This document shows, piece by piece, positions 1 through 64,000 of a stretch of 64,000 nucleotides of DNA. Origin of the DNA: Labrenzia sp. OB1 (GTDB lineage Bacteria; Pseudomonadota; Alphaproteobacteria; Rhizobiales; Stappiaceae). Below the pieces are notes generated by a model. It was not told the origin of the DNA and ran no database searches. It was given only the letters and a program-made list of their open reading frames with translations. The position numbers and the translations under genes were made by a program. Location of the stretch: the NCBI RefSeq assembly GCF_001624695.1, contig NZ_JSEP01000003.1:124001-188000 (forward strand), written 5' to 3'. How positions within the stretch are numbered: position 1 is the first letter of the stretch; every line of letters starts with the position of its first letter.

Positions 1-217
1 CGCCGGAAAGGCCTATATTTTCCGCAGAGAGCGTAAATCCCGGGAACAGGGACAGGGAGACAGGCCCGTCGAGACGGACACGCCACCCGAGACGTTTGTC
101 GACTTCCTCGACAACCTGACGCTTGATTTCGTCCTTGGGCAGGAACAGTGGAACCACCAGAATGATGGTCACAAGCATGAACACCAGACTGCCCAGTCCG
201 ATCAAAAGCCGCCGCAT
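1..217 (-). CDS. AsmA family protein, N-terminal fragment
   Basis: Partial gene on the minus strand; only the first 72 codons lie in the window and the reading frame continues past the left edge. The protein begins MRRLLIGLGS with one strong hydrophobic segment (about residues 4-25), then a stretch rich in charged residues and the phrase GWRVRLDGPVSLSLFPG. A membrane anchor followed by 'grows into V.. G.v.lslfPg..l' is typical of AsmA-type inner-membrane proteins that face the periplasm and are linked to outer-membrane or lipid homeostasis. The family call rests on this short N-terminus only. No partner gene is visible; the next gene (DUF1513, 329-1480) lies on the same strand upstream with a gap of about 110 bases. 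Confidence 0.6.
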   Translation of the reverse strand, partial: MRRLLIGLGSLVFMLVTIILVVPLFLPKDEIKRQVVEEVDKRLGWRVRLDGPVSLSLFPGFTLSAENIGLSG

Positions 218-328
218 TTCAACGTCTCCCATTCGCGAATCGGCCCCAATGTAGACCAATCGGACCATAAAGATGCCCGTTGAATTTGACAAAAGCAGGA
301 AAAGTGCGGGTTTGAGGCCGCATAAATG

Positions 329-1480
329 TTACGCAGCGTCGATTTTTGCCAGATTAAACAGATGATTGTCCCAGGAGATCCCCGGCGGCCGGGCAAGGAC
401 TTCCGCCGGATCGGCCGGATCTGTCACCAGGGAAAGCGCGCCGTTACCGTCCGAAACCAGAAAGCTGCCCCGATCGATCCGGGCAATGCCGCAACCGTCC
501 GGAATCGAACGGGTGCCGAGATACGCGCCGGAGGAAGCACTCCAGAACAGCGTCTGCCCGCCACGTGGTGCCGAGGTCGCGATTACCTCACCGCCGGCAT
601 TGGCCGCAACAGAGCCGATATAGTTCTGCAGTCCGGAAGCGACAGGGTCCGGAATGACTGTAAGGTCCGGCGCAGCATCCTGCGAAAAAATCCCGATCAG
701 CGGTGGTACGTCGTCAGGCGACCCTTCGAACTGGCCGCCAACCCAGACTCGGCCTTCGGCATCCAGCGCCATGTGGCGAAGCGAAAGCTGGTGCAGGTCC
801 TTTTCCAGCCCATGCTGGGCGAGAATATCCCCGGTGTGGCTGTCCATGAACACGACGGACGGCGCCATCGTTTCCAGATTGAGTTTTTCGCGGCCCTTGT
901 CCGGATGGGTTTCAATTCCGCCGTTGGCAACGATCAGCGTTCGGCTATCCGGTCCGAGAAGAATGTCATGCGGCCCGATACCGTTGGTTTCGAACTCGCC
1001 GATGCGCCGGGTCGCGCCGCCGCTCATATCATAGATGCCGACGACACCGCGTGCGGCGGCAAAATCATTCTCCACCGCATAAAGCAACCGGCCGTCCGCC
1101 GAAAAACATCCATGACCATAAAAGTGCCGGCCGGGATCGGAGGTGATCAGCTCCGGCTGGGCATCCTCGAAAGGCCTTACGACGACAGCGAAGGTTCCCG
1201 GCCGTCTTGCGAAGGCAACGAAGCGGGAGCCATCCCGCGCGACCGCGATGCCGTGCCCCCTGCCCGGCAGGGAAATCTGTGCGAGCATCTGGCCAAGCTC
1301 GTCCACGATGCCGACGCCATATTCACCGCCGGCTTTCCGGTAGGCGCTGGCGAACAGCGGCGCGCCGTCAGCGGACGCCCGGTTCAGCGGGCTTGCCGCA
1401 AGCGTGGACCCGGAAAAGACCGGCGCCGCCGCCAGGCTGCCCAGGGCGGCAAGAAACCCTCTCCTGGAAACGATTTTCAT
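329..1480 (-). CDS. DUF1513 periplasmic protein, last gene of iron module
   Basis: 383 residues. The N-terminus has a twin-arginine-like signal (SRRGFLAALGS, then an Ala-rich hydrophobic stretch), so export to the periplasm is likely. The rest is rich in short beta-strand phrases (GHGIAVARDGSRFVAFARR, FYGHGCFSADGRLLYAVEND, GIGPHDILLGPDSRTLIVANG) as expected for a DUF1513 beta-propeller-like protein. It lies 15 bases downstream of the second imelysin gene on the same strand, so it is probably the fourth gene of the iron-linked operon that starts at 5442. DUF1513 genes are commonly found beside imelysin and DUF1111 genes in proteobacteria; the molecular function is unknown. No strong ribosome binding site is seen before the ATG. 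Confidence 0.85.
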   Translation of the reverse strand: MKIVSRRGFLAALGSLAAAPVFSGSTLAASPLNRASADGAPLFASAYRKAGGEYGVGIVDELGQMLAQISLPGRGHGIAVARDGSRFVAFARRPGTFAVVVRPFEDAQPELITSDPGRHFYGHGCFSADGRLLYAVENDFAAARGVVGIYDMSGGATRRIGEFETNGIGPHDILLGPDSRTLIVANGGIETHPDKGREKLNLETMAPSVVFMDSHTGDILAQHGLEKDLHQLSLRHMALDAEGRVWVGGQFEGSPDDVPPLIGIFSQDAAPDLTVIPDPVASGLQNYIGSVAANAGGEVIATSAPRGGQTLFWSASSGAYLGTRSIPDGCGIARIDRGSFLVSDGNGALSLVTDPADPAEVLARPPGISWDNHLFNLAKIDAA

Positions 1481-1495
1481 CTTTGAGCCCGCACG

Positions 1496-2569
1496 CTAGT
1501 CACCGTCCAGGGAGTTGAAACCGCCGGCCAATTCCAGGGCGCCGGCAAGTTCCAGCGCCATGGTGTCGCGAAGGGATTTCACCGTGATGGCCAGCACCGA
1601 TACCCGCGAATAACTGTCATCACCCGTGAAGGTCTGCCGCAACGGCGGGTTCAGTTCGCTCAACAGCTTCTGAGCGTTGTCGAATTCGAATCCAAGTGCA
1701 TTGAAGATCCATTGAAAATCCGACGGTGTCAGTTCTTCCAGACCGAGGCTGGCAACAGCTTCCTGAATACCCAGCAATTCACCTGAAAGATAAACAACAG
1801 AATTGCCGGAACGGGAAAACGGCAGGCGGTTCGCTTTGGCCTTGGCTGCGGAGGTCCCAAGCGCCGGAAGAAGATCCTGGTCGCGGACAATGATCAGACC
1901 GGTGACCAGCGCATTGAAAACATCTTCCATCGCTTCCTTTGGCGTCCTGAAACGGTCGTTCTCAGGTCCACCCGACAACAACAGTGCCCGGTATCCGTCA
2001 GGGTCCGACCAGGTCATCTCAAGATCGGCCGCAATCGCCACGAGGTTCCGGGCAATCGCCAACGCATAACCGCACGTGTAATCCTTTTCGGCACCGGGCC
2101 TGCCGAGAACCACTTCACTGTCCCTGTCGAATGCGATCAGCTGCAGTGCGGGAAGTCCCTGAACCGCGACGCTCTTGTCCTTCAGGCTTTCCGCAGACCC
2201 GACGCCCGGATCTTCTTGTGCATAGATCTTGCGGATCTGACGCTGAACGATGCCGCGCGGGTCGGGAAGAAAGGCCAGCCGGCTGAGCCGGTCTTCTTCG
2301 AGAAGCGGACCGAACCTCAGAAACTGAATTCTGGCGAAGGCCTGAAGGCTACCAGCATAAGCTGACCGGAACGCCTCCGTCGCCTCGGGGCCGTTGTCCG
2401 CGCAAATGTCTCTCACCGCATCGGGCAGTGTCTCCACCGATGCCGCGAATTCCGCCATCGCCGGCTGGATGTAGTTCGAAACCAGCCGTTCAAGCGGCGG
2501 GTTGAAATCCGCGGCCGGAGCCGGTGTGGCGGAAAACACGGCAACAGCCAGAAAAACCCAAAGACGCAT
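1496..2569 (-). CDS. Imelysin family protein, degenerate motif
   Basis: 357 residues from the ATG at 2569. This start is chosen because it shares one base with the upstream stop codon (TGATG), has GGAG 8 bases upstream, and opens a signal peptide (MRLWVFLAVAVFSATPAPA). The mature part (ERLVSNYIQPAMAEFAASVETL, then helices) fits the imelysin/M75-like fold, used by periplasmic iron-related proteins such as EfeO-like and IrpA-like proteins. The characteristic GxHxxE motif of the family appears as GLPALQ, so both the His and the Glu are missing. It is translationally coupled to the di-heme protein gene and is probably a partner of the canonical imelysin at 4180-5442 rather than a duplicate with the same metal site. 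Confidence 0.8.
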   Translation of the reverse strand: MRLWVFLAVAVFSATPAPAADFNPPLERLVSNYIQPAMAEFAASVETLPDAVRDICADNGPEATEAFRSAYAGSLQAFARIQFLRFGPLLEEDRLSRLAFLPDPRGIVQRQIRKIYAQEDPGVGSAESLKDKSVAVQGLPALQLIAFDRDSEVVLGRPGAEKDYTCGYALAIARNLVAIAADLEMTWSDPDGYRALLLSGGPENDRFRTPKEAMEDVFNALVTGLIIVRDQDLLPALGTSAAKAKANRLPFSRSGNSVVYLSGELLGIQEAVASLGLEELTPSDFQWIFNALGFEFDNAQKLLSELNPPLRQTFTGDDSYSRVSVLAITVKSLRDTMALELAGALELAGGFNSLDGD

Positions 2570-4092
2570 CACAAGGACTCCAGAAAACTGATCAGAGACT
2601 GACGATCTCCGGGACTTAAAGCAATGACGCTGTCGCGTGCCTGCGTCGCTTCGCCGCCATGCCACAAGACCGCTTCAAGAAGATTGCGCGCGCGCCCGTC
2701 ATGCAGAAACCGCGTGTGATCATTGACGGTCCGGGTCAGGCCGATCCCCCACAGCGGCGGTGTGCGCCATTCCCGGCCGTCCGCATCGCCCACGGGCCGC
2801 CCGTCGGCCAGACCCTCGCCCATGTCATGCAGCAACAGGTCGGTATAGGGCCAGATCAGTTGAAACCTGTGAGCCGGGTTTTCCGCATCGCGGCTGGTCA
2901 CATATTTCGGTTGATGGCAGGAAGCACAGCCCGCCTCATGAAAGATCTGCTTCCCCCTGAGAACATCCGGATCATCGACGTCCCGCCGCATGGGCACTGC
3001 CAGGTTTTCGGAATAGAACGTCACCAGATCCATCACCGGATCAGGGGATTCCGTCGCACCGAGCCGGGCCTGTTCGCCATGCGGAAGTGCGCGGCAGGCT
3101 GTCTGCGCCGCTGTGCAGTCGCCGTAGTTGTCTGGAAATTCCGGCGTACTCAGGCCTATGTCACCTGAAAAGGCCGCGGCGGATTGCGCACGGATCGTCG
3201 GCTTGGAGGCTTTCCAGCCGAAGCGGCCCAGAGTGAGTTCACCGGTTTCCGGGTCGAGCACATGGCTTATCCTGCCTGAGATCCCGTTCCCGTCGAGATC
3301 CTGCGGATCGGCAAGCTCTTCCAGATCGCCCGGATGGATCGCCTGCAGCAGACCGAGACCGATCATCGGTGGCGCGACGCGCGGCGAAATCATCGTGTCC
3401 GGATGCATCTCACCGTAGCCGAGATCCCGGATCCTGTAGACCGGCTTTTGAAGAATGGCGGTATCGCCGCCATTCATCGGCACCTCGATATGCTCATGCT
3501 CGATATCGAACCGCCCTTCCGCCTGAAGTCCGGGGACCGCGAACGTCTGGAACTGGCCGCCATAGGTGGGTTCGGGAACCTTCAGGATCTCTCCGGCAGC
3601 GAGCATCCGGCGTTGCTCTTCCGTCTGCGGCGGAACCGAAAGGCGCAGGAAAAGCGAAACGGCTTCATCTCCGGGCCGCGGTGGACGGCCGCGCCCGTCC
3701 TTCAGATGGCATCCCTGGCAGGACCGGGCATTGAACAGCGGCCCGAGACCGTCGGAAGCCTGCGTCGAGGAAGGCGACGATGCCCAGAATTTCTTGAAAA
3801 GACCGTTTCCGACCTTGAACGTCTGTTCTTCTTCGAAGGTGAGATTGGCGTTTGACTGGGAATAGGCGTCCCGCCCGGGCCGCCGGGTAGAGGTTCCGGC
3901 CCCGCCCTGCATGGGTTCGAACCGTTCCGGCCGGTCGAATTCAGTTGGCGGCCGAAGCACTTCAACCACCTTGGCGCGGTCCGCCGCCGTCAGGTCTGTT
4001 CGATGCACCAGGGGCTCTTCCGCCGACAGGGGTCCTGCCGAAAAACAAACAAGCACCGCAGCAGCGGCACCCAGTATCGGGAGTAATCCCAT
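2569..4092 (-). CDS. Di-heme oxidoreductase (DUF1111 family)
   Basis: 507 residues with a Sec signal peptide (about residues 1-24, ending LSAEEP). Two c-type heme attachment motifs are visible: SCQGCH (Cys125, Cys128, His129) and CASCH (Cys389, Cys392, His393). This matches the DUF1111 di-heme family related to bacterial di-heme peroxidases, often annotated as thiol oxidoreductase. It would act in the periplasm as an electron-transfer or redox enzyme. It sits between two imelysin genes, 87 bases after the first and overlapping the second, so the cluster couples a heme redox protein to iron-binding proteins. A role in changing the oxidation state of iron is an inference from context only. Confidence 0.88.
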   Translation of the reverse strand: MGLLPILGAAAAVLVCFSAGPLSAEEPLVHRTDLTAADRAKVVEVLRPPTEFDRPERFEPMQGGAGTSTRRPGRDAYSQSNANLTFEEEQTFKVGNGLFKKFWASSPSSTQASDGLGPLFNARSCQGCHLKDGRGRPPRPGDEAVSLFLRLSVPPQTEEQRRMLAAGEILKVPEPTYGGQFQTFAVPGLQAEGRFDIEHEHIEVPMNGGDTAILQKPVYRIRDLGYGEMHPDTMISPRVAPPMIGLGLLQAIHPGDLEELADPQDLDGNGISGRISHVLDPETGELTLGRFGWKASKPTIRAQSAAAFSGDIGLSTPEFPDNYGDCTAAQTACRALPHGEQARLGATESPDPVMDLVTFYSENLAVPMRRDVDDPDVLRGKQIFHEAGCASCHQPKYVTSRDAENPAHRFQLIWPYTDLLLHDMGEGLADGRPVGDADGREWRTPPLWGIGLTRTVNDHTRFLHDGRARNLLEAVLWHGGEATQARDSVIALSPGDRQSLISFLESL

Positions 4093-4140
4093 TTTTGCAT
4101 CCTGATTTTCTTCCGCGGCTCCCTTACCCGCGAAAGTGTC

Positions 4141-4171
4141 GGGTCAGGCGGTTACTTTCACCGCCCGACCC
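4141..4171 (-). other. Intercistronic hairpin inside the iron operon
   Basis: Arms 4141-4152 and 4160-4171 form a near-perfect 12-bp stem with a 7-base loop and one mismatch, 9 bases after the stop of the first imelysin gene and 48 bases before the di-heme gene. No run of T follows on the minus strand, so it looks less like a terminator and more like an mRNA processing or stabilising element. It could make the first gene more highly expressed than the rest of the operon. Confidence 0.55.
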
Positions 4172-4179
4172 TTGATTTC

Positions 4180-5442
4180 CTACTGGAACACGGCAGTCGG
4201 GTTGTCCAGGCTGTCGGAGCCTTCGAAGGCAATTTCATCCAGCTCGAGCACTTTTACCACACGCTCGATAGACGCCGTCTGATCGACCAGGGCATCGACG
4301 GCTGCCTGAACGACGGCGTTGCCCTCGTCATTGCCTTCGCCGATCATCTGGTCATAGGCTTCACCGGCTTCGGCGCGGGCCTTCATGACTTCGAATGCGG
4401 CCAGCGTGGCATCCAGCTTTGCCTGCATTTCTTCCGCGAGGGCCGGATCCTTCTCGGCCACCAGATCCGCCAGCGAAGCGCCGGAGACATCATTGCCGAG
4501 CGGGCTCTTGTATTCGCCGAAATAGACGTTCCGGATGCCGACCACATCATTGTAGTGCGACATATGCGTGTTGTCGGAGAAGCAATCATGCTCTTCTTCC
4601 GGGTCGTGCAGCATCAGGCCGAGCTTGATACGCTCACCGGCCAGTTCTCCGTAGGAAAGGGAGCCCATGCCGGTCAGGATCGTTGCCAGACCGCCGTCTT
4701 CACCCTTGCCTGCGAGGTCCTCACGGGCAGCACCATCAGGAGCCCAGGCAGAAACCATTTCTTCCAGATCGGAAATCAGCAGGTCGGTCGCGGCCTGAAG
4801 ATACTGGACGCGGCGCTCGCAGTTTCCGCCGGTGCAGTTGGCCGGATCGAAATCTGTTGCCGGACGGCTGCCCGCACCCGCATCGGTGCCGTTAAGGTCC
4901 TGGCCCCACAGCAGGAACTCGATGGCGTGGTAGCCGGTCGCGACATTCGATTCCACTTCGCCGGCTTCCTGGAGGCTTTCGGCGAGCAGATCCGGCGTGA
5001 TGACGGCGGCATCGATCGTCTCACCGCCCACTTTCAGGCTCGGATTGGCAATGACATTCGCCGTGTAAAACACGTTCTCCTCGGAATCTTCGCCATAGGA
5101 GGTATCGACATAATCGATCAGGCCTTCGTCCAGCGGCCAGGCATTCACCTTTCCTTCCCAGTCATCCACGATTGCGTTGCCGAAGCGGTAGGCTTCGGTC
5201 TGCTGGTAGGGATTGCGGGCTTCGATCCAGGCAGCGCGGGCGGCCGTCAGATTGGCTTCGGTCGGCTCGGCAACCAGAGTATCGATCGCGGCTTTGAGCG
5301 TTTTGGCGCTTTCCAGGGAATCTTCGTATTTCGCCTGCGCAATGTCGCCGTAGGTCGACAGCACCTCCGCCGGGCCTGCGGCCAATACCGGGGTGACGAA
5401 GAGAGAGGTGGCAGCCAGAAGGCCAAGTTTGAAAGAATTCAT
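4180..5442 (-). CDS. Imelysin family protein (peptidase M75-like), iron-regulated
   Basis: 420 residues with a clear signal peptide (MNSFKLGLLAATSLFVTPVLAA). The family motif GxHxxE is present as GYHAIE (Gly170, His172, Glu175), followed by LLWGQD, as in IrpA/imelysin-like periplasmic proteins associated with iron. A second imelysin repeat contains DNTHMSHYNDVVGIRNVY near residue 290-310. The ATG at 5442 is preceded by AGGATGG. It is the first gene of a four-gene leftward cluster and its upstream region holds a near-consensus Irr box at 5598-5614, so iron-responsive control is likely. Members of this family are thought to bind iron or heme; peptidase activity is historical and doubtful. Confidence 0.88.
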   Translation of the reverse strand: MNSFKLGLLAATSLFVTPVLAAGPAEVLSTYGDIAQAKYEDSLESAKTLKAAIDTLVAEPTEANLTAARAAWIEARNPYQQTEAYRFGNAIVDDWEGKVNAWPLDEGLIDYVDTSYGEDSEENVFYTANVIANPSLKVGGETIDAAVITPDLLAESLQEAGEVESNVATGYHAIEFLLWGQDLNGTDAGAGSRPATDFDPANCTGGNCERRVQYLQAATDLLISDLEEMVSAWAPDGAAREDLAGKGEDGGLATILTGMGSLSYGELAGERIKLGLMLHDPEEEHDCFSDNTHMSHYNDVVGIRNVYFGEYKSPLGNDVSGASLADLVAEKDPALAEEMQAKLDATLAAFEVMKARAEAGEAYDQMIGEGNDEGNAVVQAAVDALVDQTASIERVVKVLELDEIAFEGSDSLDNPTAVFQ

Positions 5443-5852
5443 TTTTCCATCCTGATTTAAATGCCGCCTGCGACAGTAAATGCCAGTCCACAGCCGAAAA
5501 CTGAATGATTTCGATGCGTCATTCGCACCTTACAGGGATCGGTGAAAACACTTTATGAGGTTTGAAGTCAAGTTAAAAATCTTCAAAAAATCAATAGTTT
5601 AGAACGATTCAAAAAAGCTGAATTTGAATTACCGAATTCAATTCCCATGTCATTCATATAAAGTCATCATCAACTCTTTGATGCTAAAGAAACTTTGTTA
5701 TGGCTATCTGTCTCAGCCAGCTTTGTTATGGAACTTGAGCAGAGCGGAAGAGTTGATTGAACCTGGAAGGGCGGGAGCATCTTCGCTGGGTTTGAATGAA
5801 AGCGGGATACTTCAGGTTGCCGGGCGCGCAGCCGGGAAAAAGGGACAAAAAA
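5443..5852. other. AT-rich divergent intergenic region
   Basis: About 410 bases without a supported gene, between the leftward iron operon and the rightward TerB gene. It is clearly AT-richer than the surrounding genes. It contains the candidate Irr box (5598-5614) and a perfect inverted repeat with 7-bp arms TTGAATT and AATTCAA (5624-5641, 4-base spacer) of unknown purpose. Promoters for both directions must lie here, but no convincing -35/-10 pair was picked. Confidence 0.6.
5598..5614 (-). promoter_or_regulatory. Candidate Irr box (iron control element)
   Basis: The sequence TTTAGAA-N3-TTCAAAA differs at one base from the symmetric ICE-type element TTTAGAA-N3-TTCTAAA bound by the heme-responsive regulator Irr in Rhizobiales. 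It lies about 155 bases upstream of the first imelysin ATG inside an AT-rich stretch, in a genome of high GC. The match was made by eye and the consensus from memory; binding is inferred. Confidence 0.65.
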
Positions 5853-6329
5853 ATGCTGGATTCGCTGAAAAGCTTTGTTCGCGAACTGACTTTTGGCGAC
5901 AGTGGGGAAAAGACCTTCGCCGAGGATGACAAACGTCTGGCGGCGGCTGCCTTGTTGTTTCACCTGGTCGATATCGACGGCGTGATCGAAGAGAGCGAGA
6001 GCCAGAAGCTCCGTCAGATCCTGCAGCAGCATTATGAGCTGACGGACAAGGAAACCACTGAGCTCATCGACATCGCCAGACAGCGCGACGAGGAAGCCGT
6101 GGACCTCTACGGCTTCACGTCCATCCTGAAGCGGACCACGGACGAAGCCGAGCGCCTCGCCATTGTCGAGATGATGTGGGAAATCGTCTACGCGGACGGT
6201 CAGGTTCATGAATTCGAGGACAACACCATCTGGCGGGTGGCCGAACTGCTCGGCGTCTCAACGCGGGACCGGATGAACCTTCGTCACAAGGTTGCCAAGA
6301 CAGCTCCGGAACTGAACGAGCTCGACTGA
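5853..6329 (+). CDS. TerB family tellurite-resistance-like protein
   Basis: 158 residues from the ATG at 5853, chosen because AGGGAC lies just upstream and the family similarity begins there. The sequence reads as an all-helical TerB domain: HLVDIDGVIEESE near residue 40 and IVYADGQVHEFED near residue 125 are the two acidic 'aDG.i...E' repeats that bind metal in TerB-like proteins. No signal peptide, so cytoplasmic. No other ter gene is nearby, so a specific role in tellurite resistance is not supported; free-standing TerB proteins are common in alphaproteobacteria and their function is unknown. Confidence 0.82.
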   Translation: MLDSLKSFVRELTFGDSGEKTFAEDDKRLAAAALLFHLVDIDGVIEESESQKLRQILQQHYELTDKETTELIDIARQRDEEAVDLYGFTSILKRTTDEAERLAIVEMMWEIVYADGQVHEFEDNTIWRVAELLGVSTRDRMNLRHKVAKTAPELNELD

Positions 6330-6423
6330 CGCCGGAACCGTAAAACGTCCGTGGCGATCCTTTGCACAGTTTGCACAGACAACGGGACTCGATTTTCCCG
6401 CGCGCCTGCAGCATATTAGAGCG

Positions 6424-7179
6424 ATGCATTTCCAGACTGATCACACGGGGGCACGGCCCAGGATACTGGTTGTTCTCCACCAGGAACATTCCTCACCGGG
6501 CCGCGTCGGCCGCGAACTCCTGAATCGCGGCTTTTCCCTCGACATCCGCAAACCGCGCTTCGGCGACGTGCTTCCGGACACCATGGACGGACACGCGGGT
6601 GCCGTCATTTTCGGCGGCCCGATGAGCGCCAACGATCCCGATGCCTTCGTTCAAAAGGAAATCGACTGGATCAGGATTCCGCTCAAGGAGCAAAAACCGT
6701 TTCTCGGCATATGTCTGGGAGCGCAAATGATGGTCAGGCATCTTGGTGGCGCGGTTGCCGGGCATGACGATGCCCTGGTTGAAATCGGCTATTATCCGCT
6801 GCAGCCGACCACGGCAGGCAAGGCGCTTATGGACTGGCCCAAGAAGGTCTATCAGTGGCACCGGGAGGGCTTCGACCTGCCCCGGGGCGCGGACCTGCTT
6901 GCCGGAGGTCCAACCTATCCCAATCAGGCGATCCGCGTCGGCCCCTGCGCCTACGGTATCCAGTTCCATCCGGAACTGACCCATCAGATGATGGTCCGCT
7001 GGACGACCAAGGGTGCGCCGCGCATGGAACTTCCCGGTGCCCAGAAACGCCGCGATCATTTCGCCGGCCGCTTTGTCTATGACCCCGCCGTCCGCCAATG
7101 GCTCGACCGGTTTCTGGATCTGTGGATCGGCACCGCGGAAGCCCCCGCGCAGCACGGCCTGCTGAAAGCAGCGGAATAG
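6424..7179 (+). CDS. Class I glutamine amidotransferase (GMP synthase-like)
   Basis: 251 residues. The catalytic triad of class I glutamine amidotransferases is complete: Cys97 in GICLGAQ, and His182 and Glu184 in YGIQFHPEL. There is no synthetase domain, so this is a stand-alone amidotransferase of the 'GMP synthase - glutamine amidotransferase domain' type, which hydrolyses glutamine or a gamma-glutamyl compound; the acceptor cannot be told from sequence. It follows the TerB gene by 94 bases on the same strand and may or may not be cotranscribed. A gamma-glutamyl hydrolase role is an alternative. Confidence 0.85.
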   Translation: MHFQTDHTGARPRILVVLHQEHSSPGRVGRELLNRGFSLDIRKPRFGDVLPDTMDGHAGAVIFGGPMSANDPDAFVQKEIDWIRIPLKEQKPFLGICLGAQMMVRHLGGAVAGHDDALVEIGYYPLQPTTAGKALMDWPKKVYQWHREGFDLPRGADLLAGGPTYPNQAIRVGPCAYGIQFHPELTHQMMVRWTTKGAPRMELPGAQKRRDHFAGRFVYDPAVRQWLDRFLDLWIGTAEAPAQHGLLKAAE

Positions 7180-7226
7180 GCGCAAGCAGGATCGCGCAGT
7201 ATAATGCCACGCTTGAGTGGCCTCAC

Positions 7227-7441
7227 TCTGCTGACCAACTCCGGCGTTATCAACTCTGTTGAGTGAACCAGGAAGCCAAGTCCCCCTCGGCGGTCACCCC
7301 GGCCAAGCGCAGCGCTGAGCCGGAGCCCACTCGTTCGCAGGGGCTTTGTTGTGTATCTCCAAGGCCGCTTCACACACAGTCCCCGGGACAAACAATACGG
7401 CGCGCAGGCCCGAAGCAGGTAGCGGCCACCGATGAACAATC
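7227..7441 (+). repeat. Dispersed intergenic repeat, copy 1
   Basis: About 215 bases that recur in the same orientation at 58357-58575. The last 75 bases or so, from ACACACAGTCCCCGGGACAA to GATGAACAAT, differ at only one position between the copies; the first half is more diverged, with small insertions. Both copies lie in non-coding DNA right after a rightward gene. No transposase or coding capacity is seen, so this is a non-autonomous repeat or a structured RNA or DNA element. Confidence 0.85.
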
Positions 7442-7474
7442 GCCATTGCTTCAGCAAGCAGCACCGCGAGTGGG

Positions 7475-7504
7475 CCCCGGGTCTCCGCTTCGCTGCGCCC
7501 GGGG
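7475..7504. repeat. GC-rich palindromic hairpin
   Basis: Arms CCCCGGG (7475-7481) and CCCGGGG (7498-7504) with a 16-base loop, directly after the dispersed repeat and before the end of the pyruvate carboxylase gene. Short GC-rich palindromes of this type are frequent between genes in Rhizobiales. It may also act as a bidirectional transcription barrier, but no T-tract follows. Confidence 0.45.
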
Positions 7505-7639
7505 TGCCCCCCCGCTGCAAGGGAGCGTAACCCAATCGCCAGCGAACAATCCCGGATCTGGCCATGCAGCTATCGCTGCAGGCCGTCCGGAATAACGGCG
7601 CTGAGAGTTTTTCGACGGTCATAGTCCGGCCTGTTGGCG

Positions 7640-10600
7640 TCAGGCCTCGAAGACCACCAGAAGATCCTTGGCGTCGATCTGGGAGCCCGGCGAGACCAGA
7701 ACCTCCTTGACCTTGCCGTCGCGTTCCGCGTGCAGCGCGGTTTCCATCTTCATGGCTTCGATGGAGACCAGTACGTCACCGGCCTTCACGTCCTGCCCTG
7801 CGGCAATCGCAACGGTGGAAATCACGCCCGGCATCGGCGCGCCGACATGGGCGGCATTGCCGTCTTCCGCCTTGGGCATGGCTGCCGCGCCGGTCGCGCC
7901 ATGTACCCGGTCCGGCACCTTGACACTGCGCGGCTGGCCGTTGAGTTCGAAAAAGACCTTCTTCTCACCCTTTTCGTCCGTTTCGCCGATGGCCTGGCAG
8001 CGCAAAACCAGGGTCTTGCCGGGTTCCAGATCGACAAATATCTCCTGGCCCTGCTCAAGGCCGTAGAAATAGACCGGCGTCGGCAGAACAGACGTCGGGC
8101 CGTATTGCTGCTGCGCCTTGTCGAAATCCGTGAACACCTTCGGATACATCAGATAGGACGCCAGTTCCGTGTCGCTGATCTCGCGCCCGGTCTTTTCCGC
8201 CGCCTCCTTGCGTTCCGCGTCCAGATCGGCCTCCTTCAGCAGCGAACCGGGCCGCACCGTGATCGGCTTTTCGCCTTTCAGGACCTTCTTCTGCAGGTCC
8301 TGCGGCCAGCCGCCGGGAGATTGCCCGAGATCGCCATGCAGCATCTGGACGACACTGTCGGGAAAGGCGACATCCTTGGACGGATCCTCGACCTCGGCCA
8401 CGCTCAAACCCTGGCTGACCATCATCAGTGCCATGTCGCCGACCACCTTGGACGAAGGCGTCACCTTGACGATATCCCCGAACATCATGTTGACGTCCGC
8501 ATAGGCCTGAGCAACCTCATGCCAGCGGGTTTCCAGACCAAGCGAGCGCGCCTGTTCCTTGAGATTGGTGAACTGGCCACCTGGCATTTCGTGCAGATAG
8601 ACTTCGGAGGCGCCGAAACGCAGATCGCTCTCGAAAGCCCTGTACTGGGTGCGCACGGCCTCCCAGTAAAAGGAAATCTGGCGGATCGCCCTGGCATCGA
8701 GGCCGGTGTCCCGCTCGCCGCCGCGCAAGGCTTCGACGATGGAGCCGAGACAAGGCTGGGATGTGAGACCGGAGAGCGCGTCCATCGCCGCATCGACCGC
8801 ATCCGCCCCCGCGTCGACGGCCGCCAGCACGGTTGCCGCGGCGATGCCGGAGGTATCGTGGGTGTGGAAGTGGATCGGCAGATCGACTTCTTCCTTCAGC
8901 GTCCGGATCAGGATCTTCGCCGCTTCCGGCTTCATGAGGCCGGCCATGTCCTTCAGTCCGAGAATATGGGCGCCGGCGGCTTCCAGTTCCTTTGCGAGCC
9001 CGACATAGTATTTCAGGTCGTATTTCGGCCGGGCACTGTCCATGAGGTCGCCGGTGTAGCACAGCACGCCTTCGCACAGTTTGCCTGCTTCCTGGACCGC
9101 ATCCATAGACACGCGCATGTTCTCCACCCAGTTCAGGCAGTCGAAGACACGGAAGAGATCGATGCCGTTTTCAGCCACCTGGGCAACGAAGAACCGGACC
9201 ACATTGTCCGGATAATTGGTATACCCGACCCCGTTGGAGCCGCGCAGCAACATCTGAAGCAGGATGTTCGGAGCTTTCTCACGAATCTTGTGCAGGCGCT
9301 CCCACGGACTTTCTGTCAGGAAGCGCATGGCCACGTCGAAGGTCGCGCCGCCCCAGCATTCCAGTGAGAACAGCGTCGGCAGACCCGCGGAATAAGCTTG
9401 CGCGACATTGACGATGTCATGGCTGCGCATGCGTGTGGCGAGCAACGACTGATGCGCGTCGCGCATGGTCGTATCGGTGATCAAGGCCCTGCTTTGACCC
9501 TTCATCCAATCGCCAAAGCCTTTCGGCCCCAGCTCATCGAGCAGTTGCCGCGTGCCTGACGGTCTGGCATCGCCGAAATCGGGCACCACCGGAGCCGCAA
9601 CATCCTGCGGTGGCCGGGCCCGGTTCTTGGTTTCCGGATGACCGTTGACCGAGACGTCGGCGATATAGGTCAGCAGCTTGGTGGCCCGGTCCTGGCGCCT
9701 GGTCTGCTGAAACAGCGCCGGCGTGTCATCGATGAAACGGGTCGTATAATTGTTGGCCTTGAAATCCGGGTGGCCGATGATGTTTTCCAGAAACACCAGG
9801 TTGGTCGCCACACCGCGAATACGGAACTCGCGCAGCGCGCGGTCCATGCGCTTGCGGGCGTCCTCCGCGGTCGGCGCCCAGGCGGTGATCTTTTCCAGGA
9901 GCGGGTCGTAAAAACGCGTGATCACCGCGCCGGAATAGGCAGTGCCCCCGTCCAGACGGATGCCGAAGCCGGTCGCACCGCGATAGGCGGTGATGCGGCC
10001 ATAGTCGGGAATGAAATTCTGGTCCGGATCCTCGGTGGTGATACGGCACTGCAGGGCATTTCCGTTAAGGTGGATATTCTCCTGCTCCGGCACACCGCTT
10101 TCCGGCGTGCCGATTCTCGATCCTTCGGCGATCTTGATCTGCGCCTGGACGATGTCGATACCCGTGACTTCCTCGGTCACCGTATGCTCCACCTGAACGC
10201 GCGGATTGACTTCAATGAAATAGACCGAGCCGGTATCGGCATCCATCAGGAACTCGACCGTTCCCGCGCCGCGATAATTCACGGCCCGGCCGATCTTCAG
10301 ACCGTATGCGCACAGTTCTGCGCGTTTTTCCGCGTCGAGATATGGCGCGGGCGCACGTTCGACCACTTTCTGGTGGCGGCGTTGAATGGAACAATCCCGC
10401 TCGAACAGGTGGACAAGCCCGCCCTGGCCGTCCCCCAGGATCTGCACTTCCACATGCCGCGCGCGTTGCACCAGTTTTTCCAGGTAGATCTCGTCCTTGC
10501 CGAAAGCCGCCATGGCTTCGCGCTTGGCCGCCAGAACTTCCTTTTCCAGCGTCGCTTCGTCCGGGATCACGCGCATGCCGCGTCCGCCACCGCCCCAGGA

Positions 10601-11083
10601 CGCCTTCAGCATCACCGGATAGCCGACCCCTGCGGCAAGCCGCTTGATCTCGTTCATGTCGTCAGGCAGCGGATCGGTCGCCGGCATCACCGGCACTCCG
10701 GCCTCGATCGCCAGATTGCGCGCCGCAACCTTGTTGCCGAGCCGGCGCATGGTTTCGGACCTCGGCCCGATGAAGATAATGCCGGCCTCTTCGCAGGCAT
10801 CGACGAATTCCGGGCTTTCCGACAGGAGACCATATCCCGGGTGGATCGCATCGGCGCCGGAAAGCTTGGCCACACGGATGATCTCGTCGATGGACAGATA
10901 GGCTTCGATCGGACCGAGACCCTTGCCGACCTGATAGGCTTCGTCCGACTTGAACCGGTGAAGCGCCAGTTTGTCCTGTTCGGCGTAGATCGCCACGGTC
11001 TTCAGACCGAGCTCGTTGGCGGCCCTGAAAACCCGGATCGCGATTTCGGACCTGTTTGCAACGAGAATTTTAGCTATCGCCAA
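7640..11083 (-). CDS. pyc: Pyruvate carboxylase
   Basis: 1147 residues, the full length of a single-chain pyruvate carboxylase. Domains in order: biotin carboxylase (about 1-455, with the glycine-rich ATP-grasp phrase SWGGGGRGMRV and EVNPRVQVEHTVTEE), carboxyltransferase of the HMGL-like fold (about 530-800, TTMRDAHQSLLATRMR), the PYC/OADA conserved region (about 815-1010), and a C-terminal biotinyl domain with the biotin Lys1112 in EAMKMET. It carboxylates pyruvate to oxaloacetate to refill the TCA cycle, in the cytoplasm. It stands alone, pointing away from the helicase gene. A small hairpin (GGCCTG / CAGGCC, 7629-7647) overlaps its end. Confidence 0.97.
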   Translation of the reverse strand: MAIAKILVANRSEIAIRVFRAANELGLKTVAIYAEQDKLALHRFKSDEAYQVGKGLGPIEAYLSIDEIIRVAKLSGADAIHPGYGLLSESPEFVDACEEAGIIFIGPRSETMRRLGNKVAARNLAIEAGVPVMPATDPLPDDMNEIKRLAAGVGYPVMLKASWGGGGRGMRVIPDEATLEKEVLAAKREAMAAFGKDEIYLEKLVQRARHVEVQILGDGQGGLVHLFERDCSIQRRHQKVVERAPAPYLDAEKRAELCAYGLKIGRAVNYRGAGTVEFLMDADTGSVYFIEVNPRVQVEHTVTEEVTGIDIVQAQIKIAEGSRIGTPESGVPEQENIHLNGNALQCRITTEDPDQNFIPDYGRITAYRGATGFGIRLDGGTAYSGAVITRFYDPLLEKITAWAPTAEDARKRMDRALREFRIRGVATNLVFLENIIGHPDFKANNYTTRFIDDTPALFQQTRRQDRATKLLTYIADVSVNGHPETKNRARPPQDVAAPVVPDFGDARPSGTRQLLDELGPKGFGDWMKGQSRALITDTTMRDAHQSLLATRMRSHDIVNVAQAYSAGLPTLFSLECWGGATFDVAMRFLTESPWERLHKIREKAPNILLQMLLRGSNGVGYTNYPDNVVRFFVAQVAENGIDLFRVFDCLNWVENMRVSMDAVQEAGKLCEGVLCYTGDLMDSARPKYDLKYYVGLAKELEAAGAHILGLKDMAGLMKPEAAKILIRTLKEEVDLPIHFHTHDTSGIAAATVLAAVDAGADAVDAAMDALSGLTSQPCLGSIVEALRGGERDTGLDARAIRQISFYWEAVRTQYRAFESDLRFGASEVYLHEMPGGQFTNLKEQARSLGLETRWHEVAQAYADVNMMFGDIVKVTPSSKVVGDMALMMVSQGLSVAEVEDPSKDVAFPDSVVQMLHGDLGQSPGGWPQDLQKKVLKGEKPITVRPGSLLKEADLDAERKEAAEKTGREISDTELASYLMYPKVFTDFDKAQQQYGPTSVLPTPVYFYGLEQGQEIFVDLEPGKTLVLRCQAIGETDEKGEKKVFFELNGQPRSVKVPDRVHGATGAAAMPKAEDGNAAHVGAPMPGVISTVAIAAGQDVKAGDVLVSIEAMKMETALHAERDGKVKEVLVSPGSQIDAKDLLVVFEA

Positions 11084-11894
11084 ACGCCCTCTCCCTGAAT
11101 TTATCTAAAAACAATGCCTGTATCGGCAAGATTACTACTTTGGACGGATGCAATTGAAAAGAGGCGCGCAACATGACGCGACCTGAACCGCCCGATCCGG
11201 CCCACACCCTGTTTTTGCACCTGCTCCGCCAACTCCCGGAAAGCGTTAGACTATTTTGCCGAAGTTCCCGCAGCAACTGAGCTTTCGATAAATTTGCGGT
11301 GCAACATAAAAAGACATGCAGATGCCGGCACTTCCTCCGAAAGGCCGGCCGCATCTGGAGAACGGTTCATTTCAGCACAGATATCTGACCCCGCCCGCTC
11401 GGGAGACCGTCACGCAAGGCCGGCGGGAGTGATCCCCTGCGCATGGAGGGCCGGCACCCTACCAGATATTGTGAGAACAGAACCAAAACACCCTTGAATC
11501 AGCGATTCGTCCGGCTTTCGTTCCCCCTGTGTCCGGATGTTAACGCCGAAGCCAACCTCACCGGTCGGCCGGTTATCATGAAATTAAGACTTGACAGGGC
11601 TCTGGAGCAAATCACCGCAAAGCCGCGACCCAGCCTCAAATCCTTGACCTGATTCACGATTTCGTGGCGTATTACGCTTCACAGACCACATCTCGTAGGG
11701 AACAAATCCTGAATCTCGCGGAGTCGCCGATTCGGTTACGGTTTGTTCCAGAGTCGTTCTCCACAGATTATTCCACCCCGGAGAATCCCCTCCCGTCTCC
11801 GAAAAGAAAGGGGACACGTCCCTCCTGCCTGTGGTAGACACCCTGCACCAGATATAGGCGACGCGCCCCAAGAAAGCCGGTCACGACTATTTCC
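11084..11894. promoter_or_regulatory. Long divergent non-coding region with GANTC cluster
   Basis: About 810 bases between the divergent pyc and helicase genes with no supported gene on either strand. Eight GANTC sites (start bases 11496, 11504, 11651, 11711, 11721, 11729, 11751, 11783) lie in under 300 bases near the helicase side; GANTC is the CcrM methylation site of alphaproteobacteria. One DnaA-box-like sequence TTCTCCACA occurs at 11758. Promoters for both flanking genes must lie here; none was assigned with confidence. Confidence 0.55.
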
Positions 11895-14800
11895 ATGCTC
11901 CGTCCTCAAACCTTGCCGCTGCCGCCGTCAGCACGGTCCCGCACCGTTACGGCGGTCCTGGGACCCACCAATACCGGAAAAACCCACCTCGCGATCGAGC
12001 GCATGCTTGCGCAATCGTCCGGGCTGATCGGGCTTCCGCTGCGCCTTCTGGCGCGCGAGGTCTATGGCCGGGTTGCCGACCGGGCCGGTACGGATGCAGT
12101 GGCACTGATCACCGGCGAAGAGAAAATCATTCCGAAAAACCCTCGTTTCTGGGTGTCCACGGTCGAGGCTATGCCGCTTGACCTGAATACGGAATTCGTC
12201 GCGATCGACGAGGTGCAGCTTGCCGGAAACCTGGATCGCGGCCATGTCTTCACCGACCGGATCCTGAACCTGCGCGGCAGATCGGAAACCCTGCTGCTCG
12301 GCGCGGCGACCATCCGTCCGCTTCTGGAAAGACTCGTGCCGGGCCTCAATGTCGTCACGAGACCGCGCATGTCCGTTCTGGAATATGCGGGCTCGAAAAA
12401 GGTATCGCGGCTGCCGGCCCGCTCCGCCGTGGTCGCCTTTTCCTCGGACGAGGTCTATTCCATCGCCGAACTGCTCCGCCGACAGCGGGGTGGGGCGGCT
12501 GTCGTTCTGGGCTCCCTGAGCCCGCGTACCCGGAATGCCCAGGTGGAACTCTTTCAGAACGGTGATGTCGACCATCTCGTCGCCACCGACGCCATCGGCA
12601 TGGGTCTGAACCTCGACCTCCATCACATCGCCTTCGCGGGCAACCGCAAATATGACGGATATCAGTACCGCCAGCTCACGCCCTCGGAGATGGGACAGAT
12701 CGCCGGACGCGCCGGACGGCACACGCGGGACGGTACCTTCGGAGTGACCGGCCGTGTCGATCCACTGAGCGACGACCTGGTCGAACAGATCGAAAGTCAC
12801 CACTTCGACAGCCTGAAAGTGCTGCAATGGCGCAACAGTGCGCTGGATTTTTCATCCGCAGCGACGCTGCGGCGAAGCCTCGATACGGTCCCCACGGAAG
12901 ACGGTCTGGCGAGAACGCCCACAGGGGACGATATCACCGCTCTTGAACATTTATTGCGCGATTCAGCAATATCCGACATGGTCAGAGGGGCAAAAGCGGT
13001 CGAATTGTTATGGGACGTGTGTCAGGTCCCGGACTATCGCAAGATCGCACCGGCGAACCATGCAGACCTGCTGAACACGATTTACACGCATTTGATGCAG
13101 GACAACGCAATTGCCGACGACTGGTTTAAACGTCAATTGGCCTTCGCAGACCGCACAGATGGTGATATCGACACTCTCGCGAACCGGATTGCTCACATCC
13201 GGACGTGGACTTATGTCGCCAATCGCCCTGACTGGCTGGCCGATCCGGCCCACTGGCAAGGCGAGACAAGCGCCATTGAAGACAAACTATCTGACGCCCT
13301 TCATGAACGGCTGACCCAGCGGTTCGTGGATCGGCGGACAAGTGTATTGATGCGACGTCTGAGAGAGAATGCAATGCTGGAAGCGGAAATTACCTCGAGC
13401 GGTGATGTGCTCGTCGAAGGTCAGCACATCGGAAATCTGCTTGGCTTCCGGTTTGCCCCCGACTCGGCGGCCGAAGGCCCCGACGGCAAGACGGTTCGTG
13501 CTGCCGCGCAAAAGGCCCTGACCACCGAGATCGAATCCCGCGCCGAAAAGCTGGGCAAGTCGGAAAACAGCGACTTCGTGCTGACCTCGGAAGGCGCGGT
13601 TCGCTGGCGCGGTGAACCGGTCGCCAAACTGGTCGCCGGCGAGGACGTGTTGTCTCCGACGGTTCTGCTGCTTGCCGATGAACACCTGACGGGCCCTGCC
13701 CGCGACGCGGTGCAGGCGCGCATCGATCTGTGGATCAAGGCACAGGTCGATACGCTGCTGAAACCGCTGGCCGATCTGAAGACCGGCGAAGGCCTTGAAG
13801 GCCTGGCCCGTGGCATTGCCTTCAGGATCGTCGAGGGTTTGGGCATTCTGGAGCGTCAGGACGCCTCCGACGAAATTCGCCAGCTCGACCAGGACATGCG
13901 CGCGTCCCTGCGCAAGTTCGGCGTACGTTTCGGCGCCTATACGATCTTCGTGCCTGCCTTGCTGAAACCCGCGCCGAGCCAGCTTCTTGCCCAGCTCTGG
14001 GCTCTCAAGCACGGCTCTCTCGACATGAACGGCATGGCCGAGCTGCCGCAGCTTTCCGCTTCCGGCCGCACGTCCATCCCGGTCGACGAAACCATCGACA
14101 AGGCGCTTTACAAGGTCGTCGGCTTCCGCGTCTGCGGCCCGAGGGCGGTGCGTGTCGACATTCTGGAACGCCTCGCGGACCTCATCCGGCCCCTGATCGC
14201 CTGGAAGCCGCTGGACGCGGACGTCAGCCCTCCAGACGGAGCAATCGCCCAGGGCGGCGGGTTCACGGTGACCGTTGCCATGACGTCCCTGCTCGGCTGC
14301 GCCGGCGAGGATTTCACCGCCGTTCTCAAATCCCTCGGCTACCGGGTGGAAACAAAAGAAGTGCAGCGTCCGGTGGCCGCGAAACCGGCGGCGGAGCAGG
14401 ACAAGGCACCGGCTGCGGAAGCATCAGCGGAAACGGCGCCGGAAAGCGTTGCCGAACCTGCTGCGGAAGCGCAGGCCGCATCTCCTGCCGAAAGCACGGC
14501 CGAAAGCACGGCCGAGACCGACGTGACCGAGACGCCTGCCGCAGCACCGGAAACCACGGAACCTGCGTCAACCGCGACGGACACACCGGAATCCAGGGCT
14601 GCAGAACCACAGGCGAATGAACCGGCTGCCGAAGCAGCGGTTGACGTGGAGGAAGAGCCCGCTGCAGCCGAAGCTCCCGGAGAAACGGTTCCTTCGGAAG
14701 ACGTGACCGAAACGCCAAGTGAAGTATCTGCCGAGGCACCTGCCGAAACACAGGATGAAGCAGCGGACACCGAGGCCTCTTCAGAGACTGCTGCGGCTGA

Positions 14801-15149
14801 CGTCGCTATGGAAACCGTCACCATTGAAGTCTGGCGGCCCGGCCGTCATGACCGGCGGCCGCGCGGCCGCCAGGACAAGCGCCGTGGCGGGGACCGCAAG
14901 GCACAGGACTACAAGGCGGGTGCGGGTGAAAAGCGCCACGGCAAGGGCGGCCCCAACCGCAACCGCGGGGGCGGCCAGGCCGAGGGCAGGCACGGGGGCA
15001 AACATGGCGGTCAGCATGGCGGCCAAAGAGGCTCCGATAGCGGCAACCGGCGAGACAAGGCCCCCAGGGAAAAGCCGATTGATCCCAATTCACCCTTCGC
15101 GGCACTGCTGGCGCTGAAGGCGAACATGGACAACAAGGACAAGAAGTAA
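11895..15149 (+). CDS. SUV3-like superfamily 2 RNA helicase with long tail
   Basis: 1084 residues. Helicase motifs are clear: Walker A GPTNTGKT (23-30), DEVQ (105-108), TDAIGMGLNL (231-240) and QIAGRAGR (268-275). This arrangement matches the mitochondrial SUV3-like helicases of alphaproteobacteria, which unwind RNA during decay. The C-terminal quarter is unusual: about residues 815-975 are Ala/Glu/Pro-rich and acidic, then about 977-1055 are Arg/Lys/Gly/His-rich with repeated HGG units, as in RNA-binding tails, before a short conserved end. The gene overlaps or abuts the S4 RNA-binding gene and is followed by fdxA and carD, an order often seen in Rhizobiales. No good ribosome binding site is seen at this ATG. 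Confidence 0.9.
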   Translation: MLRPQTLPLPPSARSRTVTAVLGPTNTGKTHLAIERMLAQSSGLIGLPLRLLAREVYGRVADRAGTDAVALITGEEKIIPKNPRFWVSTVEAMPLDLNTEFVAIDEVQLAGNLDRGHVFTDRILNLRGRSETLLLGAATIRPLLERLVPGLNVVTRPRMSVLEYAGSKKVSRLPARSAVVAFSSDEVYSIAELLRRQRGGAAVVLGSLSPRTRNAQVELFQNGDVDHLVATDAIGMGLNLDLHHIAFAGNRKYDGYQYRQLTPSEMGQIAGRAGRHTRDGTFGVTGRVDPLSDDLVEQIESHHFDSLKVLQWRNSALDFSSAATLRRSLDTVPTEDGLARTPTGDDITALEHLLRDSAISDMVRGAKAVELLWDVCQVPDYRKIAPANHADLLNTIYTHLMQDNAIADDWFKRQLAFADRTDGDIDTLANRIAHIRTWTYVANRPDWLADPAHWQGETSAIEDKLSDALHERLTQRFVDRRTSVLMRRLRENAMLEAEITSSGDVLVEGQHIGNLLGFRFAPDSAAEGPDGKTVRAAAQKALTTEIESRAEKLGKSENSDFVLTSEGAVRWRGEPVAKLVAGEDVLSPTVLLLADEHLTGPARDAVQARIDLWIKAQVDTLLKPLADLKTGEGLEGLARGIAFRIVEGLGILERQDASDEIRQLDQDMRASLRKFGVRFGAYTIFVPALLKPAPSQLLAQLWALKHGSLDMNGMAELPQLSASGRTSIPVDETIDKALYKVVGFRVCGPRAVRVDILERLADLIRPLIAWKPLDADVSPPDGAIAQGGGFTVTVAMTSLLGCAGEDFTAVLKSLGYRVETKEVQRPVAAKPAAEQDKAPAAEASAETAPESVAEPAAEAQAASPAESTAESTAETDVTETPAAAPETTEPASTATDTPESRAAEPQANEPAAEAAVDVEEEPAAAEAPGETVPSEDVTETPSEVSAEAPAETQDEAADTEASSETAAADVAMETVTIEVWRPGRHDRRPRGRQDKRRGGDRKAQDYKAGAGEKRHGKGGPNRNRGGGQAEGRHGGKHGGQHGGQRGSDSGNRRDKAPREKPIDPNSPFAALLALKANMDNKDKK

Positions 15150-15550
15150 TTCCTGCGCCCGACCCACAAGCCGCCGGTGGCGGACTGCGCATTGACAAGT
15201 GGCTCTGGTACGCCAGGGTCACCAAATCCCGCTCTCTTGCGCAGAAGCTGATCTCCTCGAGACACGTGAGGGTCAACAGCGACAAGGTCGTTACCCCCAG
15301 TAAGGCCGTGAAGGTAGGCGACGTGCTGACAGTCGCCCTGGACAGGCGGGTTCTCGTTCTGAAGGTCGCCGCGCTCGGCACCCGCCGTGGACCTTTCGAG
15401 GAAGCCCGCAAGCTCTATGAGGACATGTCTCCGCCGCCACCCAGGCAGGAACAGCCTTCCCATCCGGCGCTGCGTGAAGCCGGTGCGGGCCGCCCGACCA
15501 AGCGCGACAGACGCAAGATCGACGCCTGGCGCGGCGACAATGAGGGCTAA
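15149..15550 (+). CDS. S4 domain RNA-binding protein (Hsp15-like)
   Basis: 133 residues if translation starts at the ATT at 15149, which shares its A with the helicase stop TAA. Conserved S4 sequence starts at LRIDKWLWYARVTKSRSLAQ and continues through HVRVNSDKVVTPSKAVKVGDVL, so the real gene must begin upstream of the first in-frame ATG at 15266. In that frame only ATT (15149) or CTG (15185) can serve. ATT at the stop overlap mimics the usual TAATG coupling and gives the N-terminus (M)PAPDPQAAGGG. The protein resembles Hsp15/HslR, which binds stalled 50S ribosomal subunits. The C-terminus is basic with PTKRDRRKID. Confidence 0.8.
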   Translation: MPAPDPQAAGGGLRIDKWLWYARVTKSRSLAQKLISSRHVRVNSDKVVTPSKAVKVGDVLTVALDRRVLVLKVAALGTRRGPFEEARKLYEDMSPPPPRQEQPSHPALREAGAGRPTKRDRRKIDAWRGDNEG

Positions 15551-15768
15551 ATCTCGTAATGCGCGTCAAAACAGAATAACTTTCTCATATCATCGCGGAT
15601 TGCGTCATCCTGTGCGCTTGCACGCGCTTGCCAAAAACGATACCCAACATCGACAAGAGATTTAACGTTGCGGCTCCAATTTCGAGCAGGCCGCGCCAGG
15701 AACTGCCGGACCGGAGCTGAAAGGCCGAACCTGTCCCCCCCCGGGACCGGCACCGAGTGAGGATACCG

Positions 15769-16101
15769 ATGACCTACGTCGTCACAGACAACTGCATCAA
15801 GTGCAAATACACCGACTGTGTTGAAGTCTGTCCCGTGGATTGCTTCTATGAAGGCGAGAATATGCTCGTCATCAATCCGGACGAATGCATCGATTGCGGT
15901 GTCTGTGAGCCGGAATGTCCGGCCGAGGCCATTCTGCCCGACACCGAACCCGGCCTGGAAAAGTGGATCGAGCTGAACGCCGAATACTCGGAAAAGTGGC
16001 CGAACATTACCGAAAAGAAAGATGCACTTCCCGAAGCGGAAGAGTTTGACGGCAAGGAAAATAAACTCGCGCAGTATTTCTCGCCGGAACTTCCGAAGTG
16101 A
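15769..16101 (+). CDS. fdxA: Ferredoxin FdxA, seven-iron type
   Basis: 110 residues from the ATG at 15769, where the conserved start [17 protein letters not shown] begins and GTGAGG lies upstream. The two cysteine clusters, [17 protein letters not shown] and [12 protein letters not shown], are those of the FdxA 7Fe-8S ferredoxins that carry one [3Fe-4S] and one [4Fe-4S] cluster. It is a small soluble electron carrier. Placement between the helicase/S4 pair and carD is a familiar Rhizobiales order. The 218 bases before it show no gene. Confidence 0.95.
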
Positions 16102-16558
16102 TTCGCGCGATGCTTGCCGATACAAAGTGACACAAGCCTGACGAAATCGCGGGAACGCAGCGATTCCGCCAGATGTTTCAGGTACCTGGAAGATCGCCTC
16201 GCGATGGCGATCTGTGCCGTTTGCGCACCACAAAAGCGCAACACTTTAATTTTCCACAAAAGTATGTTATAAACAGCAATAGTCGCCAACCACGAGAATA
16301 ACCCCATAAAACGGAGTCTTCTAAACGCGTCCCGGCCGCAAAGTTACCGGACAGCGTGAGGTCCCGGCAGCTCTGATGAGTGAACAAGGTTTTAAGGTGG
16401 AAATTGACGACTGACCAGCCCTGACACGCCGCACATCCACAGGCGTTCCACTTCGGATCGCCTCGACGGGATGCGTGTCACAAAAGAACAGGGGACCGCA
16501 CCGCGGTCCGTCCCCGGTCCTGACCGGACCGATCAACTGCGCAGGAGAGAATATAAAT
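16102..16558 (+). promoter_or_regulatory. Leader region of carD
   Basis: About 457 bases between fdxA and carD with no supported gene. An AT-rich part near 16235-16310 is a likely promoter area. Closer to carD, a hairpin with arms GGACCGC (16495-16501) and GCGGTCC (16505-16511) lies 47 bases before the start codon. A long, structured leader suggests post-transcriptional control of carD, but no known riboswitch was recognised. Confidence 0.4.
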
Positions 16559-17158
16559 ATGGCAACGAATCCCAAAAAGACCGCGCAGCGTCAAGGTTTC
16601 AAAACCGGCGAGTACATCGTTTATCCGTCCCACGGAGTCGGCCAGATTACCGCCATTGAAGAACAGAACGTTGCCGGTCACTCTTTGGAGTTGCTCGTCA
16701 TCGTTTTCGAACAGGACAAGATGACCCTGCGTGTCCCGGTCGCCAAGATCGTGTCCGTCGGCATGCGCAAGCTCGGCGACCCCGCAGCGGTCAAGAAGGC
16801 ATTCGAAACCGTCCGTGGCCGGCCGCGCGTCAAGCGGACCATGTGGAGCCGCCGTGCGCAGGAATATGAAGCGAAGATCAATTCGGGCGATCTGAACTCG
16901 ATCTCCGAAGTTGTCCGCGATCTCTTCCGGTCCGACACCCAGCCGGAGCAGTCCTATTCCGAACGCCAGCTCTATGAAGCTGCCCTCGACCGCATGGCTC
17001 GCGAGATCGCGGCCGTGAACAAGTGCTCGGAAACCGAGGCGGTCAAGCAGATCGAACAGAACCTGGCCAAGTCTCCGAGCCGCCTGAAGGCGGCGGCAGC
17101 AGCTGAAGCGGAAGCCGCCGAAGCCGAGGAAGATGACGGCAAGGAAGAAGCTGCCTGA
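16559..17158 (+). CDS. carD: CarD family transcriptional regulator
   Basis: 199 residues from the ATG at 16559, chosen because GCAGGAGA lies just upstream and the conserved RNA-polymerase-interacting domain starts right after (FKTGEYIVYPSHGVGQI). CarD proteins bind the RNA polymerase beta subunit and stabilise open complexes, notably at rRNA promoters. The N-terminal CarD/TRCF domain (about 12-70) is followed by a helical domain (to about 170) and an Ala/Glu-rich acidic tail. It is monocistronic: a strong terminator follows at 17191. Confidence 0.95.
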   Translation: MATNPKKTAQRQGFKTGEYIVYPSHGVGQITAIEEQNVAGHSLELLVIVFEQDKMTLRVPVAKIVSVGMRKLGDPAAVKKAFETVRGRPRVKRTMWSRRAQEYEAKINSGDLNSISEVVRDLFRSDTQPEQSYSERQLYEAALDRMAREIAAVNKCSETEAVKQIEQNLAKSPSRLKAAAAAEAEAAEAEEDDGKEEAA

Positions 17159-17190
17159 CCGATTGGCGGCTCTTGCCTTGAGCAATTGAA

Positions 17191-17226
17191 GAAGGGTCCG
17201 GATCTCTCCGGACCCTTCTTTCTTTT
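17191..17226 (+). terminator. Rho-independent terminator of carD
   Basis: Perfect 12-bp stem with arms 17191-17202 (GAAGGGTCCGGA) and 17207-17218, a 4-base loop, followed by a T-rich tract TTCTTTCTTTTC. It lies 32 bases after the carD stop codon. Confidence 0.92.
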
Positions 17227-17358
17227 CAGCACATTACACCTGTCCAGGTCGCGCTCCTATCACGCAGAAGTGCACACTTACGGTCCCAAAGGAGGGTCGA
17301 AGTGATCTAACCTGACCATCGCTACGTAATCCCCCGATAACATATCGGAGTGTTGGTC

Positions 17359-18222
17359 ATGTCCTTTAGCGAAAAACGGCAGCTTGTGCGGGCAGCGATG
17401 AAGGCCCCTTACCTCAGCCGCGAAGAGGAGCTGCAACTTGCCTACCGATGGCGGGACGATCGGGACGAGAAGGCACTTGAAAAGCTTTCCCTGTCCCATA
17501 TGCGTCTGGTGATCGCGGTTGCCGCGCGCTTCCGGAACTTCGGTCTGCCGCTGGGCGACCTGATCCAGGAGGGGCATGTCGGACTGCTGGAAGCCGCCGC
17601 ACGTTTCGAGCCGGAAAGGGAAGTGCGTTTCTCAACCTACGCGACATGGTGGATCCGGGCCTCGATACAGGATTACATCCTTCGCAACTGGTCCATCGTG
17701 CGCGGTGGAACGTCTTCCACCCAGAAGTCGCTGTTCTTCAACCTGCGTCGTCTGCGGGCGAAACTCTCCAACAGCCAGACACCGCTTACGGACAGCGAAT
17801 TGCACCGCAAGATCGCCGATGCGATAGGCGTCAAACAGTCCGATGTTGCGCTGATGAACGCCCGGTTGTCCGGACCGGACACCTCGCTGAACGCGCCCAT
17901 CACCGACAGCGAGGGCTCCAGTGCCGACAGGCAGGACTTTCTCGTTTCGGACGACCCGTTGCCGGACGAGATCGTCACCGGGCAAATAGACACCGAACGC
18001 CGCAACCGCTGGCTTTCCTCAGCACTGGAGGTCCTCAGCGAGCGGGAGTTGAAGATCGTCCGCGAACGGCGGCTTTCGGAAGAAGGTGCCACATTGGAGG
18101 CGCTTGGGGTGAAACTCGGTATTTCCAAGGAACGTGTGCGCCAGATCGAGAGCCGGGCGATGGAAAAGCTCAAGTCCGCCCTGCTCGCTGCCCAGCCGGA
18201 TCAGGCCGTCTACAGCACCTGA
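17359..18222 (+). CDS. rpoH: RNA polymerase sigma-32 factor (RpoH-type)
   Basis: 287 residues from the ATG at 17359, which has GGAG 9 bases upstream. Core sigma-70 regions are complete: region 2 with DLIQEGHVGLLEAA and RFSTYATWWIRASIQDYIL, and region 4.2 with GISKERVRQIESRAMEKL. The RpoH box, diagnostic of heat-shock sigma factors, is visible as QKSLFFNLR (122-130). Alphaproteobacteria usually carry two or more rpoH genes; with this neighbourhood (after carD) and the short N-terminus it may be the RpoH2 type used in stress response. A partial copy of its 3' end is found at 24175-24257. Confidence 0.93.
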   Translation: MSFSEKRQLVRAAMKAPYLSREEELQLAYRWRDDRDEKALEKLSLSHMRLVIAVAARFRNFGLPLGDLIQEGHVGLLEAAARFEPEREVRFSTYATWWIRASIQDYILRNWSIVRGGTSSTQKSLFFNLRRLRAKLSNSQTPLTDSELHRKIADAIGVKQSDVALMNARLSGPDTSLNAPITDSEGSSADRQDFLVSDDPLPDEIVTGQIDTERRNRWLSSALEVLSERELKIVRERRLSEEGATLEALGVKLGISKERVRQIESRAMEKLKSALLAAQPDQAVYST

Positions 18223-18235
18223 ATCGCCTTGCAAT

Positions 18236-18269
18236 CCGGAAACCGTTCCGCATCAGTCACGGTTTCCGG
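18236..18269. terminator. Bidirectional hairpin between rpoH and ROK gene
   Basis: Perfect 11-bp inverted repeat, arms 18236-18246 (CCGGAAACCGT) and 18259-18269, with a 12-base loop. It sits between the convergent rpoH (ends 18222) and the ROK regulator gene (ends 18253), overlapping the last codons of the latter. No long T-tract, but position and symmetry suggest a shared terminator. Confidence 0.6.
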
Positions 18270-19413
18270 CAAGGAAGTTCCTGAGGAGATCATCGAAGGG
18301 GGCATTCAGGGCGCCCAGTGCTTCCCGTCCGCGATCAATTTCACCAACAGACACCCGAATCCGGTCGACCGATTTGATCAGCGGCGAGCCCCCGATAGCG
18401 TCGACGAATTCTCGGAAGATCTCCGGATTCTGCACGAAGGGTCCCGTCAGGATGATCCGGTCGGGAAACAGGATCCGGCACAGGTTCGCCGTCAGCCGCA
18501 GCACCTGGGTCAATCCGGCACGGATCAGGGAATGGTCCTGCAGGTCGAGATGCCGGATTTCCGCTGCCAGACCGAGTTCGTCGAGCGGCAGGTCCGGATA
18601 ATCCGCCTTCAGGGCGGGACGCAACGCCCACAGTGCCGCCACCGTTTCCAGACAATCCGTATTGCCGCAGGTGCAGGGGCGCCCCTTTGCATCCCCGAGT
18701 CCCCAATGGCCGATTTCGCAGAACCGTCCCCGATCCCGGTTGATGACCGATCCACCGCTGCAGAACGCGGCACCAATGCCGTAACCCCAATGGAGCAAAA
18801 GAGTGTTTTCGCTTTCGTCCAACCGTTCCTTGAGCCGGATTCCGGCCAGTTCGGCGTCGAGATTGCGGATCAGCACGATGTCCCACGGAAGATGCCCAAG
18901 GGCATCGGAGATCTGAAGGTTCTGGAGATTGGGCCAGCGTGAGGAGAAACACCACATCCGGCGCGGAACGTCCAGGACACCGGAGAGAGACAGCACCACC
19001 ACCCCGAGCTCGACGCCCGCCGGCAGGGCTTCCGCGATTCCTGCAATGAGATCCTGAAAACACGCAGCCATTTCCGCGTTTCCAGCATCGCGCAGCGGTT
19101 CCACGGACTTTTCCAGCAGCACGCCGTAATCCATGTCGACGGCTCTGGCGACGAGCTTTCGGTCGATCACGCTGATGAGGACCGCGCAAAACCGGCGCGC
19201 GTTGAAATGCAGCGCCACGGCGGGACGGCCGCGCCCTTTGAGCTTGATCACAGCCTCGTGCAGGATGGCCTTGTCGACCAGCTCGCCGACCAGATCGGAC
19301 ACGCTGGTCGGCCGCATGGACAACTGATCGGCAACATCGCTGCGCGTGCGAGCGCGGCCGTCGCGAACCAGACGGGCAATGGTCATCAAATCCGATAGGC
19401 GTGTTGAATCCAT
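18253..19413 (-). CDS. ROK family transcriptional regulator
   Basis: 386 residues. An N-terminal winged helix-turn-helix (about 10-60: ARLVRDGRARTRSDVADQLSMRPTSVSDLVGEL) precedes a ROK (NagC/Mlc-like) sugar-binding domain. The zinc-binding cysteine motif of ROK proteins is present as CTCGNTDCLE near residue 250. The ATP-binding DxGxT motif expected in ROK kinases is not seen at the start of the domain, so it is a regulator rather than a sugar kinase. It is 9 bases downstream of the TRAP large-subunit gene on the same strand, and faces the nagB-nagA pair across the TRAP genes; it probably represses this amino-sugar locus until a sugar phosphate binds. Confidence 0.9.
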   Translation of the reverse strand: MDSTRLSDLMTIARLVRDGRARTRSDVADQLSMRPTSVSDLVGELVDKAILHEAVIKLKGRGRPAVALHFNARRFCAVLISVIDRKLVARAVDMDYGVLLEKSVEPLRDAGNAEMAACFQDLIAGIAEALPAGVELGVVVLSLSGVLDVPRRMWCFSSRWPNLQNLQISDALGHLPWDIVLIRNLDAELAGIRLKERLDESENTLLLHWGYGIGAAFCSGGSVINRDRGRFCEIGHWGLGDAKGRPCTCGNTDCLETVAALWALRPALKADYPDLPLDELGLAAEIRHLDLQDHSLIRAGLTQVLRLTANLCRILFPDRIILTGPFVQNPEIFREFVDAIGGSPLIKSVDRIRVSVGEIDRGREALGALNAPFDDLLRNFLAGNRD

Positions 19414-19422
19414 GGGCCGGGT

Positions 19423-20715
19423 TTATCGCATAAGGTTCGGCAATGTCATAGAAATTGCGGGAATATAAGTGGTCAAAAACAGCACAACAAGCATTGCAAG
19501 ATAAAACGGCAACATGCTTCTGGCGGCTTTTTCCAGCTTGATCCGTCCGATACTCGACCCAACCAGCAGGGAAACCCCGACCGGAGGCGTGCACAGGCCG
19601 ATGCCCAGGTTCAGGATCATGATGATGCCGAACTGGATCGGGTCCACACCGACCTTGGTGACGATCGGCAGCAGGATGGGCGTCAGCAGCAGGATCAGCA
19701 CCCCCATGTCCATGAGCATGCCCAGGACGAGCAGCAGCACGTTCACCGCCAGCAGAATGAAGACCGGCTCGCTGGACACCGAGAAGATCGCATTCGCGAG
19801 CACCGCAGGCACCCGCAAGTAGGACAACAGAAAGCCGAACACCGCCGAGGTCATGATAATGGCGGTCACCACCGCCAGCGTCGACAGCGAACCGGAAAGG
19901 ATCCGCAAGACCGCTGGCATGCTGAGGCTGCGGTACCAGAAGACCGTGACACCAAGCGCATAAACCACCGCGACGGCAGCGGACTCCGTTGCGGTGAACA
20001 CGCCGGTAAGGATGCCGCCGATGATGATGACGATGGTAAACAGCCCGATGACCGCATCCCCGAGGATGCGCAGGCCTTCGCCAAGATTGTAGGCGCCGCT
20101 GCGGGGATGCCCGTCGCGCCGGGCGATCGCGTAGCAGATGATCATCAGCGAAAGGCCGAGCAGCAGGCCTGGAATGTAACCGGCAAGGAAGAGCGTGGAG
20201 ATGGGAAGGCCGCCTGCCGCCAGCGCGTAATAGATCATGTTCTGGCTGGGTGGAATGAGAACCCCCTGCACGGACGATGTCACGGTAACGGCAACCGAAT
20301 AACCGGGGGGATAGCCGTTCCGCTTCATCGCGGGGATGAGAAACGATCCGATGGAGGCAACATCCGCGACCGAGGAACCGGAAATTCCTCCGAACAGCGT
20401 GCTGGCGACAACATTGCCCTGCGCGAGACCGCCGCGAACTCTTCCGACCAACACGTCGGAAACGCGCACGAGCTTGTCCGAGATTCCCCCCTCGGTCATG
20501 ATATTGCCGACCAGAATAAAAAAAGGAACAGCCAGAAATGTGAACGAATTCAATCCGTTCACCATACGCTGCGCGATAACGAGGGGCGGCAGTCCCAGGT
20601 AGACGATGGTGACGAGCGAAGAAAGGCCCAAGGAAAAGGCGATCGGAATACGCAAGATCATCAGTCCGAGGAACCCGCCGAGCAGCAGCGAGATTCCGAT
20701 CCAGTCAATCGACAT
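19423..20715 (-). CDS. dctM: TRAP transporter large permease subunit (DctM type)
   Basis: 430 residues from the ATG at 20715, where similarity begins (MSIDWIGISLLLGGFLGLMI); longer upstream reading frame is not family-like. About 12 hydrophobic segments, with the conserved GGISGSSVADVASIGSFLIP and GLCTPPVGVSL phrases of DctM/SiaM proteins. It is the ion-coupled translocation subunit in the inner membrane. Its start overlaps the end of the small-subunit gene by 11 bases, showing translational coupling. Together with DctQ and DctP it forms a complete tripartite TRAP system. Confidence 0.95.
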   Translation of the reverse strand: MSIDWIGISLLLGGFLGLMILRIPIAFSLGLSSLVTIVYLGLPPLVIAQRMVNGLNSFTFLAVPFFILVGNIMTEGGISDKLVRVSDVLVGRVRGGLAQGNVVASTLFGGISGSSVADVASIGSFLIPAMKRNGYPPGYSVAVTVTSSVQGVLIPPSQNMIYYALAAGGLPISTLFLAGYIPGLLLGLSLMIICYAIARRDGHPRSGAYNLGEGLRILGDAVIGLFTIVIIIGGILTGVFTATESAAVAVVYALGVTVFWYRSLSMPAVLRILSGSLSTLAVVTAIIMTSAVFGFLLSYLRVPAVLANAIFSVSSEPVFILLAVNVLLLVLGMLMDMGVLILLLTPILLPIVTKVGVDPIQFGIIMILNLGIGLCTPPVGVSLLVGSSIGRIKLEKAARSMLPFYLAMLVVLFLTTYIPAISMTLPNLMR

Positions 20716-21223
20716 GTACGACCTCCGGAATTTCGGTCTCCGCCCTATGGACATCCCGCAGCAGGATGTTGACGGCGGCATTGACGACACCGAGCCCGCC
20801 TCCGACCAGCGCGGGCAGATATAGAAGATATTTTGGCAGCAAGGACGCAGGCAGGACCTGGGCACCCGCGAGGGCGATCAGATCCCCGCCGTAGAGCATG
20901 ACGACAAACATGAAAAGCCCCATGGCGAGCTGTGCGAAATAGTCGAGCGTCACGGCCGCAGGTTCGGGCAACCGGTCCCGAAGAAAGGTGATAGCCACAT
21001 GCTCATGGCGGCGGATGCCGATGGCGACCGCCAGCATGCCGAACCAGACAAGGCAGAGAAGCGCGACTTCCTCCGACCAGCTGGTCGGACTGTTCACCGC
21101 GAAGCGCAGGAAGACCTGCATCACGGTCACAATCGTGATCACGCCCAGGAGCGCATGGCAGGCGAATGAAAAAAGCCGGTTCGTTGCGTCGATGACCGTC
21201 TTGAGTGCCCTTCGCCATGCCAT
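20705..21223 (-). CDS. dctQ: TRAP transporter small permease subunit (DctQ type)
   Basis: 172 residues with four hydrophobic segments and the family phrases FAVNSPTSWSEEVALLCLVWFGMLA and RRHEHVAITFL, typical of DctQ. It pairs with DctM in the inner membrane. It begins 18 bases after the solute-binding protein stop and overlaps dctM, so all three TRAP genes are one transcript. The small subunit is separate here, unlike the fused QM form in some sialic acid TRAP systems. Confidence 0.93.
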   Translation of the reverse strand: MAWRRALKTVIDATNRLFSFACHALLGVITIVTVMQVFLRFAVNSPTSWSEEVALLCLVWFGMLAVAIGIRRHEHVAITFLRDRLPEPAAVTLDYFAQLAMGLFMFVVMLYGGDLIALAGAQVLPASLLPKYLLYLPALVGGGLGVVNAAVNILLRDVHRAETEIPEVVHVD

Positions 21224-21241
21224 GGAATGCCCTCCGGTTGC

Positions 21242-22216
21242 CTATTTCGCCTGATTGATCTTGTCGATCAGCGGTTTCAGTTCGGAAAACTCGTCATAAA
21301 TGGGCATGACCGCTTCCTGGAAAGGGGCATTGTCGATCTCCACGACGGTTGCGCCACCTTCTTCGACGGTCTTGCGCGCCTTCTCGTTGGCTTCGCGCAT
21401 GATTTCGCGCTCGTAAAGAACCGCTTCGCCCGCCGCCTTTTTCAAGGCAGCCTGCTGATCGGCTGGCAGGGACTCGAATTTGGCCTTGTTCATCAAAAGC
21501 AACGCCGGCGGGCTTAGATGGGCATCTTCGACATAATTCGGCGCAACTTCGTAGTGGGCCGAGGTGTGATAGCTTACATAATCGTTTTCGGCGCCGTCGA
21601 TAACTCCCGTCTGCAGCGCGGAGTATACCTCGCCGTAGTTCATGGGGGTCGGAACCGCTCCGAGAAGCTCGACCATCCGGATGGATATCGGCGCCGGCTG
21701 GACGCGGATCTTCAGACCTTCCAGATCCTCCAGCTTGGTGACCGGCTTGCCTTCGACCGTATAGAACGAGCGCGATCCGGCATCCATGTAGCCAAGGCCG
21801 ATCAGGCCGACATCGTTCAGATCCTCGAGGACTTCCAGGCCGACTTCCCCGTCGAGAACCTTATACTTGTGGTCCCAGTCGGCAAAAATATAGGGCAGGG
21901 CGAAAACGCCCATGCTCGGACTGACATTGGCCAGCACAACGGAATTGACGCGGGTCATATCTATGACCCCGGCCTGCGCCTGCTCGATCGTTTCCGGTTC
22001 CTGCCCGAGCTGGCCGCCATAGATGACGTCGACGGTGATTTCGCCATTTGAGTATTCCTTCGCCAGGTCGGCGAATTTCAGCATCGCGATCGTAACCGGA
22101 TTGGTAGCGGGCTGGTTTTCCGCCAGCCGCAGAATCGTTTCGGCCGAAAGGGCCGATCCGCTGAGAGCTATTACGGCAACAGCCCCAGCGAGTGTCTTGA
22201 GTATTTTCTTGTTCAT
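21242..22216 (-). CDS. dctP: TRAP transporter solute-binding protein (DctP type)
   Basis: 324 residues with a Sec signal peptide (MNKKILKTLAGAVAVIALSGSALSAE). The mature protein follows the DctP pattern: RLAENQPATNPVTIAMLKFADL, GGQLGQEPETIEQAQAG, and LRIRVQPAPISIRMVELLGAVPTPMNYGEVYSALQTGVIDGAEN, where the Arg residue pairs with a substrate carboxylate in known members. GAGGAGA precedes the ATG. It captures substrate in the periplasm. The divergent nagB-like/nagA pair suggests an N-acetylated amino sugar or amino-sugar acid as substrate, but most TRAP proteins need a carboxylate, so neutral GlcNAc would be atypical. Confidence 0.92.
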   Translation of the reverse strand: MNKKILKTLAGAVAVIALSGSALSAETILRLAENQPATNPVTIAMLKFADLAKEYSNGEITVDVIYGGQLGQEPETIEQAQAGVIDMTRVNSVVLANVSPSMGVFALPYIFADWDHKYKVLDGEVGLEVLEDLNDVGLIGLGYMDAGSRSFYTVEGKPVTKLEDLEGLKIRVQPAPISIRMVELLGAVPTPMNYGEVYSALQTGVIDGAENDYVSYHTSAHYEVAPNYVEDAHLSPPALLLMNKAKFESLPADQQAALKKAAGEAVLYEREIMREANEKARKTVEEGGATVVEIDNAPFQEAVMPIYDEFSELKPLIDKINQAK

Positions 22217-22284
22217 ACCGTGTCTCCTCAGGAAGGTGCCCGGTCAAGCTTTCACGTCGATACGCATGAGTCAATATTAATATC

Positions 22285-22300
22285 ATTTTTGATAAAAAAT
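22285..22300. promoter_or_regulatory. Candidate ROK operator palindrome
   Basis: Perfect inverted repeat ATTTTT-GATA-AAAAAT in an AT-rich stretch between the divergent TRAP and nagB genes. NagC/Mlc-type ROK regulators bind AT-rich palindromes, so this is a reasonable operator. A TTGACA hexamer at 22324-22329 could be the -35 of the nagB promoter; no good -10 is obvious, with the best candidates near 22345-22353. Confidence 0.45.
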
Positions 22301-22387
22301 AAAATAAAGCAAATTATTGAAAGTTGACATATGAAATCAGAAATTACATTAATTACGAACGAGCTTGATATTAAATGTGAGGCAGAC

Positions 22388-23128
22388 ATGCACATCGAGA
22401 TCCACGAAGATGGAGAGACATTGGGACTGGCGGCAGCAGCGGAGGGCGCCCGGATCCTTGAAGCGGCATTGGCAACGAAAGACCGGGCGGCGATTGTCGT
22501 CGCGACCGGAGCCAGCCAATTCGCAACTCTGCAGGCACTTGTCGCCAAGGACCTGGACTGGTCGCGGGTGACAGCATTCCATCTCGACGAATATGTCGGC
22601 ATCGACACCGGGCATCCCGCCAGCTTCCGCCGTTATCTGCGCGAAAGGTTCACCGGTCCGCTCGGCAACCTGGGAGAATTCGTGGAGGTCAACGGCGATT
22701 CCGACGACCTGGAGGCGGAAATCGCCCGTCTGAATGCCCGCATCGCCGGAGAAACCATCGATGTCTGCTTTGCGGGCATCGGCGAGAACTGCCACCTGGC
22801 CTTCAACGATCCACCCGCCGATTTCGAGACGGAGGCGCCTTACATTACCGTTAATCTTGACGAGGCGTGCCGGCGCCAGCAGTTCGGCGAAGGCTGGTTT
22901 CCAACTTTGGAAGATGTTCCAGCCAGGGCAATCTCCATGTCGATCCGCCAGATCACTGCGTCACGCAAGGTCATCCTGTCCGTTCCCGACGAGCGCAAGG
23001 CGCAGGCGGTCGCCAATGCGGTTGAGGCGGAGGTGACCAGCATGCATCCTGCGTCCATTCTGCAGCGCCATGCGGATTGCAGCCTTCATCTCGACAAGGC
23101 TTCATCCAGCCTGCTCTCCACAGCATGA
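22388..23128 (+). CDS. nagB: Glucosamine-6-phosphate deaminase-like protein, variant active site
   Basis: 246 residues from the ATG at 22388, chosen over the ATG at 22331 because GTGAGG lies 6 bases upstream and the 22331-22387 stretch is as AT-rich as the intergenic DNA. It has the sugar isomerase/lactonase fold: [11 protein letters not shown] (41-51), FHLDEYVG with Asp67, and [14 protein letters not shown] (131-143). Compared with E. coli NagB (GVGNDGHIAFNEP), His is kept (His136) but the base Asp141 is replaced by Asn134 and Glu148 by Asp141. The role in turning an amino-sugar phosphate into a keto-sugar phosphate plus ammonia is likely from context, but the substrate may differ. Confidence 0.75.
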
Positions 23129-23141
23129 AAAAGCGGATATC

Positions 23142-24158
23142 ATGATTACCGACGGTTTGTTCGATCTGCAGGTGAACGGCTTCGCGGGGGTCGATTTCAA
23201 CGATCCCGGCATTACCGCATCCACCCTGGATCTGGCATTGGAAGCAATGCTCGTCTGCGGGGTTACCGGCTGCCTGCCCACGCTTATCACGGCGAGCCCG
23301 GAAACGCTTGCCGAGCGCATCCGCGCGCTCGACACGGCAGTGGCAGGCAGCCGGTTGGGCCCGACCATGGTGCCGGGATATCATCTGGAAGGCCCTTTTC
23401 TCAACGCGGCGACAGGCTATAGCGGTTGCCATCCCACCCAGGCCATGTCGGATCCGAACGCCAACCTCGTCGCAACCCTTGAGGCCGGCCTTACCAGATC
23501 GATCCTTTTGGTCACGCTTGCGCCGGAACGGAGCGGCGGCCCGCAGACCATCAGAGAGCTCCGAGCCGCCGGCAAGGTGGTTTCCATCGGCCATAGCGCA
23601 GCCGGCTTTCCCACTATCAAGGCCGCAGCCAACGCAGGCGCCACACTCTCCACCCATCTGGGCAACGGCCTTCCCGCCGAATTGCCGAAGCTGGACAACA
23701 CGCTGCTTGCCCAGCTTGCCGAGCCGCGGCTGAAAGCGTGTCTCATCGCGGACGGCATACATATTCCAAGGGACGCGCTCGCCGCTCTGGTACATCTCAA
23801 GGGCATTGGCAACACCATACTCGTTTCCGATGCCGTCATGGCCGCGGCCGCCCCTGCCGGGCGCTACAGGTTCGCCGGAATGGACATCCTTGCCGACGAA
23901 AACGGCAAGGTGACGCGGCCGGACGGAGCTGGCCTGGCCGGCTCGGCGCTCCAACTCGACCAGGCGGTCCGCAATGTGACTGCATGGAACGTGGCAAATC
24001 CGGACTCTGCCGTTCGGATGGCAAGCCAGCATCCCAGAGCAGTGCTTGCCGCCGCCCCCGGCTTTTCCGGGTCGACCTTCGACCCTGGTCAGATTCGATG
24101 GAATTCCGCTATGGAACCCACCGTACTGCGCAAGGGCCCGGGTGCCGGAAGGAATTGA
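23142..24158 (+). CDS. nagA: N-acetylglucosamine-6-phosphate deacetylase
   Basis: 338 residues from the ATG at 23142, 13 bases after nagB and preceded by AAGCGGAT. Amidohydrolase-fold signatures are present: DLQVNGFAGVDFND (equivalent to the QxNG site of E. coli NagA), the metal-binding EGPFLN, GHSAA, and LVSDAVMAAA with the catalytic Asp. It removes acetate from GlcNAc-6-phosphate to give GlcN-6-phosphate for the deaminase gene upstream. No amino-sugar kinase is found in this locus, although the pathway needs a phosphorylated sugar. The 3' end is followed by a fragment of a sigma-factor gene. Confidence 0.92.
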   Translation: MITDGLFDLQVNGFAGVDFNDPGITASTLDLALEAMLVCGVTGCLPTLITASPETLAERIRALDTAVAGSRLGPTMVPGYHLEGPFLNAATGYSGCHPTQAMSDPNANLVATLEAGLTRSILLVTLAPERSGGPQTIRELRAAGKVVSIGHSAAGFPTIKAAANAGATLSTHLGNGLPAELPKLDNTLLAQLAEPRLKACLIADGIHIPRDALAALVHLKGIGNTILVSDAVMAAAAPAGRYRFAGMDILADENGKVTRPDGAGLAGSALQLDQAVRNVTAWNVANPDSAVRMASQHPRAVLAAAPGFSGSTFDPGQIRWNSAMEPTVLRKGPGAGRN

Positions 24159-24174
24159 CAACAGACATTTACAG

Positions 24175-24262
24175 GAAGAAGGCCCCACATTTGAGGCACT
24201 TTTGGTGAAACCCGGCATTTCCAAGGAACATGTGCGCCAGATCGAGAGCCGGACGATCTCAT
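24175..24262 (+). pseudogene. Remnant of an rpoH 3' region
   Basis: Bases 24175-24257 align without gaps to the region 4.2 end of the rpoH gene at 18079-18161, with 10 differences over 83 bases by direct comparison. The translated fragment reads EEGPTFEALLVKPGISKEHVRQIESRT against EEGATLEALGVKLGISKERVRQIESRA (both 27 residues, differing at a handful of positions). There is no start codon or upstream sigma domain, and the frame ends shortly after at a TGA. It lies 16 bases after nagA. This is a truncated, non-functional duplicate of this rpoH or of another paralogue. Confidence 0.85.
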
Positions 24263-24448
24263 GAATTCAATTTAGCGCGGGAAGCTCTACAGGTCCCGGG
24301 CTTCTGGCAGCTTGGCGTCGCATGCATTGCTTGCGACCGGCATCAGCCCCCTCGTGGGGGAAGCGGGAGCAGGCGAAGATGCAATTTGGTGTGAAATTTA
24401 TCCGGGCAGCTGTGTGTCAGCTTGAGTTGCCGACGAACTGAAGGTCGC
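24262..24448. other. Intergenic debris after the rpoH remnant
   Basis: About 190 bases with no gene. It starts with TGAATTCAATTTAGCGCG, which matches 17 of 18 bases at the right end of the palindromic element at 54232-54332, so it is probably a remnant of that family. A small hairpin CCCCC-TCGT-GGGGG sits at 24349-24362. The region lies between the end of nagA and the end of the convergent M48 gene. Confidence 0.55.
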
Positions 24449-25996
24449 TTAGTCAACAACCAGCTTCACCGCGGTCCCCGCCGGAATCGGGTCGTTCGCC
24501 GGCAGGTCGTTCAGGATCGAGAAAAACTCCAGACGCCGCGAGGGTTCGACACCGCTCATGCCGATTGCAAGTTTGCGCGGCGCATCTCCGGATCTGGTCT
24601 TGATCACCTTGATCCGCAAGGACCGCAGCCGCGCCCGTTCGGTCGGCGTCAACTGCGAGAAACTCTCGATCGTTTCGCGGAAATCCCTGTCGAACCTGTC
24701 GTTCGGCGAGCGGCTGGCGAAAATGAAGCGATAACCTGTCCGGCCGATGCGCAGAACCGCGATGCGGAAAGACCAGCCCTGTGTGATTGCCGCGCCCGTG
24801 ACCCCCGGCAACCCGTTGATGGTGGTCTGACGAACGCTTTCCGGCAGCAGCCCGTTGATCCAGCCTGAATTCATGTATTGGACGAGATCGGAATATCCGC
24901 TGACATCCGCGCCGTCGAAGCGGATCGCGGTTCCGTCGCCGTTGCTGGCAAGCACGGCTTCCGGCGAATTCTCAAGAATGTATCCAGATGGCACGGTAAA
25001 CCCGATGCCCAGCGCCTTGTGCAGGAACGACCGGCCACGGACAAACCCTTCCAGCGGATCGTCCCCGAACAGCATCCCGTCGATCTGGCCGAGATAGCGG
25101 TCCCTGTCGCGCTCGCCGATTCCCGGCGCGCCGATCTGACGGGCGGAACGGACGGCGATCTTCAGGCGTTCCGGCGTCGAGGGGTGCGAGGACAGGAAGT
25201 CCGGCGCGGAGGAACTAGACTTGTCCGCCGACTGGTAGCGCGCGAAAGCGGCCATGGAGCGCAGGAACCGGGCGGCGGCATAGGGATCGAAGCCGGCCTT
25301 GGCCAGCGTCTTGACGCCGATCGCATCCGCTTCCAGCTCCTGTACCTGGCTGAACCGGGCGAAGGACAGCTGCGAGGAAATGATCGCCTTGCGGGCTTCC
25401 TCTGAATCCTGAACCACATCGGTGAGGATCTTGTTCGCGAGTTGTTTGGCCTCCGCCCTCTCCTGGCGCTTGATGGCGTGATTGGCGGTCACATGCGCCA
25501 TCTCATGGGAAAGTACCGCGGCGACTTCCGACGTGTCATTCGCCAGTGCCAGCAGGCCGCGCGTCACATAGAGATAGCCGCCCGGAAGCGCGAATGCGTT
25601 GATCGCCGGGGAATTCAGGATGGTGATCTTGTAGCTTTGCGACGGGTCTTCCGACGCGGCCACAAGACGGCCGACCACACTGGCGACGGCACGTTCTGCA
25701 CCCGGATCGTTATAGACGCCGCCATAAGTGGCTACGACACGCGGATGTTCCCGCTCGCCGATATCATTGGCAAGGTTGGGGCGCAGGGTGCCCGGCGACA
25801 CCGAACCCACGCTCGTGCCGTCCCCCAGAAGCTGGCAGGAGACGACCACCAGCGCCAGACTGCAGGCCATGGCGGTTCGCAGCCAGCGGCGCGCAGCCGT
25901 GCGGCCTGCCGTTTTCCGCGTCTCGACGAGAGACAACTGACGATAATCAGTGACTGTCCTGGCCGCCACGTCCTGCCCTTTTGCCTTCAGGATCAC
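24449..25996 (-). CDS. M48 family metalloprotease, probable lipoprotein
   Basis: 515 residues if started at the GTG at 25996; the ATG at 25870 is an alternative that would open a compact lipoprotein signal. The zinc motif HEMAH (His164-His168) with the downstream E in the SELEAD-type phrase QELEADAIGVK marks an M48 peptidase. A hydrophobic stretch ending VVVSC at Cys54 fits a lipobox, so the enzyme is probably anchored in the periplasm, like BepA/LoiP-type outer-membrane quality-control proteases. The C-terminal part (about 290-515) includes a conserved region ending in a LysM-like or repeat-like KLAIGMSGVEPSRRLEFFSIL segment. The convergent end faces the nag locus. Confidence 0.85.
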   Translation of the reverse strand: MILKAKGQDVAARTVTDYRQLSLVETRKTAGRTAARRWLRTAMACSLALVVVSCQLLGDGTSVGSVSPGTLRPNLANDIGEREHPRVVATYGGVYNDPGAERAVASVVGRLVAASEDPSQSYKITILNSPAINAFALPGGYLYVTRGLLALANDTSEVAAVLSHEMAHVTANHAIKRQERAEAKQLANKILTDVVQDSEEARKAIISSQLSFARFSQVQELEADAIGVKTLAKAGFDPYAAARFLRSMAAFARYQSADKSSSSAPDFLSSHPSTPERLKIAVRSARQIGAPGIGERDRDRYLGQIDGMLFGDDPLEGFVRGRSFLHKALGIGFTVPSGYILENSPEAVLASNGDGTAIRFDGADVSGYSDLVQYMNSGWINGLLPESVRQTTINGLPGVTGAAITQGWSFRIAVLRIGRTGYRFIFASRSPNDRFDRDFRETIESFSQLTPTERARLRSLRIKVIKTRSGDAPRKLAIGMSGVEPSRRLEFFSILNDLPANDPIPAGTAVKLVVD

Positions 25997-26070
25997 CCTG
26001 CTTTCTTCATGTCGTGCATGAAAGCAGAAAAGTTGATCGATTTCAAAATCTTAAGAAGCACTGTCCGCAA

Positions 26071-26991
26071 TCAGTCGAACGCGGGATGCTCCAGCACCAC
26101 CAGTTGCTCCGGATGATGGAGCGCCATGTGCGGACCGTCCCGCACCTGCACGAAGCCGCGCAGCTCGACGAATTTTCCCGCCAGTTCCTCCACCTGCCAG
26201 CCCGAACGGCCGAGCGCCGCATCGAAGATCGCCTCGTCGGAGGCCTTCAACGTGACGGTGAAGTCTGTTTTCCAGTATTTTCCGAAATTCAGATAGCGGG
26301 TACTTTCAGTTTTTCCAAGGGAAACAACGCGTCCTTTCACTATCACGTAGTCTCCGGTCTTCTCTTCAAGCAGACCCGGCCTTGCCGCAGAATAGACGGG
26401 CGCCGCCATCTTGTCTCCCCACAGGCCGCGCTGCTCACGGCGCGCCGCCGTTTCCGCCAGCCGCAGAAGCCCCGCGCAGACGCTGTCTTCCCGATCGGGC
26501 GCAAACACCGCCGCCCCCGACATAAGCCGGACGGCCTGCAGAAGCTCTCTGGTTTCTCCATCCTTCAGAACGATCCAGGCCGGCGTCAGGCCCCAGCGGT
26601 TTTCCGGTCCGGTCGCCACAGCTTCAAGCCCGGGCGCCGCGCCCACCACCAAACCCGCTGCGGAGAGTGCCCCTTTGGGCCGGGGGGCCGGAACATGCAG
26701 TTCGCTGGCGAGATACCGCTGTCCCGACGGAGCAACAAACACACCGTCTTCCTCCGACTTTTCAACAGCGATCGAAGCAGCGTCCGCAGGCACACAGGCG
26801 TCATAGGCGGCCCGGGCAAGCGGTTGATCCCGGTCATCCGCCTGGGCATGCCCAGTGGCAAGCAGCAGCACGGCAAGGCCAAACGCCCACAACGGATTTT
26901 TCCGCTCGCGGCCGCCGTGTTTCGTCCTGCTTCTGCCGCTCAAGCGTCCGCTCGACACCCTCTGCCCTCTCAACCGGTCCTTCGGGTCCAT
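26071..26991 (-). CDS. Secreted SNase-like (thermonuclease family) protein
   Basis: 306 residues. A basic N-terminus precedes a hydrophobic segment (PLWAFGLAVLLLATGHAQA), so the protein is exported; the true start may be somewhat downstream. The C-terminal part contains YVIVKGRVVSLGKTESTRYLNF and GKYWKTDFTVTL, which resemble the OB-fold segment of staphylococcal-nuclease-like proteins found in Rhizobiales. A complete set of SNase catalytic residues is not evident, so nuclease activity is uncertain. It lies 74 bases upstream of the M48 gene on the same strand and may be cotranscribed with it. Confidence 0.6.
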   Translation of the reverse strand: MDPKDRLRGQRVSSGRLSGRSRTKHGGRERKNPLWAFGLAVLLLATGHAQADDRDQPLARAAYDACVPADAASIAVEKSEEDGVFVAPSGQRYLASELHVPAPRPKGALSAAGLVVGAAPGLEAVATGPENRWGLTPAWIVLKDGETRELLQAVRLMSGAAVFAPDREDSVCAGLLRLAETAARREQRGLWGDKMAAPVYSAARPGLLEEKTGDYVIVKGRVVSLGKTESTRYLNFGKYWKTDFTVTLKASDEAIFDAALGRSGWQVEELAGKFVELRGFVQVRDGPHMALHHPEQLVVLEHPAFD

Positions 26992-27305
26992 CTGCCTTGC
27001 TCCACGCGCAACACGGCAGAAACGATCCCATGGCCTTTTCCCGAAATCCGTCCGGCAGACTTGCAGGCCGGAACAAAAAGTCCGCCGCGCTCGTATCGGT
27101 CCGCACGCGGCGGGAAAAAGGCAGCTTCAGGAAAGACTTGCTAAGCAGCGATTAAGGCAAGCCGAAGACACGGCGAAAAAAAGCCCGGACGAAGGCACCG
27201 GACCGGGACGAAGTTCTCCGCCGGGCACCGCGAAACACCTTTCCGGGCCTGCCTTTGCCGGAGGGCTCGCAAAGACCGGAAAATCATGCTAAGCGACCGC
27301 TTCGG
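26992..27305. other. Intergenic region before tRNA-Arg
   Basis: About 314 bases between the divergent SNase-like gene and the tRNA. No family-like reading frame or strong structure is seen. The tRNA promoter must lie in the right part. Confidence 0.4.
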
Positions 27306-27382
27306 GGCCCCGTAGCTCAGCAGGATAGAGCATCAGATTCCTAATCTGAGGGTCGCGCGTTCGAATCGCGCCGGGGTCACCA
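27306..27382 (+). tRNA. tRNA-Arg (anticodon CCT)
   Basis: A full cloverleaf can be drawn. The acceptor stem GGCCCCG pairs with CGGGGTC (one G-T pair). The D arm begins GCTC. The anticodon stem TCAGA/TCTGA encloses the loop TTCCTAA with anticodon CCT. The T arm GCGCG/CGCGC encloses TTCGAAT. The discriminator is A and CCA is encoded (27380-27382). It reads the rare AGG arginine codon. No integrase or other sign of insertion is seen next to it. Confidence 0.95.
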
Positions 27383-27798
27383 ATTTCTCGAAAACGAGCT
27401 GTTGCTTGTCGAAACCCGGCTTCGCCTGCTGGGAGCTGTTGGCGAGCTGAGGTGCATCCAGGTCCGGATTGTACTCGGAAAGGCGCAAGGCACGGCGCCA
27501 ATGCTGCTGTCAGTTTACCAGAGGACGAACTCCGGGTGCCGGAACGCAGTCCTTCCTGACGCCGTAAACAGTTAGCCGTATCGCGGCAGATCGTGTCGGC
27601 AGCCCCTAAGAAAACAGACGCTGTTCCCGACGAGCGGCAAGCTGACCGGTGGCAGGTATCCTGCGTTTCCGGGCAAAATAGGCGTTTGGTCTGCTCCCTT
27701 GCTTGGTTTACGCTTGCCTCATCACGGGCAGGTGACACGGGTAAGGATACGTCACCTACGCCGCAGTTTGCAGGAACTGGAAATTGGGAGATGCCGCT
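27383..27798. other. Intergenic region after tRNA-Arg
   Basis: About 416 bases without a supported gene between the tRNA and the membrane hydrolase. Several short open frames overlap on both strands but none has a ribosome binding site or family-like sequence. No terminator with a T-tract was found directly after the tRNA. Confidence 0.4.
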
Positions 27799-29448
27799 GT
27801 GGTTGGTCTGAAGAGGATTTCGATCGCCGGACTGCTGCTCGGTCTTCTCTTTTTCGCCGCCTCACTGACCCCCTCTCTCATTCCGCGTGGTCCCCTTGTA
27901 CAGGGTGTCCTGGGCGGGCTGGTCATGGCACTGGGGTATCTTACCTGGTGGATCCTGCTGCTGCTATGGCGTGTAGCGGCCATGCCGGAATTTCACGGCG
28001 TAGCGAAGCGCTGGCTGCTCTCGCTTCTTGCAATCGGAACGCTGTCGTTCTTCGGCTGGACACTGGTTTCAAGCCTCGCCTGGCAGAACGACCTGCGTGT
28101 AAAGATGGACATGCCGTTCGTCGACAATCCCGACCTGATCTTTTTGACATTCGTCGCACTCCTGACCTTTGCGGTCTGTTTTGCGTTGGGTGCCCTGTTG
28201 GGCTGGCTGGTGCGCCTTGTCCGGTCCCGCCTCCTGCGGGTCATGCCGGAACGCCGCGCCAATGTACTGGCCCTCGTTGTCGTCGGCCTCGCCCTCTTTG
28301 TCGTCACCCGGGACGGACTCTATGACCAGATGGTGACGGGCCTCGATTCAAGCTACGAAGCAGCCCAGAAACTTTTCGACACTGCATCGCCGCCGCCTGA
28401 AAACCCGGAACTCACCGGCGGTGCCAATTCGCTGATCGACTGGGGCGCGCTTGGCACGCCCGGGCGAGACTTCGTCCTCGGTGGACCGGACGCCGAAGAC
28501 ATCGCGGCATTCACTGGCAAGCCGGCACTCGATCCCATCCGTATCTATGTGGGACGCGCCAACGCAAAAACAGCTCAGGAACGTGCCGACCTTGCCCTGG
28601 CCGAGCTGATCCGGACAGGCGCCTTTGAGCGCGAGGTGCTGGTGGTCGCAAGCCCCACGGGGACCGGTTGGCTCGACCCCGGCAGTCACGATCCGCTGGA
28701 ATACATGCATCACGGGAACATCGCGACGGTCGCCGCGCAATATTCCTATCTGCAATCGCCGCTGGCCCTGATCCTGGAAACCGACACCGGGCTCGATCAG
28801 GCGACAGCGCTTCTGGAGACCGTCCACCGCTATTGGCAGACGCTGCCGGTGGATGCGCGGCCGCGCCTCTATGTCCATGGCCTGAGCCTCGGGGCATGGT
28901 CTTCGATGTATGCCACAAACCTCTTTCGCCTGGTCAACGATCCCATCGACGGCGCCTTCTGGGCCGGACCGCCGTTTCCTTCCGGTTTCTGGAGATACGT
29001 CCAGAACGCCCGGGAAGACGGCAGCCTATGGATAATGCCGCAGATCGGCGACGGGTCTTTCATCCGTCACGCCGGCCACTTCGACGATGCTTCGGAAGGC
29101 GCCCCCTGGGGCGACATGCGCATCGTCTTCCTGCAATATTCCAGTGATCCGATCGTGTTTTACGAGCCGCTCTCGGTCTGGCGTGCGCCTCCCTGGATGA
29201 GAGACCCGCCGGCGCCGGACGCCTCGACGCATATGACCTTCATGCCCATCGTAACTCAATTTCAGCTGGCTCTCGATATGGCGCTTTCCTTCGGCGCTCC
29301 ACCGGGACACGGCCACGCCTACTACGCCCAGGATTACATCGTCCCATGGGTTCAGGTAAGTGCCCCGGAAGACTGGAGCGAAGACGACACCGCCCGACTC
29401 AAGGCCCATTGTGACAATGGTTTCCAGAACGGCTGCAGCAATGACTGA
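27799..29448 (+). CDS. Membrane-bound alpha/beta-hydrolase (DUF2319 type)
   Basis: 549 residues from the GTG at 27799, chosen because GGGAG lies 7 bases upstream; a TTG at 27784 is the alternative. The first 190 residues hold four to five membrane segments (ISIAGLLLGLLFFAASLTPSL, GGLVMALGYLTWWILLLLW, TFVALLTFAVCFALGALLGWLV, NVLALVVVGLALFVVT). The rest is an alpha/beta-hydrolase domain with the nucleophile Ser in HGLSLGAWSS. This matches the Abhydrolase_9 (DUF2319) architecture, substrate unknown. It is followed 12 bases later by a second hydrolase gene, so the two probably share a transcript. Confidence 0.85.
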   Translation: MVGLKRISIAGLLLGLLFFAASLTPSLIPRGPLVQGVLGGLVMALGYLTWWILLLLWRVAAMPEFHGVAKRWLLSLLAIGTLSFFGWTLVSSLAWQNDLRVKMDMPFVDNPDLIFLTFVALLTFAVCFALGALLGWLVRLVRSRLLRVMPERRANVLALVVVGLALFVVTRDGLYDQMVTGLDSSYEAAQKLFDTASPPPENPELTGGANSLIDWGALGTPGRDFVLGGPDAEDIAAFTGKPALDPIRIYVGRANAKTAQERADLALAELIRTGAFEREVLVVASPTGTGWLDPGSHDPLEYMHHGNIATVAAQYSYLQSPLALILETDTGLDQATALLETVHRYWQTLPVDARPRLYVHGLSLGAWSSMYATNLFRLVNDPIDGAFWAGPPFPSGFWRYVQNAREDGSLWIMPQIGDGSFIRHAGHFDDASEGAPWGDMRIVFLQYSSDPIVFYEPLSVWRAPPWMRDPPAPDASTHMTFMPIVTQFQLALDMALSFGAPPGHGHAYYAQDYIVPWVQVSAPEDWSEDDTARLKAHCDNGFQNGCSND

Positions 29449-29460
29449 CGGCGTCGTGTC

Positions 29461-30321
29461 ATGAGACGTTGGCTCCTCTGGATCGGCATTGCCGCGGTGA
29501 TGTTGGCGACACTTTTCGCGGTCAACGGTCTGCGCGGTCGCCTCGGCTGGTCGGCCAACCCGCAATCGCCGGAAATGACCGCATCCCTGATCGAGCCCGC
29601 ACTCCGCTGGACACTGCCAGAAATGGAGGGCCCGCACCCGGTCGCTCTGCTTTTGTCGGGGTGTGATGGCCCGAAATCGAATCTTGATCGGCTGGCGGGC
29701 GACCTTGCCGCAGCGGGCTGGGCCTCGGTCATCATAGACAGTCACGGGCCCCGCGGGCTCGATGAGGTGGAACTCTGGCGGTTGGTCTGTGCGGGACAGA
29801 TTCTGAACGGAGCCGAGCGCGCAGCCGACATCGCGGTCACCCTCGCCGAGTTGCGCAGCCATCCGCAGATCGACAGCACACGCGTGGCGCTGATCGGCCT
29901 GTCGCATGGTGGCTGGGCGAGTCTCGACTATCTCGCCATGGCCCTGGCCGGAACAGTGCCGCCCCTGCTGACATACTGGCCTGAGGCCATCGCCGCAGAT
30001 CCCCTTGCCGGAATTGAGAAAGCCGTCTTTTTCTATCCCTATTGCGGCCCTGCAAGCGTGGGGTCCGCCAATGAACTGCCGTCCGATCCATCCTACCTTT
30101 TTCTTCTTGTCGACGGTGACACGATCGTAAATGAGCGCCACTGCCTCGAGGTTGCGGGCCGCTTGCTTTCTGTCAACGCCAATGTGGAGGTCTCCATTTA
30201 CCAGGGTGTCACGCATAGCTTCGACGCAGAAGAAAAGTCCGTCTTGAGCTCTCTTGAGTTCGACGCCGAAACCTCGGATGCCGCGACCGCGGCAACCATC
30301 GAGTTCCTGGGCACCCCGTAA
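29461..30321 (+). CDS. Dienelactone hydrolase family protein
   Basis: 286 residues with one N-terminal hydrophobic segment (LLWIGIAAVMLATLFAVNGL) that may anchor or export it. The hydrolase nucleophile is visible in GLSHGGW near residue 145, and the C-terminal His in YQGVTHSFD near residue 250; the Asp is likely in LVDGDTIVN. The first part (PVALLLSGCDGP, then GWASVIIDSHGPRG) matches dienelactone-hydrolase-like proteins. Substrate unknown. It follows the DUF2319 hydrolase by 12 bases. Confidence 0.82.
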   Translation: MRRWLLWIGIAAVMLATLFAVNGLRGRLGWSANPQSPEMTASLIEPALRWTLPEMEGPHPVALLLSGCDGPKSNLDRLAGDLAAAGWASVIIDSHGPRGLDEVELWRLVCAGQILNGAERAADIAVTLAELRSHPQIDSTRVALIGLSHGGWASLDYLAMALAGTVPPLLTYWPEAIAADPLAGIEKAVFFYPYCGPASVGSANELPSDPSYLFLLVDGDTIVNERHCLEVAGRLLSVNANVEVSIYQGVTHSFDAEEKSVLSSLEFDAETSDAATAATIEFLGTP

Positions 30322-30630
30322 GGCCCGTCCTGGAGAGTGCCTGACAACGACGAGAATGGGCACTGTGGATCCTGGCCTTTGCGCCTGGCCTTTGCGCCTG
30401 ACCGCTGCACCAGGGCCCACACTTGCGGGCACAGCCAGATACGAATTGTCAGGCGGACAGGGTCCTTGAAAGCCGGAAAAGACCATCGCGACAACGGCAA
30501 AGCTCCAAGAAAAAAAGCGCGCAAATTTGCCTGGTCGCATCGAATCGGAATGGTTTGGTGTGACTAGGTATTGCTCTAGTCTAAGCTCCTGGAAATACAA
30601 CACAGAATCAAACGGCCTGGAGGGGGAGAC
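30322..30630. other. Intergenic region with a short tandem repeat
   Basis: About 309 bases between the hydrolase and the cupin gene. A 13-bp unit CCTGGCCTTTGCG is repeated in tandem at 30371-30383 and 30384-30396, with 4 more bases of a third unit. No gene is supported. The promoter of the cupin gene probably lies in the last 100 bases. Confidence 0.45.
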
Positions 30631-31164
30631 ATGTCGAACGAAAATACGAAGGAATTCTGGCGGGACATCAAACCGATAGACAAGGTGTTTCAACCCGATG
30701 CCCTGCCCGAGGTCTATATGGCCAATGCGGCGACGGAAGATGAAAGATACTATGTGCCTTTCACCGAAACGGTCTCTTCGCGCCCCCTGTGGATTTCTCC
30801 GTCACAGAACAAGTGGTGCGACATCCTCCTGGCGAAAGGTCCCGGGCTGGTGAACCGGCACTATCACCCGCACGAGGTGTTCGCCTACACGATTTCCGGC
30901 AAATGGGGCTATCTGGAGCATGACTGGATCGCCACCGCAGGCGACTTCGTCTACGAGACACCGGGTGAAGGGCACACGCTTGTCGCCTATGAGCACGAAG
31001 ACCCGATGAAGGTATTCTTTCAGGTCCACGGCCCCTTGATCTGGCTCGATGAAACGGGTGAGCCGGATGGTTATTTCGATGTCCACATGTACATCGACAT
31101 GTGCAGAAAGCACTATGAGAGCGTCGGTCTGGGGGCGGACGCTATCGACAAGCTCTTCCGCTGA
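30631..31164 (+). CDS. Cupin protein, 2,4'-dihydroxyacetophenone dioxygenase-like
   Basis: 177 residues, one cupin domain. The metal-binding motif is NRHYHPHEVFAYTISGKWGYLEHDW (residues about 74-98, with His at the two HxH positions and Glu), followed by GDFVYETPGEGHTL as the second cupin motif. This pattern is that of 2,4'-dihydroxyacetophenone dioxygenase family proteins, which cleave C-C bonds with non-heme iron. The actual substrate in this organism is unknown. GGAGGGG lies upstream of the ATG. It is apparently monocistronic. Confidence 0.82.
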   Translation: MSNENTKEFWRDIKPIDKVFQPDALPEVYMANAATEDERYYVPFTETVSSRPLWISPSQNKWCDILLAKGPGLVNRHYHPHEVFAYTISGKWGYLEHDWIATAGDFVYETPGEGHTLVAYEHEDPMKVFFQVHGPLIWLDETGEPDGYFDVHMYIDMCRKHYESVGLGADAIDKLFR

Positions 31165-31302
31165 CGCACGTCCCGGCATCCATGTGGCTCAAGGGAGCTT
31201 TTCTGCGGACCAGCCGAGAGCGCAACTGGCCTGCCCGCAAGCTTCAGCATACCAGGCAAGCGTCCACGATCCCGGCCTGATTCCGGTGTTAACGACCGTG
31301 CC

Positions 31303-31449
31303 TTACGGCGTGACAGGCGTGTGCAACGTCGTGACAGGGACACCGGAATTGGTGGTCTCACCGGTCAGTTGACTGTTCGGATTGGTGTGCCTGACTGCGG
31401 CGACACCTACAATCATCAGCGCAACAATGGCGAGGCTCCAGTACTTCAT
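31303..31449 (-). CDS. Small secreted or membrane protein, unknown
   Basis: 48 residues from the ATG at 31449, chosen because AAGGAG lies 8 bases upstream; ATG at 31455 would be too close to it. The product starts MKYWSLAIVALMIVGVAAV, a signal-peptide-like or single membrane segment, and ends in a Thr/Asn/Pro-rich tail. A good -10 box TATAAT (minus strand, 31526-31531) lies about 80 bases upstream. Not recognised as a named family. Confidence 0.6.
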   Translation of the reverse strand: MKYWSLAIVALMIVGVAAVRHTNPNSQLTGETTNSGVPVTTLHTPVTP

Positions 31450-31525
31450 CTTCATCGCTCCTTCGAAGCAGCGGCACTGCGGCGCCGTTTTCTCCAAGCC
31501 GATTCGATATTCGACTTTCGTCTAT

Positions 31526-31531
31526 ATTATA
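31526..31531 (-). promoter_or_regulatory. -10 box of the small secreted protein gene
   Basis: TATAAT on the minus strand in an AT-rich stretch, with a possible TTGCGT -35 about 15 bases further upstream. It would give a leader of about 70 bases before the ATG at 31449. Confidence 0.45.
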
Positions 31532-31716
31532 CTTTAGGCGAAGGAAACGCAACGACAGGGTACGTCAAGAACACAACTCACACGCAAAGCGTGTAAGAAT
31601 TGACACCTGTCTGTGGTGGCTCGCGATTATCGGGGCTCAGGTCATTTGGCTTACGGCAGCGACGCCGAGGAGTTGGTCCACCGGATGGGCGGCAAGTTGA
31701 AGCCCATTTGTCATTG

Positions 31717-32475
31717 TCATCTCAACGCTCCGCCCAGAGTAAAGCCGCCATCCACGACGACATCCTGACCCGTCACGAATTCTGAATCGCCCGACAGGAG
31801 CCACGTAACTGTGCCAGTGACATCTTCCGGGCGACCGTTCCGGCGAAGTGGCGTGTGACCCGACAAGCGGCTGGAAATCTCCGGGTCCAGCACTTCATCC
31901 GCCATTGGGGTCAGAATGATCCCCGGGCTGATAGCATTGACACGATTGCCACGCGGTCCTTCCTCAACCGCCCAGACCCGCATCATCGCAAGCAATGCAG
32001 CTTTGGTTGCCGCATACGCGCCTGAACCAGGCATGACCGCACCGGCCGTCCAGGAAGCATTTATCAGCACCGCGCCATTCTCCATATGCGGCAAACACTG
32101 CGCAACAGTTTGCTGAGTGCCAATCAGGTTGGTTTGGATAAGGTCCGCGAAATCAGCTGCTTGTGTATCGCGCAACGGCTTGAACTCACCAAGAAGTCCT
32201 GCATTGGCAAAGACCGCATCGAGCGTCCCGAACTGCGCCATGGAGGCCCTCAGGTTTGTTGCGATCTCCTCCGGGTTGGAAATGTCGCAAACTTGGACCA
32301 GTGCGGAACCGCCAGCATCACGGATCTCCTTCGCAACAGCTTCAAGATGCGGTGCCCGCCGCCCCCAGAGCGTTACAGATGCACCCTCGCTTGCAAGCCG
32401 AAGTGCGGCAGCGCGACCCATGCCGGTTCCAGCACCAGTCACCAGCACTGCGCGCTTTTCAAATCGTTTTTTCAT
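31717..32475 (-). CDS. Short-chain dehydrogenase/reductase (SDR)
   Basis: 252 residues. Rossmann-fold NAD(P) motif TGAGTGMGRAAAL near residues 14-26, NAG near residue 90, catalytic Ser in NASWTAG and YxxxK as YAATK near residue 158. C-terminal GQDVVVDGGFTLGG is typical of classical SDRs. Substrate unknown. It is divergent from a LysR gene at 32576; the 100-base gap has palindromes that look like an operator, so the LysR protein probably controls it. Confidence 0.92.
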   Translation of the reverse strand: MKKRFEKRAVLVTGAGTGMGRAAALRLASEGASVTLWGRRAPHLEAVAKEIRDAGGSALVQVCDISNPEEIATNLRASMAQFGTLDAVFANAGLLGEFKPLRDTQAADFADLIQTNLIGTQQTVAQCLPHMENGAVLINASWTAGAVMPGSGAYAATKAALLAMMRVWAVEEGPRGNRVNAISPGIILTPMADEVLDPEISSRLSGHTPLRRNGRPEDVTGTVTWLLSGDSEFVTGQDVVVDGGFTLGGALR

Positions 32476-32517
32476 GTTTGTCTCTCTCTTCGGTTGGTCG
32501 AAGAGAAATGTAGATTG

Positions 32518-32555
32518 TCAGGAAATATGTGATAATTGATCAATTTCTTTCCTGA
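32518..32555. promoter_or_regulatory. Candidate LysR operator
   Basis: Inverted arms TCAGGAAA (32518-32525) and TTTCCTGA (32548-32555) flank a perfect 12-bp palindrome AATTGATCAATT (32534-32545). The site lies between the divergent SDR and LysR genes, where LysR-type regulators usually bind. Confidence 0.5.
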
Positions 32556-32575
32556 TAGAAAAGGTTTTCTTTCTA

Positions 32576-33472
32576 ATGGACCTGTTCACCGCCATGCGCA
32601 CCTTTGTCGAAGTGGTTCATGCTGGCTCAATGAATGCCGCCGCTCTCAGGCTGAATGTGAGCAGTGCCCTGGTCGGCCAAAGGATCGCGGGCCTGGAGGA
32701 TCACCTTCAGGCGCGGCTGCTCAATCGCACGACGCGCCAGCACAGCCTCACAGCTTTTGGCGAAAGCTATCTTGAGCAATGCCGAGACATTCTGGAACTG
32801 GTCGATCTCTCCGAAGGCAAGGCAAGCGATCAGCAGCGGCAGCCACAAGGGCGCCTGCGCATTGCGGCGCCTGTCAGTTTCGGTACAGCAGCTCTGATGC
32901 CTGCCCTGAAGGGTTTCACCGACATGGCACCGGATGTCGAGATTGACCTGATCCTGTCCGACAGTAACGAAGATCTGATTGCGGACGGGTTTGACGCCGC
33001 ATTTCGTATCGGGCGGCTGGAAGACAGCACCCTCCTGCAACTCCAACTCGCGCCCTACAGAATGATGGTCTGCGCATCGCCCGCGTATTTGACTGAGCAT
33101 GGCGAACCACAGATACCCTCCGACCTGGACCGCTTTCGAGCAGTCCTCTTTTCCAGAACCGGACGCAGGCCATGGCGGTTCAGGAAAGGAGCTGAGGAGC
33201 GAAGCTGGGCACCAAAGGCAACAATTTCGGTGAACTCCGGCCCAGCCGTGCGGAATGCCGCAATGGCGGGCATGGGGGTCGCCTTGTTACCCGAAGCTCT
33301 TGTCCAGGGCGACATGGCTGCAGGCACACTCTCGCAGATATTGCCCGACTGGGCCCTGCCGGAGCAGCCAATGGCGCTGATCTATCACAGGGACCGTTAC
33401 CGGCCACAAAGGCTGACGAAATTCATCGAATTCGCCCGGTCAACCTTTAAACACCCTGCTATGTACTCTTAA
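32576..33472 (+). CDS. LysR family transcriptional regulator
   Basis: 298 residues. N-terminal helix-turn-helix begins MDLFTAMRTFVEVVHAGSMNAAALRLNVSSALVGQRIAGLE, followed by a LysR substrate-binding domain with LRIAAPVSFGTAALMPAL and GMGVALLPEAL. It is the divergent neighbour of the SDR gene at 31717-32475, its most likely target. A signal molecule cannot be predicted. Confidence 0.93.
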   Translation: MDLFTAMRTFVEVVHAGSMNAAALRLNVSSALVGQRIAGLEDHLQARLLNRTTRQHSLTAFGESYLEQCRDILELVDLSEGKASDQQRQPQGRLRIAAPVSFGTAALMPALKGFTDMAPDVEIDLILSDSNEDLIADGFDAAFRIGRLEDSTLLQLQLAPYRMMVCASPAYLTEHGEPQIPSDLDRFRAVLFSRTGRRPWRFRKGAEERSWAPKATISVNSGPAVRNAAMAGMGVALLPEALVQGDMAAGTLSQILPDWALPEQPMALIYHRDRYRPQRLTKFIEFARSTFKHPAMYS

Positions 33473-33542
33473 AATTGCGCTTTCAGGCTCGGACCCCTAC
33501 CGGCATTCGAGGGCTTGTTCGAAGCGAAGACCGCGGTAGCCA

Positions 33543-34082
33543 TCAACTGTCCGGACTGTCAGCGAAGTAATATTCGCGGGTTGTCCGATGCGGGCCGTGT
33601 TTTGTAATGGTCCGGCTCCTGAGATCCCGGATGAGGCTGACGCTTTCCTGATATGATACAGGCTCCAGACTGGCGCGCGAGCGGTGCGACCATTCCGTGG
33701 TCACCTCCAGCAGCACCAGACCGTCGCGGTTCTGTCCCAAAAGCGGTGGCCCAACGTCGCAGGCGCGCCCAGAATCATCGGTATAGGTCGTAATCAGGCT
33801 GCGGTAATAGGCCAGCCCGAATGCCCGCCTGTCACTGTTGCCGGGCTCGCCGGCAAGTGCCTTCCGCATCTTGTCGAGGGCAGCGGCATCGACATTGCCG
33901 AAAAACAGATGCCGGCCGGGCGGCGGGTGGTAACCGATATTGTCTTGCTTGCGGTGCGACTGGGTGAAATGGGAACCGGTGGCGAAATAGATCGTCGGCC
34001 GCATCTTGTTCGCACCGCGAGTGACTCCGATGACATGAACGGCGGTGTAATTGCTTGGCAGGTCCAGGCGTGCAGCAGGCAT
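33543..34082 (-). CDS. Hypothetical protein
   Basis: 179 residues with no signal peptide or membrane segment. Visible phrases are PTIYFATGSHFTQSHRKQDNIGYHPPPGRHLFFGNVDAAALDKM and an acidic-to-basic C-terminus ending EYYFADSPDS. GGGGGAGG lies upstream of the ATG at 34082, which supports translation. It is not recognised. It lies between the convergent LysR gene and the GntR gene, on the same strand as the latter but 159 bases away, so it is probably a separate unit. Confidence 0.6.
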   Translation of the reverse strand: MPAARLDLPSNYTAVHVIGVTRGANKMRPTIYFATGSHFTQSHRKQDNIGYHPPPGRHLFFGNVDAAALDKMRKALAGEPGNSDRRAFGLAYYRSLITTYTDDSGRACDVGPPLLGQNRDGLVLLEVTTEWSHRSRASLEPVSYQESVSLIRDLRSRTITKHGPHRTTREYYFADSPDS

Positions 34083-34241
34083 GGCGTATCCTCCCCCTGA
34101 AATAAGGAGGGCATTGTGCCGTTTCCATCCTGAAATTGCACTTGGACATTTTTCAACCGGAAAAAGCGCAGGTACCTTCCGGCAAGGCTGGAGTGGACGC
34201 CGCGCTTTTCAGAAGAGCCGCAGGTGCGGCACGCAGACCTT

Positions 34242-34973
34242 TCAGCCAGTCTTGGGCTTGCGGCGCTGGGCCGCCAGTTCCCGTGTATAGGCGGACAGCG
34301 CGTCGAGGCTTGCGGACGCATTTGCGCTGTCTTTCGCCTCCAGGGCCGATGACAGCGCGTCGTGAAAGTCGGCGATCCGCTCCCGGTCACGAAGACGATA
34401 GACCAGCATGTTCATCAGGGGCTGCATGGCTTCAAAGGCGGCGGAAAGCTGAAACGCCAGCAGCGGATTGGCTGTCGCACCGGCGATCACGGAATGAAAG
34501 GTGACATCCGAGGCGCAAAACGCCTCGTCACTTGTCAACGGATCGCGCTGGCGGTGGATCTCCTGCCTGAGTTCGCCAAGTTGGGCCTCTGTGCGATGCG
34601 TTGCGGCCAGCGGCAGGGCGGCGGCCTCAAGCGCGAATCGCGCCTCGATCGCATCCTCCAGCGGAATATCGTTCATGCCGATGAGAAGCCGGGTGGTGGT
34701 GACCAGATTGTCCGTCGCCTCGGACCAGGTAATGCGGTTGACGAAGGCGCCCCCCGCCGAGCCGCGTTCGCTGCGGATCAGGTTCTGCGCCGCGAGCCGC
34801 TTGAGCGCTTCTCGGACCGTCGATCTGGAAACGCCAAAACGTTCCGCCAGTTCCGCCTCACTCGGCAAGCGTTCCTCGCCTGTGAGCCGTCCGTCCAGGA
34901 TGGCATCGCGGATGGCGTTGGCGATCTGAACCGACAGACCTTCTTTCTGTATCGTGTTGAATTCGATCGCCAC
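34242..34973 (-). CDS. GntR family regulator with FCD domain, DMSP locus
   Basis: 243 residues from the GTG at 34973 (GGAG 6 bases upstream). N-terminal winged helix (GVSRSTVREALKRLAAQNLIRSERG, residues about 45-70) and C-terminal all-helical FCD ligand-binding domain (FHSVIAGATANPLLAFQL, then conserved His residues). It is divergent from the DUF2182-DUF1326-dmdA-dmdB-acuI operon. A perfect FadR-type palindrome sits in the shared promoter (35111-35131), so it is very likely the regulator of this operon; a DMSP breakdown product such as an acyl-CoA could be the signal. Confidence 0.9.
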   Translation of the reverse strand: MAIEFNTIQKEGLSVQIANAIRDAILDGRLTGEERLPSEAELAERFGVSRSTVREALKRLAAQNLIRSERGSAGGAFVNRITWSEATDNLVTTTRLLIGMNDIPLEDAIEARFALEAAALPLAATHRTEAQLGELRQEIHRQRDPLTSDEAFCASDVTFHSVIAGATANPLLAFQLSAAFEAMQPLMNMLVYRLRDRERIADFHDALSSALEAKDSANASASLDALSAYTRELAAQRRKPKTG

Positions 34974-35274
34974 ATTTCACTCCAGTTTCCGCCCGGCCAG
35001 CCGTCGTTCAGCCTGCTGTCGTCCAGCCCGTTGCCGCACAGTTCTTCCGGCGGACGGTCCGTGAACTCCACAAAATTAGCTATCGGCCGTAAAAGGGTCA
35101 ATCGGAAAGGTTTAATTGTCCGACAATTAAATGTTTGACTTTTAACATTGGCAGGAACAACTTTACGGGCAAGAAGCCGAGCCCCTGAACGCGCAAAGCC
35201 GCAGGAAAAATCGGCAGATACCGGCCGTCATATCCGCACGTGCGCGAATGAAAGGCGGATCCGGGGAGGACGAG
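34974..35274. promoter_or_regulatory. Divergent promoter region of the DMSP operon
   Basis: About 300 bases between the GntR gene and the DUF2182 gene. The only strong feature is the palindromic operator at 35111-35131. The stretch around 35075-35160 is AT-rich, so both promoters probably overlap the operator. No small gene is supported. Confidence 0.55.
35111..35131. promoter_or_regulatory. FadR/GntR-type operator, perfect palindrome
   Basis: Arms TTTAATTGTC (35111-35120) and GACAATTAAA (35122-35131) are exact reverse complements around a single central base. The core TTGTCCGACAA fits the TNGTNNNACNA pattern bound by FCD-type GntR regulators. It lies 138 bases before the divergent GntR gene start and 144 bases before DUF2182. 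Confidence 0.8.
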
Positions 35275-36063
35275 ATGAGGACACTTGCACGGTTGCTGCC
35301 GGGTCATGGCATTCTGGCGCTGCTGTTTTTTGCTGCCATTCTGATGGCCTGGAGCATCCTTTTCGCCATGCAGGCCTTTCCCGGAGGAGCCCCTCTCGCG
35401 GGACAGTCCGGCATCGGCGCCCTTCTGTGGCTGTGCTCGAACACCGTTGCCGTGACCGGCTATGGCACCAGCTTCCTCATGTGGGTCCTGATGACACTGG
35501 CGATGATGGCGCCCACGGCCTTCCCTGCTTTCCGCACCTATGCGGACCTGACACATACGGCGGCCGCGAACAGCCTCTCCCTTGCCGTTCTGATCGCGGG
35601 ATATCTTTCCGTCTGGTTGGGATTTTCCGTTGCCGCGGCGTTTGTTCAGGTCAGACTTGCCTCCCTTGGCCTGATCGATCCTCTTGGCCGGTCGACCTCT
35701 CATGTCCTCAGCGGCGCGCTGCTTGTCACCGCCGGGCTCTACCAGTTCAGCGCCCTGAAGGCCGCCTGCCTGAAAGCCTGCCAGAGCCCCATGGCTTTCT
35801 TCCTCACCCACTGGCGGCCAGGCAGCCGTGGCGCACTCAGGCTCGGCCTGCGGCTCGGCGCCGTATGTCTCGGTTGTTGCTGGGCCCTGATGTTGCTGGC
35901 TTTCGTCGCCGGCACCATGAATCTGGCGATCATGGCACTCGCCATGGTGCTGATGACCCTTGAAAAACTGCCGGAGATCGGAGCGAAAATAAACGCACCG
36001 CTCGGCGTCTTCCTCATCCTTGCAGGCACAACCGTGATTGTCCTGCCTTTCCTGCCAAACTGA
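35275..36063 (+). CDS. DUF2182 membrane protein
   Basis: 262 residues from the ATG at 35275, preceded by GGGGAGGACGAG. About six to seven membrane segments, with the family phrases WVLMTLAMMAPTAFPAF, LYQFSALKAACLKACQSP and LGCCWALMLL. The conserved Cys residues in KAACLKAC and GCCW suggest metal or redox chemistry in the membrane; DUF2182 proteins are called predicted metal-binding membrane proteins. It is the first gene of the DMSP operon and is followed 16 bases later by DUF1326, a known frequent partner. Function unknown. Confidence 0.85.
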   Translation: MRTLARLLPGHGILALLFFAAILMAWSILFAMQAFPGGAPLAGQSGIGALLWLCSNTVAVTGYGTSFLMWVLMTLAMMAPTAFPAFRTYADLTHTAAANSLSLAVLIAGYLSVWLGFSVAAAFVQVRLASLGLIDPLGRSTSHVLSGALLVTAGLYQFSALKAACLKACQSPMAFFLTHWRPGSRGALRLGLRLGAVCLGCCWALMLLAFVAGTMNLAIMALAMVLMTLEKLPEIGAKINAPLGVFLILAGTTVIVLPFLPN

Positions 36064-36079
36064 CGCTAAGGAGATTCAC

Positions 36080-36706
36080 ATGTCCGGCTGGGCCATTCGC
36101 GGCGAATTGATCCTCAACTGCAACTGCACGGTTTTCTGTCCCTGTGTGGTCTCCCTCGGCCAGCATCCGCCCACGGAGGGCTATTGCCAGGCCTGGGCGG
36201 GAATTCGCATCGACGAGGGCCACTACGAGGACACGGATCTTTCCGGGCTCAACGTCGGCCTGGTTCTGGAGATTCCCGGCCTGATGGCACGCGGCAACTG
36301 GAAGGCCGCCGCCTATATCGACGACCGGGCCAGCGACGCGGCTTATGACAGTCTGATCAAGATCTTCTCCGGCCAGGCCAAGGGCACGACCGGCCTTTTC
36401 CGGGTTCTGATCAGCGAGTTCCTGGGAGCGGAACGGGCGCCGGTCTCCTACACCAACGAAGGCAAGAAACGCCGCCTGATCGTCGGCAAGGCCATCAAGG
36501 GCGAGGTGGAACCCGTGAAGGGCGGAAATCCCGACGAGGACATCGTCGTCACCAACACCGCCTACTGGATGGGACCGGACATAACCGTCGCCACGGCCAC
36601 ACAAGGCAGGGTGCGCGCCTACGGCCGCGTATGGGATTTCGACGGACGCAGTGCCGAGATCTGTCAGATCGACTGGTCCGGCCCACCGGCTGAAGCCGCC
36701 GCCTAG
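36080..36706 (+). CDS. DUF1326 protein
   Basis: 208 residues from the ATG at 36080, preceded by AAGGAG. No signal peptide. The N-terminus carries a cysteine-rich cluster (NCNCTVFCPC then EGYC, residues about 13-40) that looks suited to bind a metal. The rest has GSLKAAAYIDDRAS-type phrases (NWKAAAYIDDRASDAAYDSL) and a conserved end. DUF1326 is typically adjacent to DUF2182, and the two may form a membrane-associated unit. In this operon it lies directly before dmdA. No function is assigned. Confidence 0.85.
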   Translation: MSGWAIRGELILNCNCTVFCPCVVSLGQHPPTEGYCQAWAGIRIDEGHYEDTDLSGLNVGLVLEIPGLMARGNWKAAAYIDDRASDAAYDSLIKIFSGQAKGTTGLFRVLISEFLGAERAPVSYTNEGKKRRLIVGKAIKGEVEPVKGGNPDEDIVVTNTAYWMGPDITVATATQGRVRAYGRVWDFDGRSAEICQIDWSGPPAEAAA

Positions 36707-36718
36707 GGAGGGCAAGCC

Positions 36719-37840
36719 ATGCAGGTCCCCGCCATTTCCATCTCGCGCCGCACGCGCAAGACCCCGTTTTCCAGACGTGTCCAGGCCGCGGGCGTCAAAG
36801 GCTACACGGTCTACAATCACATGCTTCTGCCCACTGTCTTCGACAGCGTCGAGGCGGACTACCGGCATCTGAAAACCAGTGTGCAGGTCTGGGACGTCTC
36901 CTGCGAGAGGCAGGTGGAACTCTGGGGACCGGACGCTGCCCGTCTGGCCCAGATGCTGACGCCGCGCGACCTGTCCGGAATGACCGAGGGCCGATGCTAC
37001 TACACCCCCATGGTCGACGAGACCGGCGGCATGCTGAATGACCCGGTCACGACAAAAATCGCCGACGACAAATTCTGGGTCTCCGTGGCCGACAGCGACC
37101 TGCTGTTCTGGATCAAGGGCCTTGCCCATGCCTTCCGGCTCGAGGTCGATATCGACGAGCCGGACGTTTCGCCTCTAGCGATCCAGGGACCCAAGGCGGA
37201 AGACCTTGTCGCCCGGGTGTTCGGCGAACGAATCCGCACGATCCGCTTCTTTCACTACGACTACGTTGAATTCCAGGGACAGAAACTGATCCTCGCCCGC
37301 TCTGGCTATTCCAAGCAGGACGGCTTCGAACTATATGTCGAAGGCGCACAACTGGGTGAACCGGTCTGGGACGCCCTCATGTCCGCGGGGGAGGATCTGA
37401 ATGTTCGCGCCGGATGCCCGAACCTGATCGAGCGCATCGAAGGACAACTGCTGTCTTACGGCAATGACATGACCCGCAACAACACGCCGCACGAATGCGG
37501 CCTCGGCAGGTTTTGTCAGACCAGGGAAGCCATCGGCTGCGTCGGCCGGGACGCTCTTCTCAGAGTCGCAGTCGAAGGCCCCGTGCGCCAGATCCGGAGC
37601 GTCGCCATCGACGGTGACCCGGTGCCGCCCTGCGACGAGCTGTGGCCGGTCATCGCGGGGGGACGGCAAGTCGGCACCGTGAGTTCCGCTGCCTTCTCGC
37701 CGGATTACCGCACCAATGTCGCCATCGGCATGGTACGCATGACCCATTGGGACAACGGCACCAGGGTTCAGGTCGACACGCCGCACGGGATCCGCTCGGC
37801 AACTGTCTGGGAAAAGCCATTCACAGATCAGGAGGCGTGA
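36719..37840 (+). CDS. dmdA: DMSP demethylase (aminomethyltransferase fold)
   Basis: 373 residues, 12 bases after DUF1326. The protein follows the DmdA pattern of the glycine-cleavage T-protein family: AGVKGYTVYNHMLLPTVFDSVEADYRHLKT at the N-terminus, QVWDVSCERQVEL, DETGGMLNDPV, SPLAIQGPK, ARSGYSKQDGFELYV, and GCPNLIERIEGQLLSYGNDM. DmdA transfers a methyl group from dimethylsulfoniopropionate to tetrahydrofolate, giving methylmercaptopropionate. The neighbouring dmdB-like ligase and acuI support the DMSP role. Other T-protein-like methyltransferases are an alternative but the N-terminal phrases favour DmdA. Confidence 0.85.
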   Translation: MQVPAISISRRTRKTPFSRRVQAAGVKGYTVYNHMLLPTVFDSVEADYRHLKTSVQVWDVSCERQVELWGPDAARLAQMLTPRDLSGMTEGRCYYTPMVDETGGMLNDPVTTKIADDKFWVSVADSDLLFWIKGLAHAFRLEVDIDEPDVSPLAIQGPKAEDLVARVFGERIRTIRFFHYDYVEFQGQKLILARSGYSKQDGFELYVEGAQLGEPVWDALMSAGEDLNVRAGCPNLIERIEGQLLSYGNDMTRNNTPHECGLGRFCQTREAIGCVGRDALLRVAVEGPVRQIRSVAIDGDPVPPCDELWPVIAGGRQVGTVSSAAFSPDYRTNVAIGMVRMTHWDNGTRVQVDTPHGIRSATVWEKPFTDQEA

Positions 37841-37842
37841 TC

Positions 37843-39495
37843 ATGAAGGAATTCTACGACGCTTTCTCTCCGCACCCGGCAAACCATGTTCCACTCTCGC
37901 CGCTGTCGTTTCTCGAACGCACGGCCGATGTTTTTCCGCACCGGACCGCACTGATCTACAATGACCGCCGGTATTCCTGGTCGCAGGTTAGGGAGCGGGT
38001 CGCGAGAGTGGCGTCCAGCCTTGTGGAACTGGGCATTGGCCCCGGTGACACGGTCTCGGTCCTGGCGGCCAACACACCGGAGCTCTTCGAACTGCACTAC
38101 GCCGTGCCCCTGACCGGCGCCGTCCTGAACACCATCAACACCCGGCTGGAACCGGAAACCGTCGCCTATATTCTCGATCACGGGGACGCCAGGCTTGTTG
38201 TTGCCGACACGGCTTTTGCTGACACCCTCACAAGCGCCTTTGCCCTCAACGGCAAGGCCTTGCCCGTGATCAGCATTGCCGATCCCGACGGGCCTGGCGG
38301 TGAGATGATCGGATCGCACACCTACGACGGGCTTGTTGAGGCAGGAGACCCGGACTTCGCCTGGCACGGCCCCCGGGATGAATGGGCGGCGCTGGCGCTG
38401 AACTATACTTCCGGAACCTCCGGCCGGCCGAAAGGTGTGGTGTATCACCACCGGGGCGCCTACCTGATGAGCATGGCAACTCCGATAGCCTGGGACCTGC
38501 CACGTCACCCCGTTTACCTTTATTCGGTGCCGATGTTTCACTGCAACGGCTGGTGTCACGCTTGGACCATGACGCTGGTTGCCGGAACGATTGTCTGCAT
38601 TCGCCAGATAACCGGCGAAGCCGTCTTCCGGCTGATTGCCGACCATGGCGTAACTCATCTTGGTGGCGCTCCGATCGTGCTTTCCATGCTGATCAACACA
38701 CCCAGGGAGAAACAAACGGCGGTCACTCCGCCGGTCCGGATCCTGACGGCCGGCGCACCGCCGCCCGCCGCCGTGCTGGCAGGTGTCAGAAAGCTCGGCT
38801 TCGAAGTCATGCAGGTTTATGGCCTGACCGAAACTTTCGGCCATGTCGCCCAGTGTCTCTGGCGGGAGGAATGGGATGAGCTTTCGGAAGAGGAACAGGC
38901 CGAGTGCCAGGCCTGGCAGGGGGTCGGGTTCCCCATGACGGAGACGATCGATGTAGTCGACCGGACCAGCGGCAACCCGGTTCCCAGGGACGGCAGCACA
39001 CAGGGCGAAATCGTCATTCGCGGCAACACGGTCATGAAGGGTTACTACAAGAACCCGGAAGCGACCGAGGAAGCCTTTTCCGGCGGCTTTTTCAACTCCG
39101 GCGATGCCGCGGTCCGTCATCCGAACGGCTACATCCAGATCCGGGACCGGCTGAAGGACGTGATCATATCCGGCGGTGAAAACATATCGTCCGTCGAGGT
39201 TGAAGGCATGCTCTACAGGCACCCCGACGTCGCGCTAGCCGCGGTGGTTGCCTTGCCGGACGAAAAATGGGGTGAAGTCCCCTGCGCCTTCGTTGAACTG
39301 AAAGAGGGCGCCGCCGCAACCGAGGACAGCCTCATTGCGTTCTGCAAGGAACACATGGCCGGATTCAAGCGGCCGAAGAAGATCGTCTTCACGGAGTTGC
39401 CGAAAACCTCGACCGGCAAGATCCAGAAATATGTTCTGCGCCAGCAGGCCAGAGCCATTCCGAGCAAAACCAACCAGCAGGACCCAGTCGAATGA
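37843..39495 (+). CDS. dmdB: Methylmercaptopropionyl-CoA ligase-like acyl-CoA synthetase
   Basis: 550 residues from the ATG at 37843, 2 bases after dmdA and preceded by GGAGG. ANL-superfamily adenylation motifs are present: NYTSGTSGRPKGVVYHHRG, QVYGLTETFGH, NSGDAAVRHPNGYIQIRDRLKD and the C-terminal Lys in PKTSTGKIQKY. The family includes DmdB, which forms 3-(methylthio)propionyl-CoA from the DmdA product. General medium-chain acyl-CoA ligases look alike, so the assignment relies on the operon. The stop codon overlaps the acuI start (ATGA). Confidence 0.8.
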   Translation: MKEFYDAFSPHPANHVPLSPLSFLERTADVFPHRTALIYNDRRYSWSQVRERVARVASSLVELGIGPGDTVSVLAANTPELFELHYAVPLTGAVLNTINTRLEPETVAYILDHGDARLVVADTAFADTLTSAFALNGKALPVISIADPDGPGGEMIGSHTYDGLVEAGDPDFAWHGPRDEWAALALNYTSGTSGRPKGVVYHHRGAYLMSMATPIAWDLPRHPVYLYSVPMFHCNGWCHAWTMTLVAGTIVCIRQITGEAVFRLIADHGVTHLGGAPIVLSMLINTPREKQTAVTPPVRILTAGAPPPAAVLAGVRKLGFEVMQVYGLTETFGHVAQCLWREEWDELSEEEQAECQAWQGVGFPMTETIDVVDRTSGNPVPRDGSTQGEIVIRGNTVMKGYYKNPEATEEAFSGGFFNSGDAAVRHPNGYIQIRDRLKDVIISGGENISSVEVEGMLYRHPDVALAAVVALPDEKWGEVPCAFVELKEGAAATEDSLIAFCKEHMAGFKRPKKIVFTELPKTSTGKIQKYVLRQQARAIPSKTNQQDPVE

Positions 39496-40484
39496 CCTTC
39501 AAAGCGCTTATAGTCGACAAGGACGAAGACGGTAACACCAGCGCCTCGATTCAGCAGATCGAAGAAACACGTCTGCCGGAAGGCGACGTGACCGTTGCTG
39601 TCGAATACTCGACGCTGAACTACAAGGACGGCCTGTGTCTCGGTCCGGGTGGTGGTCTCGTCAGAAACTATCCGCACGTGCCGGGCATCGACTTTGCCGG
39701 CACGGTCGAGGAGTCCTCGGACGACTGGTACCAGCCCGGCGACAAGGTGGTCCTCACCGGCTGGCGGGTCGGCGAGGCCTGGTGGGGCGGCTACGCCCAG
39801 AAAGCCCGCGTCAAGGGCGAGTGGCTCGTTCCCCTGCCCCAGGGACTGACCACACGGGACGCGATGGCCGTAGGGACGGCGGGTTTTACCGCGATGCTAG
39901 CCATCATGGCGCTTGAGGACCATGGCCTGAAGCCGGAAAACGGCCCGGTTCTGGTCACCGGCGCGGCGGGTGGTGTCGGCTCGGTCGCCACCGCGATCCT
40001 CTCCAATCTCGGCTATGAGGTCGCTGCCGTGACCGGGCGCGAAAGCACCTGGGAGTACCTGAAAGCCCTCGGCGCCAGCCGGATCGTGCCGCGCGGCGAG
40101 GTCAGCGAAACAGTAAAGCGGCCCCTGGAAAGCGAAACCTGGGCCGGCTGCATCGACGCGGTCGGCGGATCCATGCTGGCGCGCATTCTCGGCCAGATGA
40201 AATACGGCGCCTCGGTCGCTGCGGTTGGCCTGGCCGGCGGCGCGGCTCTGCCGGCAACCGTCGTCCCCTTCCTGCTGCGTGGGGTCAACCTGCTCGGCAT
40301 CGACAGCGTCATGAAACCCTATGACGCCCGCCTGAAGGCCTGGGAACGGCTGGCGAAAGACCTGCCGATGGACAAGCTCGAAACCGTCATCCAGGCCGCA
40401 ACGCTGGAAGACCTGCCGCAGCTTGGCGCCGATATCCTGAAAGGACAGGTGAAAGGCCGCGTCGTCGTCGATTTGAACGCCTAA
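39492..40484 (+). CDS. acuI: Acrylyl-CoA reductase AcuI
   Basis: 330 residues, starting inside the stop of dmdB. Medium-chain reductase with the YhdH/AcuI subtype phrases STLNYKDGL, YPHVPGIDFAGTV, GWRVGEAWWGGYAQ and the NADPH-binding GAAGGVGSVATAIL. AcuI reduces acrylyl-CoA, a toxic product of DMSP cleavage or demethylation routes, to propionyl-CoA. It is often cotranscribed with dmdA in marine alphaproteobacteria. It closes the operon; the convergent LysR gene ends 15 bases away. Confidence 0.93.
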   Translation: MTFKALIVDKDEDGNTSASIQQIEETRLPEGDVTVAVEYSTLNYKDGLCLGPGGGLVRNYPHVPGIDFAGTVEESSDDWYQPGDKVVLTGWRVGEAWWGGYAQKARVKGEWLVPLPQGLTTRDAMAVGTAGFTAMLAIMALEDHGLKPENGPVLVTGAAGGVGSVATAILSNLGYEVAAVTGRESTWEYLKALGASRIVPRGEVSETVKRPLESETWAGCIDAVGGSMLARILGQMKYGASVAAVGLAGGAALPATVVPFLLRGVNLLGIDSVMKPYDARLKAWERLAKDLPMDKLETVIQAATLEDLPQLGADILKGQVKGRVVVDLNA

Positions 40485-40498
40485 CGGATCGGGGTGGG

Positions 40499-41404
40499 TT
40501 ACATAGTCGCCCGCCCCAGCTCCGCCTTCAGAAAATCGATCATGACCCGTACCTTGCGCGGCAGGTAGATCCGGCTCGGATAAAGAATCCAGGCGCCGGT
40601 ATCGAAGTCGCCAGCTGCGCAGTCATGCTCCGGAAAAAGATCGACGAGAACACCGTCGGCCAGATCCTTGCCGATCAACCAGTCCGCCAACAGGGCCGGC
40701 CCCATCCCCAGCCTGGCCGCCTCCCGCAGCGCGAGTGCATTGGAAATCACCGTCCGGCCGGAGACTTCAACCGCGAAAGGTGTTTCGCCCGGCCTGCGGA
40801 ACCGCCAGACACACTTGAACTCCGGCAGGTCGAAACGCAGACAACCGCGCCCAGTGAGATCTTCCGGGCGGGACGGCGCTCCGAAGGTGTCCAGATATCC
40901 CGGTGCGGCAACGACCCGGTACCGGGTTCGCAGAAGCCGCGTGGAGATCATGTCACCCTTCGGAGCCGCGGCGAGACGTACCGCCAGATCCAGCCCCTCA
41001 GCCAGAAGGTCGAGATTGCTATCGGAGGGAAACAGCTCGACCGAGATCTCCGGATAGCGCTCCAGAAAGCCGGGCAGAAGCGGCATCAGGGCTTCCAGGG
41101 TGAAGGCAACAGACGCTGTCAGGCGCAAGGTTCCGCGCACAAGAGTTCCCTGTTCGGAGATCTCCTCACGTGCCGCCTCCATCTCCTCCAGCAGCGGTGC
41201 GATGCGGCGCAGATAACGGTCTCCCTCGTCGGTAAGGGCAAGCTTGCGGGTGCTGCGCTGGAACAGCCTTGCGCCGAGCTTCCGCTCGACGGCAGCCACG
41301 GTCCGGGAAACATTCGAAGCGTCGACATCAAGCGCGCGCGCCGCACCGGCGATACTGCCGAGGTCCCGCACGAGCAGGAGCATTTTGAGTCCTTGCGTAT
41401 CCAT
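40499..41404 (-). CDS. LysR family transcriptional regulator
   Basis: 301 residues. N-terminal helix-turn-helix (MDTQGLKMLLLVRDLGSIAGAARALDVDASNVSRTVAAVE), then a LysR effector domain (LRLTASVAFTLEALMPLLPGF, GMGPALLADWL). It is convergent with acuI and has no divergent partner other than the ribosomal protein operon about 330 bases away, so its target is unclear. A distinct regulator from the GntR protein of the DMSP operon. Confidence 0.92.
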   Translation of the reverse strand: MDTQGLKMLLLVRDLGSIAGAARALDVDASNVSRTVAAVERKLGARLFQRSTRKLALTDEGDRYLRRIAPLLEEMEAAREEISEQGTLVRGTLRLTASVAFTLEALMPLLPGFLERYPEISVELFPSDSNLDLLAEGLDLAVRLAAAPKGDMISTRLLRTRYRVVAAPGYLDTFGAPSRPEDLTGRGCLRFDLPEFKCVWRFRRPGETPFAVEVSGRTVISNALALREAARLGMGPALLADWLIGKDLADGVLVDLFPEHDCAAGDFDTGAWILYPSRIYLPRKVRVMIDFLKAELGRATM

Positions 41405-41548
41405 TCATGCATATTGCACAGGAATAGCTCTTTGATGAAAATATTCCTGCCTTCAATCGCAGCAATTAAATGAAACAGTCGGCTTTTCCCGCTCCGACGG
41501 TTTCGGCGCCTGAAGCTATGAAAGGCAGCCGGATGGCGCGGAATCCGG

Positions 41549-41577
41549 TTGCATTCGGCGGGAAGCTCCCATATAAG
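41549..41577 (+). promoter_or_regulatory. Promoter of rpmI-rplT
   Basis: -35 TTGCAT (41549-41554) and -10 TATAAG (41572-41577) with an ideal 17-base spacer, 157 bases before the rpmI ATG. The leader contains a perfect hairpin CCTGCATC-CC-GATGCAGG (41618-41635) that could take part in autoregulation by L20 or L35, though no known leader family was recognised. Confidence 0.65.
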
Positions 41578-41734
41578 CGCCCGGTCCAGAGTCGTCCGGC
41601 TCGTCGTGGGCCGGTTTCCTGCATCCCGATGCAGGCCGTTTCCCGCGACAAACCAAGGGCATGCCGTGTCGGCTCTGAATGCACCAACAAAGAGTGGCCG
41701 TTCTAACGCGGTCGCACAAACGAAAGGATGCAAA

Positions 41735-41932
41735 ATGCCCAAGCTGAAGACCAAGTCAGGCGCAAAGAAGCGCTTCAAGTTGACTGCGACCGGTAAAGTG
41801 AAATCCGGCCAGGCAGGCAAGCGTCATGGCATGATCAAGCGCACGACCAAGTTCATCCGCAACGCCCGTGGCACAACCACGTTGAGCGACCAGGATGCAA
41901 AGATCGTGAAGCAGTTCCTGCCCTACGCATAA
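41735..41932 (+). CDS. rpmI: 50S ribosomal protein L35
   Basis: 65 residues, the usual length. Very basic, with the family start [20 protein letters not shown] and [17 protein letters not shown] in the middle. GAAAGGA precedes the ATG. It is followed 24 bases later by rplT on the same transcript. infC, which often precedes this pair in bacteria, is not present here, as is common in Rhizobiales. Confidence 0.97.
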
Positions 41933-41956
41933 CGCCAGCCCCAAGGAGATTACCAG

Positions 41957-42316
41957 ATGTCACGCGTCAAACGGGGCGTAACCGCCCACGCTCGCCACAA
42001 GAAAGTTCTGAAGGCTGCAAAAGGCTATTATGGCCGCCGCAAGAACACCATCCGCATTGCCAAGCAGGCCGTCGAGAAGGCAGGACAATACGCCTACCGC
42101 GACCGCAAGGCCAAGAAGCGCACGTTCCGTTCGCTCTGGATCCAGCGCATCAACGCGGCAACCCGCCAGCACGGCATGACCTACGGCCGCTTCATCAACG
42201 GCCTGAGCAAGGCCGGTATCGAAGTCGACCGCAAGGTTCTGTCCGACCTCGCCATCAATCAGCCGGACGCCTTCAAGGTTCTGGTCGATCAGGCAGAAAG
42301 CGCCCTTGCCGCCTGA
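41957..42316 (+). CDS. rplT: 50S ribosomal protein L20
   Basis: 119 residues with the family phrases [50 protein letters not shown] and [17 protein letters not shown]. It binds 23S rRNA early in 50S assembly and represses its own operon in many bacteria. AAGGAG precedes the ATG. A strong terminator follows at 42354. Confidence 0.98.
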
Positions 42317-42353
42317 CTTTTCCGGCCAGTCCGGTCAGGTTCTGATAGTGAAG

Positions 42354-42382
42354 ACGCGGTCCCACGGGGGCCGCGTTTTTTC
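42354..42382 (+). terminator. Rho-independent terminator of rpmI-rplT
   Basis: Arms ACGCGGTCCC (42354-42363) and GGGGCCGCGT (42367-42376), 3-base loop, followed by TTTTTT. It lies 38 bases after the L20 stop codon. Confidence 0.92.
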
Positions 42383-42665
42383 GTTCAGGACACCCCGGGT
42401 GCCATTGAACGCAGCCAGGAGCCTTCAACACCTTGAAATCCTTGAATTCTCGAACCGTTGATCGATCCAGACCGGTTGCCTGCCGATAGACCGCCGAGGC
42501 CTGGTCCGGGCAGCCTGAACGGAGTCCCGGGAGGATTTTAGGCTGTGCATTCAGTTGTTTCCCTTTTCTATTGCCTTCGCTCTGATTTGAAGCCTACCTT
42601 GTAACTTCGACCAAGTTCCCGCTCCGCGTCGGACCCTGGAAGAAACTCTAATGGAGGCTGGTGCC

Positions 42666-44096
42666 ATGCAGTTTGTTGAGTCGTTTTTCGCACTGATCGG
42701 CGATTTCACCTGGGGATGGGCCCTCATCCCGTTTCTTGTCGTCATCGGCATCTTTTTCACGGTCGTCACAGGCTTTGTACAGTTCCGGTTTTTCCTGCGC
42801 ATGTTCCGGGTTCTGTCCTCGAAGAACCAGTCCGGCGATCCAAATGCGATTTCGGCGCGTGAAGCCCTGCTTCTGTCCGTCGGCGGCCGTGTCGGCGGTG
42901 GCAATATCGCTGGTGTCGCTGTCGCGATCACCCTCGGCGGCCCGGGTGCGGTCTTCTGGATGTGGGCGATCGCTCTTGTCGGCATGGCGACCAGCCTGAT
43001 CGAATGTTCTCTCGCCCAGCTTTACAAGCGCTCCGCCGGAGACGGCACCTACCATGGCGGCCCCGCCCGCTCGATTCTTTACGGGCTGGGCAAGCAATAC
43101 CAGTGGCTGGCAATTCTCTATGCGGTCTGCCTGATCGCCTCCTTCGCGCTCGGCTTCAACGCCTTCCAGGGCAACACTGTCGCGGGCGCTGTCGAGGAAA
43201 GCCTGGGCATCGGGCGTATCTGGACGGGAATCGCGCTCACCGTCGTCACCGGTGTCATCATTTTCGGCGGCATCCACCGCATCGCCAAGGTTGCCGATGT
43301 GATCGTCCCCATCATGGCGATCGGCTATATCGCCATGGCACTGATCATCATCCTCCTGAACTTCACCGAAATCCCGGCGGTGCTCTACACGATCGTTGCG
43401 AATGCCTTCGGTTTCGAGGAAGCTGTTGGTGGCGGCATGGGAGCCGCGATCGCACAGGGATTGCGCCGCGGGCTGTTCTCCAACGAGGCCGGCCTCGGCT
43501 CCGCGCCGAACGTAGCGGCAACCGCGGAAGTGCGTCACCCGATCAGCCAGGGAATCACCCAGTCCTTCTCCGTCTTCATCGACACGATGATCATCTGCAC
43601 CTGTACTGCGATGGTCATTCTGATGGGTGACGTCTATTCACCGGGCGCCGAAGGCGTGGACGGCATCGTACTGACCCAGCAGTCGCTCGTTTCCCATCTT
43701 GGAGAATGGACCAGCTACTTCCTCGCGCTCGCGATCCTGCTCTTCGCCTTCAGCTCCATCATCTACAACTACTATCTCGGCGAAAACGCCCTGAGTTCGA
43801 TGACCGGAAACGCCGCTGCACCCCAGATCCTGCGTGTGGTGGTCATGGGGGTCGTCTTTCTCGGAGCAACGGCGCCCAACGCCACGTCCGTCTTCTTCTT
43901 CTCCGATCCGCTTATGGGAGTCCTGGCTCTGGTGAACCTTCTGGCCCTGATGATGCTGTTCCCGACCGCAAAGCGGATCCTGGACGACTTCAAGGATCAG
44001 CTCCGGGCTGGTATTGCCCGTCCGGTTCTGGATCCCGACAAGTTCGCTGATCTGGATCTCGATCGCACGGCCTGGACCGGCAAGGCCCCCGACTGA
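42666..44096 (+). CDS. Sodium:alanine symporter (AGCS family)
   Basis: 476 residues from the ATG at 42666, where GGAGG lies 8 bases upstream; the ATG at 42651 lacks a site. About 11 membrane segments and the AGCS signatures VGGRVGGGNIAGVAVAITLGGPGAVFWMW and LFSNEAGLGSAPN. It couples Na+ (or H+) uptake to alanine or glycine import across the inner membrane. Monocistronic by position. The preceding 349-base gap holds the L20 terminator and no gene. Confidence 0.93.
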   Translation: MQFVESFFALIGDFTWGWALIPFLVVIGIFFTVVTGFVQFRFFLRMFRVLSSKNQSGDPNAISAREALLLSVGGRVGGGNIAGVAVAITLGGPGAVFWMWAIALVGMATSLIECSLAQLYKRSAGDGTYHGGPARSILYGLGKQYQWLAILYAVCLIASFALGFNAFQGNTVAGAVEESLGIGRIWTGIALTVVTGVIIFGGIHRIAKVADVIVPIMAIGYIAMALIIILLNFTEIPAVLYTIVANAFGFEEAVGGGMGAAIAQGLRRGLFSNEAGLGSAPNVAATAEVRHPISQGITQSFSVFIDTMIICTCTAMVILMGDVYSPGAEGVDGIVLTQQSLVSHLGEWTSYFLALAILLFAFSSIIYNYYLGENALSSMTGNAAAPQILRVVVMGVVFLGATAPNATSVFFFSDPLMGVLALVNLLALMMLFPTAKRILDDFKDQLRAGIARPVLDPDKFADLDLDRTAWTGKAPD

Positions 44097-44185
44097 TCCG
44101 AGTGGAAGCCAATTGAAAACGCAAAAGCGCGGCCCCTCGCTGCGCTTTTCTTTTGTGGCGACATGTGTTTCCTTTAGGACATGGA

Positions 44186-44740
44186 TTGAATGCAACCCGT
44201 CGGTGTCCGCCCATTTCACTTTCCCAAAAGCAGATCCCAGTCCTCAAGGGCATGATCACGGCCATCGTCATGTGTGGACTGGCGCTGAGCGCCGGAGCGG
44301 TGCTGCCGCCGGTAAACTGGCTTCCGGATGACACGAGCGGCGAACGGCTGGGCTTCGCGGCCAGATGCATTCTGGTGATCAGCGTCTGGCTGCTCTTATG
44401 TATCGGCGCACTCGCCCGGCATCGCTTCTTTACCCCGGCGGACATCGACGGCAGCGGACTCACCGCAGGCACGGCCAAGGCCAAAATACTTCAGGCAGTG
44501 CTGCAGAACACTCTTGAACAGACCGTTCTGGCCGCTCTTGTCTATGGCAGCTTCGCAGTTCTCGCACCACCGCAGTGGCTTGGCGCTCTGCCGGTGGCAG
44601 CGCTGCTGTTCTTTTGCGGACGCGCCCTATTCTGGCACGGCTATGTCCAAGGGGCCGGTTCGCGTGCCTTCGGTTTCGCACTGACGTTCTACTCCACCGT
44701 GCTGCTGTTCCTGGCCAGCATATTTCTCGCATTGGTGTGA
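44186..44740 (+). CDS. MAPEG family membrane protein
   Basis: 184 residues if started at the TTG at 44186, which has AGGA 6 bases upstream; an ATG at 44153 is possible and the ATG at 44252 would lose the conserved Gln-Lys-containing start (SLSQKQIPVLKGM). Four hydrophobic segments and the phrases LQAVLQNTLEQTVLAALVYG and RALFWHGYVQGAGSRAFGFALT resemble the MAPEG (membrane-associated eicosanoid and glutathione metabolism) superfamily; bacterial members are often glutathione-linked, function unknown here. It ends 5 bases before the exonuclease gene and is likely cotranscribed. Confidence 0.75.
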   Translation: MNATRRCPPISLSQKQIPVLKGMITAIVMCGLALSAGAVLPPVNWLPDDTSGERLGFAARCILVISVWLLLCIGALARHRFFTPADIDGSGLTAGTAKAKILQAVLQNTLEQTVLAALVYGSFAVLAPPQWLGALPVAALLFFCGRALFWHGYVQGAGSRAFGFALTFYSTVLLFLASIFLALV

Positions 44741-44745
44741 CCGGC

Positions 44746-45402
44746 ATGCCCAACGCTGTCATCTTCGATTGCGAATATCTCACGGCTCCAGGTGCCATGA
44801 GGCGTATGTGGGGCGGCCCGCTCGATCCGGACCCTTCCGTGGCCCAGATCGGTGCGGTCAAACTCTCGCTCGATCCCGGTCACGAGATCCTGGAGACGTT
44901 TCAGGTTCTCATCAGCCCAAAGGACAGATATGGCCGGAAAACCACACCGGACCCCTTTTTCACAGAGCTGACAGGGATAGACCAGGCTTCTTTCGACCGG
45001 GCCGGCGTCGGTCTGGCCGAGGCCCTCGACGGCTTTGAGACCTTCTGCGGAGAAGCAACACTGTGGTCCTGGGGCAAGGACGAACTGAACCTCTTTGCCA
45101 TCAGTTGTTATGTCGAGGGCAGCGCTCCGAAAATGCCGATACATCGGTTCGGCAATGCCGCTGGACTCGTCTTTCTGGCCGGCATGCCCTATGAGGACCT
45201 GGTCAAAACGACCAGCGGCCAGCTGGCGACTTATTTTCAGCTCGACCGCCAGGAACGGCGCGAGCATGACGCCCTCGACGATGCCATGTCGATCGCCCTC
45301 AGCCTGCAGCACCTGCTCCGGACAGGGAAGCTCGCGCCGTCCGATTTCCGCCTCCCGCTGGATGAAGCGGACTTGCGCCGAAGGCTGCCTCCTGCTCCTT
45401 AG
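44746..45402 (+). CDS. DEDDh-type 3'-5' exonuclease family protein
   Basis: 218 residues from the ATG at 44746. The exonuclease motifs are visible: FDCEYL near residue 8 (the D-x-E of motif I), LWSWGKDELNLF in motif II, and EHDALDDAMSIA near residue 180 (motif III, H then D). It is an RNase H-like fold exonuclease of the epsilon/DnaQ group, stand-alone. It probably degrades or trims nucleic acid 3' ends; the substrate cannot be given. It follows the MAPEG gene by 5 bases. Confidence 0.8.
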   Translation: MPNAVIFDCEYLTAPGAMRRMWGGPLDPDPSVAQIGAVKLSLDPGHEILETFQVLISPKDRYGRKTTPDPFFTELTGIDQASFDRAGVGLAEALDGFETFCGEATLWSWGKDELNLFAISCYVEGSAPKMPIHRFGNAAGLVFLAGMPYEDLVKTTSGQLATYFQLDRQERREHDALDDAMSIALSLQHLLRTGKLAPSDFRLPLDEADLRRRLPPAP

Positions 45403-45485
45403 CGCCCGGGCGATAGTCCGTTCGGGCGAGTCGGCACCCGCCCGCAATCACCCACCGGAAGTTCTCACCGCTATCCCCGAAATGC

Positions 45486-45564
45486 GTTAACTTTTGTGCC
45501 GTTTCGCGGCGCCTTGTTAACTTTCTGGAAAAAGATCGGCAGATTTCCGGGACAAAAGGTTAAC
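45486..45564 (+). promoter_or_regulatory. Three GTTAAC sites upstream of small unknown gene
   Basis: GTTAAC occurs at 45486-45491, 45516-45521 and 45559-45564; the first two extend to GTTAACTTT and are spaced exactly 30 bases. The sites resemble CtrA half-sites (TTAAC). They precede the gene at 45650. Confidence 0.4.
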
Positions 45565-45649
45565 GCTTCCCTATATTGGCATGGTGATTGCGACGTTTCA
45601 GGCGAGGTCGCGGAATGCGTCCCATTCTGAAACAACGAGGCGTTTAAAC

Positions 45650-45985
45650 GTGCGAGTGAACCCGGTAACTGCGGCAGATCGTGCCAATGTGAGGCGCAAG
45701 CGTCCCCCAACGGGAGAGGCCGGCGGCGACGAACAGCATCCGGATTTTGCCTCCAATCTTCCGGTCCCCGTGCAGCCGGTTCTGGAGCAGGAACAAGCGG
45801 CTTTCGCAACCAGCTACTACCCGAACTCGGTTTTTCTCGCGCATCTGATCGCCGCAAGGGACAACGACCCGCAGACACGTACCTTCAGACGGACAGAACC
45901 CCTGCGCGGCGTCGACAGCTACCGCGCCACCGCTGCCCTGCCGCGCCAGCGCGCCGCCGGTCATCTTCTCAAGACCGAACGGTGA
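45650..45985 (+). CDS. Small hypothetical protein, paralogue of next gene
   Basis: 111 residues from the GTG at 45650, chosen because ACGAGG lies 9 bases upstream and the N-terminus then matches that of the next gene (VRVNPVTAADRANVRRK against MQVNPVSAIRPLRIRQK). No signal peptide or membrane segment. The C-terminal half (ATSYYPNSVFLAHLIAARDNDPQTR, SYRATAALP) looks conserved and structured. A 13-base motif related to GGCAGATTTC occurs before and after the gene. Function unknown. Confidence 0.65.
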   Translation: MRVNPVTAADRANVRRKRPPTGEAGGDEQHPDFASNLPVPVQPVLEQEQAAFATSYYPNSVFLAHLIAARDNDPQTRTFRRTEPLRGVDSYRATAALPRQRAAGHLLKTER

Positions 45986-46192
45986 CCCGGCAGCAGAGCC
46001 GGCAGATTTCCGCCTGATCCGCATATCCGGACAGGTCACTTCACGGGATGCTCCGAGATCCTCGTGAAATCTGCCGATTTGTGACAGGCAGCACAGTTTT
46101 CCCTCGCCGCCACACCTAAGCTCCTCCTCAGATCCGGGATACTTCCGGACTCCGAAAGATTGGCCACGGACTGGCCCGCAACGGAGCTTTGA

Positions 46193-46504
46193 ATGCAAGT
46201 GAACCCTGTTTCCGCGATCCGTCCCCTGCGCATCCGGCAAAAGCCGGTCGCCACCTCAAGCCAGGACAGTACATCTGCCGCGAGCATCTGGCCCGGTGAG
46301 ATCGCAACACTCCCCGCCCACATCGCCTCAGCCGCCCTGAACCGCACCGCCCATCACGACGCCCACTCGCAATACGCCACGCAGCTTCTGGCAAGCCGCT
46401 CTGCCGCCGATGAAACCCGTCTGGAACGGCAGCAACATCTGGCGCAATATGAATCGGTGGCAGACAACGAGCGGAATTTCCATTCCTGGTCCGTATCGGT
46501 GTGA
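46193..46504 (+). CDS. Small hypothetical protein, paralogue of previous gene
   Basis: 103 residues from the ATG at 46193, with ACGGAG 6 bases upstream. The first 17 residues resemble the start of the gene at 45650 (VNPV.A.R...R.K), after which they differ: this one is Ala/Ser/His-rich with a helical second half (ARSRSAADETRLERQQHLAQYESVAD-like composition, not literal). The middle AALNRTAHHDAHSQYATQLL contains several His residues. No recognised family. It lies 207 bases after the first gene and ends just before the convergent multicopper oxidase gene. Confidence 0.6.
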   Translation: MQVNPVSAIRPLRIRQKPVATSSQDSTSAASIWPGEIATLPAHIASAALNRTAHHDAHSQYATQLLASRSAADETRLERQQHLAQYESVADNERNFHSWSVSV

Positions 46505-46541
46505 CGTCCCTGCCGTTACGATACGGGCAGCACTCGAAGCC

Positions 46542-47927
46542 CTAATCCTCGATCCTCAGGAAACCGGCCAGCCCGGTTTTCTGGTGTTCGATCACATGAC
46601 AATGGAACGCCCAGTCACCGGGATTGTCCGCGACAAGCGCGACTTCCATCGTTTCCTGCGAGCGGAGCAACGCCGTGTCCGTCACAAGCGGTGGCAGCTT
46701 TCGCTTGTTGGACCGCAGCAGTTTGAACGAAACCCCGTGCAGATGGATCGGATGATCGTTCGGCGTCTCGTTGCGCAGCCGGAGAATATAGGATTTGCCC
46801 AGTTTCAGCCGCGCCAGTGGATCGAAGGGACCGGGAAGATCGCCGGGCCAGGCAACCCGGTTGATCGACCAGAACGTATAGCCGAGCGACCCGCACAGGC
46901 TCGATTGCGGCGCATCGCCTTCCGGCGACCATCCGAAGACAAAATCCAGGACATCCGCATTTTCCAGGTCTGGTTCGGCGACAGGATTGAGCGGCAAGGC
47001 CCTCAGCTCTCGCAAATCCCGATGAAGGCTTGATCCCCCGGGTCGAAACCGAGCCAGGACCTTCGCGCCGTTCGGCCGGTTCAAGACCAGACGCACCTCC
47101 TCGCTCTCATCGTCCGGCACGCGCAAGGCGATGTCGGCGCGCTGTCCAGGCGCCAGAAGCAGGTCCGACGCAGGCAGCGGCATGGGCAGAGGATTGGAAT
47201 CGAGCGCGATCACCTGCGCTTCCGCTCCATCAATTTCAAAGCTGCCCACCCGGGTAACGTCGGTTACCGCCAGCCTCAGCCGCACAAGACTGCCGGCCTC
47301 CAGGTCGTAGACCGGGTCAACCTGCCAGTTGACCGTCGACACCGTGCCGTAGGACCCGCCGCGGGCGGCGTTGCGAGGTTTGAAGAGATCGATGAACTGG
47401 CCGTCCCCACCCAATCGGAAGTCGCGGATGTTCAGGGGCAGATCGCGGTCGAACCCCGGATCCTGCTCCTCTTCCACGACAAGAACGCCCGTCAACCCGC
47501 GCGCCATCTGCTCCAGCGTGTTGCAATGGGGGTGATACCAGTACGTTCCGGCATCCGGCGGGGTGAACGCATAGCGGAACGTCTGCCCGGCCTCAATTGG
47601 GTGCTGCGTCAGATAAGGCACGCCATCCATCCGGTTGGCGATCCTCAAACCGTGCCAGTGAACAACCGAAGCTTCCTGAAGCGCGTTCGTGACGTCGATT
47701 GTCGTTTTCACGCCCTGTTTGAACCGCAAGACGGGCGGCGGTCCATCCGGGGAGAAACTCATCATTCCCCGGGTAAGCATCTCCGGCAGAATGCGATAAT
47801 CGAGCCCGGCAAGGGTAAGAGCATGGTCGGCGGCCTGCGCCTGACGAGCACCGAAGCTTCCGGCGGCAAAAGCCGCAAGGCTTGCGGCGCCGCCAAGCAG
47901 AAATTCTCGCCTCGAAGGACCGAGCAT
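46542..47927 (-). CDS. Multicopper oxidase family protein, Tat-exported
   Basis: 461 residues. N-terminus SRREFLLGGAASLAAFAAGS is a Tat signal, as for folded copper proteins. The four copper-binding blocks are present: HWHG, HPHCN near residue 130, HPIHLHG near residue 390 and HCHVIEHQKTGL near residue 440. It should oxidise an organic or metal substrate with reduction of O2 to water in the periplasm. The type-1 copper axial position is Leu where CueO-type enzymes have Met. Monocistronic by position; convergent with the small gene at 46193. Confidence 0.93.
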   Translation of the reverse strand: MLGPSRREFLLGGAASLAAFAAGSFGARQAQAADHALTLAGLDYRILPEMLTRGMMSFSPDGPPPVLRFKQGVKTTIDVTNALQEASVVHWHGLRIANRMDGVPYLTQHPIEAGQTFRYAFTPPDAGTYWYHPHCNTLEQMARGLTGVLVVEEEQDPGFDRDLPLNIRDFRLGGDGQFIDLFKPRNAARGGSYGTVSTVNWQVDPVYDLEAGSLVRLRLAVTDVTRVGSFEIDGAEAQVIALDSNPLPMPLPASDLLLAPGQRADIALRVPDDESEEVRLVLNRPNGAKVLARFRPGGSSLHRDLRELRALPLNPVAEPDLENADVLDFVFGWSPEGDAPQSSLCGSLGYTFWSINRVAWPGDLPGPFDPLARLKLGKSYILRLRNETPNDHPIHLHGVSFKLLRSNKRKLPPLVTDTALLRSQETMEVALVADNPGDWAFHCHVIEHQKTGLAGFLRIED

Positions 47928-48033
47928 CTGAAGACCTCATCTCACGCGGGCGCGTCCAGCTGCACTCAACACCCGGCAACCGGATTTCTCAAGGTTCAAA
48001 TTGACGCGGCGGATGAGGACAGGGGGGGGCCGG

Positions 48034-49638
48034 TCAATACCCGGCCGCGTGGCCGTCCTTGCGTGGATCGGAACCGGCCGTGAGCAGGCGGCGGGGTTTG
48101 TCGATCATGATTGCCTGGCTGCCGCCGATCGCCTCAGGGGCCGAAACGACGGAATGCCCCAGCGCCTTCAAACCGTCGAGCGTCAAGGATGGTATCCGGT
48201 GTTCCGCCTCCAGCTCATGGCTGTCCATGTTGAAGAACATGCGCGGGAAATCGATTGCCGCCTGCACATCCATTCCGTAGTCGATGATGTTGGTCAGCAC
48301 ATGGGCGTGGCCGCAGGCCTGATACTGACCACCCATCACTCCGAAGGACAGCCAGGGAGCGCCGTCTTTCAGAGCCATGGCCGGAATGATCGTGTGCATT
48401 GGCCGTTTGCCGCCGTCTATCGAATTCGCGTGGCCGGGTTCCGCCTTGAAGGACTTCCCTCGGCAATGCAGCAGGACGCCGCTCTCCGGAGCGACAATGC
48501 CGCTGCCGAAGCTGCTGAACAGCGAATTGATGAGAGAGACCGCGAGGCCGTCCTTGTCCACCACCGTGAGATAGACGGTGTCGGTCTGCGGCGCCAGCTG
48601 CGCATGCGGCACGGAGGCCATGCGCCCGCCGGCCGAAATCTGCTTTGCGAGCCGATCGAGATAGTCTTCGCCGATCAGGTGGGAATGGCAGACATCCATG
48701 TAACCCGGGTCGGTGACGAACCTGTCGCGCACGCCATAGGCAAGTCGGGCCGCTTCCATCTCCAGGTGGAAACGTTCCGCACCGAGGGGATCCATCTTCT
48801 CCAGATCGAACCGCTCCAGAAGACCGAGCATGACCAGCGCGATGATGCCCTGCCCATTGGGCGGCAATTCGGCGATCGTGTGCCCCTTGTAGTCGCGCAG
48901 CACTGGTGAAACCGCCGTGGTGTGACAGGCTGCCAGATCGTCCCGGGTCATCAGTCCGCCCCGGGAACGAAGCGCGGTGACGATGTCGTCGGCGATGTCC
49001 CCGCCATAGAATGCGTCGGCACCGCCTTCGGCGACTTTCTCCAGCGTATCGGCCAGGCGCGGGTATTTCAGGATCGTTCCGACCTTCGGCGCTTTACCGT
49101 CAACCAGGTAGCTGGCGGCCGACAGCGGATCACCGGCGAGTTTACCGACTTCCCCCATCCAGTCGTGGGCGACACGCGGGGCGACCGGAAAACCGTCGCG
49201 GGCATAGCGAATGGCGCGGCTGAACAGGGGTTTGAAATCCCGCGTGCCATGGGCCTTAAGCAAGGTCTCCCAGGCCCGGATCGCACCGGGCACAGTAACT
49301 GCGTGCGGCGAGGTATCAGTGATTTGCGTAACGCCGAGTTCGGCCAGCTTTTGAGGCGTCGCTGCACGCGGCGCAGCCCCTGAACCGTTGAAGCCGGTCA
49401 GGCGGCCATCGGGCTCCATGACGATTGCGAAACAATCGCCACCGATACCGGTCATATGTGGTTCGACGACACACTGCACTGCAACGGCGGCTATGGCCGC
49501 ATCGACGGCGTTGCCGCCACCCTGGAGAACTTCAAGCGCCGCGCTTGTCGCCAGCGGGTGCGATGTGGAGGCCATCGCTTCGCGCGCATGGACCGGAGAC
49601 CGGCCCGGCATCTGGAAATCCCGATTCACTGAATGCAT
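48034..49638 (-). CDS. Gamma-glutamyltransferase family protein
   Basis: 534 residues, the usual length of a bacterial gamma-glutamyltranspeptidase. Family phrases HPLATSAALEVLQGGGNAVDAAIA, GIGGDCFAIV and NGSGAAPRAAT are present. The autoprocessing and nucleophile Thr aligns to Thr354 in DTVYLTVVDKDG, which replaces the usual TTHxSVVD start. No clear signal peptide is seen. It may hydrolyse gamma-glutamyl compounds such as glutathione or gamma-glutamylated amines. Confidence 0.9.
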   Translation of the reverse strand: MHSVNRDFQMPGRSPVHAREAMASTSHPLATSAALEVLQGGGNAVDAAIAAVAVQCVVEPHMTGIGGDCFAIVMEPDGRLTGFNGSGAAPRAATPQKLAELGVTQITDTSPHAVTVPGAIRAWETLLKAHGTRDFKPLFSRAIRYARDGFPVAPRVAHDWMGEVGKLAGDPLSAASYLVDGKAPKVGTILKYPRLADTLEKVAEGGADAFYGGDIADDIVTALRSRGGLMTRDDLAACHTTAVSPVLRDYKGHTIAELPPNGQGIIALVMLGLLERFDLEKMDPLGAERFHLEMEAARLAYGVRDRFVTDPGYMDVCHSHLIGEDYLDRLAKQISAGGRMASVPHAQLAPQTDTVYLTVVDKDGLAVSLINSLFSSFGSGIVAPESGVLLHCRGKSFKAEPGHANSIDGGKRPMHTIIPAMALKDGAPWLSFGVMGGQYQACGHAHVLTNIIDYGMDVQAAIDFPRMFFNMDSHELEAEHRIPSLTLDGLKALGHSVVSAPEAIGGSQAIMIDKPRRLLTAGSDPRKDGHAAGY

Positions 49639-49754
49639 TCCGCCGATCTTTTCCGTTTTGCGCTAATTGCTTGTCGGCGAATACGCCTAGCCTGCAATGC
49701 GCGGTTCTGGTAGCAAACCTTCTTTGCGACAGCACCTTAAGGAGAAGCGGCGAA

Positions 49755-50186
49755 ATGCGCAAACTCACACTTTCAATAGCAGAGACAATCACTTCCGCCG
49801 CGTTTGAAAAAGCCGCCGAGTTGAATTTGAAGCCGCTGACGGTCGCGGTTCTGGATGCCGGTGGCCACGCGATCATCGTCAAACGTCAGGACGGGTCCTC
49901 GATCATGCGCCCGCAGATCGCCACCGGCAAGGCGATCGGCGCGCTGGCGGTCGGAACCGGAACGCGATGGCTGAATGCCAATGCGGAGTCCCGGCCGCAT
50001 TTCGTCAACGCCCTGAACGGCGTATCCGGCGGCGCAATCGTTCCGGTGCCCGGTGGAGTGCTGATCAGGAATGCGGATGGCGAAACGCTCGGCGCAATCG
50101 GCATCACAGGCGACACCTCGGACAATGACGAAGCCTGCGCGGTTGCCGGTGTCGAAGCGGTGAAGCTCGTTGCGGACTGCGGTTAA
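49755..50186 (+). CDS. GlcG/HbpS family heme-binding-like protein
   Basis: 143 residues from the ATG at 49755, preceded by GGAGAAG. It has the GlcG/HbpS (DUF336) pattern: LTVAVLDAGGHAIIVKRQDGS near residue 28, ATGKAIGALAVGT near residue 56, and GGVLIRNADGETLGAIGITG near residue 100. Some relatives bind heme or act as sensors. No signal peptide is seen, so cytoplasmic. Divergent from the gamma-glutamyltransferase gene. Confidence 0.88.
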   Translation: MRKLTLSIAETITSAAFEKAAELNLKPLTVAVLDAGGHAIIVKRQDGSSIMRPQIATGKAIGALAVGTGTRWLNANAESRPHFVNALNGVSGGAIVPVPGGVLIRNADGETLGAIGITGDTSDNDEACAVAGVEAVKLVADCG

Positions 50187-50290
50187 GGCATCTCCGGTTG
50201 AGCGCACCCGACAGGGGCGTTCAACCGGGATTCGATCAAGGCCGGAGGTATGTTCGCGTTAACGTCGGAACCCGCCGATCGCTGCACACG

Positions 50291-50878
50291 TCAGGGTTTG
50301 TCGGAAAGCTTGCTGATTTTCTTCTGCATTTCCTCAAGCTGACGCTTCATGTCGTCCAGGTCAGACGCCTCCGTCTTGCCGGGTTTTGCCTCGTCGGAGG
50401 AAGTTTCCGGAGACGCACCGGCTTCGCCGGTAGGAAACGGCATGAACATCTTCATTGCCCGTTCGAACATCTCGGTGTTGCGCTTGACCTGATCCTCGAT
50501 GGCATCGAAGGCAGTTGCGCCGAACGCACCACTCATCTTCGCGCGCAGCTTTTCCTGTTCCTGCGTCAGTGACGTCATCGAATATTCCAGGAAACTCGGC
50601 ACGATCCCCTGCATGCTGTCTCCGTAAAAACGGATCAACTGGCGCAGGAACGTCACCGGAAGCAGGTTCTGCCCCTTGCCTTCCTGCTCGAAAATGATCT
50701 GAGTCAGCACGGACCGTGTAATGTCGTCGCCGCTTTTCGCGTCGAAGACCACAAAGTCCTCTTCCCCCTTCACCATCACCGCCAGATCCTCGAGGGTCAC
50801 ATAGGTGCTGGTGCCCGTATTGTAGAGCCGCCGGTTGGCGTATTTCTTGATGATTGTCGGCTCGTTGGTCTTGGCCAT
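50291..50878 (-). CDS. phaR: Polyhydroxyalkanoate synthesis repressor PhaR
   Basis: 195 residues. The N-terminal DNA-binding domain reads IIKKYANRRLYNTGTSTYVTLEDLAVMV (about 9-37), followed by the PHA accumulation regulator domain (DAKSGDDITRSVLTQIIFEQE, SYYG-type helix LIRFYGDSMQG). The C-terminal third is Pro/Glu-rich. PhaR binds both DNA and PHA granules and represses phasin genes and itself. It is divergent from phaA, the first step of PHA synthesis; the 297-base gap between them is the likely site of control. No phaC gene is in the window. Confidence 0.95.
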   Translation of the reverse strand: MAKTNEPTIIKKYANRRLYNTGTSTYVTLEDLAVMVKGEEDFVVFDAKSGDDITRSVLTQIIFEQEGKGQNLLPVTFLRQLIRFYGDSMQGIVPSFLEYSMTSLTQEQEKLRAKMSGAFGATAFDAIEDQVKRNTEMFERAMKMFMPFPTGEAGASPETSSDEAKPGKTEASDLDDMKRQLEEMQKKISKLSDKP

Positions 50879-51175
50879 TCGTCACTTCCGCCTGTCAGCC
50901 TTACGGCTCGTTTCCCATTTGACGACAAGGCCTTCGCCGTTCTGCCGTCACCTCCATACCTGAGACTAAGCCAATCATATCGGATCGTGCCACTCTTTTT
51001 ATGGACGCCACCGAAAGGATGAGGCCGCAAATGCGAAAACAGCCTGTCGATAAGGAGTGTTACGGTTGACACGAATGCTGGTGCGGTTTCTAGTCCATGC
51101 ATCGTCAAGGGTCACAAGTTTCCGCAGAGCAACCAGTCTGCTGCGGCCAATAGACCTCAAGTTCTGGAGAGTATG
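50879..51175. promoter_or_regulatory. phaR-phaA divergent promoter region
   Basis: About 297 bases with no gene. A candidate phaA promoter is TTGACA (51066-51071) with a 17-base spacer to TCTAGT (51089-51094). A PhaR box was not identified with confidence. Confidence 0.4.
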
Positions 51176-52357
51176 ATGAGCGCTTCCACCGATATTGTCA
51201 TTGTCAGCGCGACCCGCACGCCTGTCGGGTCCTTCAATGGAGCTTATGCAAACACACCGGCGCATGATCTGGGTGCCGCCGTCATGAAAGCCGCCCTGGA
51301 AAAGGCTGGCATTGAAGCAGGCGACATCGACGAAGTCGTCTTCGGTCAGGTGCTGACGGCAGGGCAGGGACAGAACCCGGCACGCCAGGCGGCCATCCAT
51401 GCCGGCATCCCCGACAGCGCCTCGGCATGGACGCTCAACCAGGTGTGCGGCTCCGGCCTGCGCACCGTCGCAATCGCCGCGCAGCAGATCATGGCCGGCG
51501 ACGCCACGATCATGATGGCCGGTGGTCAGGAAAACATGTCGATGTCCCCGCACTGCGCCCATATGCGCGCCGGTCACAAAATGGGCGACTACAAGATGAT
51601 CGACACCATGATCAAGGACGGCCTCTGGGATGCCTTCAATGGCTACCACATGGGCCAGACCGCCGAGAATGTCGCCCAGAAGTGGCAGATCAACCGCGAG
51701 CAGCAGGACGAATTCGCCGTCGCATCCCAGAACAAGGCCGAAGCCGCCCAGAAGGCCGGCAAGTTCAAGGACGAGATCACGCCGGTCACCGTCACCGAAC
51801 GCCGGGCCGAGCGTGTGGTCGAGGACGATGAGTACATCCGTCATGGCGTCACGCTCGAGAGTGTTGCCAAGCTCCGCCCGGCCTTCAGCAAGGAAGGATC
51901 GGTCACCGCGGGGAACGCTTCCGGCCTTAACGACGGCGCCGCTGCGCTGGTGGTCATGAGCGCGGCAGAAGCGGAAAAGCGCGGCCTTACCCCGCTCGCC
52001 CGCATCGCCTCCTGGGCAACCGCCGGCGTCGACCCTGCAATCATGGGCTCCGGCCCGATCCCGTCTTCCCGCAAAGCACTGGAAAAGGCCGGCTGGTCGG
52101 CCGCCGATCTTGATCTTGTCGAAGCCAACGAAGCCTTCGCCGCGCAGGCATGCGCCGTCAACAAGGACATGGGCTGGAACCCGGACATCGTCAACGTCAA
52201 TGGCGGCGCGATCGCCATCGGCCATCCGATCGGCGCGTCCGGAGCCCGCATCCTCACAACTCTGACACACGAGATGGGCCGGCGCGACGCCAAGAAAGGT
52301 CTCGCGACCCTGTGCATCGGCGGCGGCATGGGTGTCGCCATGTGTCTGGAAAGATGA
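51176..52357 (+). CDS. phaA: Acetyl-CoA acetyltransferase (beta-ketothiolase)
   Basis: 393 residues from the ATG at 51176 (GGAGAG upstream; the ATG 3 bases earlier is too close). Active-site residues are in place: Cys91 in NQVCGSGLR, His350 in [16 protein letters not shown] and Cys380 in [14 protein letters not shown]. It joins two acetyl-CoA to acetoacetyl-CoA, the first step of PHB synthesis, in the cytoplasm. It is followed by phaB 257 bases later, which gives the classic pair. Confidence 0.97.
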
Positions 52358-52614
52358 TCGGCTGAAACACCGGAGGTTCAATCGGAATCGAATGAACTTT
52401 CGCTGATCGAATTGACGTGGGTCATGGCCGGGTTCCCCCGGCCATGTCTCAAGAACAGAAGTCAGGCACAACCTGGCAGTCAAGCTCTGGCAGCTATCCA
52501 GCAACGCGGACAGGTGGCTCAAGAAGGGTGAAATCGATCAATGCCACTTTCATGTGGCTTTACATGAAGGCAAGTTGGTCAGAGGGTCCGAACCGGAAGT
52601 TGAGGAGGAAGGGA

Positions 52615-53343
52615 ATGAGCAAGGTCGCATTGGTCACTGGTGGGACACGGGGCATCGGCGAAGCTATTTCGCGTGGCCTGAAGGACGCAGGCTACACTGT
52701 GGCGGCCACCTATGCCGGCAACACCGAAAAAGCGGAGGCCTTCAAGGCCGAAACCGGCATTCACGTATACAAATGGGATGTTGGCGATCCTGAGGCCTGC
52801 GCGGCAGGCGTGGCCAAGGTGGAAGCGGATCTGGGTCCCGTCGAAGTTCTCGTCAACAATGCCGGCATCACTCGCGACGGCATGTTCCACAAGATGGATT
52901 TCGAACAGTGGCGCGCGGTTCTGTCGACCAACCTCGACAGCATGTTCACCATGACGCATCCGGTGATCAACGGCATGCGCGGCCGCAGCGCCGGACGCAT
53001 CATCAACATTTCGTCCATCAACGGCCAGAAAGGCCAGATGGGCCAGACCAATTATTCCGCCGCCAAGGCGGGCGTGATAGGTTTCACCAAGGCGCTGGCA
53101 CAGGAAAATGCCTTCAAGGGCATTACCGTCAACTGCATCTGCCCGGGCTACATCAACACCGACATGGTCGCGGCCATGCCGGAAAAGGTGCTTGAATCGA
53201 TCGTCGCCAACATCCCGGTAGGCCGTCTTGGCCATCCGGAGGAAATCGCCCAGACGGTGGTTTACCTCGCGTCCGACGCGGCCGCCTTCATGACCGGCGC
53301 CGTCATGACCATCAACGGTGGCCAGTACATCGCCAACGGCTGA
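52615..53343 (+). CDS. phaB: Acetoacetyl-CoA reductase PhaB
   Basis: 242 residues from the ATG at 52615, preceded by GAGGAGG. SDR pattern with GGTRGIGEAI (9-18), NNAG (81-84), Ser about 133, and the catalytic YSAAK (Tyr147, Lys151). It reduces acetoacetyl-CoA with NADPH to (R)-3-hydroxybutyryl-CoA for PHB synthesis. A terminator follows at 53368. Confidence 0.96.
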   Translation: MSKVALVTGGTRGIGEAISRGLKDAGYTVAATYAGNTEKAEAFKAETGIHVYKWDVGDPEACAAGVAKVEADLGPVEVLVNNAGITRDGMFHKMDFEQWRAVLSTNLDSMFTMTHPVINGMRGRSAGRIINISSINGQKGQMGQTNYSAAKAGVIGFTKALAQENAFKGITVNCICPGYINTDMVAAMPEKVLESIVANIPVGRLGHPEEIAQTVVYLASDAAAFMTGAVMTINGGQYIANG

Positions 53344-53367
53344 ACGGTTGCGAAGACAGCTCGAAAA

Positions 53368-53393
53368 GGCGCCCCGTCCGGGCGCCTTTTTTA
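53368..53393 (+). terminator. Rho-independent terminator of phaA-phaB
   Basis: Arms GGCGCCC (53368-53374) and GGGCGCC (53380-53386), 5-base loop, followed by TTTTTT. It lies 24 bases after the phaB stop. Confidence 0.9.
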
Positions 53394-53525
53394 TGGGCGG
53401 CAGAACCGGCGGGGCCCGTGAATAGACAGGCACCAGTCCGGATCCGGACCACAAAGCTTGACCCCGGCACATGGCATCACCTATGTCCGGTGCAGTGAAA
53501 TCCAGCAACCGGATGAGACACCAAG

Positions 53526-54167
53526 ATGGAATTTGAACACGGCCCGAACGATCCGACCCGCAAGGAAATGGCTCCGCTTCTGAAGCTGGCGCTGGAACTC
53601 GGTCCGCTCGGGGTATTCTTCCTGTTCAATGCCAGGGGCGAGCAGATCGCGGCCGCGTTTCCTGCGCTGCAAGCCATCGGCAAGCCGATTTTCCTGGCAA
53701 CCGCCGCCTTCATGGTGGCGATCACAATCTCTCTCGTCGTGTCGTTGTTGTTGACCAGGCGCCTGCCGATCATGCCGCTGGTGTCCGGCGTCGTCGTGCT
53801 GGTGTTCGGAGCCCTGACGCTCTGGCTCCACGATGACCTGTTCATCAAGCTGAAGCCGACCATCGTCAATTGCCTGTTCGGCTCCATCCTCCTGGGCGGC
53901 CTGCTGTTTGGCAAAGCCCTTCTCGGTTATGTGTTCGACAGCGCCTTCCAGCTGACCGACGAGGGCTGGCGCAAGCTGACATTCCGCTGGGGCATATTCT
54001 TTTTCGTGCTGGCCGCAATCAATGAGATTGTCTGGCGCAGCTTCTCGACCGACTTCTGGGTCAGCTTCAAGGTTTTTGGCATCCTGCCGATCACCCTTCT
54101 CTTCACCCTGACCCAACTTCCGCTGATTCAGAAATACGCGCTTCCGGAGAAATCCGGCGACGCTTGA
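53526..54167 (+). CDS. yciB: Inner membrane-spanning protein YciB (septation protein A)
   Basis: 213 residues with about five to six membrane segments and the YciB/IspZ phrases [45 protein letters not shown] and [42 protein letters not shown] (given here in parts: the pattern is clear across residues 25-200). It takes part in cell envelope and septum processes in other bacteria. Monocistronic by position. Confidence 0.93.
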
Positions 54168-54231
54168 AGCGGCCGCCTTCCATACTTTTTCAATTGGGAA
54201 CCCTTGACTACAACGTTCGGGTTTTAAAGCG

Positions 54232-54332
54232 TGTCGCGTTTAGACGGGTTCACCTATTCTGGAAAACGCCCAAGGCAGCATTTGCATTGCAAATGCGTTC
54301 GGGTGGGTTCCTGAATTCAATTTAACGCGACA
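54232..54332. repeat. Palindromic 101-bp element with 9-bp terminal inverted repeats
   Basis: Ends TGTCGCGTT (54232-54240) and AACGCGACA (54324-54332) are exact reverse complements. Inside is a second perfect hairpin GCATTTGC-ATT-GCAAATGC (54278-54296). The right half, TGAATTCAATTTAACGCG, recurs with one change at 24262-24279. It has no coding capacity and looks like a MITE-like element or a folded RNA. Confidence 0.75.
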
Positions 54333-54336
54333 GGCA

Positions 54337-54759
54337 CTAATGCATGTCCCCATGCCCGAAGGACACGTCCCGCCGGGCACCGGTGATGGAGATGGAAAAG
54401 CCGGCGATCACGTCAATCAGGGCAATCGCCATCAGGATGAAGAACACGGATGTCGCGGCCTCCTGCACCACCAGGAACTCCACCAGATAGGCAACAAAAA
54501 CCAGAACCGAGAACATGTGGTCGAGCAGAGCCGTCGTACCGATGCGCGTGGCTTTCAGAATTTCTATGAACAGAAAGAACAGGCCGGCGGTAATAAGCAG
54601 GTCGCTGGCCAGTAGCTCGAAAGTCGCGCCGGAGACCATCCCGATATTGATCACGGGCCGGGTCCAGAAGGCAGGATCGGCCGCACCCGCCGTGAAGGCG
54701 AACCCGTTGTAGATCAGAAGCGCGAACAGCGTGAAAGGAATGGCGGAGAAAAGACGCAT
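54337..54759 (-). CDS. Small membrane protein, unknown
   Basis: 140 residues with about four hydrophobic segments (AIPFTLFALLIYNGFAF, LLITAGLFFLFIEIL, FSVLVFVAYLVEFLVVQ, VFFILMAIALIDVIAGF) and a short charged C-terminus. GGAG precedes the ATG. No recognised family. It lies 4 bases after the palindromic element and is 211 bases downstream of rpmF on the same strand. Confidence 0.75.
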   Translation of the reverse strand: MRLFSAIPFTLFALLIYNGFAFTAGAADPAFWTRPVINIGMVSGATFELLASDLLITAGLFFLFIEILKATRIGTTALLDHMFSVLVFVAYLVEFLVVQEAATSVFFILMAIALIDVIAGFSISITGARRDVSFGHGDMH

Positions 54760-54970
54760 GCGGCGGCTCCCGGAATGAATGGACCCCGATTGGGCGGAAT
54801 GGCGGGAGCTGACACGATCTTGAGGGCCAATTCAAGACGTTCTGTCATTCATGGATCGGAGGGAACGCTCATCCTGAAGCGCCCCGCGCAAGAAAAAGGC
54901 CGGCCTGTCGTGCAAGCCAGCCTCAATCCTGTTGTGCCATGCGGCGATCCGGAACGAAAAAGTCGGGGCT

Positions 54971-55156
54971 TTACGCCTCTTCTTTCGCAGTCAGGATCTG
55001 ACGGCCCCGGTACATGCCGGTCTTCAGGTCAACGTGATGCGGACGGCGAAGTTCGCCCGAATCCTTGTCCTCGACGTAAGTCGGCTGCTTCAGGGCGTCC
55101 GTGGAACGACGAAAACCGCGCTTGGAACGCGACGTTTTTCTCTTTGGAACGGCCAT
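54971..55156 (-). CDS. rpmF: 50S ribosomal protein L32
   Basis: 61 residues, matching L32 ([20 protein letters not shown] at the start, [20 protein letters not shown] later). The zinc cysteines of some L32 forms are absent, which is the common C-minus form. GGAG precedes the ATG. It lies between mtgA and the small membrane protein, monocistronic or weakly linked to mtgA upstream. Confidence 0.97.
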
Positions 55157-55341
55157 TTTGTTTTTCTCCGTGGTCCATAACCGCGCGGCCCGGACCGGGT
55201 TGCCCGGGGCGTGGTAGCACGCAACGTGTTGGAATGGGCGGCGTTATACAGGCAACGCCGGTGTTTTGCCACCCCAAAGACAAAAAATTCTTTTTCCCAA
55301 GCAAACAAGCCGTTTTGATGGTCGAAACCATCGCTCTATTT

Positions 55342-56079
55342 CTACAGGACGCACCCGAAAATCGGCCCTGCCGCGGTGACCCTGGCAAGATTGGTCGCGG
55401 CCAGCCGCCGGTGCCCGGGCGCCGGCTTAGCAGAATTCCGGGCGAGCGGATTGGGAAGCGCCGTCGCAAGCCGGGCCGCCTCCACCCGCGTGAGATCCTT
55501 TGCCGGTTTACCGAACCAGGCCTGGGCAGCCGCCTCCGCACCGAAAATACCCTCGCCCCATTCGGCAATGTTCAGATAGATTTCCAGGACACGCTTCTTG
55601 GAAAGAATGGCATTGAGCGTCAGCGCCAGCGGCAGTTCCAGAGCCTTGCGGAAATAGGAGCGGTCGCCCCAGAGAAACAGGTTTTTCGCCGTCTGCATGG
55701 TCAAAGTGCTGGCCCCGCGCGGCTTTTCTCCCTCGCTCAAGGCCTCGACCTGATCCTGCAAGGCATCCCATTCCACCCCGTGATTTTCACAAAACCCGCT
55801 GTCCTCGGAGGTAATCACGGACTTTATCAGGTTGGGTGAAATCTGGTCGAGGGGCACCCATTGCCGGTCGACCCAGAGAAACTGAATGTAGCGGCCGAGC
55901 ATCAGCGTGCTCACCGGCGGCACCACCGAATAGATCACCGTCAGGACCGGCGGCAGCAGGACCAGGACGAGGAATATCTGGAGGATCCGGATGCGGAGGG
56001 ATTTCCACAGACCGCGATTGCGGCCGGATCTCCGGCCAGCCCCCGATGCTCCACCTTTCGCCGGCTTAACCTTCGCCAT
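55342..56079 (-). CDS. mtgA: Monofunctional peptidoglycan glycosyltransferase
   Basis: 245 residues with one N-terminal membrane anchor (about 29-50, RILQIFLVLVLLPPVLTVIYS). The glycosyltransferase family 51 motifs are present: the catalytic Glu in SEDSGFCENHG near residue 93, GASTLTMQTAKNLFLW near 125, and LEIYLNIAEWGEGIFGAEAAA near 165. It polymerises lipid II into glycan strands in the periplasm without a transpeptidase domain. Its start overlaps the end of the CFA synthase gene by 14 bases. Confidence 0.95.
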   Translation of the reverse strand: MAKVKPAKGGASGAGRRSGRNRGLWKSLRIRILQIFLVLVLLPPVLTVIYSVVPPVSTLMLGRYIQFLWVDRQWVPLDQISPNLIKSVITSEDSGFCENHGVEWDALQDQVEALSEGEKPRGASTLTMQTAKNLFLWGDRSYFRKALELPLALTLNAILSKKRVLEIYLNIAEWGEGIFGAEAAAQAWFGKPAKDLTRVEAARLATALPNPLARNSAKPAPGHRRLAATNLARVTAAGPIFGCVL

Positions 56080-57286
56080 TCAAGTCCCGTTCGTTGTCGA
56101 CGATGAAATCCCGGACAACCGGCACGGCATCGCGTTCTTTTGACAGCAGAAGCTGGAAGACCATATTGGATCCGTGCAGGAAACCCAATTCGACCGCACA
56201 GAGGTAAAATTCCCACATCCGGCAGAAGGTTTCATCGTAGAGATCCGCGGCCGCCGCGCGGTTGTCCTCGAAACGCCGGCGCCAGTCACGAATGGTGTAA
56301 TAGTAGTGCAGCCGCAGGATTTCCGCATCGCAGACCCATAGTCCAAGCCGCTCGGTCGATGCAAAGACTTCCGACAGGGCCGGCACGTAGCCCCCGGGAA
56401 AAATATGTTTGCGGATAAAAGGACCTGTGGTCCCCGGCGGCGTCATGCGTCCGATGGAATGCACGACCGCATAGCCGTTTTGCGTCAGACAGCCACGGAT
56501 CTGGCCGAAGTAGGCGTCCAGATGACCGATGCCGACATGTTCCATCATACCGACCGAAACAATCCGGTCGAACTGGCCCTCGAATTCCCTGTAGTCCTTC
56601 AGCACGAAAGTGACACGATCCTCAAGGCCGGCCGCCCGGACGCGCTCCTCGGCGATTTTCACCTGCTCGGGAGACACGTTCAACGAAGTGACCCGCGCCC
56701 CGGCCTCGGCCATACGGATTGCCAGGGATCCCCAGCCACCACCGATCTCGAGCACCTCCATGTCAGGCTTGAGGTCGAGCTTGGCCACAAGATGGGTCAG
56801 CTTCGCCGCCTGGGCCGTCTCCAGTGAGTCATCCGGATTCGAATAATAGGCGCAGCTGTAGTTGAGCCCTTCGTCCAGGAACAGTCTGTAGAGATCGGTC
56901 GAAAGGTCATAGTGGTGCCGGGCCTGGGACTTCGCCCGCTCCACATTGTTCTTCTGCTGATGCCGTCTGAAGAGCTTCCAGCCCTTGCGCAGCATCCCCT
57001 GAACCGGATTGGCTCCGAGCGGCGCCCTGTTGATGGAGAACAGGAACATGAAGTCGTAGCAGGTGGACCCCTCCTCCATGGTAAGCGTGCCGTCCATATA
57101 GGCTTCACCGGCCGCCAGCTCCGGGTTCAGGAACAGCGATCTGTAGAGCGCCTTGTCATGCAGGCGGATCGTGACCGTCGGCCCGTCTTCCCCGGACCCG
57201 AATTCATGCACCGCACCGGCGACGTCAATCACGCGCATTTGCCCACGCTTGATGAAGGATCGCAGCAGGCTAGACAGCAATTTCAT
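56066..57286 (-). CDS. Cyclopropane-fatty-acyl-phospholipid synthase family
   Basis: 406 residues from the ATG at 57286, which has GGAG 8 bases upstream. The SAM-binding motif is VLEIGGGWGSLAIRMAE, followed by SLNVSPEQ and SVGMMEHVG. The N-terminal part (about 1-110) is the lipid-binding domain seen in full-length CFA synthases. It methylenates unsaturated phospholipid acyl chains with S-adenosylmethionine, at the membrane. Followed directly by mtgA with overlap, which links both to envelope biology. Confidence 0.92.
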   Translation of the reverse strand: MKLLSSLLRSFIKRGQMRVIDVAGAVHEFGSGEDGPTVTIRLHDKALYRSLFLNPELAAGEAYMDGTLTMEEGSTCYDFMFLFSINRAPLGANPVQGMLRKGWKLFRRHQQKNNVERAKSQARHHYDLSTDLYRLFLDEGLNYSCAYYSNPDDSLETAQAAKLTHLVAKLDLKPDMEVLEIGGGWGSLAIRMAEAGARVTSLNVSPEQVKIAEERVRAAGLEDRVTFVLKDYREFEGQFDRIVSVGMMEHVGIGHLDAYFGQIRGCLTQNGYAVVHSIGRMTPPGTTGPFIRKHIFPGGYVPALSEVFASTERLGLWVCDAEILRLHYYYTIRDWRRRFEDNRAAAADLYDETFCRMWEFYLCAVELGFLHGSNMVFQLLLSKERDAVPVVRDFIVDNERDLNGEG

Positions 57287-57435
57287 GAGAAAAATCTCCA
57301 AATAGAGTGGTTTCCAGGTGCCAAACGGACAATCAAACGGTCTTTTTCAAATTCGAGTCTTGACGATACAGGCAATTGGTCTCAGGGAAACCCGGTCCTT
57401 GCAATAGTTATCGATCGACGTTCTGGAGCACATTG

Positions 57436-58341
57436 GTGACATTTGACCTGAAACGGCATCTTGCAACGCGGGCCGAACGTATCGAAGCGGTTCTGGATTG
57501 CGTATTGAGCGATGCCGCCTCCGACGGGGAAACCGCCCGCCCGCCGCGGCTGGTGGCAGCGATGCGACACGGCGCTCTCAACGGCGGCAAACGCCTGCGT
57601 CCGATCCTCGTATGGGAAACAGCAGGACTGTTCGGCCGCGAAGATGACGGCGTGCTCAAGGCCGCCTGCGCCCTGGAACTCATCCATTGTTATTCGCTCG
57701 TGCATGACGATCTGCCCGCGATGGACGACGACGACCTGCGCCGCGGCCAGCCGACGGTACACAGGGCCTATGACGAGGCGACCGCCATCCTTGCCGGGGA
57801 CGCACTGCTGACGCTCGCCTTCGACGTGATCGCCGAAGAGGCCGTGCATTCCGATGCCGCGATTCGCCTGCGCCTCTCCCGGGACCTGGCGCGCGCCGCC
57901 GGCATCGGCGGCATGGCCGGCGGACAGATGCTCGACCTTGAATCGGAGCACAGACAGCGGACCGACGCTGAGATCCGCCAGTTGCAATCGATGAAAACCG
58001 GTGCCCTGTTGCGCTATGCCTGCCGTGCCGGTGGACTGCTGGCGGGCGCACCGCCCGAGGATCTCGATCGCCTGACCCGCTTTGGCGAAGTCATCGGGCT
58101 GGCTTTTCAATTGGCCGACGATCTGCTCGATGTCGAGGCAAGCCCGGAGGCAACCGGCAAGGCAACCGGCAAGGACGCCGAAGCGGGCAAGGCGACGCTG
58201 GTCGGGCTGTGGGGAGCGGAACAAACACGGCAGGAACTCGGCCGTCTGCTGCAGGAAGCCGAAACCCTGCTGAAGCCCTATGGCGCAAAGGCGCAGACCC
58301 TGACGGCCATCGCCGAATTCATCGTCAACCGCACGAATTGA
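57436..58341 (+). CDS. ispA: Polyprenyl diphosphate synthase (farnesyl diphosphate synthase type)
   Basis: 301 residues from the GTG at 57436, chosen because GGAG lies 8 bases upstream and the family start (DLKRHLATRAERIEAVLDCV) follows. The first aspartate-rich motif is DDLPAMDDDDLRRG and the second DDLLD, as in short-chain trans-prenyl diphosphate synthases. It makes farnesyl or geranyl diphosphate for quinones, carotenoids or hopanoids in the cytoplasm; chain length cannot be told without modelling. The convergent arm of a dispersed repeat follows. Confidence 0.93.
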   Translation: MTFDLKRHLATRAERIEAVLDCVLSDAASDGETARPPRLVAAMRHGALNGGKRLRPILVWETAGLFGREDDGVLKAACALELIHCYSLVHDDLPAMDDDDLRRGQPTVHRAYDEATAILAGDALLTLAFDVIAEEAVHSDAAIRLRLSRDLARAAGIGGMAGGQMLDLESEHRQRTDAEIRQLQSMKTGALLRYACRAGGLLAGAPPEDLDRLTRFGEVIGLAFQLADDLLDVEASPEATGKATGKDAEAGKATLVGLWGAEQTRQELGRLLQEAETLLKPYGAKAQTLTAIAEFIVNRTN

Positions 58342-58356
58342 CCAAAGGCCAACCAG

Positions 58357-58575
58357 GCTGCTGACCCCCCTTCAGGTCGTCATCAACTCAGTTGAATGAA
58401 GAAGAGGCTGAGCACCACTCTCGGCTGTCACCCCGGCCTAGCGCAGCGCTGAGCCGGGGCCGGCTCGTTCGCAGAGCCTCTGTTGTGTGTCTCCAAGGCC
58501 GCTTCACACACAGTCCCCGGGACAAACAATACGGCGCGCAGGCCCGAAGCAGGTAGCGGCCGCCGATGAACAATC
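58357..58575 (+). repeat. Dispersed intergenic repeat, copy 2
   Basis: Second copy of the element at 7227-7441, same orientation. The right half (from ACACACAGTCCCCGGGACAA to GATGAACAAT) is nearly identical; the left half is diverged. It lies between ispA and the end of the convergent prephenate dehydrogenase gene. Confidence 0.85.
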
Positions 58576-58605
58576 AACTCTGTCAACATCTCGACCGACC
58601 GTCGG

Positions 58606-59529
58606 TCAGTCCTTAGCGTGCCGCCCGAAGTCCGGCGCGTCGGTTTCCTGACCGGCCTCGATGATCGACCGGCGGATGCCCCGGGTGCGGGTGAAGAGAT
58701 CGAACAGCATTTCTCCGTCACCCCAGCGGATGGCCCTCTGCATGGCGGACAGGTCCTCGGAAAACCGCGACAGCATCTCCAGGATCGCGTCCCTGTTGTT
58801 CAGGCAGACATCCCGCCACATGGTCGGGTCGGAGGCCGCAAGACGGGTAAAGTCACGAAAGCCCGATGCGGAATATTTGATCACTTCCGATTTGGTGACG
58901 GTTTCCAGATCGTCCGCCGTGCCGACGATGTTGTAGGCGATCAGATGCGGAAGATGCGAGACGATGGCCAGCACCAGATCGTGATGCTTGGCGTCCATCT
59001 GATCGACGTCGGAGCCACATCCGCGCCAGAAGGCGGCCAGCTTCTCCAGCGCCTGCTCATTGACGCCGGCCGGCGGTGTCAGGATGCACCAGCGTTGATC
59101 GAACAGCGAGGCGAATCCGGCGTCCGGACCGGATTGTTCCGTCCCGGCGATCGGGTGCCCTGGGATGAAATGCACGCCATCGGGCACATGTGGGTTGACC
59201 TGCTCCATCACCGAACCCTTGGTCGAGCCGACATCCGTAAGGATGGCGCCCTTCTTGAGGGCCGGCGCGATCCATTTCGCTACGGCTTCATTCGCCCCCA
59301 CCGGCACGCATAGAATAACCAGGTCGGCATCTTCCACCGCAACGGCGGCGTCCAGGCAGTAGATGTCCCCGAGGTTCAGTTCCTCGGCTCTCCGCAGGGT
59401 TTCAGGTGACCGTGTGGAAATCGCGATTTCCCCGACCAGGCCACGCTCGCGGGCGGCCTGCGCAAGGGAAGAACCGATCAGTCCGATCCCGATCAGGGCC
59501 ATACGTTCAAAGAGGGGGGTACCGGTCAT
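58606..59529 (-). CDS. tyrC: Prephenate/arogenate dehydrogenase
   Basis: 307 residues from the ATG at 59529. N-terminal Rossmann motif IGIGLIGSSLA (GxGxxGxS) and the TyrA-type phrases DVGSTKGSVMEQV, FIPGHPIAGTEQSG and LVLAIVSHLPHLIAYNIV. It oxidises prephenate or arogenate with decarboxylation in tyrosine synthesis. It follows hisC and chorismate mutase on the same strand, which together supply the aromatic branch. No ACT domain is seen, so feedback control may differ from E. coli TyrA. Confidence 0.9.
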   Translation of the reverse strand: MTGTPLFERMALIGIGLIGSSLAQAARERGLVGEIAISTRSPETLRRAEELNLGDIYCLDAAVAVEDADLVILCVPVGANEAVAKWIAPALKKGAILTDVGSTKGSVMEQVNPHVPDGVHFIPGHPIAGTEQSGPDAGFASLFDQRWCILTPPAGVNEQALEKLAAFWRGCGSDVDQMDAKHHDLVLAIVSHLPHLIAYNIVGTADDLETVTKSEVIKYSASGFRDFTRLAASDPTMWRDVCLNNRDAILEMLSRFSEDLSAMQRAIRWGDGEMLFDLFTRTRGIRRSIIEAGQETDAPDFGRHAKD

Positions 59530-59546
59530 TGTGTCTCGTATTGCTT

Positions 59547-60683
59547 TCAGGCTGATCCCAGGAAGTCTTTCAGATGCGCGACAACGGTCCGGTTGGCGTC
59601 TTCCGATCCGACGGACATGCGCAGGGCATTCGGCAGGCCGTAGTTTCCGACAAGACGCAACACGCAGCCGCGCTCCAGGAGATAGCCATCCGCGTCCACC
59701 GCCCGCTTGCCGTCTTCGTCCGGGAAGTGGATCAGCACGAAATTGCCGACGCTCGGAGTAACCGTCAGGCCGAGCGCCTCCAGCTCCGATGTCAGCCAGG
59801 GAAGCCATTTTTCGTTATGATCCACGGCGAGTTCCACAAACTCACGATCACTGACGGCTTCAATGCCGGCAGCAATAGCCACGCCGGAGACGTTGAACGG
59901 CCCCCGGATGCGATTGAGAGCATCGATGACGTGCGCCGGGCCGAACCCCCAGCCGAGGCGCAGATTGGCAAGCCCGTAGATCTTCGAAAAGGTTCGGGTC
60001 ATGAAGACGTTGTCGTCGGTCGCGGCAAGTTCGATGCCGCTTTCATAGTCGTTGCGGCGAACATACTCTCCATAGGCTGCATCCAGCACCAGCAGCACGT
60101 CGGCAGGCAGGCCTTCATGCAGGCGTCTGACTTCCGCGAAAGGCAGATAGGTGCCTGTGGGATTGTTCGGGTTGGCGATGAACACCATTCGTGTCTTTTC
60201 CGTCACCCGGGCAAGGATCGCGTCGACATCCGTCGTCAGGTTGCTTTCCGGGGCAACCACAGGGGTCGCTCCCGCGGCCCGGATGGCTATATCGTAAACC
60301 AGAAAGCCGTGTTCGCAATAAATCGCCTCATCCCCCGGCCCGAGATAACCGTAGGCGAGCATGCTAAGCACCTCATCCGATCCGGCGCCGCAGATGATCC
60401 GATCCGGATTAAGCCCGTAGACGTCGCCAATGGCCGCCCGCAGTTCGGACGCGGCTCCATCCGGGTAGAGTTCCAGATGCCGCGCAACATCCTCGATGGC
60501 CGCCCTGGCCGCTGCACTGGATCCAAGGGGTGTCTCGTTGGACGAAAGCTTGTGCACGGTTTTGCCGTGCGAACCTTTGGACTTTCCGGGCACATAGGCC
60601 GCGATATCCAGAACCCCCGCTCTCGGCCGGGGACGCCGCGTCGCCGTTTCTTCGGCTTGTGTCACTGTTGCCATGTCGTTCAT
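59547..60683 (-). CDS. hisC: Histidinol-phosphate transaminase-like aminotransferase
   Basis: 378 residues starting in the stop of the chorismate mutase gene (ATGA overlap). Fold-type I aminotransferase with the PLP Lys234 in [17 protein letters not shown] and [12 protein letters not shown]. This HisC subfamily in alphaproteobacteria can also act on aromatic 2-oxo acids, which fits its place between chorismate mutase and prephenate dehydrogenase; a role in phenylalanine/tyrosine synthesis is likely. Confidence 0.9.
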
Positions 60684-61570
60684 TTCAGAACGCCCTCTTT
60701 CACTAATCCTGCGTCACCTTCCGGCTCGAATGTCTCGTCCGGATCGCCGTTTCCGTCGATCGGCGCAGCGTATCCGCCCACACGTCTCAAGACGTTGGGT
60801 TCAGCCCCCGCCGCGGCGCAGGCCTTGTAAACATCTTCTTCCGTCACATCCGCCGAGATCGCGATCAACGCGTCGACGCCACTGGCGGAGCGGAAGAAAC
60901 TCAACACCTCGATACCCTGGTCCATCAGCTTGCCGGGCAGTAGATCCGTCCAGCGTGCGTCGTAAACGGCGATATCCGCCGTCTCGACCAGACCGTCCGC
61001 CTGAGCGAGGACCAGCGCCGGAAGATCCGCAGGTCTTTCGTCCAGAACCAGGAAAGGAAGCCGCGCCCGCACCAGGGCCCCGGCCTCGCCCAGTTCCCGC
61101 CACCAGGGTATCTCCGCGCGGTCGGTCAGCGCGACAAGGCCCAGATCGCCCTTTGAGGCGGCGACGGCACCGACAACATCGACCGCATCGCTGCCGGGAA
61201 CCAGTTCAACCGAAAACCCGAAGTAGAATCGGGCCAGATCCAGCATGTCGATCAGTTCGGCGCTGCCATCCAGATGCACGGCCGCCTGCGACTGAAGATT
61301 GGTGCATGCGCAGATAATGTCACGCCACAGATGCTCCACGGTCACCAGCGGCAGATCACCCTCGTGCCGCTCCACCATCTGGCGCATCATGTCCGCTTCA
61401 CGTTCGGGATGAAACAGGGCAGCGGTTCCACCTGCGGAAACAGAAGCGGCAGCGATCCCGGCTTCGGCTTGCGCGCGCTCCATCAAAGAAGCATGAATGC
61501 GCGCGTCGATAGCATCGATGCGGTTCCGCAGATCGTCCAGCGCCCGTCCGCTGTCCGGCATTTGAGACAT
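60680..61570 (-). CDS. Chorismate mutase domain protein
   Basis: 296 residues. The N-terminus is an AroQ-type chorismate mutase (about 8-95: [33 protein letters not shown], with [13 protein letters not shown]). The C-terminal 200 residues resemble a prephenate-dehydratase-like or effector domain ([19 protein letters not shown] and a possible ACT-like end) that is common in Rhizobiales bifunctional forms, but catalytic dehydratase residues are not evident. It converts chorismate to prephenate. GGAG precedes the ATG at 61570. Confidence 0.85.
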
Positions 61571-61767
61571 GTGAGGCTCCGGCCTTCTTTTTCAGTTCAG
61601 CGGCGGATAGTCATAGGCATGTGATCGTTCGAACGCAAAAGAAAACATTGACTCCGGCGACTTCGCGCGGCTAGGTCGCCAGTCTGGCTGGCGCAGCCGT
61701 CAGGCCCGGATCTTTGCAATCGGTCAGGAAACCCGCCCGGAACGATAAAGAGCAAATTCAAAAAAAC
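61571..61767. promoter_or_regulatory. Divergent region and metX leader
   Basis: About 197 bases between the chorismate mutase gene and metX. Two hairpins that cannot coexist are visible near 61658-61702: arms GGCGAC/GTCGCC and CGCCAG/CTGGCG. metX genes of alphaproteobacteria often have SAM-II riboswitches, but the expected conserved core was not found. Alternative structures could be part of a different control element. Confidence 0.4.
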
Positions 61768-62982
61768 ATGTCCGCCGACAAAGCCAATTCCGCTGCCACC
61801 GAAGATCTCAAGGCGAGCGAAGTCGAAACACCTTCCAGCAAGCTTGTGCGCTTTTCGGCGGACGAGGCGCTGGAGCTGGATTCAGGTGTCAGGCTCGGGC
61901 CCTGGCAGATCGCCTATGAGACCTATGGCGAGCTTAATGCCGACAAGACCAACGCCGTCATGGTCTGTCATGCACTGACCGGTGACCAGTATGCCGCGTC
62001 GACCAATCCGGTGACCGGCAAGCCCGGTTGGTGGAGCCTTATGGTCGGTCCCGGCCGATCGATTGACACAAACCACTATTTCGTCATCTGCGCCAACGTG
62101 CTGGGCGGCTGTCTTGGCACGACCGGCCCGGCGACCCAGAACCCGGAGACCGGCGCGCCTTACGGACTGGATCTTCCGGTGGTCACGATTCGTGACATGG
62201 TCCGTGCCCAGGCGCGGCTGCTGGATTATCTGGAAATAGACACACTGTTCGCGGCGATCGGCGGGTCCATGGGCGGCATGCAGGTGCTGCAATGGGCGGT
62301 GAGCTATCCGGAGCGGGTCTTTGCCGCCGTGCCGATTGCCGCGGCCGCCCGCCATACTTCACAGAACATCGCTTTTCACGAGGTCGGCCGTCAGGCGATC
62401 ATGGCCGACCCGGACTGGCGCGCCGGCAGCTACATACGGGAAGGCGTCCGCCCGACCAAAGGCCTCGCCATCGCGCGCATGGCGGCCCACGTCACCTATA
62501 TGTCCGACGAGTCCCTGCATCAGAAATTCGGCCGCAACCTGCAGGACCGGGACCACCTGACATTCGGGTTCGACGCCGATTTCCAGATCGAGAGCTACCT
62601 GCGCCATCAGGGCATGACGTTCGTCGACCGCTTTGACGCGAATTCCTATCTCTATGTGACACGCGCCATGGACTACTTCGACCTGGCCCAGGAATTCGGC
62701 GGATCGCTGGCGAATGCCTTCAAGGACACCAGGACCCGTTTCTGCGTCATGTCCTTCACGTCCGACTGGCTGTTTCCGACATCCGAAAGCCGTCAGGTCG
62801 TCAAAGCCCTGAACGCCGCCGCCGCGAACGTTTCCTTTGTCGAGATCGAAAGCGACCGCGGGCACGATTCCTTTCTTCTGGACGTGCCGGAAATGTTTCA
62901 GACCATCGGCGGCTTCATAACCGGTGCGGCCCGCGCCCGGGGCCTTCCGGCACCGGGTGAAGAGCTGGAGACACGGCCATGA
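61768..62982 (+). CDS. metX: Homoserine O-acetyltransferase MetX
   Basis: 404 residues from the ATG at 61768; the ribosome binding site is weak (AAAGAGC), and a TTG at 61714 is in frame upstream. Alpha/beta-hydrolase fold with the nucleophile Ser167 in [30 protein letters not shown] and the catalytic His near the end ([11 protein letters not shown]). It activates homoserine with an acyl group in methionine synthesis; acetyl is the usual donor in alphaproteobacteria but succinyl cannot be excluded. It overlaps metW by 4 bases (ATGA). Confidence 0.94.
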
Positions 62983-63611
62983 ACCTGTCCCCGATAAAGA
63001 CCGGACCCGGCGAGATCCGCAGCGATCACAAGGTGGTGGCCTCCCTGGTGCCGCAAGGCGCCCGCGTGCTCGACATCGGGTCGGAAGACGGTGCGCTCCT
63101 CGATCTGCTTGCCCGGGAGCGGCAGGTGGACGGACGCGGCATCGAGCTTTCCCAGGAAGGCGTCAACCGCTGCGTCGCACGCGGTCTTTCTGTCATCCAG
63201 GGGGATGCGGACACGGATCTGGCCGACTATCCCGACCGGGCCTTCGATGTCGTCATTCTCAGCCAGACCCTGCAGGCGACCCGCGAACCGAAACGGGTGA
63301 TGAGTGAACTTCTGCGCATCGGCAAGGAAGTGATCGTCTCGATTCCGAATTTCGCCCATTGGCGCAACCGGGCGCAGCTTCTGTTTCGCGGCAGCATGCC
63401 GGTGACCAAATATCTGCCCTACGAATGGTACGACACGCCAAACATTCATTTCTGTTCGCTCAGGGATTTCGTCGCGCTCTGCCACGAACTGGATGCCAAG
63501 GTCGACAAAGCGGTCGCCCTGAGCGGCAAGGGCAACAAGATTCCGGTCAACGCCCCCTGGTGGGTCTGGAACATCGTTGCCGAACAGGCCGTCTTTTTGC
63601 TGAAGCGCTAG
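62979..63611 (+). CDS. metW: Methionine biosynthesis protein MetW
   Basis: 210 residues with a class I SAM-methyltransferase-like core ([17 protein letters not shown]) and the MetW phrases [65 protein letters not shown]. It is required with MetX for methionine synthesis in several bacteria; the exact role is unknown. Coupled to metX. Confidence 0.94.
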
Positions 63612-63624
63612 GGTCTGTGGACAA

Positions 63625-64000
63625 TTAGGATTTGGTCGCGGCCGGCTGCTGCAAGGCGCGGACGGGTTTCAGCCCGGTGGCGACGCCTTCGGGAAGGAAG
63701 ACAGGCCGCAGCACCCTCAACCGGCTCTTCTTGCCGTCCGCCGGCAGGCTCTTGAACACCAGTTTTTCCGCTTCCATGATCAATATGCCACCGAAGGCGG
63801 GCCAGATGCGACGTCCGATTCCTTCCCACGTCCGCGCCGCCCGCAAAATGAACCGGGCCCTTGAAGGCGGCATGAACAGGGCTTCCCTGTCCTGCACGAC
63901 ATTGAACTGGCTGGTCTTCAGAAGCTCCTTGAGCTGACTGCCCGAATACGGTCGCCCGTATCCGAAGGGCGACAGCTCCGACTGCGCCCACAACCCGCGC
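63625..64000 (-). CDS. Class I SAM-dependent methyltransferase, C-terminal fragment
   Basis: Partial gene on the minus strand running off the right edge. The visible 124 or so codons contain RGLWAQSELSPFGYGRPYS, a phrase found near the C-terminus of methyltransferases next to glyoxalase genes, and a tail ending LQQPAATKS. No SAM-binding motif is in the visible part, so it must lie beyond the edge. Convergent with metW. Function unknown. Confidence 0.7.
   Translation of the reverse strand, partial: RGLWAQSELSPFGYGRPYSGSQLKELLKTSQFNVVQDREALFMPPSRARFILRAARTWEGIGRRIWPAFGGILIMEAEKLVFKSLPADGKKSRLRVLRPVFLPEGVATGLKPVRALQQPAATKS

Follow-up and report, generated by a model that had tools for sequence, protein, structure and literature searches.

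DMSP is a major sulphur compound of the ocean, and its breakdown by marine alphaproteobacteria sets how that sulphur is split between methanethiol and dimethyl sulphide. The closest described operons are those of Ruegeria pomeroyi and Rhodobacter sphaeroides. With the Roseobacter dmdA–acuI operon of R. pomeroyi the locus presented here shares an acuI that follows dmdA immediately or after one intervening gene and an acrylate-linked logic, but that operon, compared with ours by its description only, comes without mention of an upstream DUF2182–DUF1326 pair in the available text of PMC3338564, whose main text uses the words 'hypothetical' and 'unknown function' 0 times; in our locus the operon begins with the pair, and a palindrome on its GntR side is conserved. 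With acuR–acuI–dddL of R. sphaeroides, as far as the available text of PMC3017554 describes it, our locus has in common a regulated acuI operon for DMSP breakdown, but its regulator belongs to the GntR family and the two DMSP-lyase-family genes of its own genome both lie on other contigs. For the pair itself the nearest parallel is PpoB1–PpoB2 of Marinomonas mediterranea, in which PpoB2 takes part in copper transfer to an adjacently encoded tyrosinase (PMC2855505, available text). The likeness lies in a DUF2182/COG5486 protein encoded beside its client; the neighbour there is a tyrosinase, whereas here it is DUF1326, a presumed client, and the metal is likewise presumed. Among the matches listed by full-text searches of openly licensed papers we found no report of DUF2182–DUF1326 in DMSP operons, nor is there one in the available text of PMC4334477 and PMC5395565.

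Judged from sequence, this pair of neglected proteins is a recurrent part of DMSP-breakdown operons in many marine bacteria. We place about even confidence in a reading of the pair as an accessory metalloprotein module of DMSP and acryloyl-CoA catabolism, in which DUF2182 would supply a metal, probably copper, to DUF1326. A recurrent and apparently co-regulated metalloprotein pair would suggest that the pathway has a metal-dependent step, or a need for metal, that has so far gone unrecognised, and would give the DUF1326 and DUF2182 families, found far beyond the DMSP pathway, a testable metabolic context.

The Labrenzia locus and its DMSP genes

The DNA examined is a 64,000-nucleotide window of contig NZ_JSEP01000003.1 from Labrenzia sp. 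OB1 (GCF_001624695.1), and all positions follow the numbering of this window. Gene architectures were taken from tblastn and HMM searches because our in-house gene finder missed genes. The original prediction of an operon of five tightly packed rightward genes was confirmed, with DUF2182 (35275–36063; an alternative upstream ATG is possible at 35248), DUF1326 (36080–36706), DmdA (36719–37840), an AMP-binding acyl-CoA ligase (37837–39495) and AcuI (39492–40484) following in order on the forward strand, separated by gaps of 16 and 12 bases and then joined by two 4-base overlaps. A GntR-family (FCD) gene, likely the operon regulator from its PF00392 and PF07729 domains and its position, runs divergently on the reverse strand (34242–34973), and the unit should be drawn with this gene and the intervening operator added to the five genes. 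A promoter scan of 34900–40700 gave no sigma-70-like site (0 versus 1.0 in shuffles).

The third gene product is, by sequence comparison, DMSP demethylase. It scores 634 bits against the curated equivalog NF009133 (cut-off 410) and 362 bits against 3tfh compared with 126 bits against the best T-protein. Placement outside the DmdA clade had been named in advance as a result that would speak against the prediction; in our tree the protein sits among Roseobacter DmdA sequences within a group of 48 rows (support 99*), and paralogues scoring 270–300 bits are placed elsewhere. This was a quick, midpoint-rooted tree of 77 rows with long branches flagged, whose rows came without biochemically tested DmdA, 3tfh having been compared by sequence only. 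AcuI, the acryloyl-CoA reductase, belongs to the TIGR02823 subfamily (457.5 bits, cut-off 297) and falls just short of the curated NF051456 model (439.8 bits, cut-off 440). The description of the ligase as DmdB-like holds at superfamily level only: assignment as DmdB by the curated model was ruled out (NF005426, 315 bits against a cut-off of 822), and the best match is the PRK08162 acyl-CoA synthetase subfamily (NF006020, 836 bits, cut-off 677), making the protein a candidate 3-methylmercaptopropionate or acrylate ligase. The locus itself has no dmdC or dmdD; a DmdC-like gene is present elsewhere in the genome.

Recurrence of the pair beside acuI and dmdA

The pair recurs as one unit together with acuI, in many cases also with dmdA and in some with the ligase; at most loci a divergent GntR gene and the conserved palindrome lie alongside. 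In the family, apparently Stappiaceae, DUF1326 lies directly upstream of dmdA in all 22 genomes whose DmdA exceeds the curated cut-off, and because this arrangement recurs in these genomes and in other lineages it goes beyond chance; random occurrence, which would have counted against the original prediction, is not what we see. Beyond the family the pairing with dmdA was uncommon: an even draw of the class contained 32 further genomes in which DmdA exceeded the cut-off, and in only 5 of them did DUF1326 lie immediately upstream or separated from dmdA by a single DinB gene. The remaining 27 have no DUF1326 beside dmdA, and 8 genomes of the genus carry a DMSP-lyase-family gene but no pair; in general, therefore, neither demethylation nor cleavage requires the pair.

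Within the loci that do carry the pair, acuI is the steadier partner. DUF2182 stands upstream of DUF1326 in 80/80 of the nearest named relatives, and among the 68 of these loci with more than 4.5 kb downstream, acuI follows in 65, dmdA in 48 (one of them a remnant) and neither in 0. Thus dmdA is gone at 20/68 loci, or 21/68 if a 129-base remnant is counted as gone, and it is missing from 13/36 pair-bearing family genomes, all 36 of which have acuI (no more than 4 kb away in 34 of them; the other 2 are fragmented assemblies with acuI on a separate contig). Membership of the pair in a DMSP-linked operon is thereby upheld, but its assignment to demethylation was too narrow, and a pair serving demethylation only was ruled out on the strength of the acuI association.

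The same counts favour a role confined to acrylate or acryloyl-CoA (sensing, uptake or detoxification), with the dmdA link secondary. Remnants also speak for it, a 129-base piece of dmdA in L234 and a 234-base piece of the ligase in L132, since they suggest that both genes once stood between the pair and acuI and were later lost. We nevertheless regard this role as decidedly unlikely, since at 3/68 named loci the pair is followed by dmdA and not by acuI, in four f40 genomes the ligase alone follows it, and in 11 of the 12 pair-less genus genomes whose acuI surroundings were inspected acuI occurs with pair, GntR relative and operator core all missing nearby.

The DMSP-linked DUF1326 proteins form one supported clade (100/100) of 51 rows, of which 45 are linked to acuI or dmdA, 4 to the ligase and 2 to neither, and DUF2182 lies upstream in 49/49 linked rows, whereas the order is reversed, with DUF2182 downstream, in almost every other pair. 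As the linked rows fall in a single clade, the linkage may have arisen once, and an unrelated metal pair could have been fixed in the operon by descent. Such hitch-hiking appears very unlikely to us: the pair is kept with its gene order across several families, as is the operator core where GntR was found, while dmdA, the ligase and DinB vary, and in 11 of the 12 pair-less genomes inspected acuI stands without pair, GntR relative and operator core alike.

Away from these operons, a distant DUF2182–DUF1326 pair adjoins a heavy-metal P-type ATPase, which fits the accessory metalloprotein reading. Pfam searches with 28 genes lying next to lone DUF2182 genes or to pairs outside the operon revealed no common partner; a single heavy-metal ATPase was among them and, in two f40 genomes, there were two-component genes.

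Putative metal handling by DUF2182 and DUF1326

The suggestion that the pair is metal-dependent agrees with the membership of DUF2182 in PF09948 (217 bits, cut-off 28.7), a family named for the PpoB2 copper chaperone, and with its invariant Cys and Met residues. Across 53 sequences M73, M77, M78, C169, C198 and M206 are invariant and C165, C201 and C202 nearly so, giving a CxxxC motif (C165, C169; 35767–35781) and a CxxCCxxxM motif (C198, C201, C202, M206; 35866–35892). The DUF2182 model had no structural match at E ≤0.001 in Foldseek and its sequence had none in the PDB. From these residues and family ties, DUF2182 is likely a copper-handling membrane protein.

DUF1326 scores 183 bits against PF07040 (cut-off 25) and carries the N-terminal Cys cluster originally described, C14, C16, C20 and C22 (36119–36145), followed by C36 (36185–36187; Met1 at 36080). 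Among 62 sequences C14, C16, C20 and C36 are invariant and C22 nearly invariant. The protein appears to be cytosolic, having no signal peptide by eye. Its confidently predicted structure (pLDDT 95) has acetoacetate decarboxylase-like proteins as best structural matches, 3bgt first (E 2.6e-5, TM 0.45/0.40) and also MppR (4jmd), kin of this group; at this level the beta fold is weakly predicted to be acetoacetate-decarboxylase-like. Acetoacetate decarboxylase uses a catalytic Schiff-base lysine. DUF1326, with its TM of only 0.45, has an invariant Cys cluster instead and no Lys in the invariant or nearly invariant columns of the 62 sequences; a search of PDB sequences gave a single match, at E 0.49. 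Six residues, H29, W39, Y162, W163, R183 and E193, are each present in 26/26 rows of the DMSP-linked clade and 0/36 others, and these clade-specific invariants suggest a small-molecule ligand.

By analogy with PpoB2 and tyrosinase, DUF2182 would move copper or hand it to the neighbouring DUF1326; its Met and Cys residues are of the kind that Cu(I) would favour, and another metal is possible. DUF1326, Cys-rich and with a putative clade-specific pocket in its acetoacetate-decarboxylase-like fold, would use the supplied metal and may act on, or guard against, a reactive pathway product such as acrylate or acryloyl-CoA, methylmercaptopropionyl-CoA or methanethiol. In a bolder form, the DMSP-linked DUF1326 proteins would be a new acetoacetate-decarboxylase-like metalloenzyme of DMSP catabolism, using copper or another metal to convert acryloyl-CoA, methanethiol or a product of methylmercaptopropionate. 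DUF2182 would then be a membrane metallochaperone dedicated to this enzyme, and both would be under a GntR regulator whose operator marks the pathway in marine alphaproteobacteria. We advance this form tentatively and with considerable doubt.

Methanethiol is a strong Cu(I) ligand, and the pair might instead maintain copper supply or tolerance under methanethiol exposure and have no catalytic role. Along with the PpoB2 family membership of DUF2182, this possibility draws on gene content in the genus: dmdA (23/32 pair-bearing versus 0/13 pair-less genomes, one counted from fragments) and mtoX (20/32 versus 0/13) are confined to pair-bearing genomes, and the DMSP-lyase family is not (25/32 versus 8/13). 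We consider it unlikely, as 4/36 pair-bearing family genomes (G032, G052, G068 and G071) have neither dmdA nor mtoX, the rpoB tree yields too few independent contrasts, and the clade-specific residues of DUF1326 point to a small-molecule ligand. A separate reading, in which the pair would supply copper for the maturation of MtoX, a copper-dependent methanethiol oxidase, is in line with a near-clade pair in 24/28 family genomes that match mtoX strongly (at least 570 bits) against 12/59 others, a 154-bit SBP56 match in G048 being weak and not scored as mtoX. We give it very little probability, and the pair was ruled out as the MtoX copper inserter, since mtoX is missing from the Labrenzia sp. 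OB1 genome and 11 other pair-bearing family genomes; by coordinates it never adjoins the pair in the family, and published mtoX operons, in the available text of PMC5739008, bring their own SCO1/SenC chaperone.

The divergent GntR gene and its palindrome

Under the accessory metalloprotein reading, the GntR protein would bind the conserved palindrome between the divergent genes and a DMSP-pathway metabolite would relieve binding. The putative operator is a perfect 21-bp palindrome (35111–35131) with the core TGTCNGACA, which is exact in 80/82 GntR/DUF2182 spacers and has one mismatch in the remaining 2, against 0.4/82 in base shuffles; the 82 spacers cover loci with a detected GntR only, and some represent one genome fetched twice. 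This conserved palindrome offers a direct handle for finding the controlling metabolite.

A divergent GntR relative accompanies 62/80 named loci. Of the 18/80 without a match, 15 have more than 1.8 kb upstream of DUF1326, and GntR is therefore absent there or too diverged. These 15 loci run against the accessory metalloprotein reading, as does G031, which retains GntR, palindrome and acuI and is missing the pair. Across the genus, palindrome sites occur in at least 39/45 genomes, with a reversed control pattern also matching in some. In the Labrenzia sp. OB1 genome the search matched nothing beyond this operon except a single site on a different contig, which adjoins a gene that, by eye, resembles another GntR.

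A recurrent module linked to DMSP and acryloyl-CoA genes

The DUF2182–DUF1326 pair is a recurrent module linked to DMSP and acryloyl-CoA genes and accompanied by a conserved palindrome. In the window, which comes from a 6.0 Mb genome, five plus-strand genes are arranged as originally described: DUF2182 (35275-36063), DUF1326 (36080-36706) 16 bases after it, the DMSP demethylase gene dmdA (36719-37840) a further 12 bases on, a ligase gene (37837-39495) overlapping dmdA by 4 bases, and the acryloyl-CoA reductase gene acuI (39492-40484), which overlaps the ligase by 4 bases. A divergent GntR (FCD) gene at 34242-34973 is part of the unit. Directly past the LysR gene downstream of the operon, rpmI and rplT were recognized by eye at 41549-42316.

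One contig scan returned at least 568 relatives, and the best 80, which are the nearest to the window and no random sample, were analysed. These named loci come mainly from Stappiaceae and Rhodobacterales, with others from a Kiloniellaceae bacterium, Denitrobaculum, and MAGs labelled Hyphomicrobiales, Sphingomonadales and Gammaproteobacteria; DUF2182 lies upstream of DUF1326 in all 80. Among the 68 with more than 4.5 kb downstream, acuI is present in 65 and dmdA in 48 (one, L234, just a 129-base remnant), acuI occurs without dmdA in 20 and dmdA without acuI in 3, and no locus lacks both.

The predicted tie between the pair and the DMSP operon is borne out within the family, apparently Stappiaceae: DUF1326 lies directly 5' of DmdA, by coordinates, in all 22 of the 87 genomes with DmdA above cut-off, and in G066 fragments of both genes keep this order at contig ends. 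DUF1326 itself is present in 40 of the 87. Thirteen further genomes carry acuI and a DUF1326 of the DMSP-linked clade without dmdA; the order GntR, DUF2182, DUF1326, acuI was read directly in 12, and the thirteenth (G076) was assigned by coordinates; locus L227 has these four genes too. Four of the 40 (G002, G004, G005, G006) have distant DUF1326 genes only. Where the near-clade pair is present, acuI lies within 4 kb of it in 34 of 36 genomes; G061 and G066 carry it on a different contig, and the G066 copy has a stop within its reading frame. Locus L132, from one of the thirteen genomes without dmdA, retains a 234-base piece of the ligase between DUF1326 and acuI, and dmdA and the ligase were therefore probably deleted.

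In an even draw across the class (n=385, up to 8 DmdA candidates scored per genome), DmdA exceeded the cut-off in 33 genomes including that of the window. Of the other 32, two (G421, G279) have DUF1326 directly upstream of DmdA, and in 3 (G108, G240, G338) a single DinB gene separates them, so the pair is accessory to DMSP operons and not a universal part of them. Downstream of DUF1326, 19 of the 80 named loci carry a DinB-family gene; in some Rhodobacterales operons (L126:4752-5291; also L185, L189, L208) it comes directly after DUF1326 or overlaps its end. The DinB family includes thiol transferases.

Pathway genes and their association with the pair

With 634 bits, the window's dmdA clears the 410-bit cut-off of the curated model for DMSP demethylase. 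It scored 362 bits against PDB 3tfh, the SAR11 DmdA, with the best T-protein at 126 bits, and grouped with Roseobacter DmdA in a quick tree (77 rows). The ligase, originally called dmdB-like, failed the curated DmdB model (315 bits, cut-off 822) and passed that of the PRK08162 subfamily (836 bits, cut-off 677). It lies downstream of the pair at 22 of the 80 named loci, all of them with dmdA, and so probably takes part in the pathway. AcuI fell 0.2 bits under its equivalog cut-off and passed the subfamily model. Another contig of the genome encodes a DmdC-like acyl-CoA dehydrogenase, which scored 744 bits to the DmdC entry 6ijc, but 694 bits to a different acyl-CoA dehydrogenase as well. The genome has two DMSP-lyase-family genes, and no mtoX was found in it.

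Within the window's genus (45 genomes, 32 with the pair and 13 without), dmdA occurs in 23/32 genomes with the pair (G066 counted from fragments) versus 0/13 without, and mtoX in 20/32 versus 0/13, counting SBP56 matches of at least 570 bits and leaving out weaker ones in 7 family genomes. The DMSP-lyase family shows no clear association (25/32 versus 8/13, p 0.28). Independent contrasts on an rpoB tree (58 rows) were too few for the median p to reach 0.05 in any test, and the contingency values thus overstate the evidence. At L159 (G006) and L058/L124 (G005), a DmdA-like paralogue below the DmdA cut-off (387 and 370 bits) is transcribed divergently from a gene of the SBP56, or methanethiol oxidase, family.

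A conserved palindrome in the GntR/DUF2182 spacer

A perfect 21-base palindrome lies at 35111-35131 between the GntR and DUF2182 genes. The core of this putative operator, TGTCNGACA, occurs unchanged in 80 of 82 such spacers, all from loci with a detected GntR and some from one genome fetched twice; the remaining two have one mismatch, and base shuffles gave 0.4 of 82. A divergent GntR relative was detected at 62 of the 80 named loci and not at 18; as 15 of these have more than 1.8 kb upstream, the gene there is absent or too diverged. Among the matches listed, a 13-base form occurs somewhere in 39 of the 45 genus genomes. The window's genome has just two such sites, one at the operon and one on another contig (L348/L350, contig C5 near 80479); this second copy of the palindrome adjoins what looks by eye like a gene for another GntR-type regulator. 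Neither a GntR relative nor the core was found near acuI in 11 of 12 pair-less genus genomes read; one of these 11 (G039) keeps ligase and acuI. G031 retains GntR, palindrome and acuI with the pair missing, and the G037 acuI surroundings hold a 60-residue GntR match at 37%.

DUF1326 conservation and a possible metal role

A 94-row DUF1326 tree, with long branches flagged elsewhere, places 45 acuI/dmdA-linked, 4 ligase-linked and 2 unlinked rows in one clade with 100/100 support; because the latter two kinds fall inside this clade, the acuI/dmdA label needs two changes, not one. DUF2182 precedes DUF1326 in the 49 linked rows and follows it in nearly all other pairs, the exceptions being L285, one member of the L282 tandem, and L272 with DUF2182 on the opposite strand. 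Overall, DUF2182 lies within 1.2 kb of 139 of the 154 DUF1326 genes examined (some genomes counted twice). C14, C16, C20 and C36 do not vary in either the 26 clade rows or the 36 others, whereas H29, W39, Y162, W163, R183 and E193 are invariant in the former and absent from the latter, a pattern of residues that suggests a shared metal site plus a clade-specific ligand pocket.

The DUF1326 model (mean pLDDT 95) gave 10 Foldseek matches at E ≤0.001, all acetoacetate decarboxylases and MppR, the best being weak (3bgt, E 2.6e-5, TM 0.45). A decarboxylase of the acetoacetate type is ruled out, as the DUF1326 alignment has no invariant lysine. The DUF2182 model (pLDDT 90) had no match at E ≤0.001.

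DUF2182 belongs to the PpoB2 family, and PpoB2 is described as involved in copper transfer to the neighbouring tyrosinase (PMC2855505). By analogy the metal of the pair is probably copper, DUF2182 would be the chaperone and DUF1326 its client. The pair may act on a reactive product of the pathway. Against this reading stand the weak fold match and the dispensability of the pair in many DMSP users.

In another family (f40; L259, L264, L266, L269) the same ligase, at 60-62% identity, comes after the pair, with no dmdA or acuI nearby. Upstream, Pfam identifies a response regulator and histidine kinase in L259 and a response regulator in L266, and L269 has genes of similar size. A distant DUF1326–DUF2182 pair at L147 (G046) adjoins a heavy-metal P-type ATPase with HMA domains. 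The window's genome has one DUF1326 match versus two more DUF2182 genes (L151, contig C79; L152, contig C68), one neighbouring TerC and an FAD-binding protein, the other DUF899 and a short-chain dehydrogenase.
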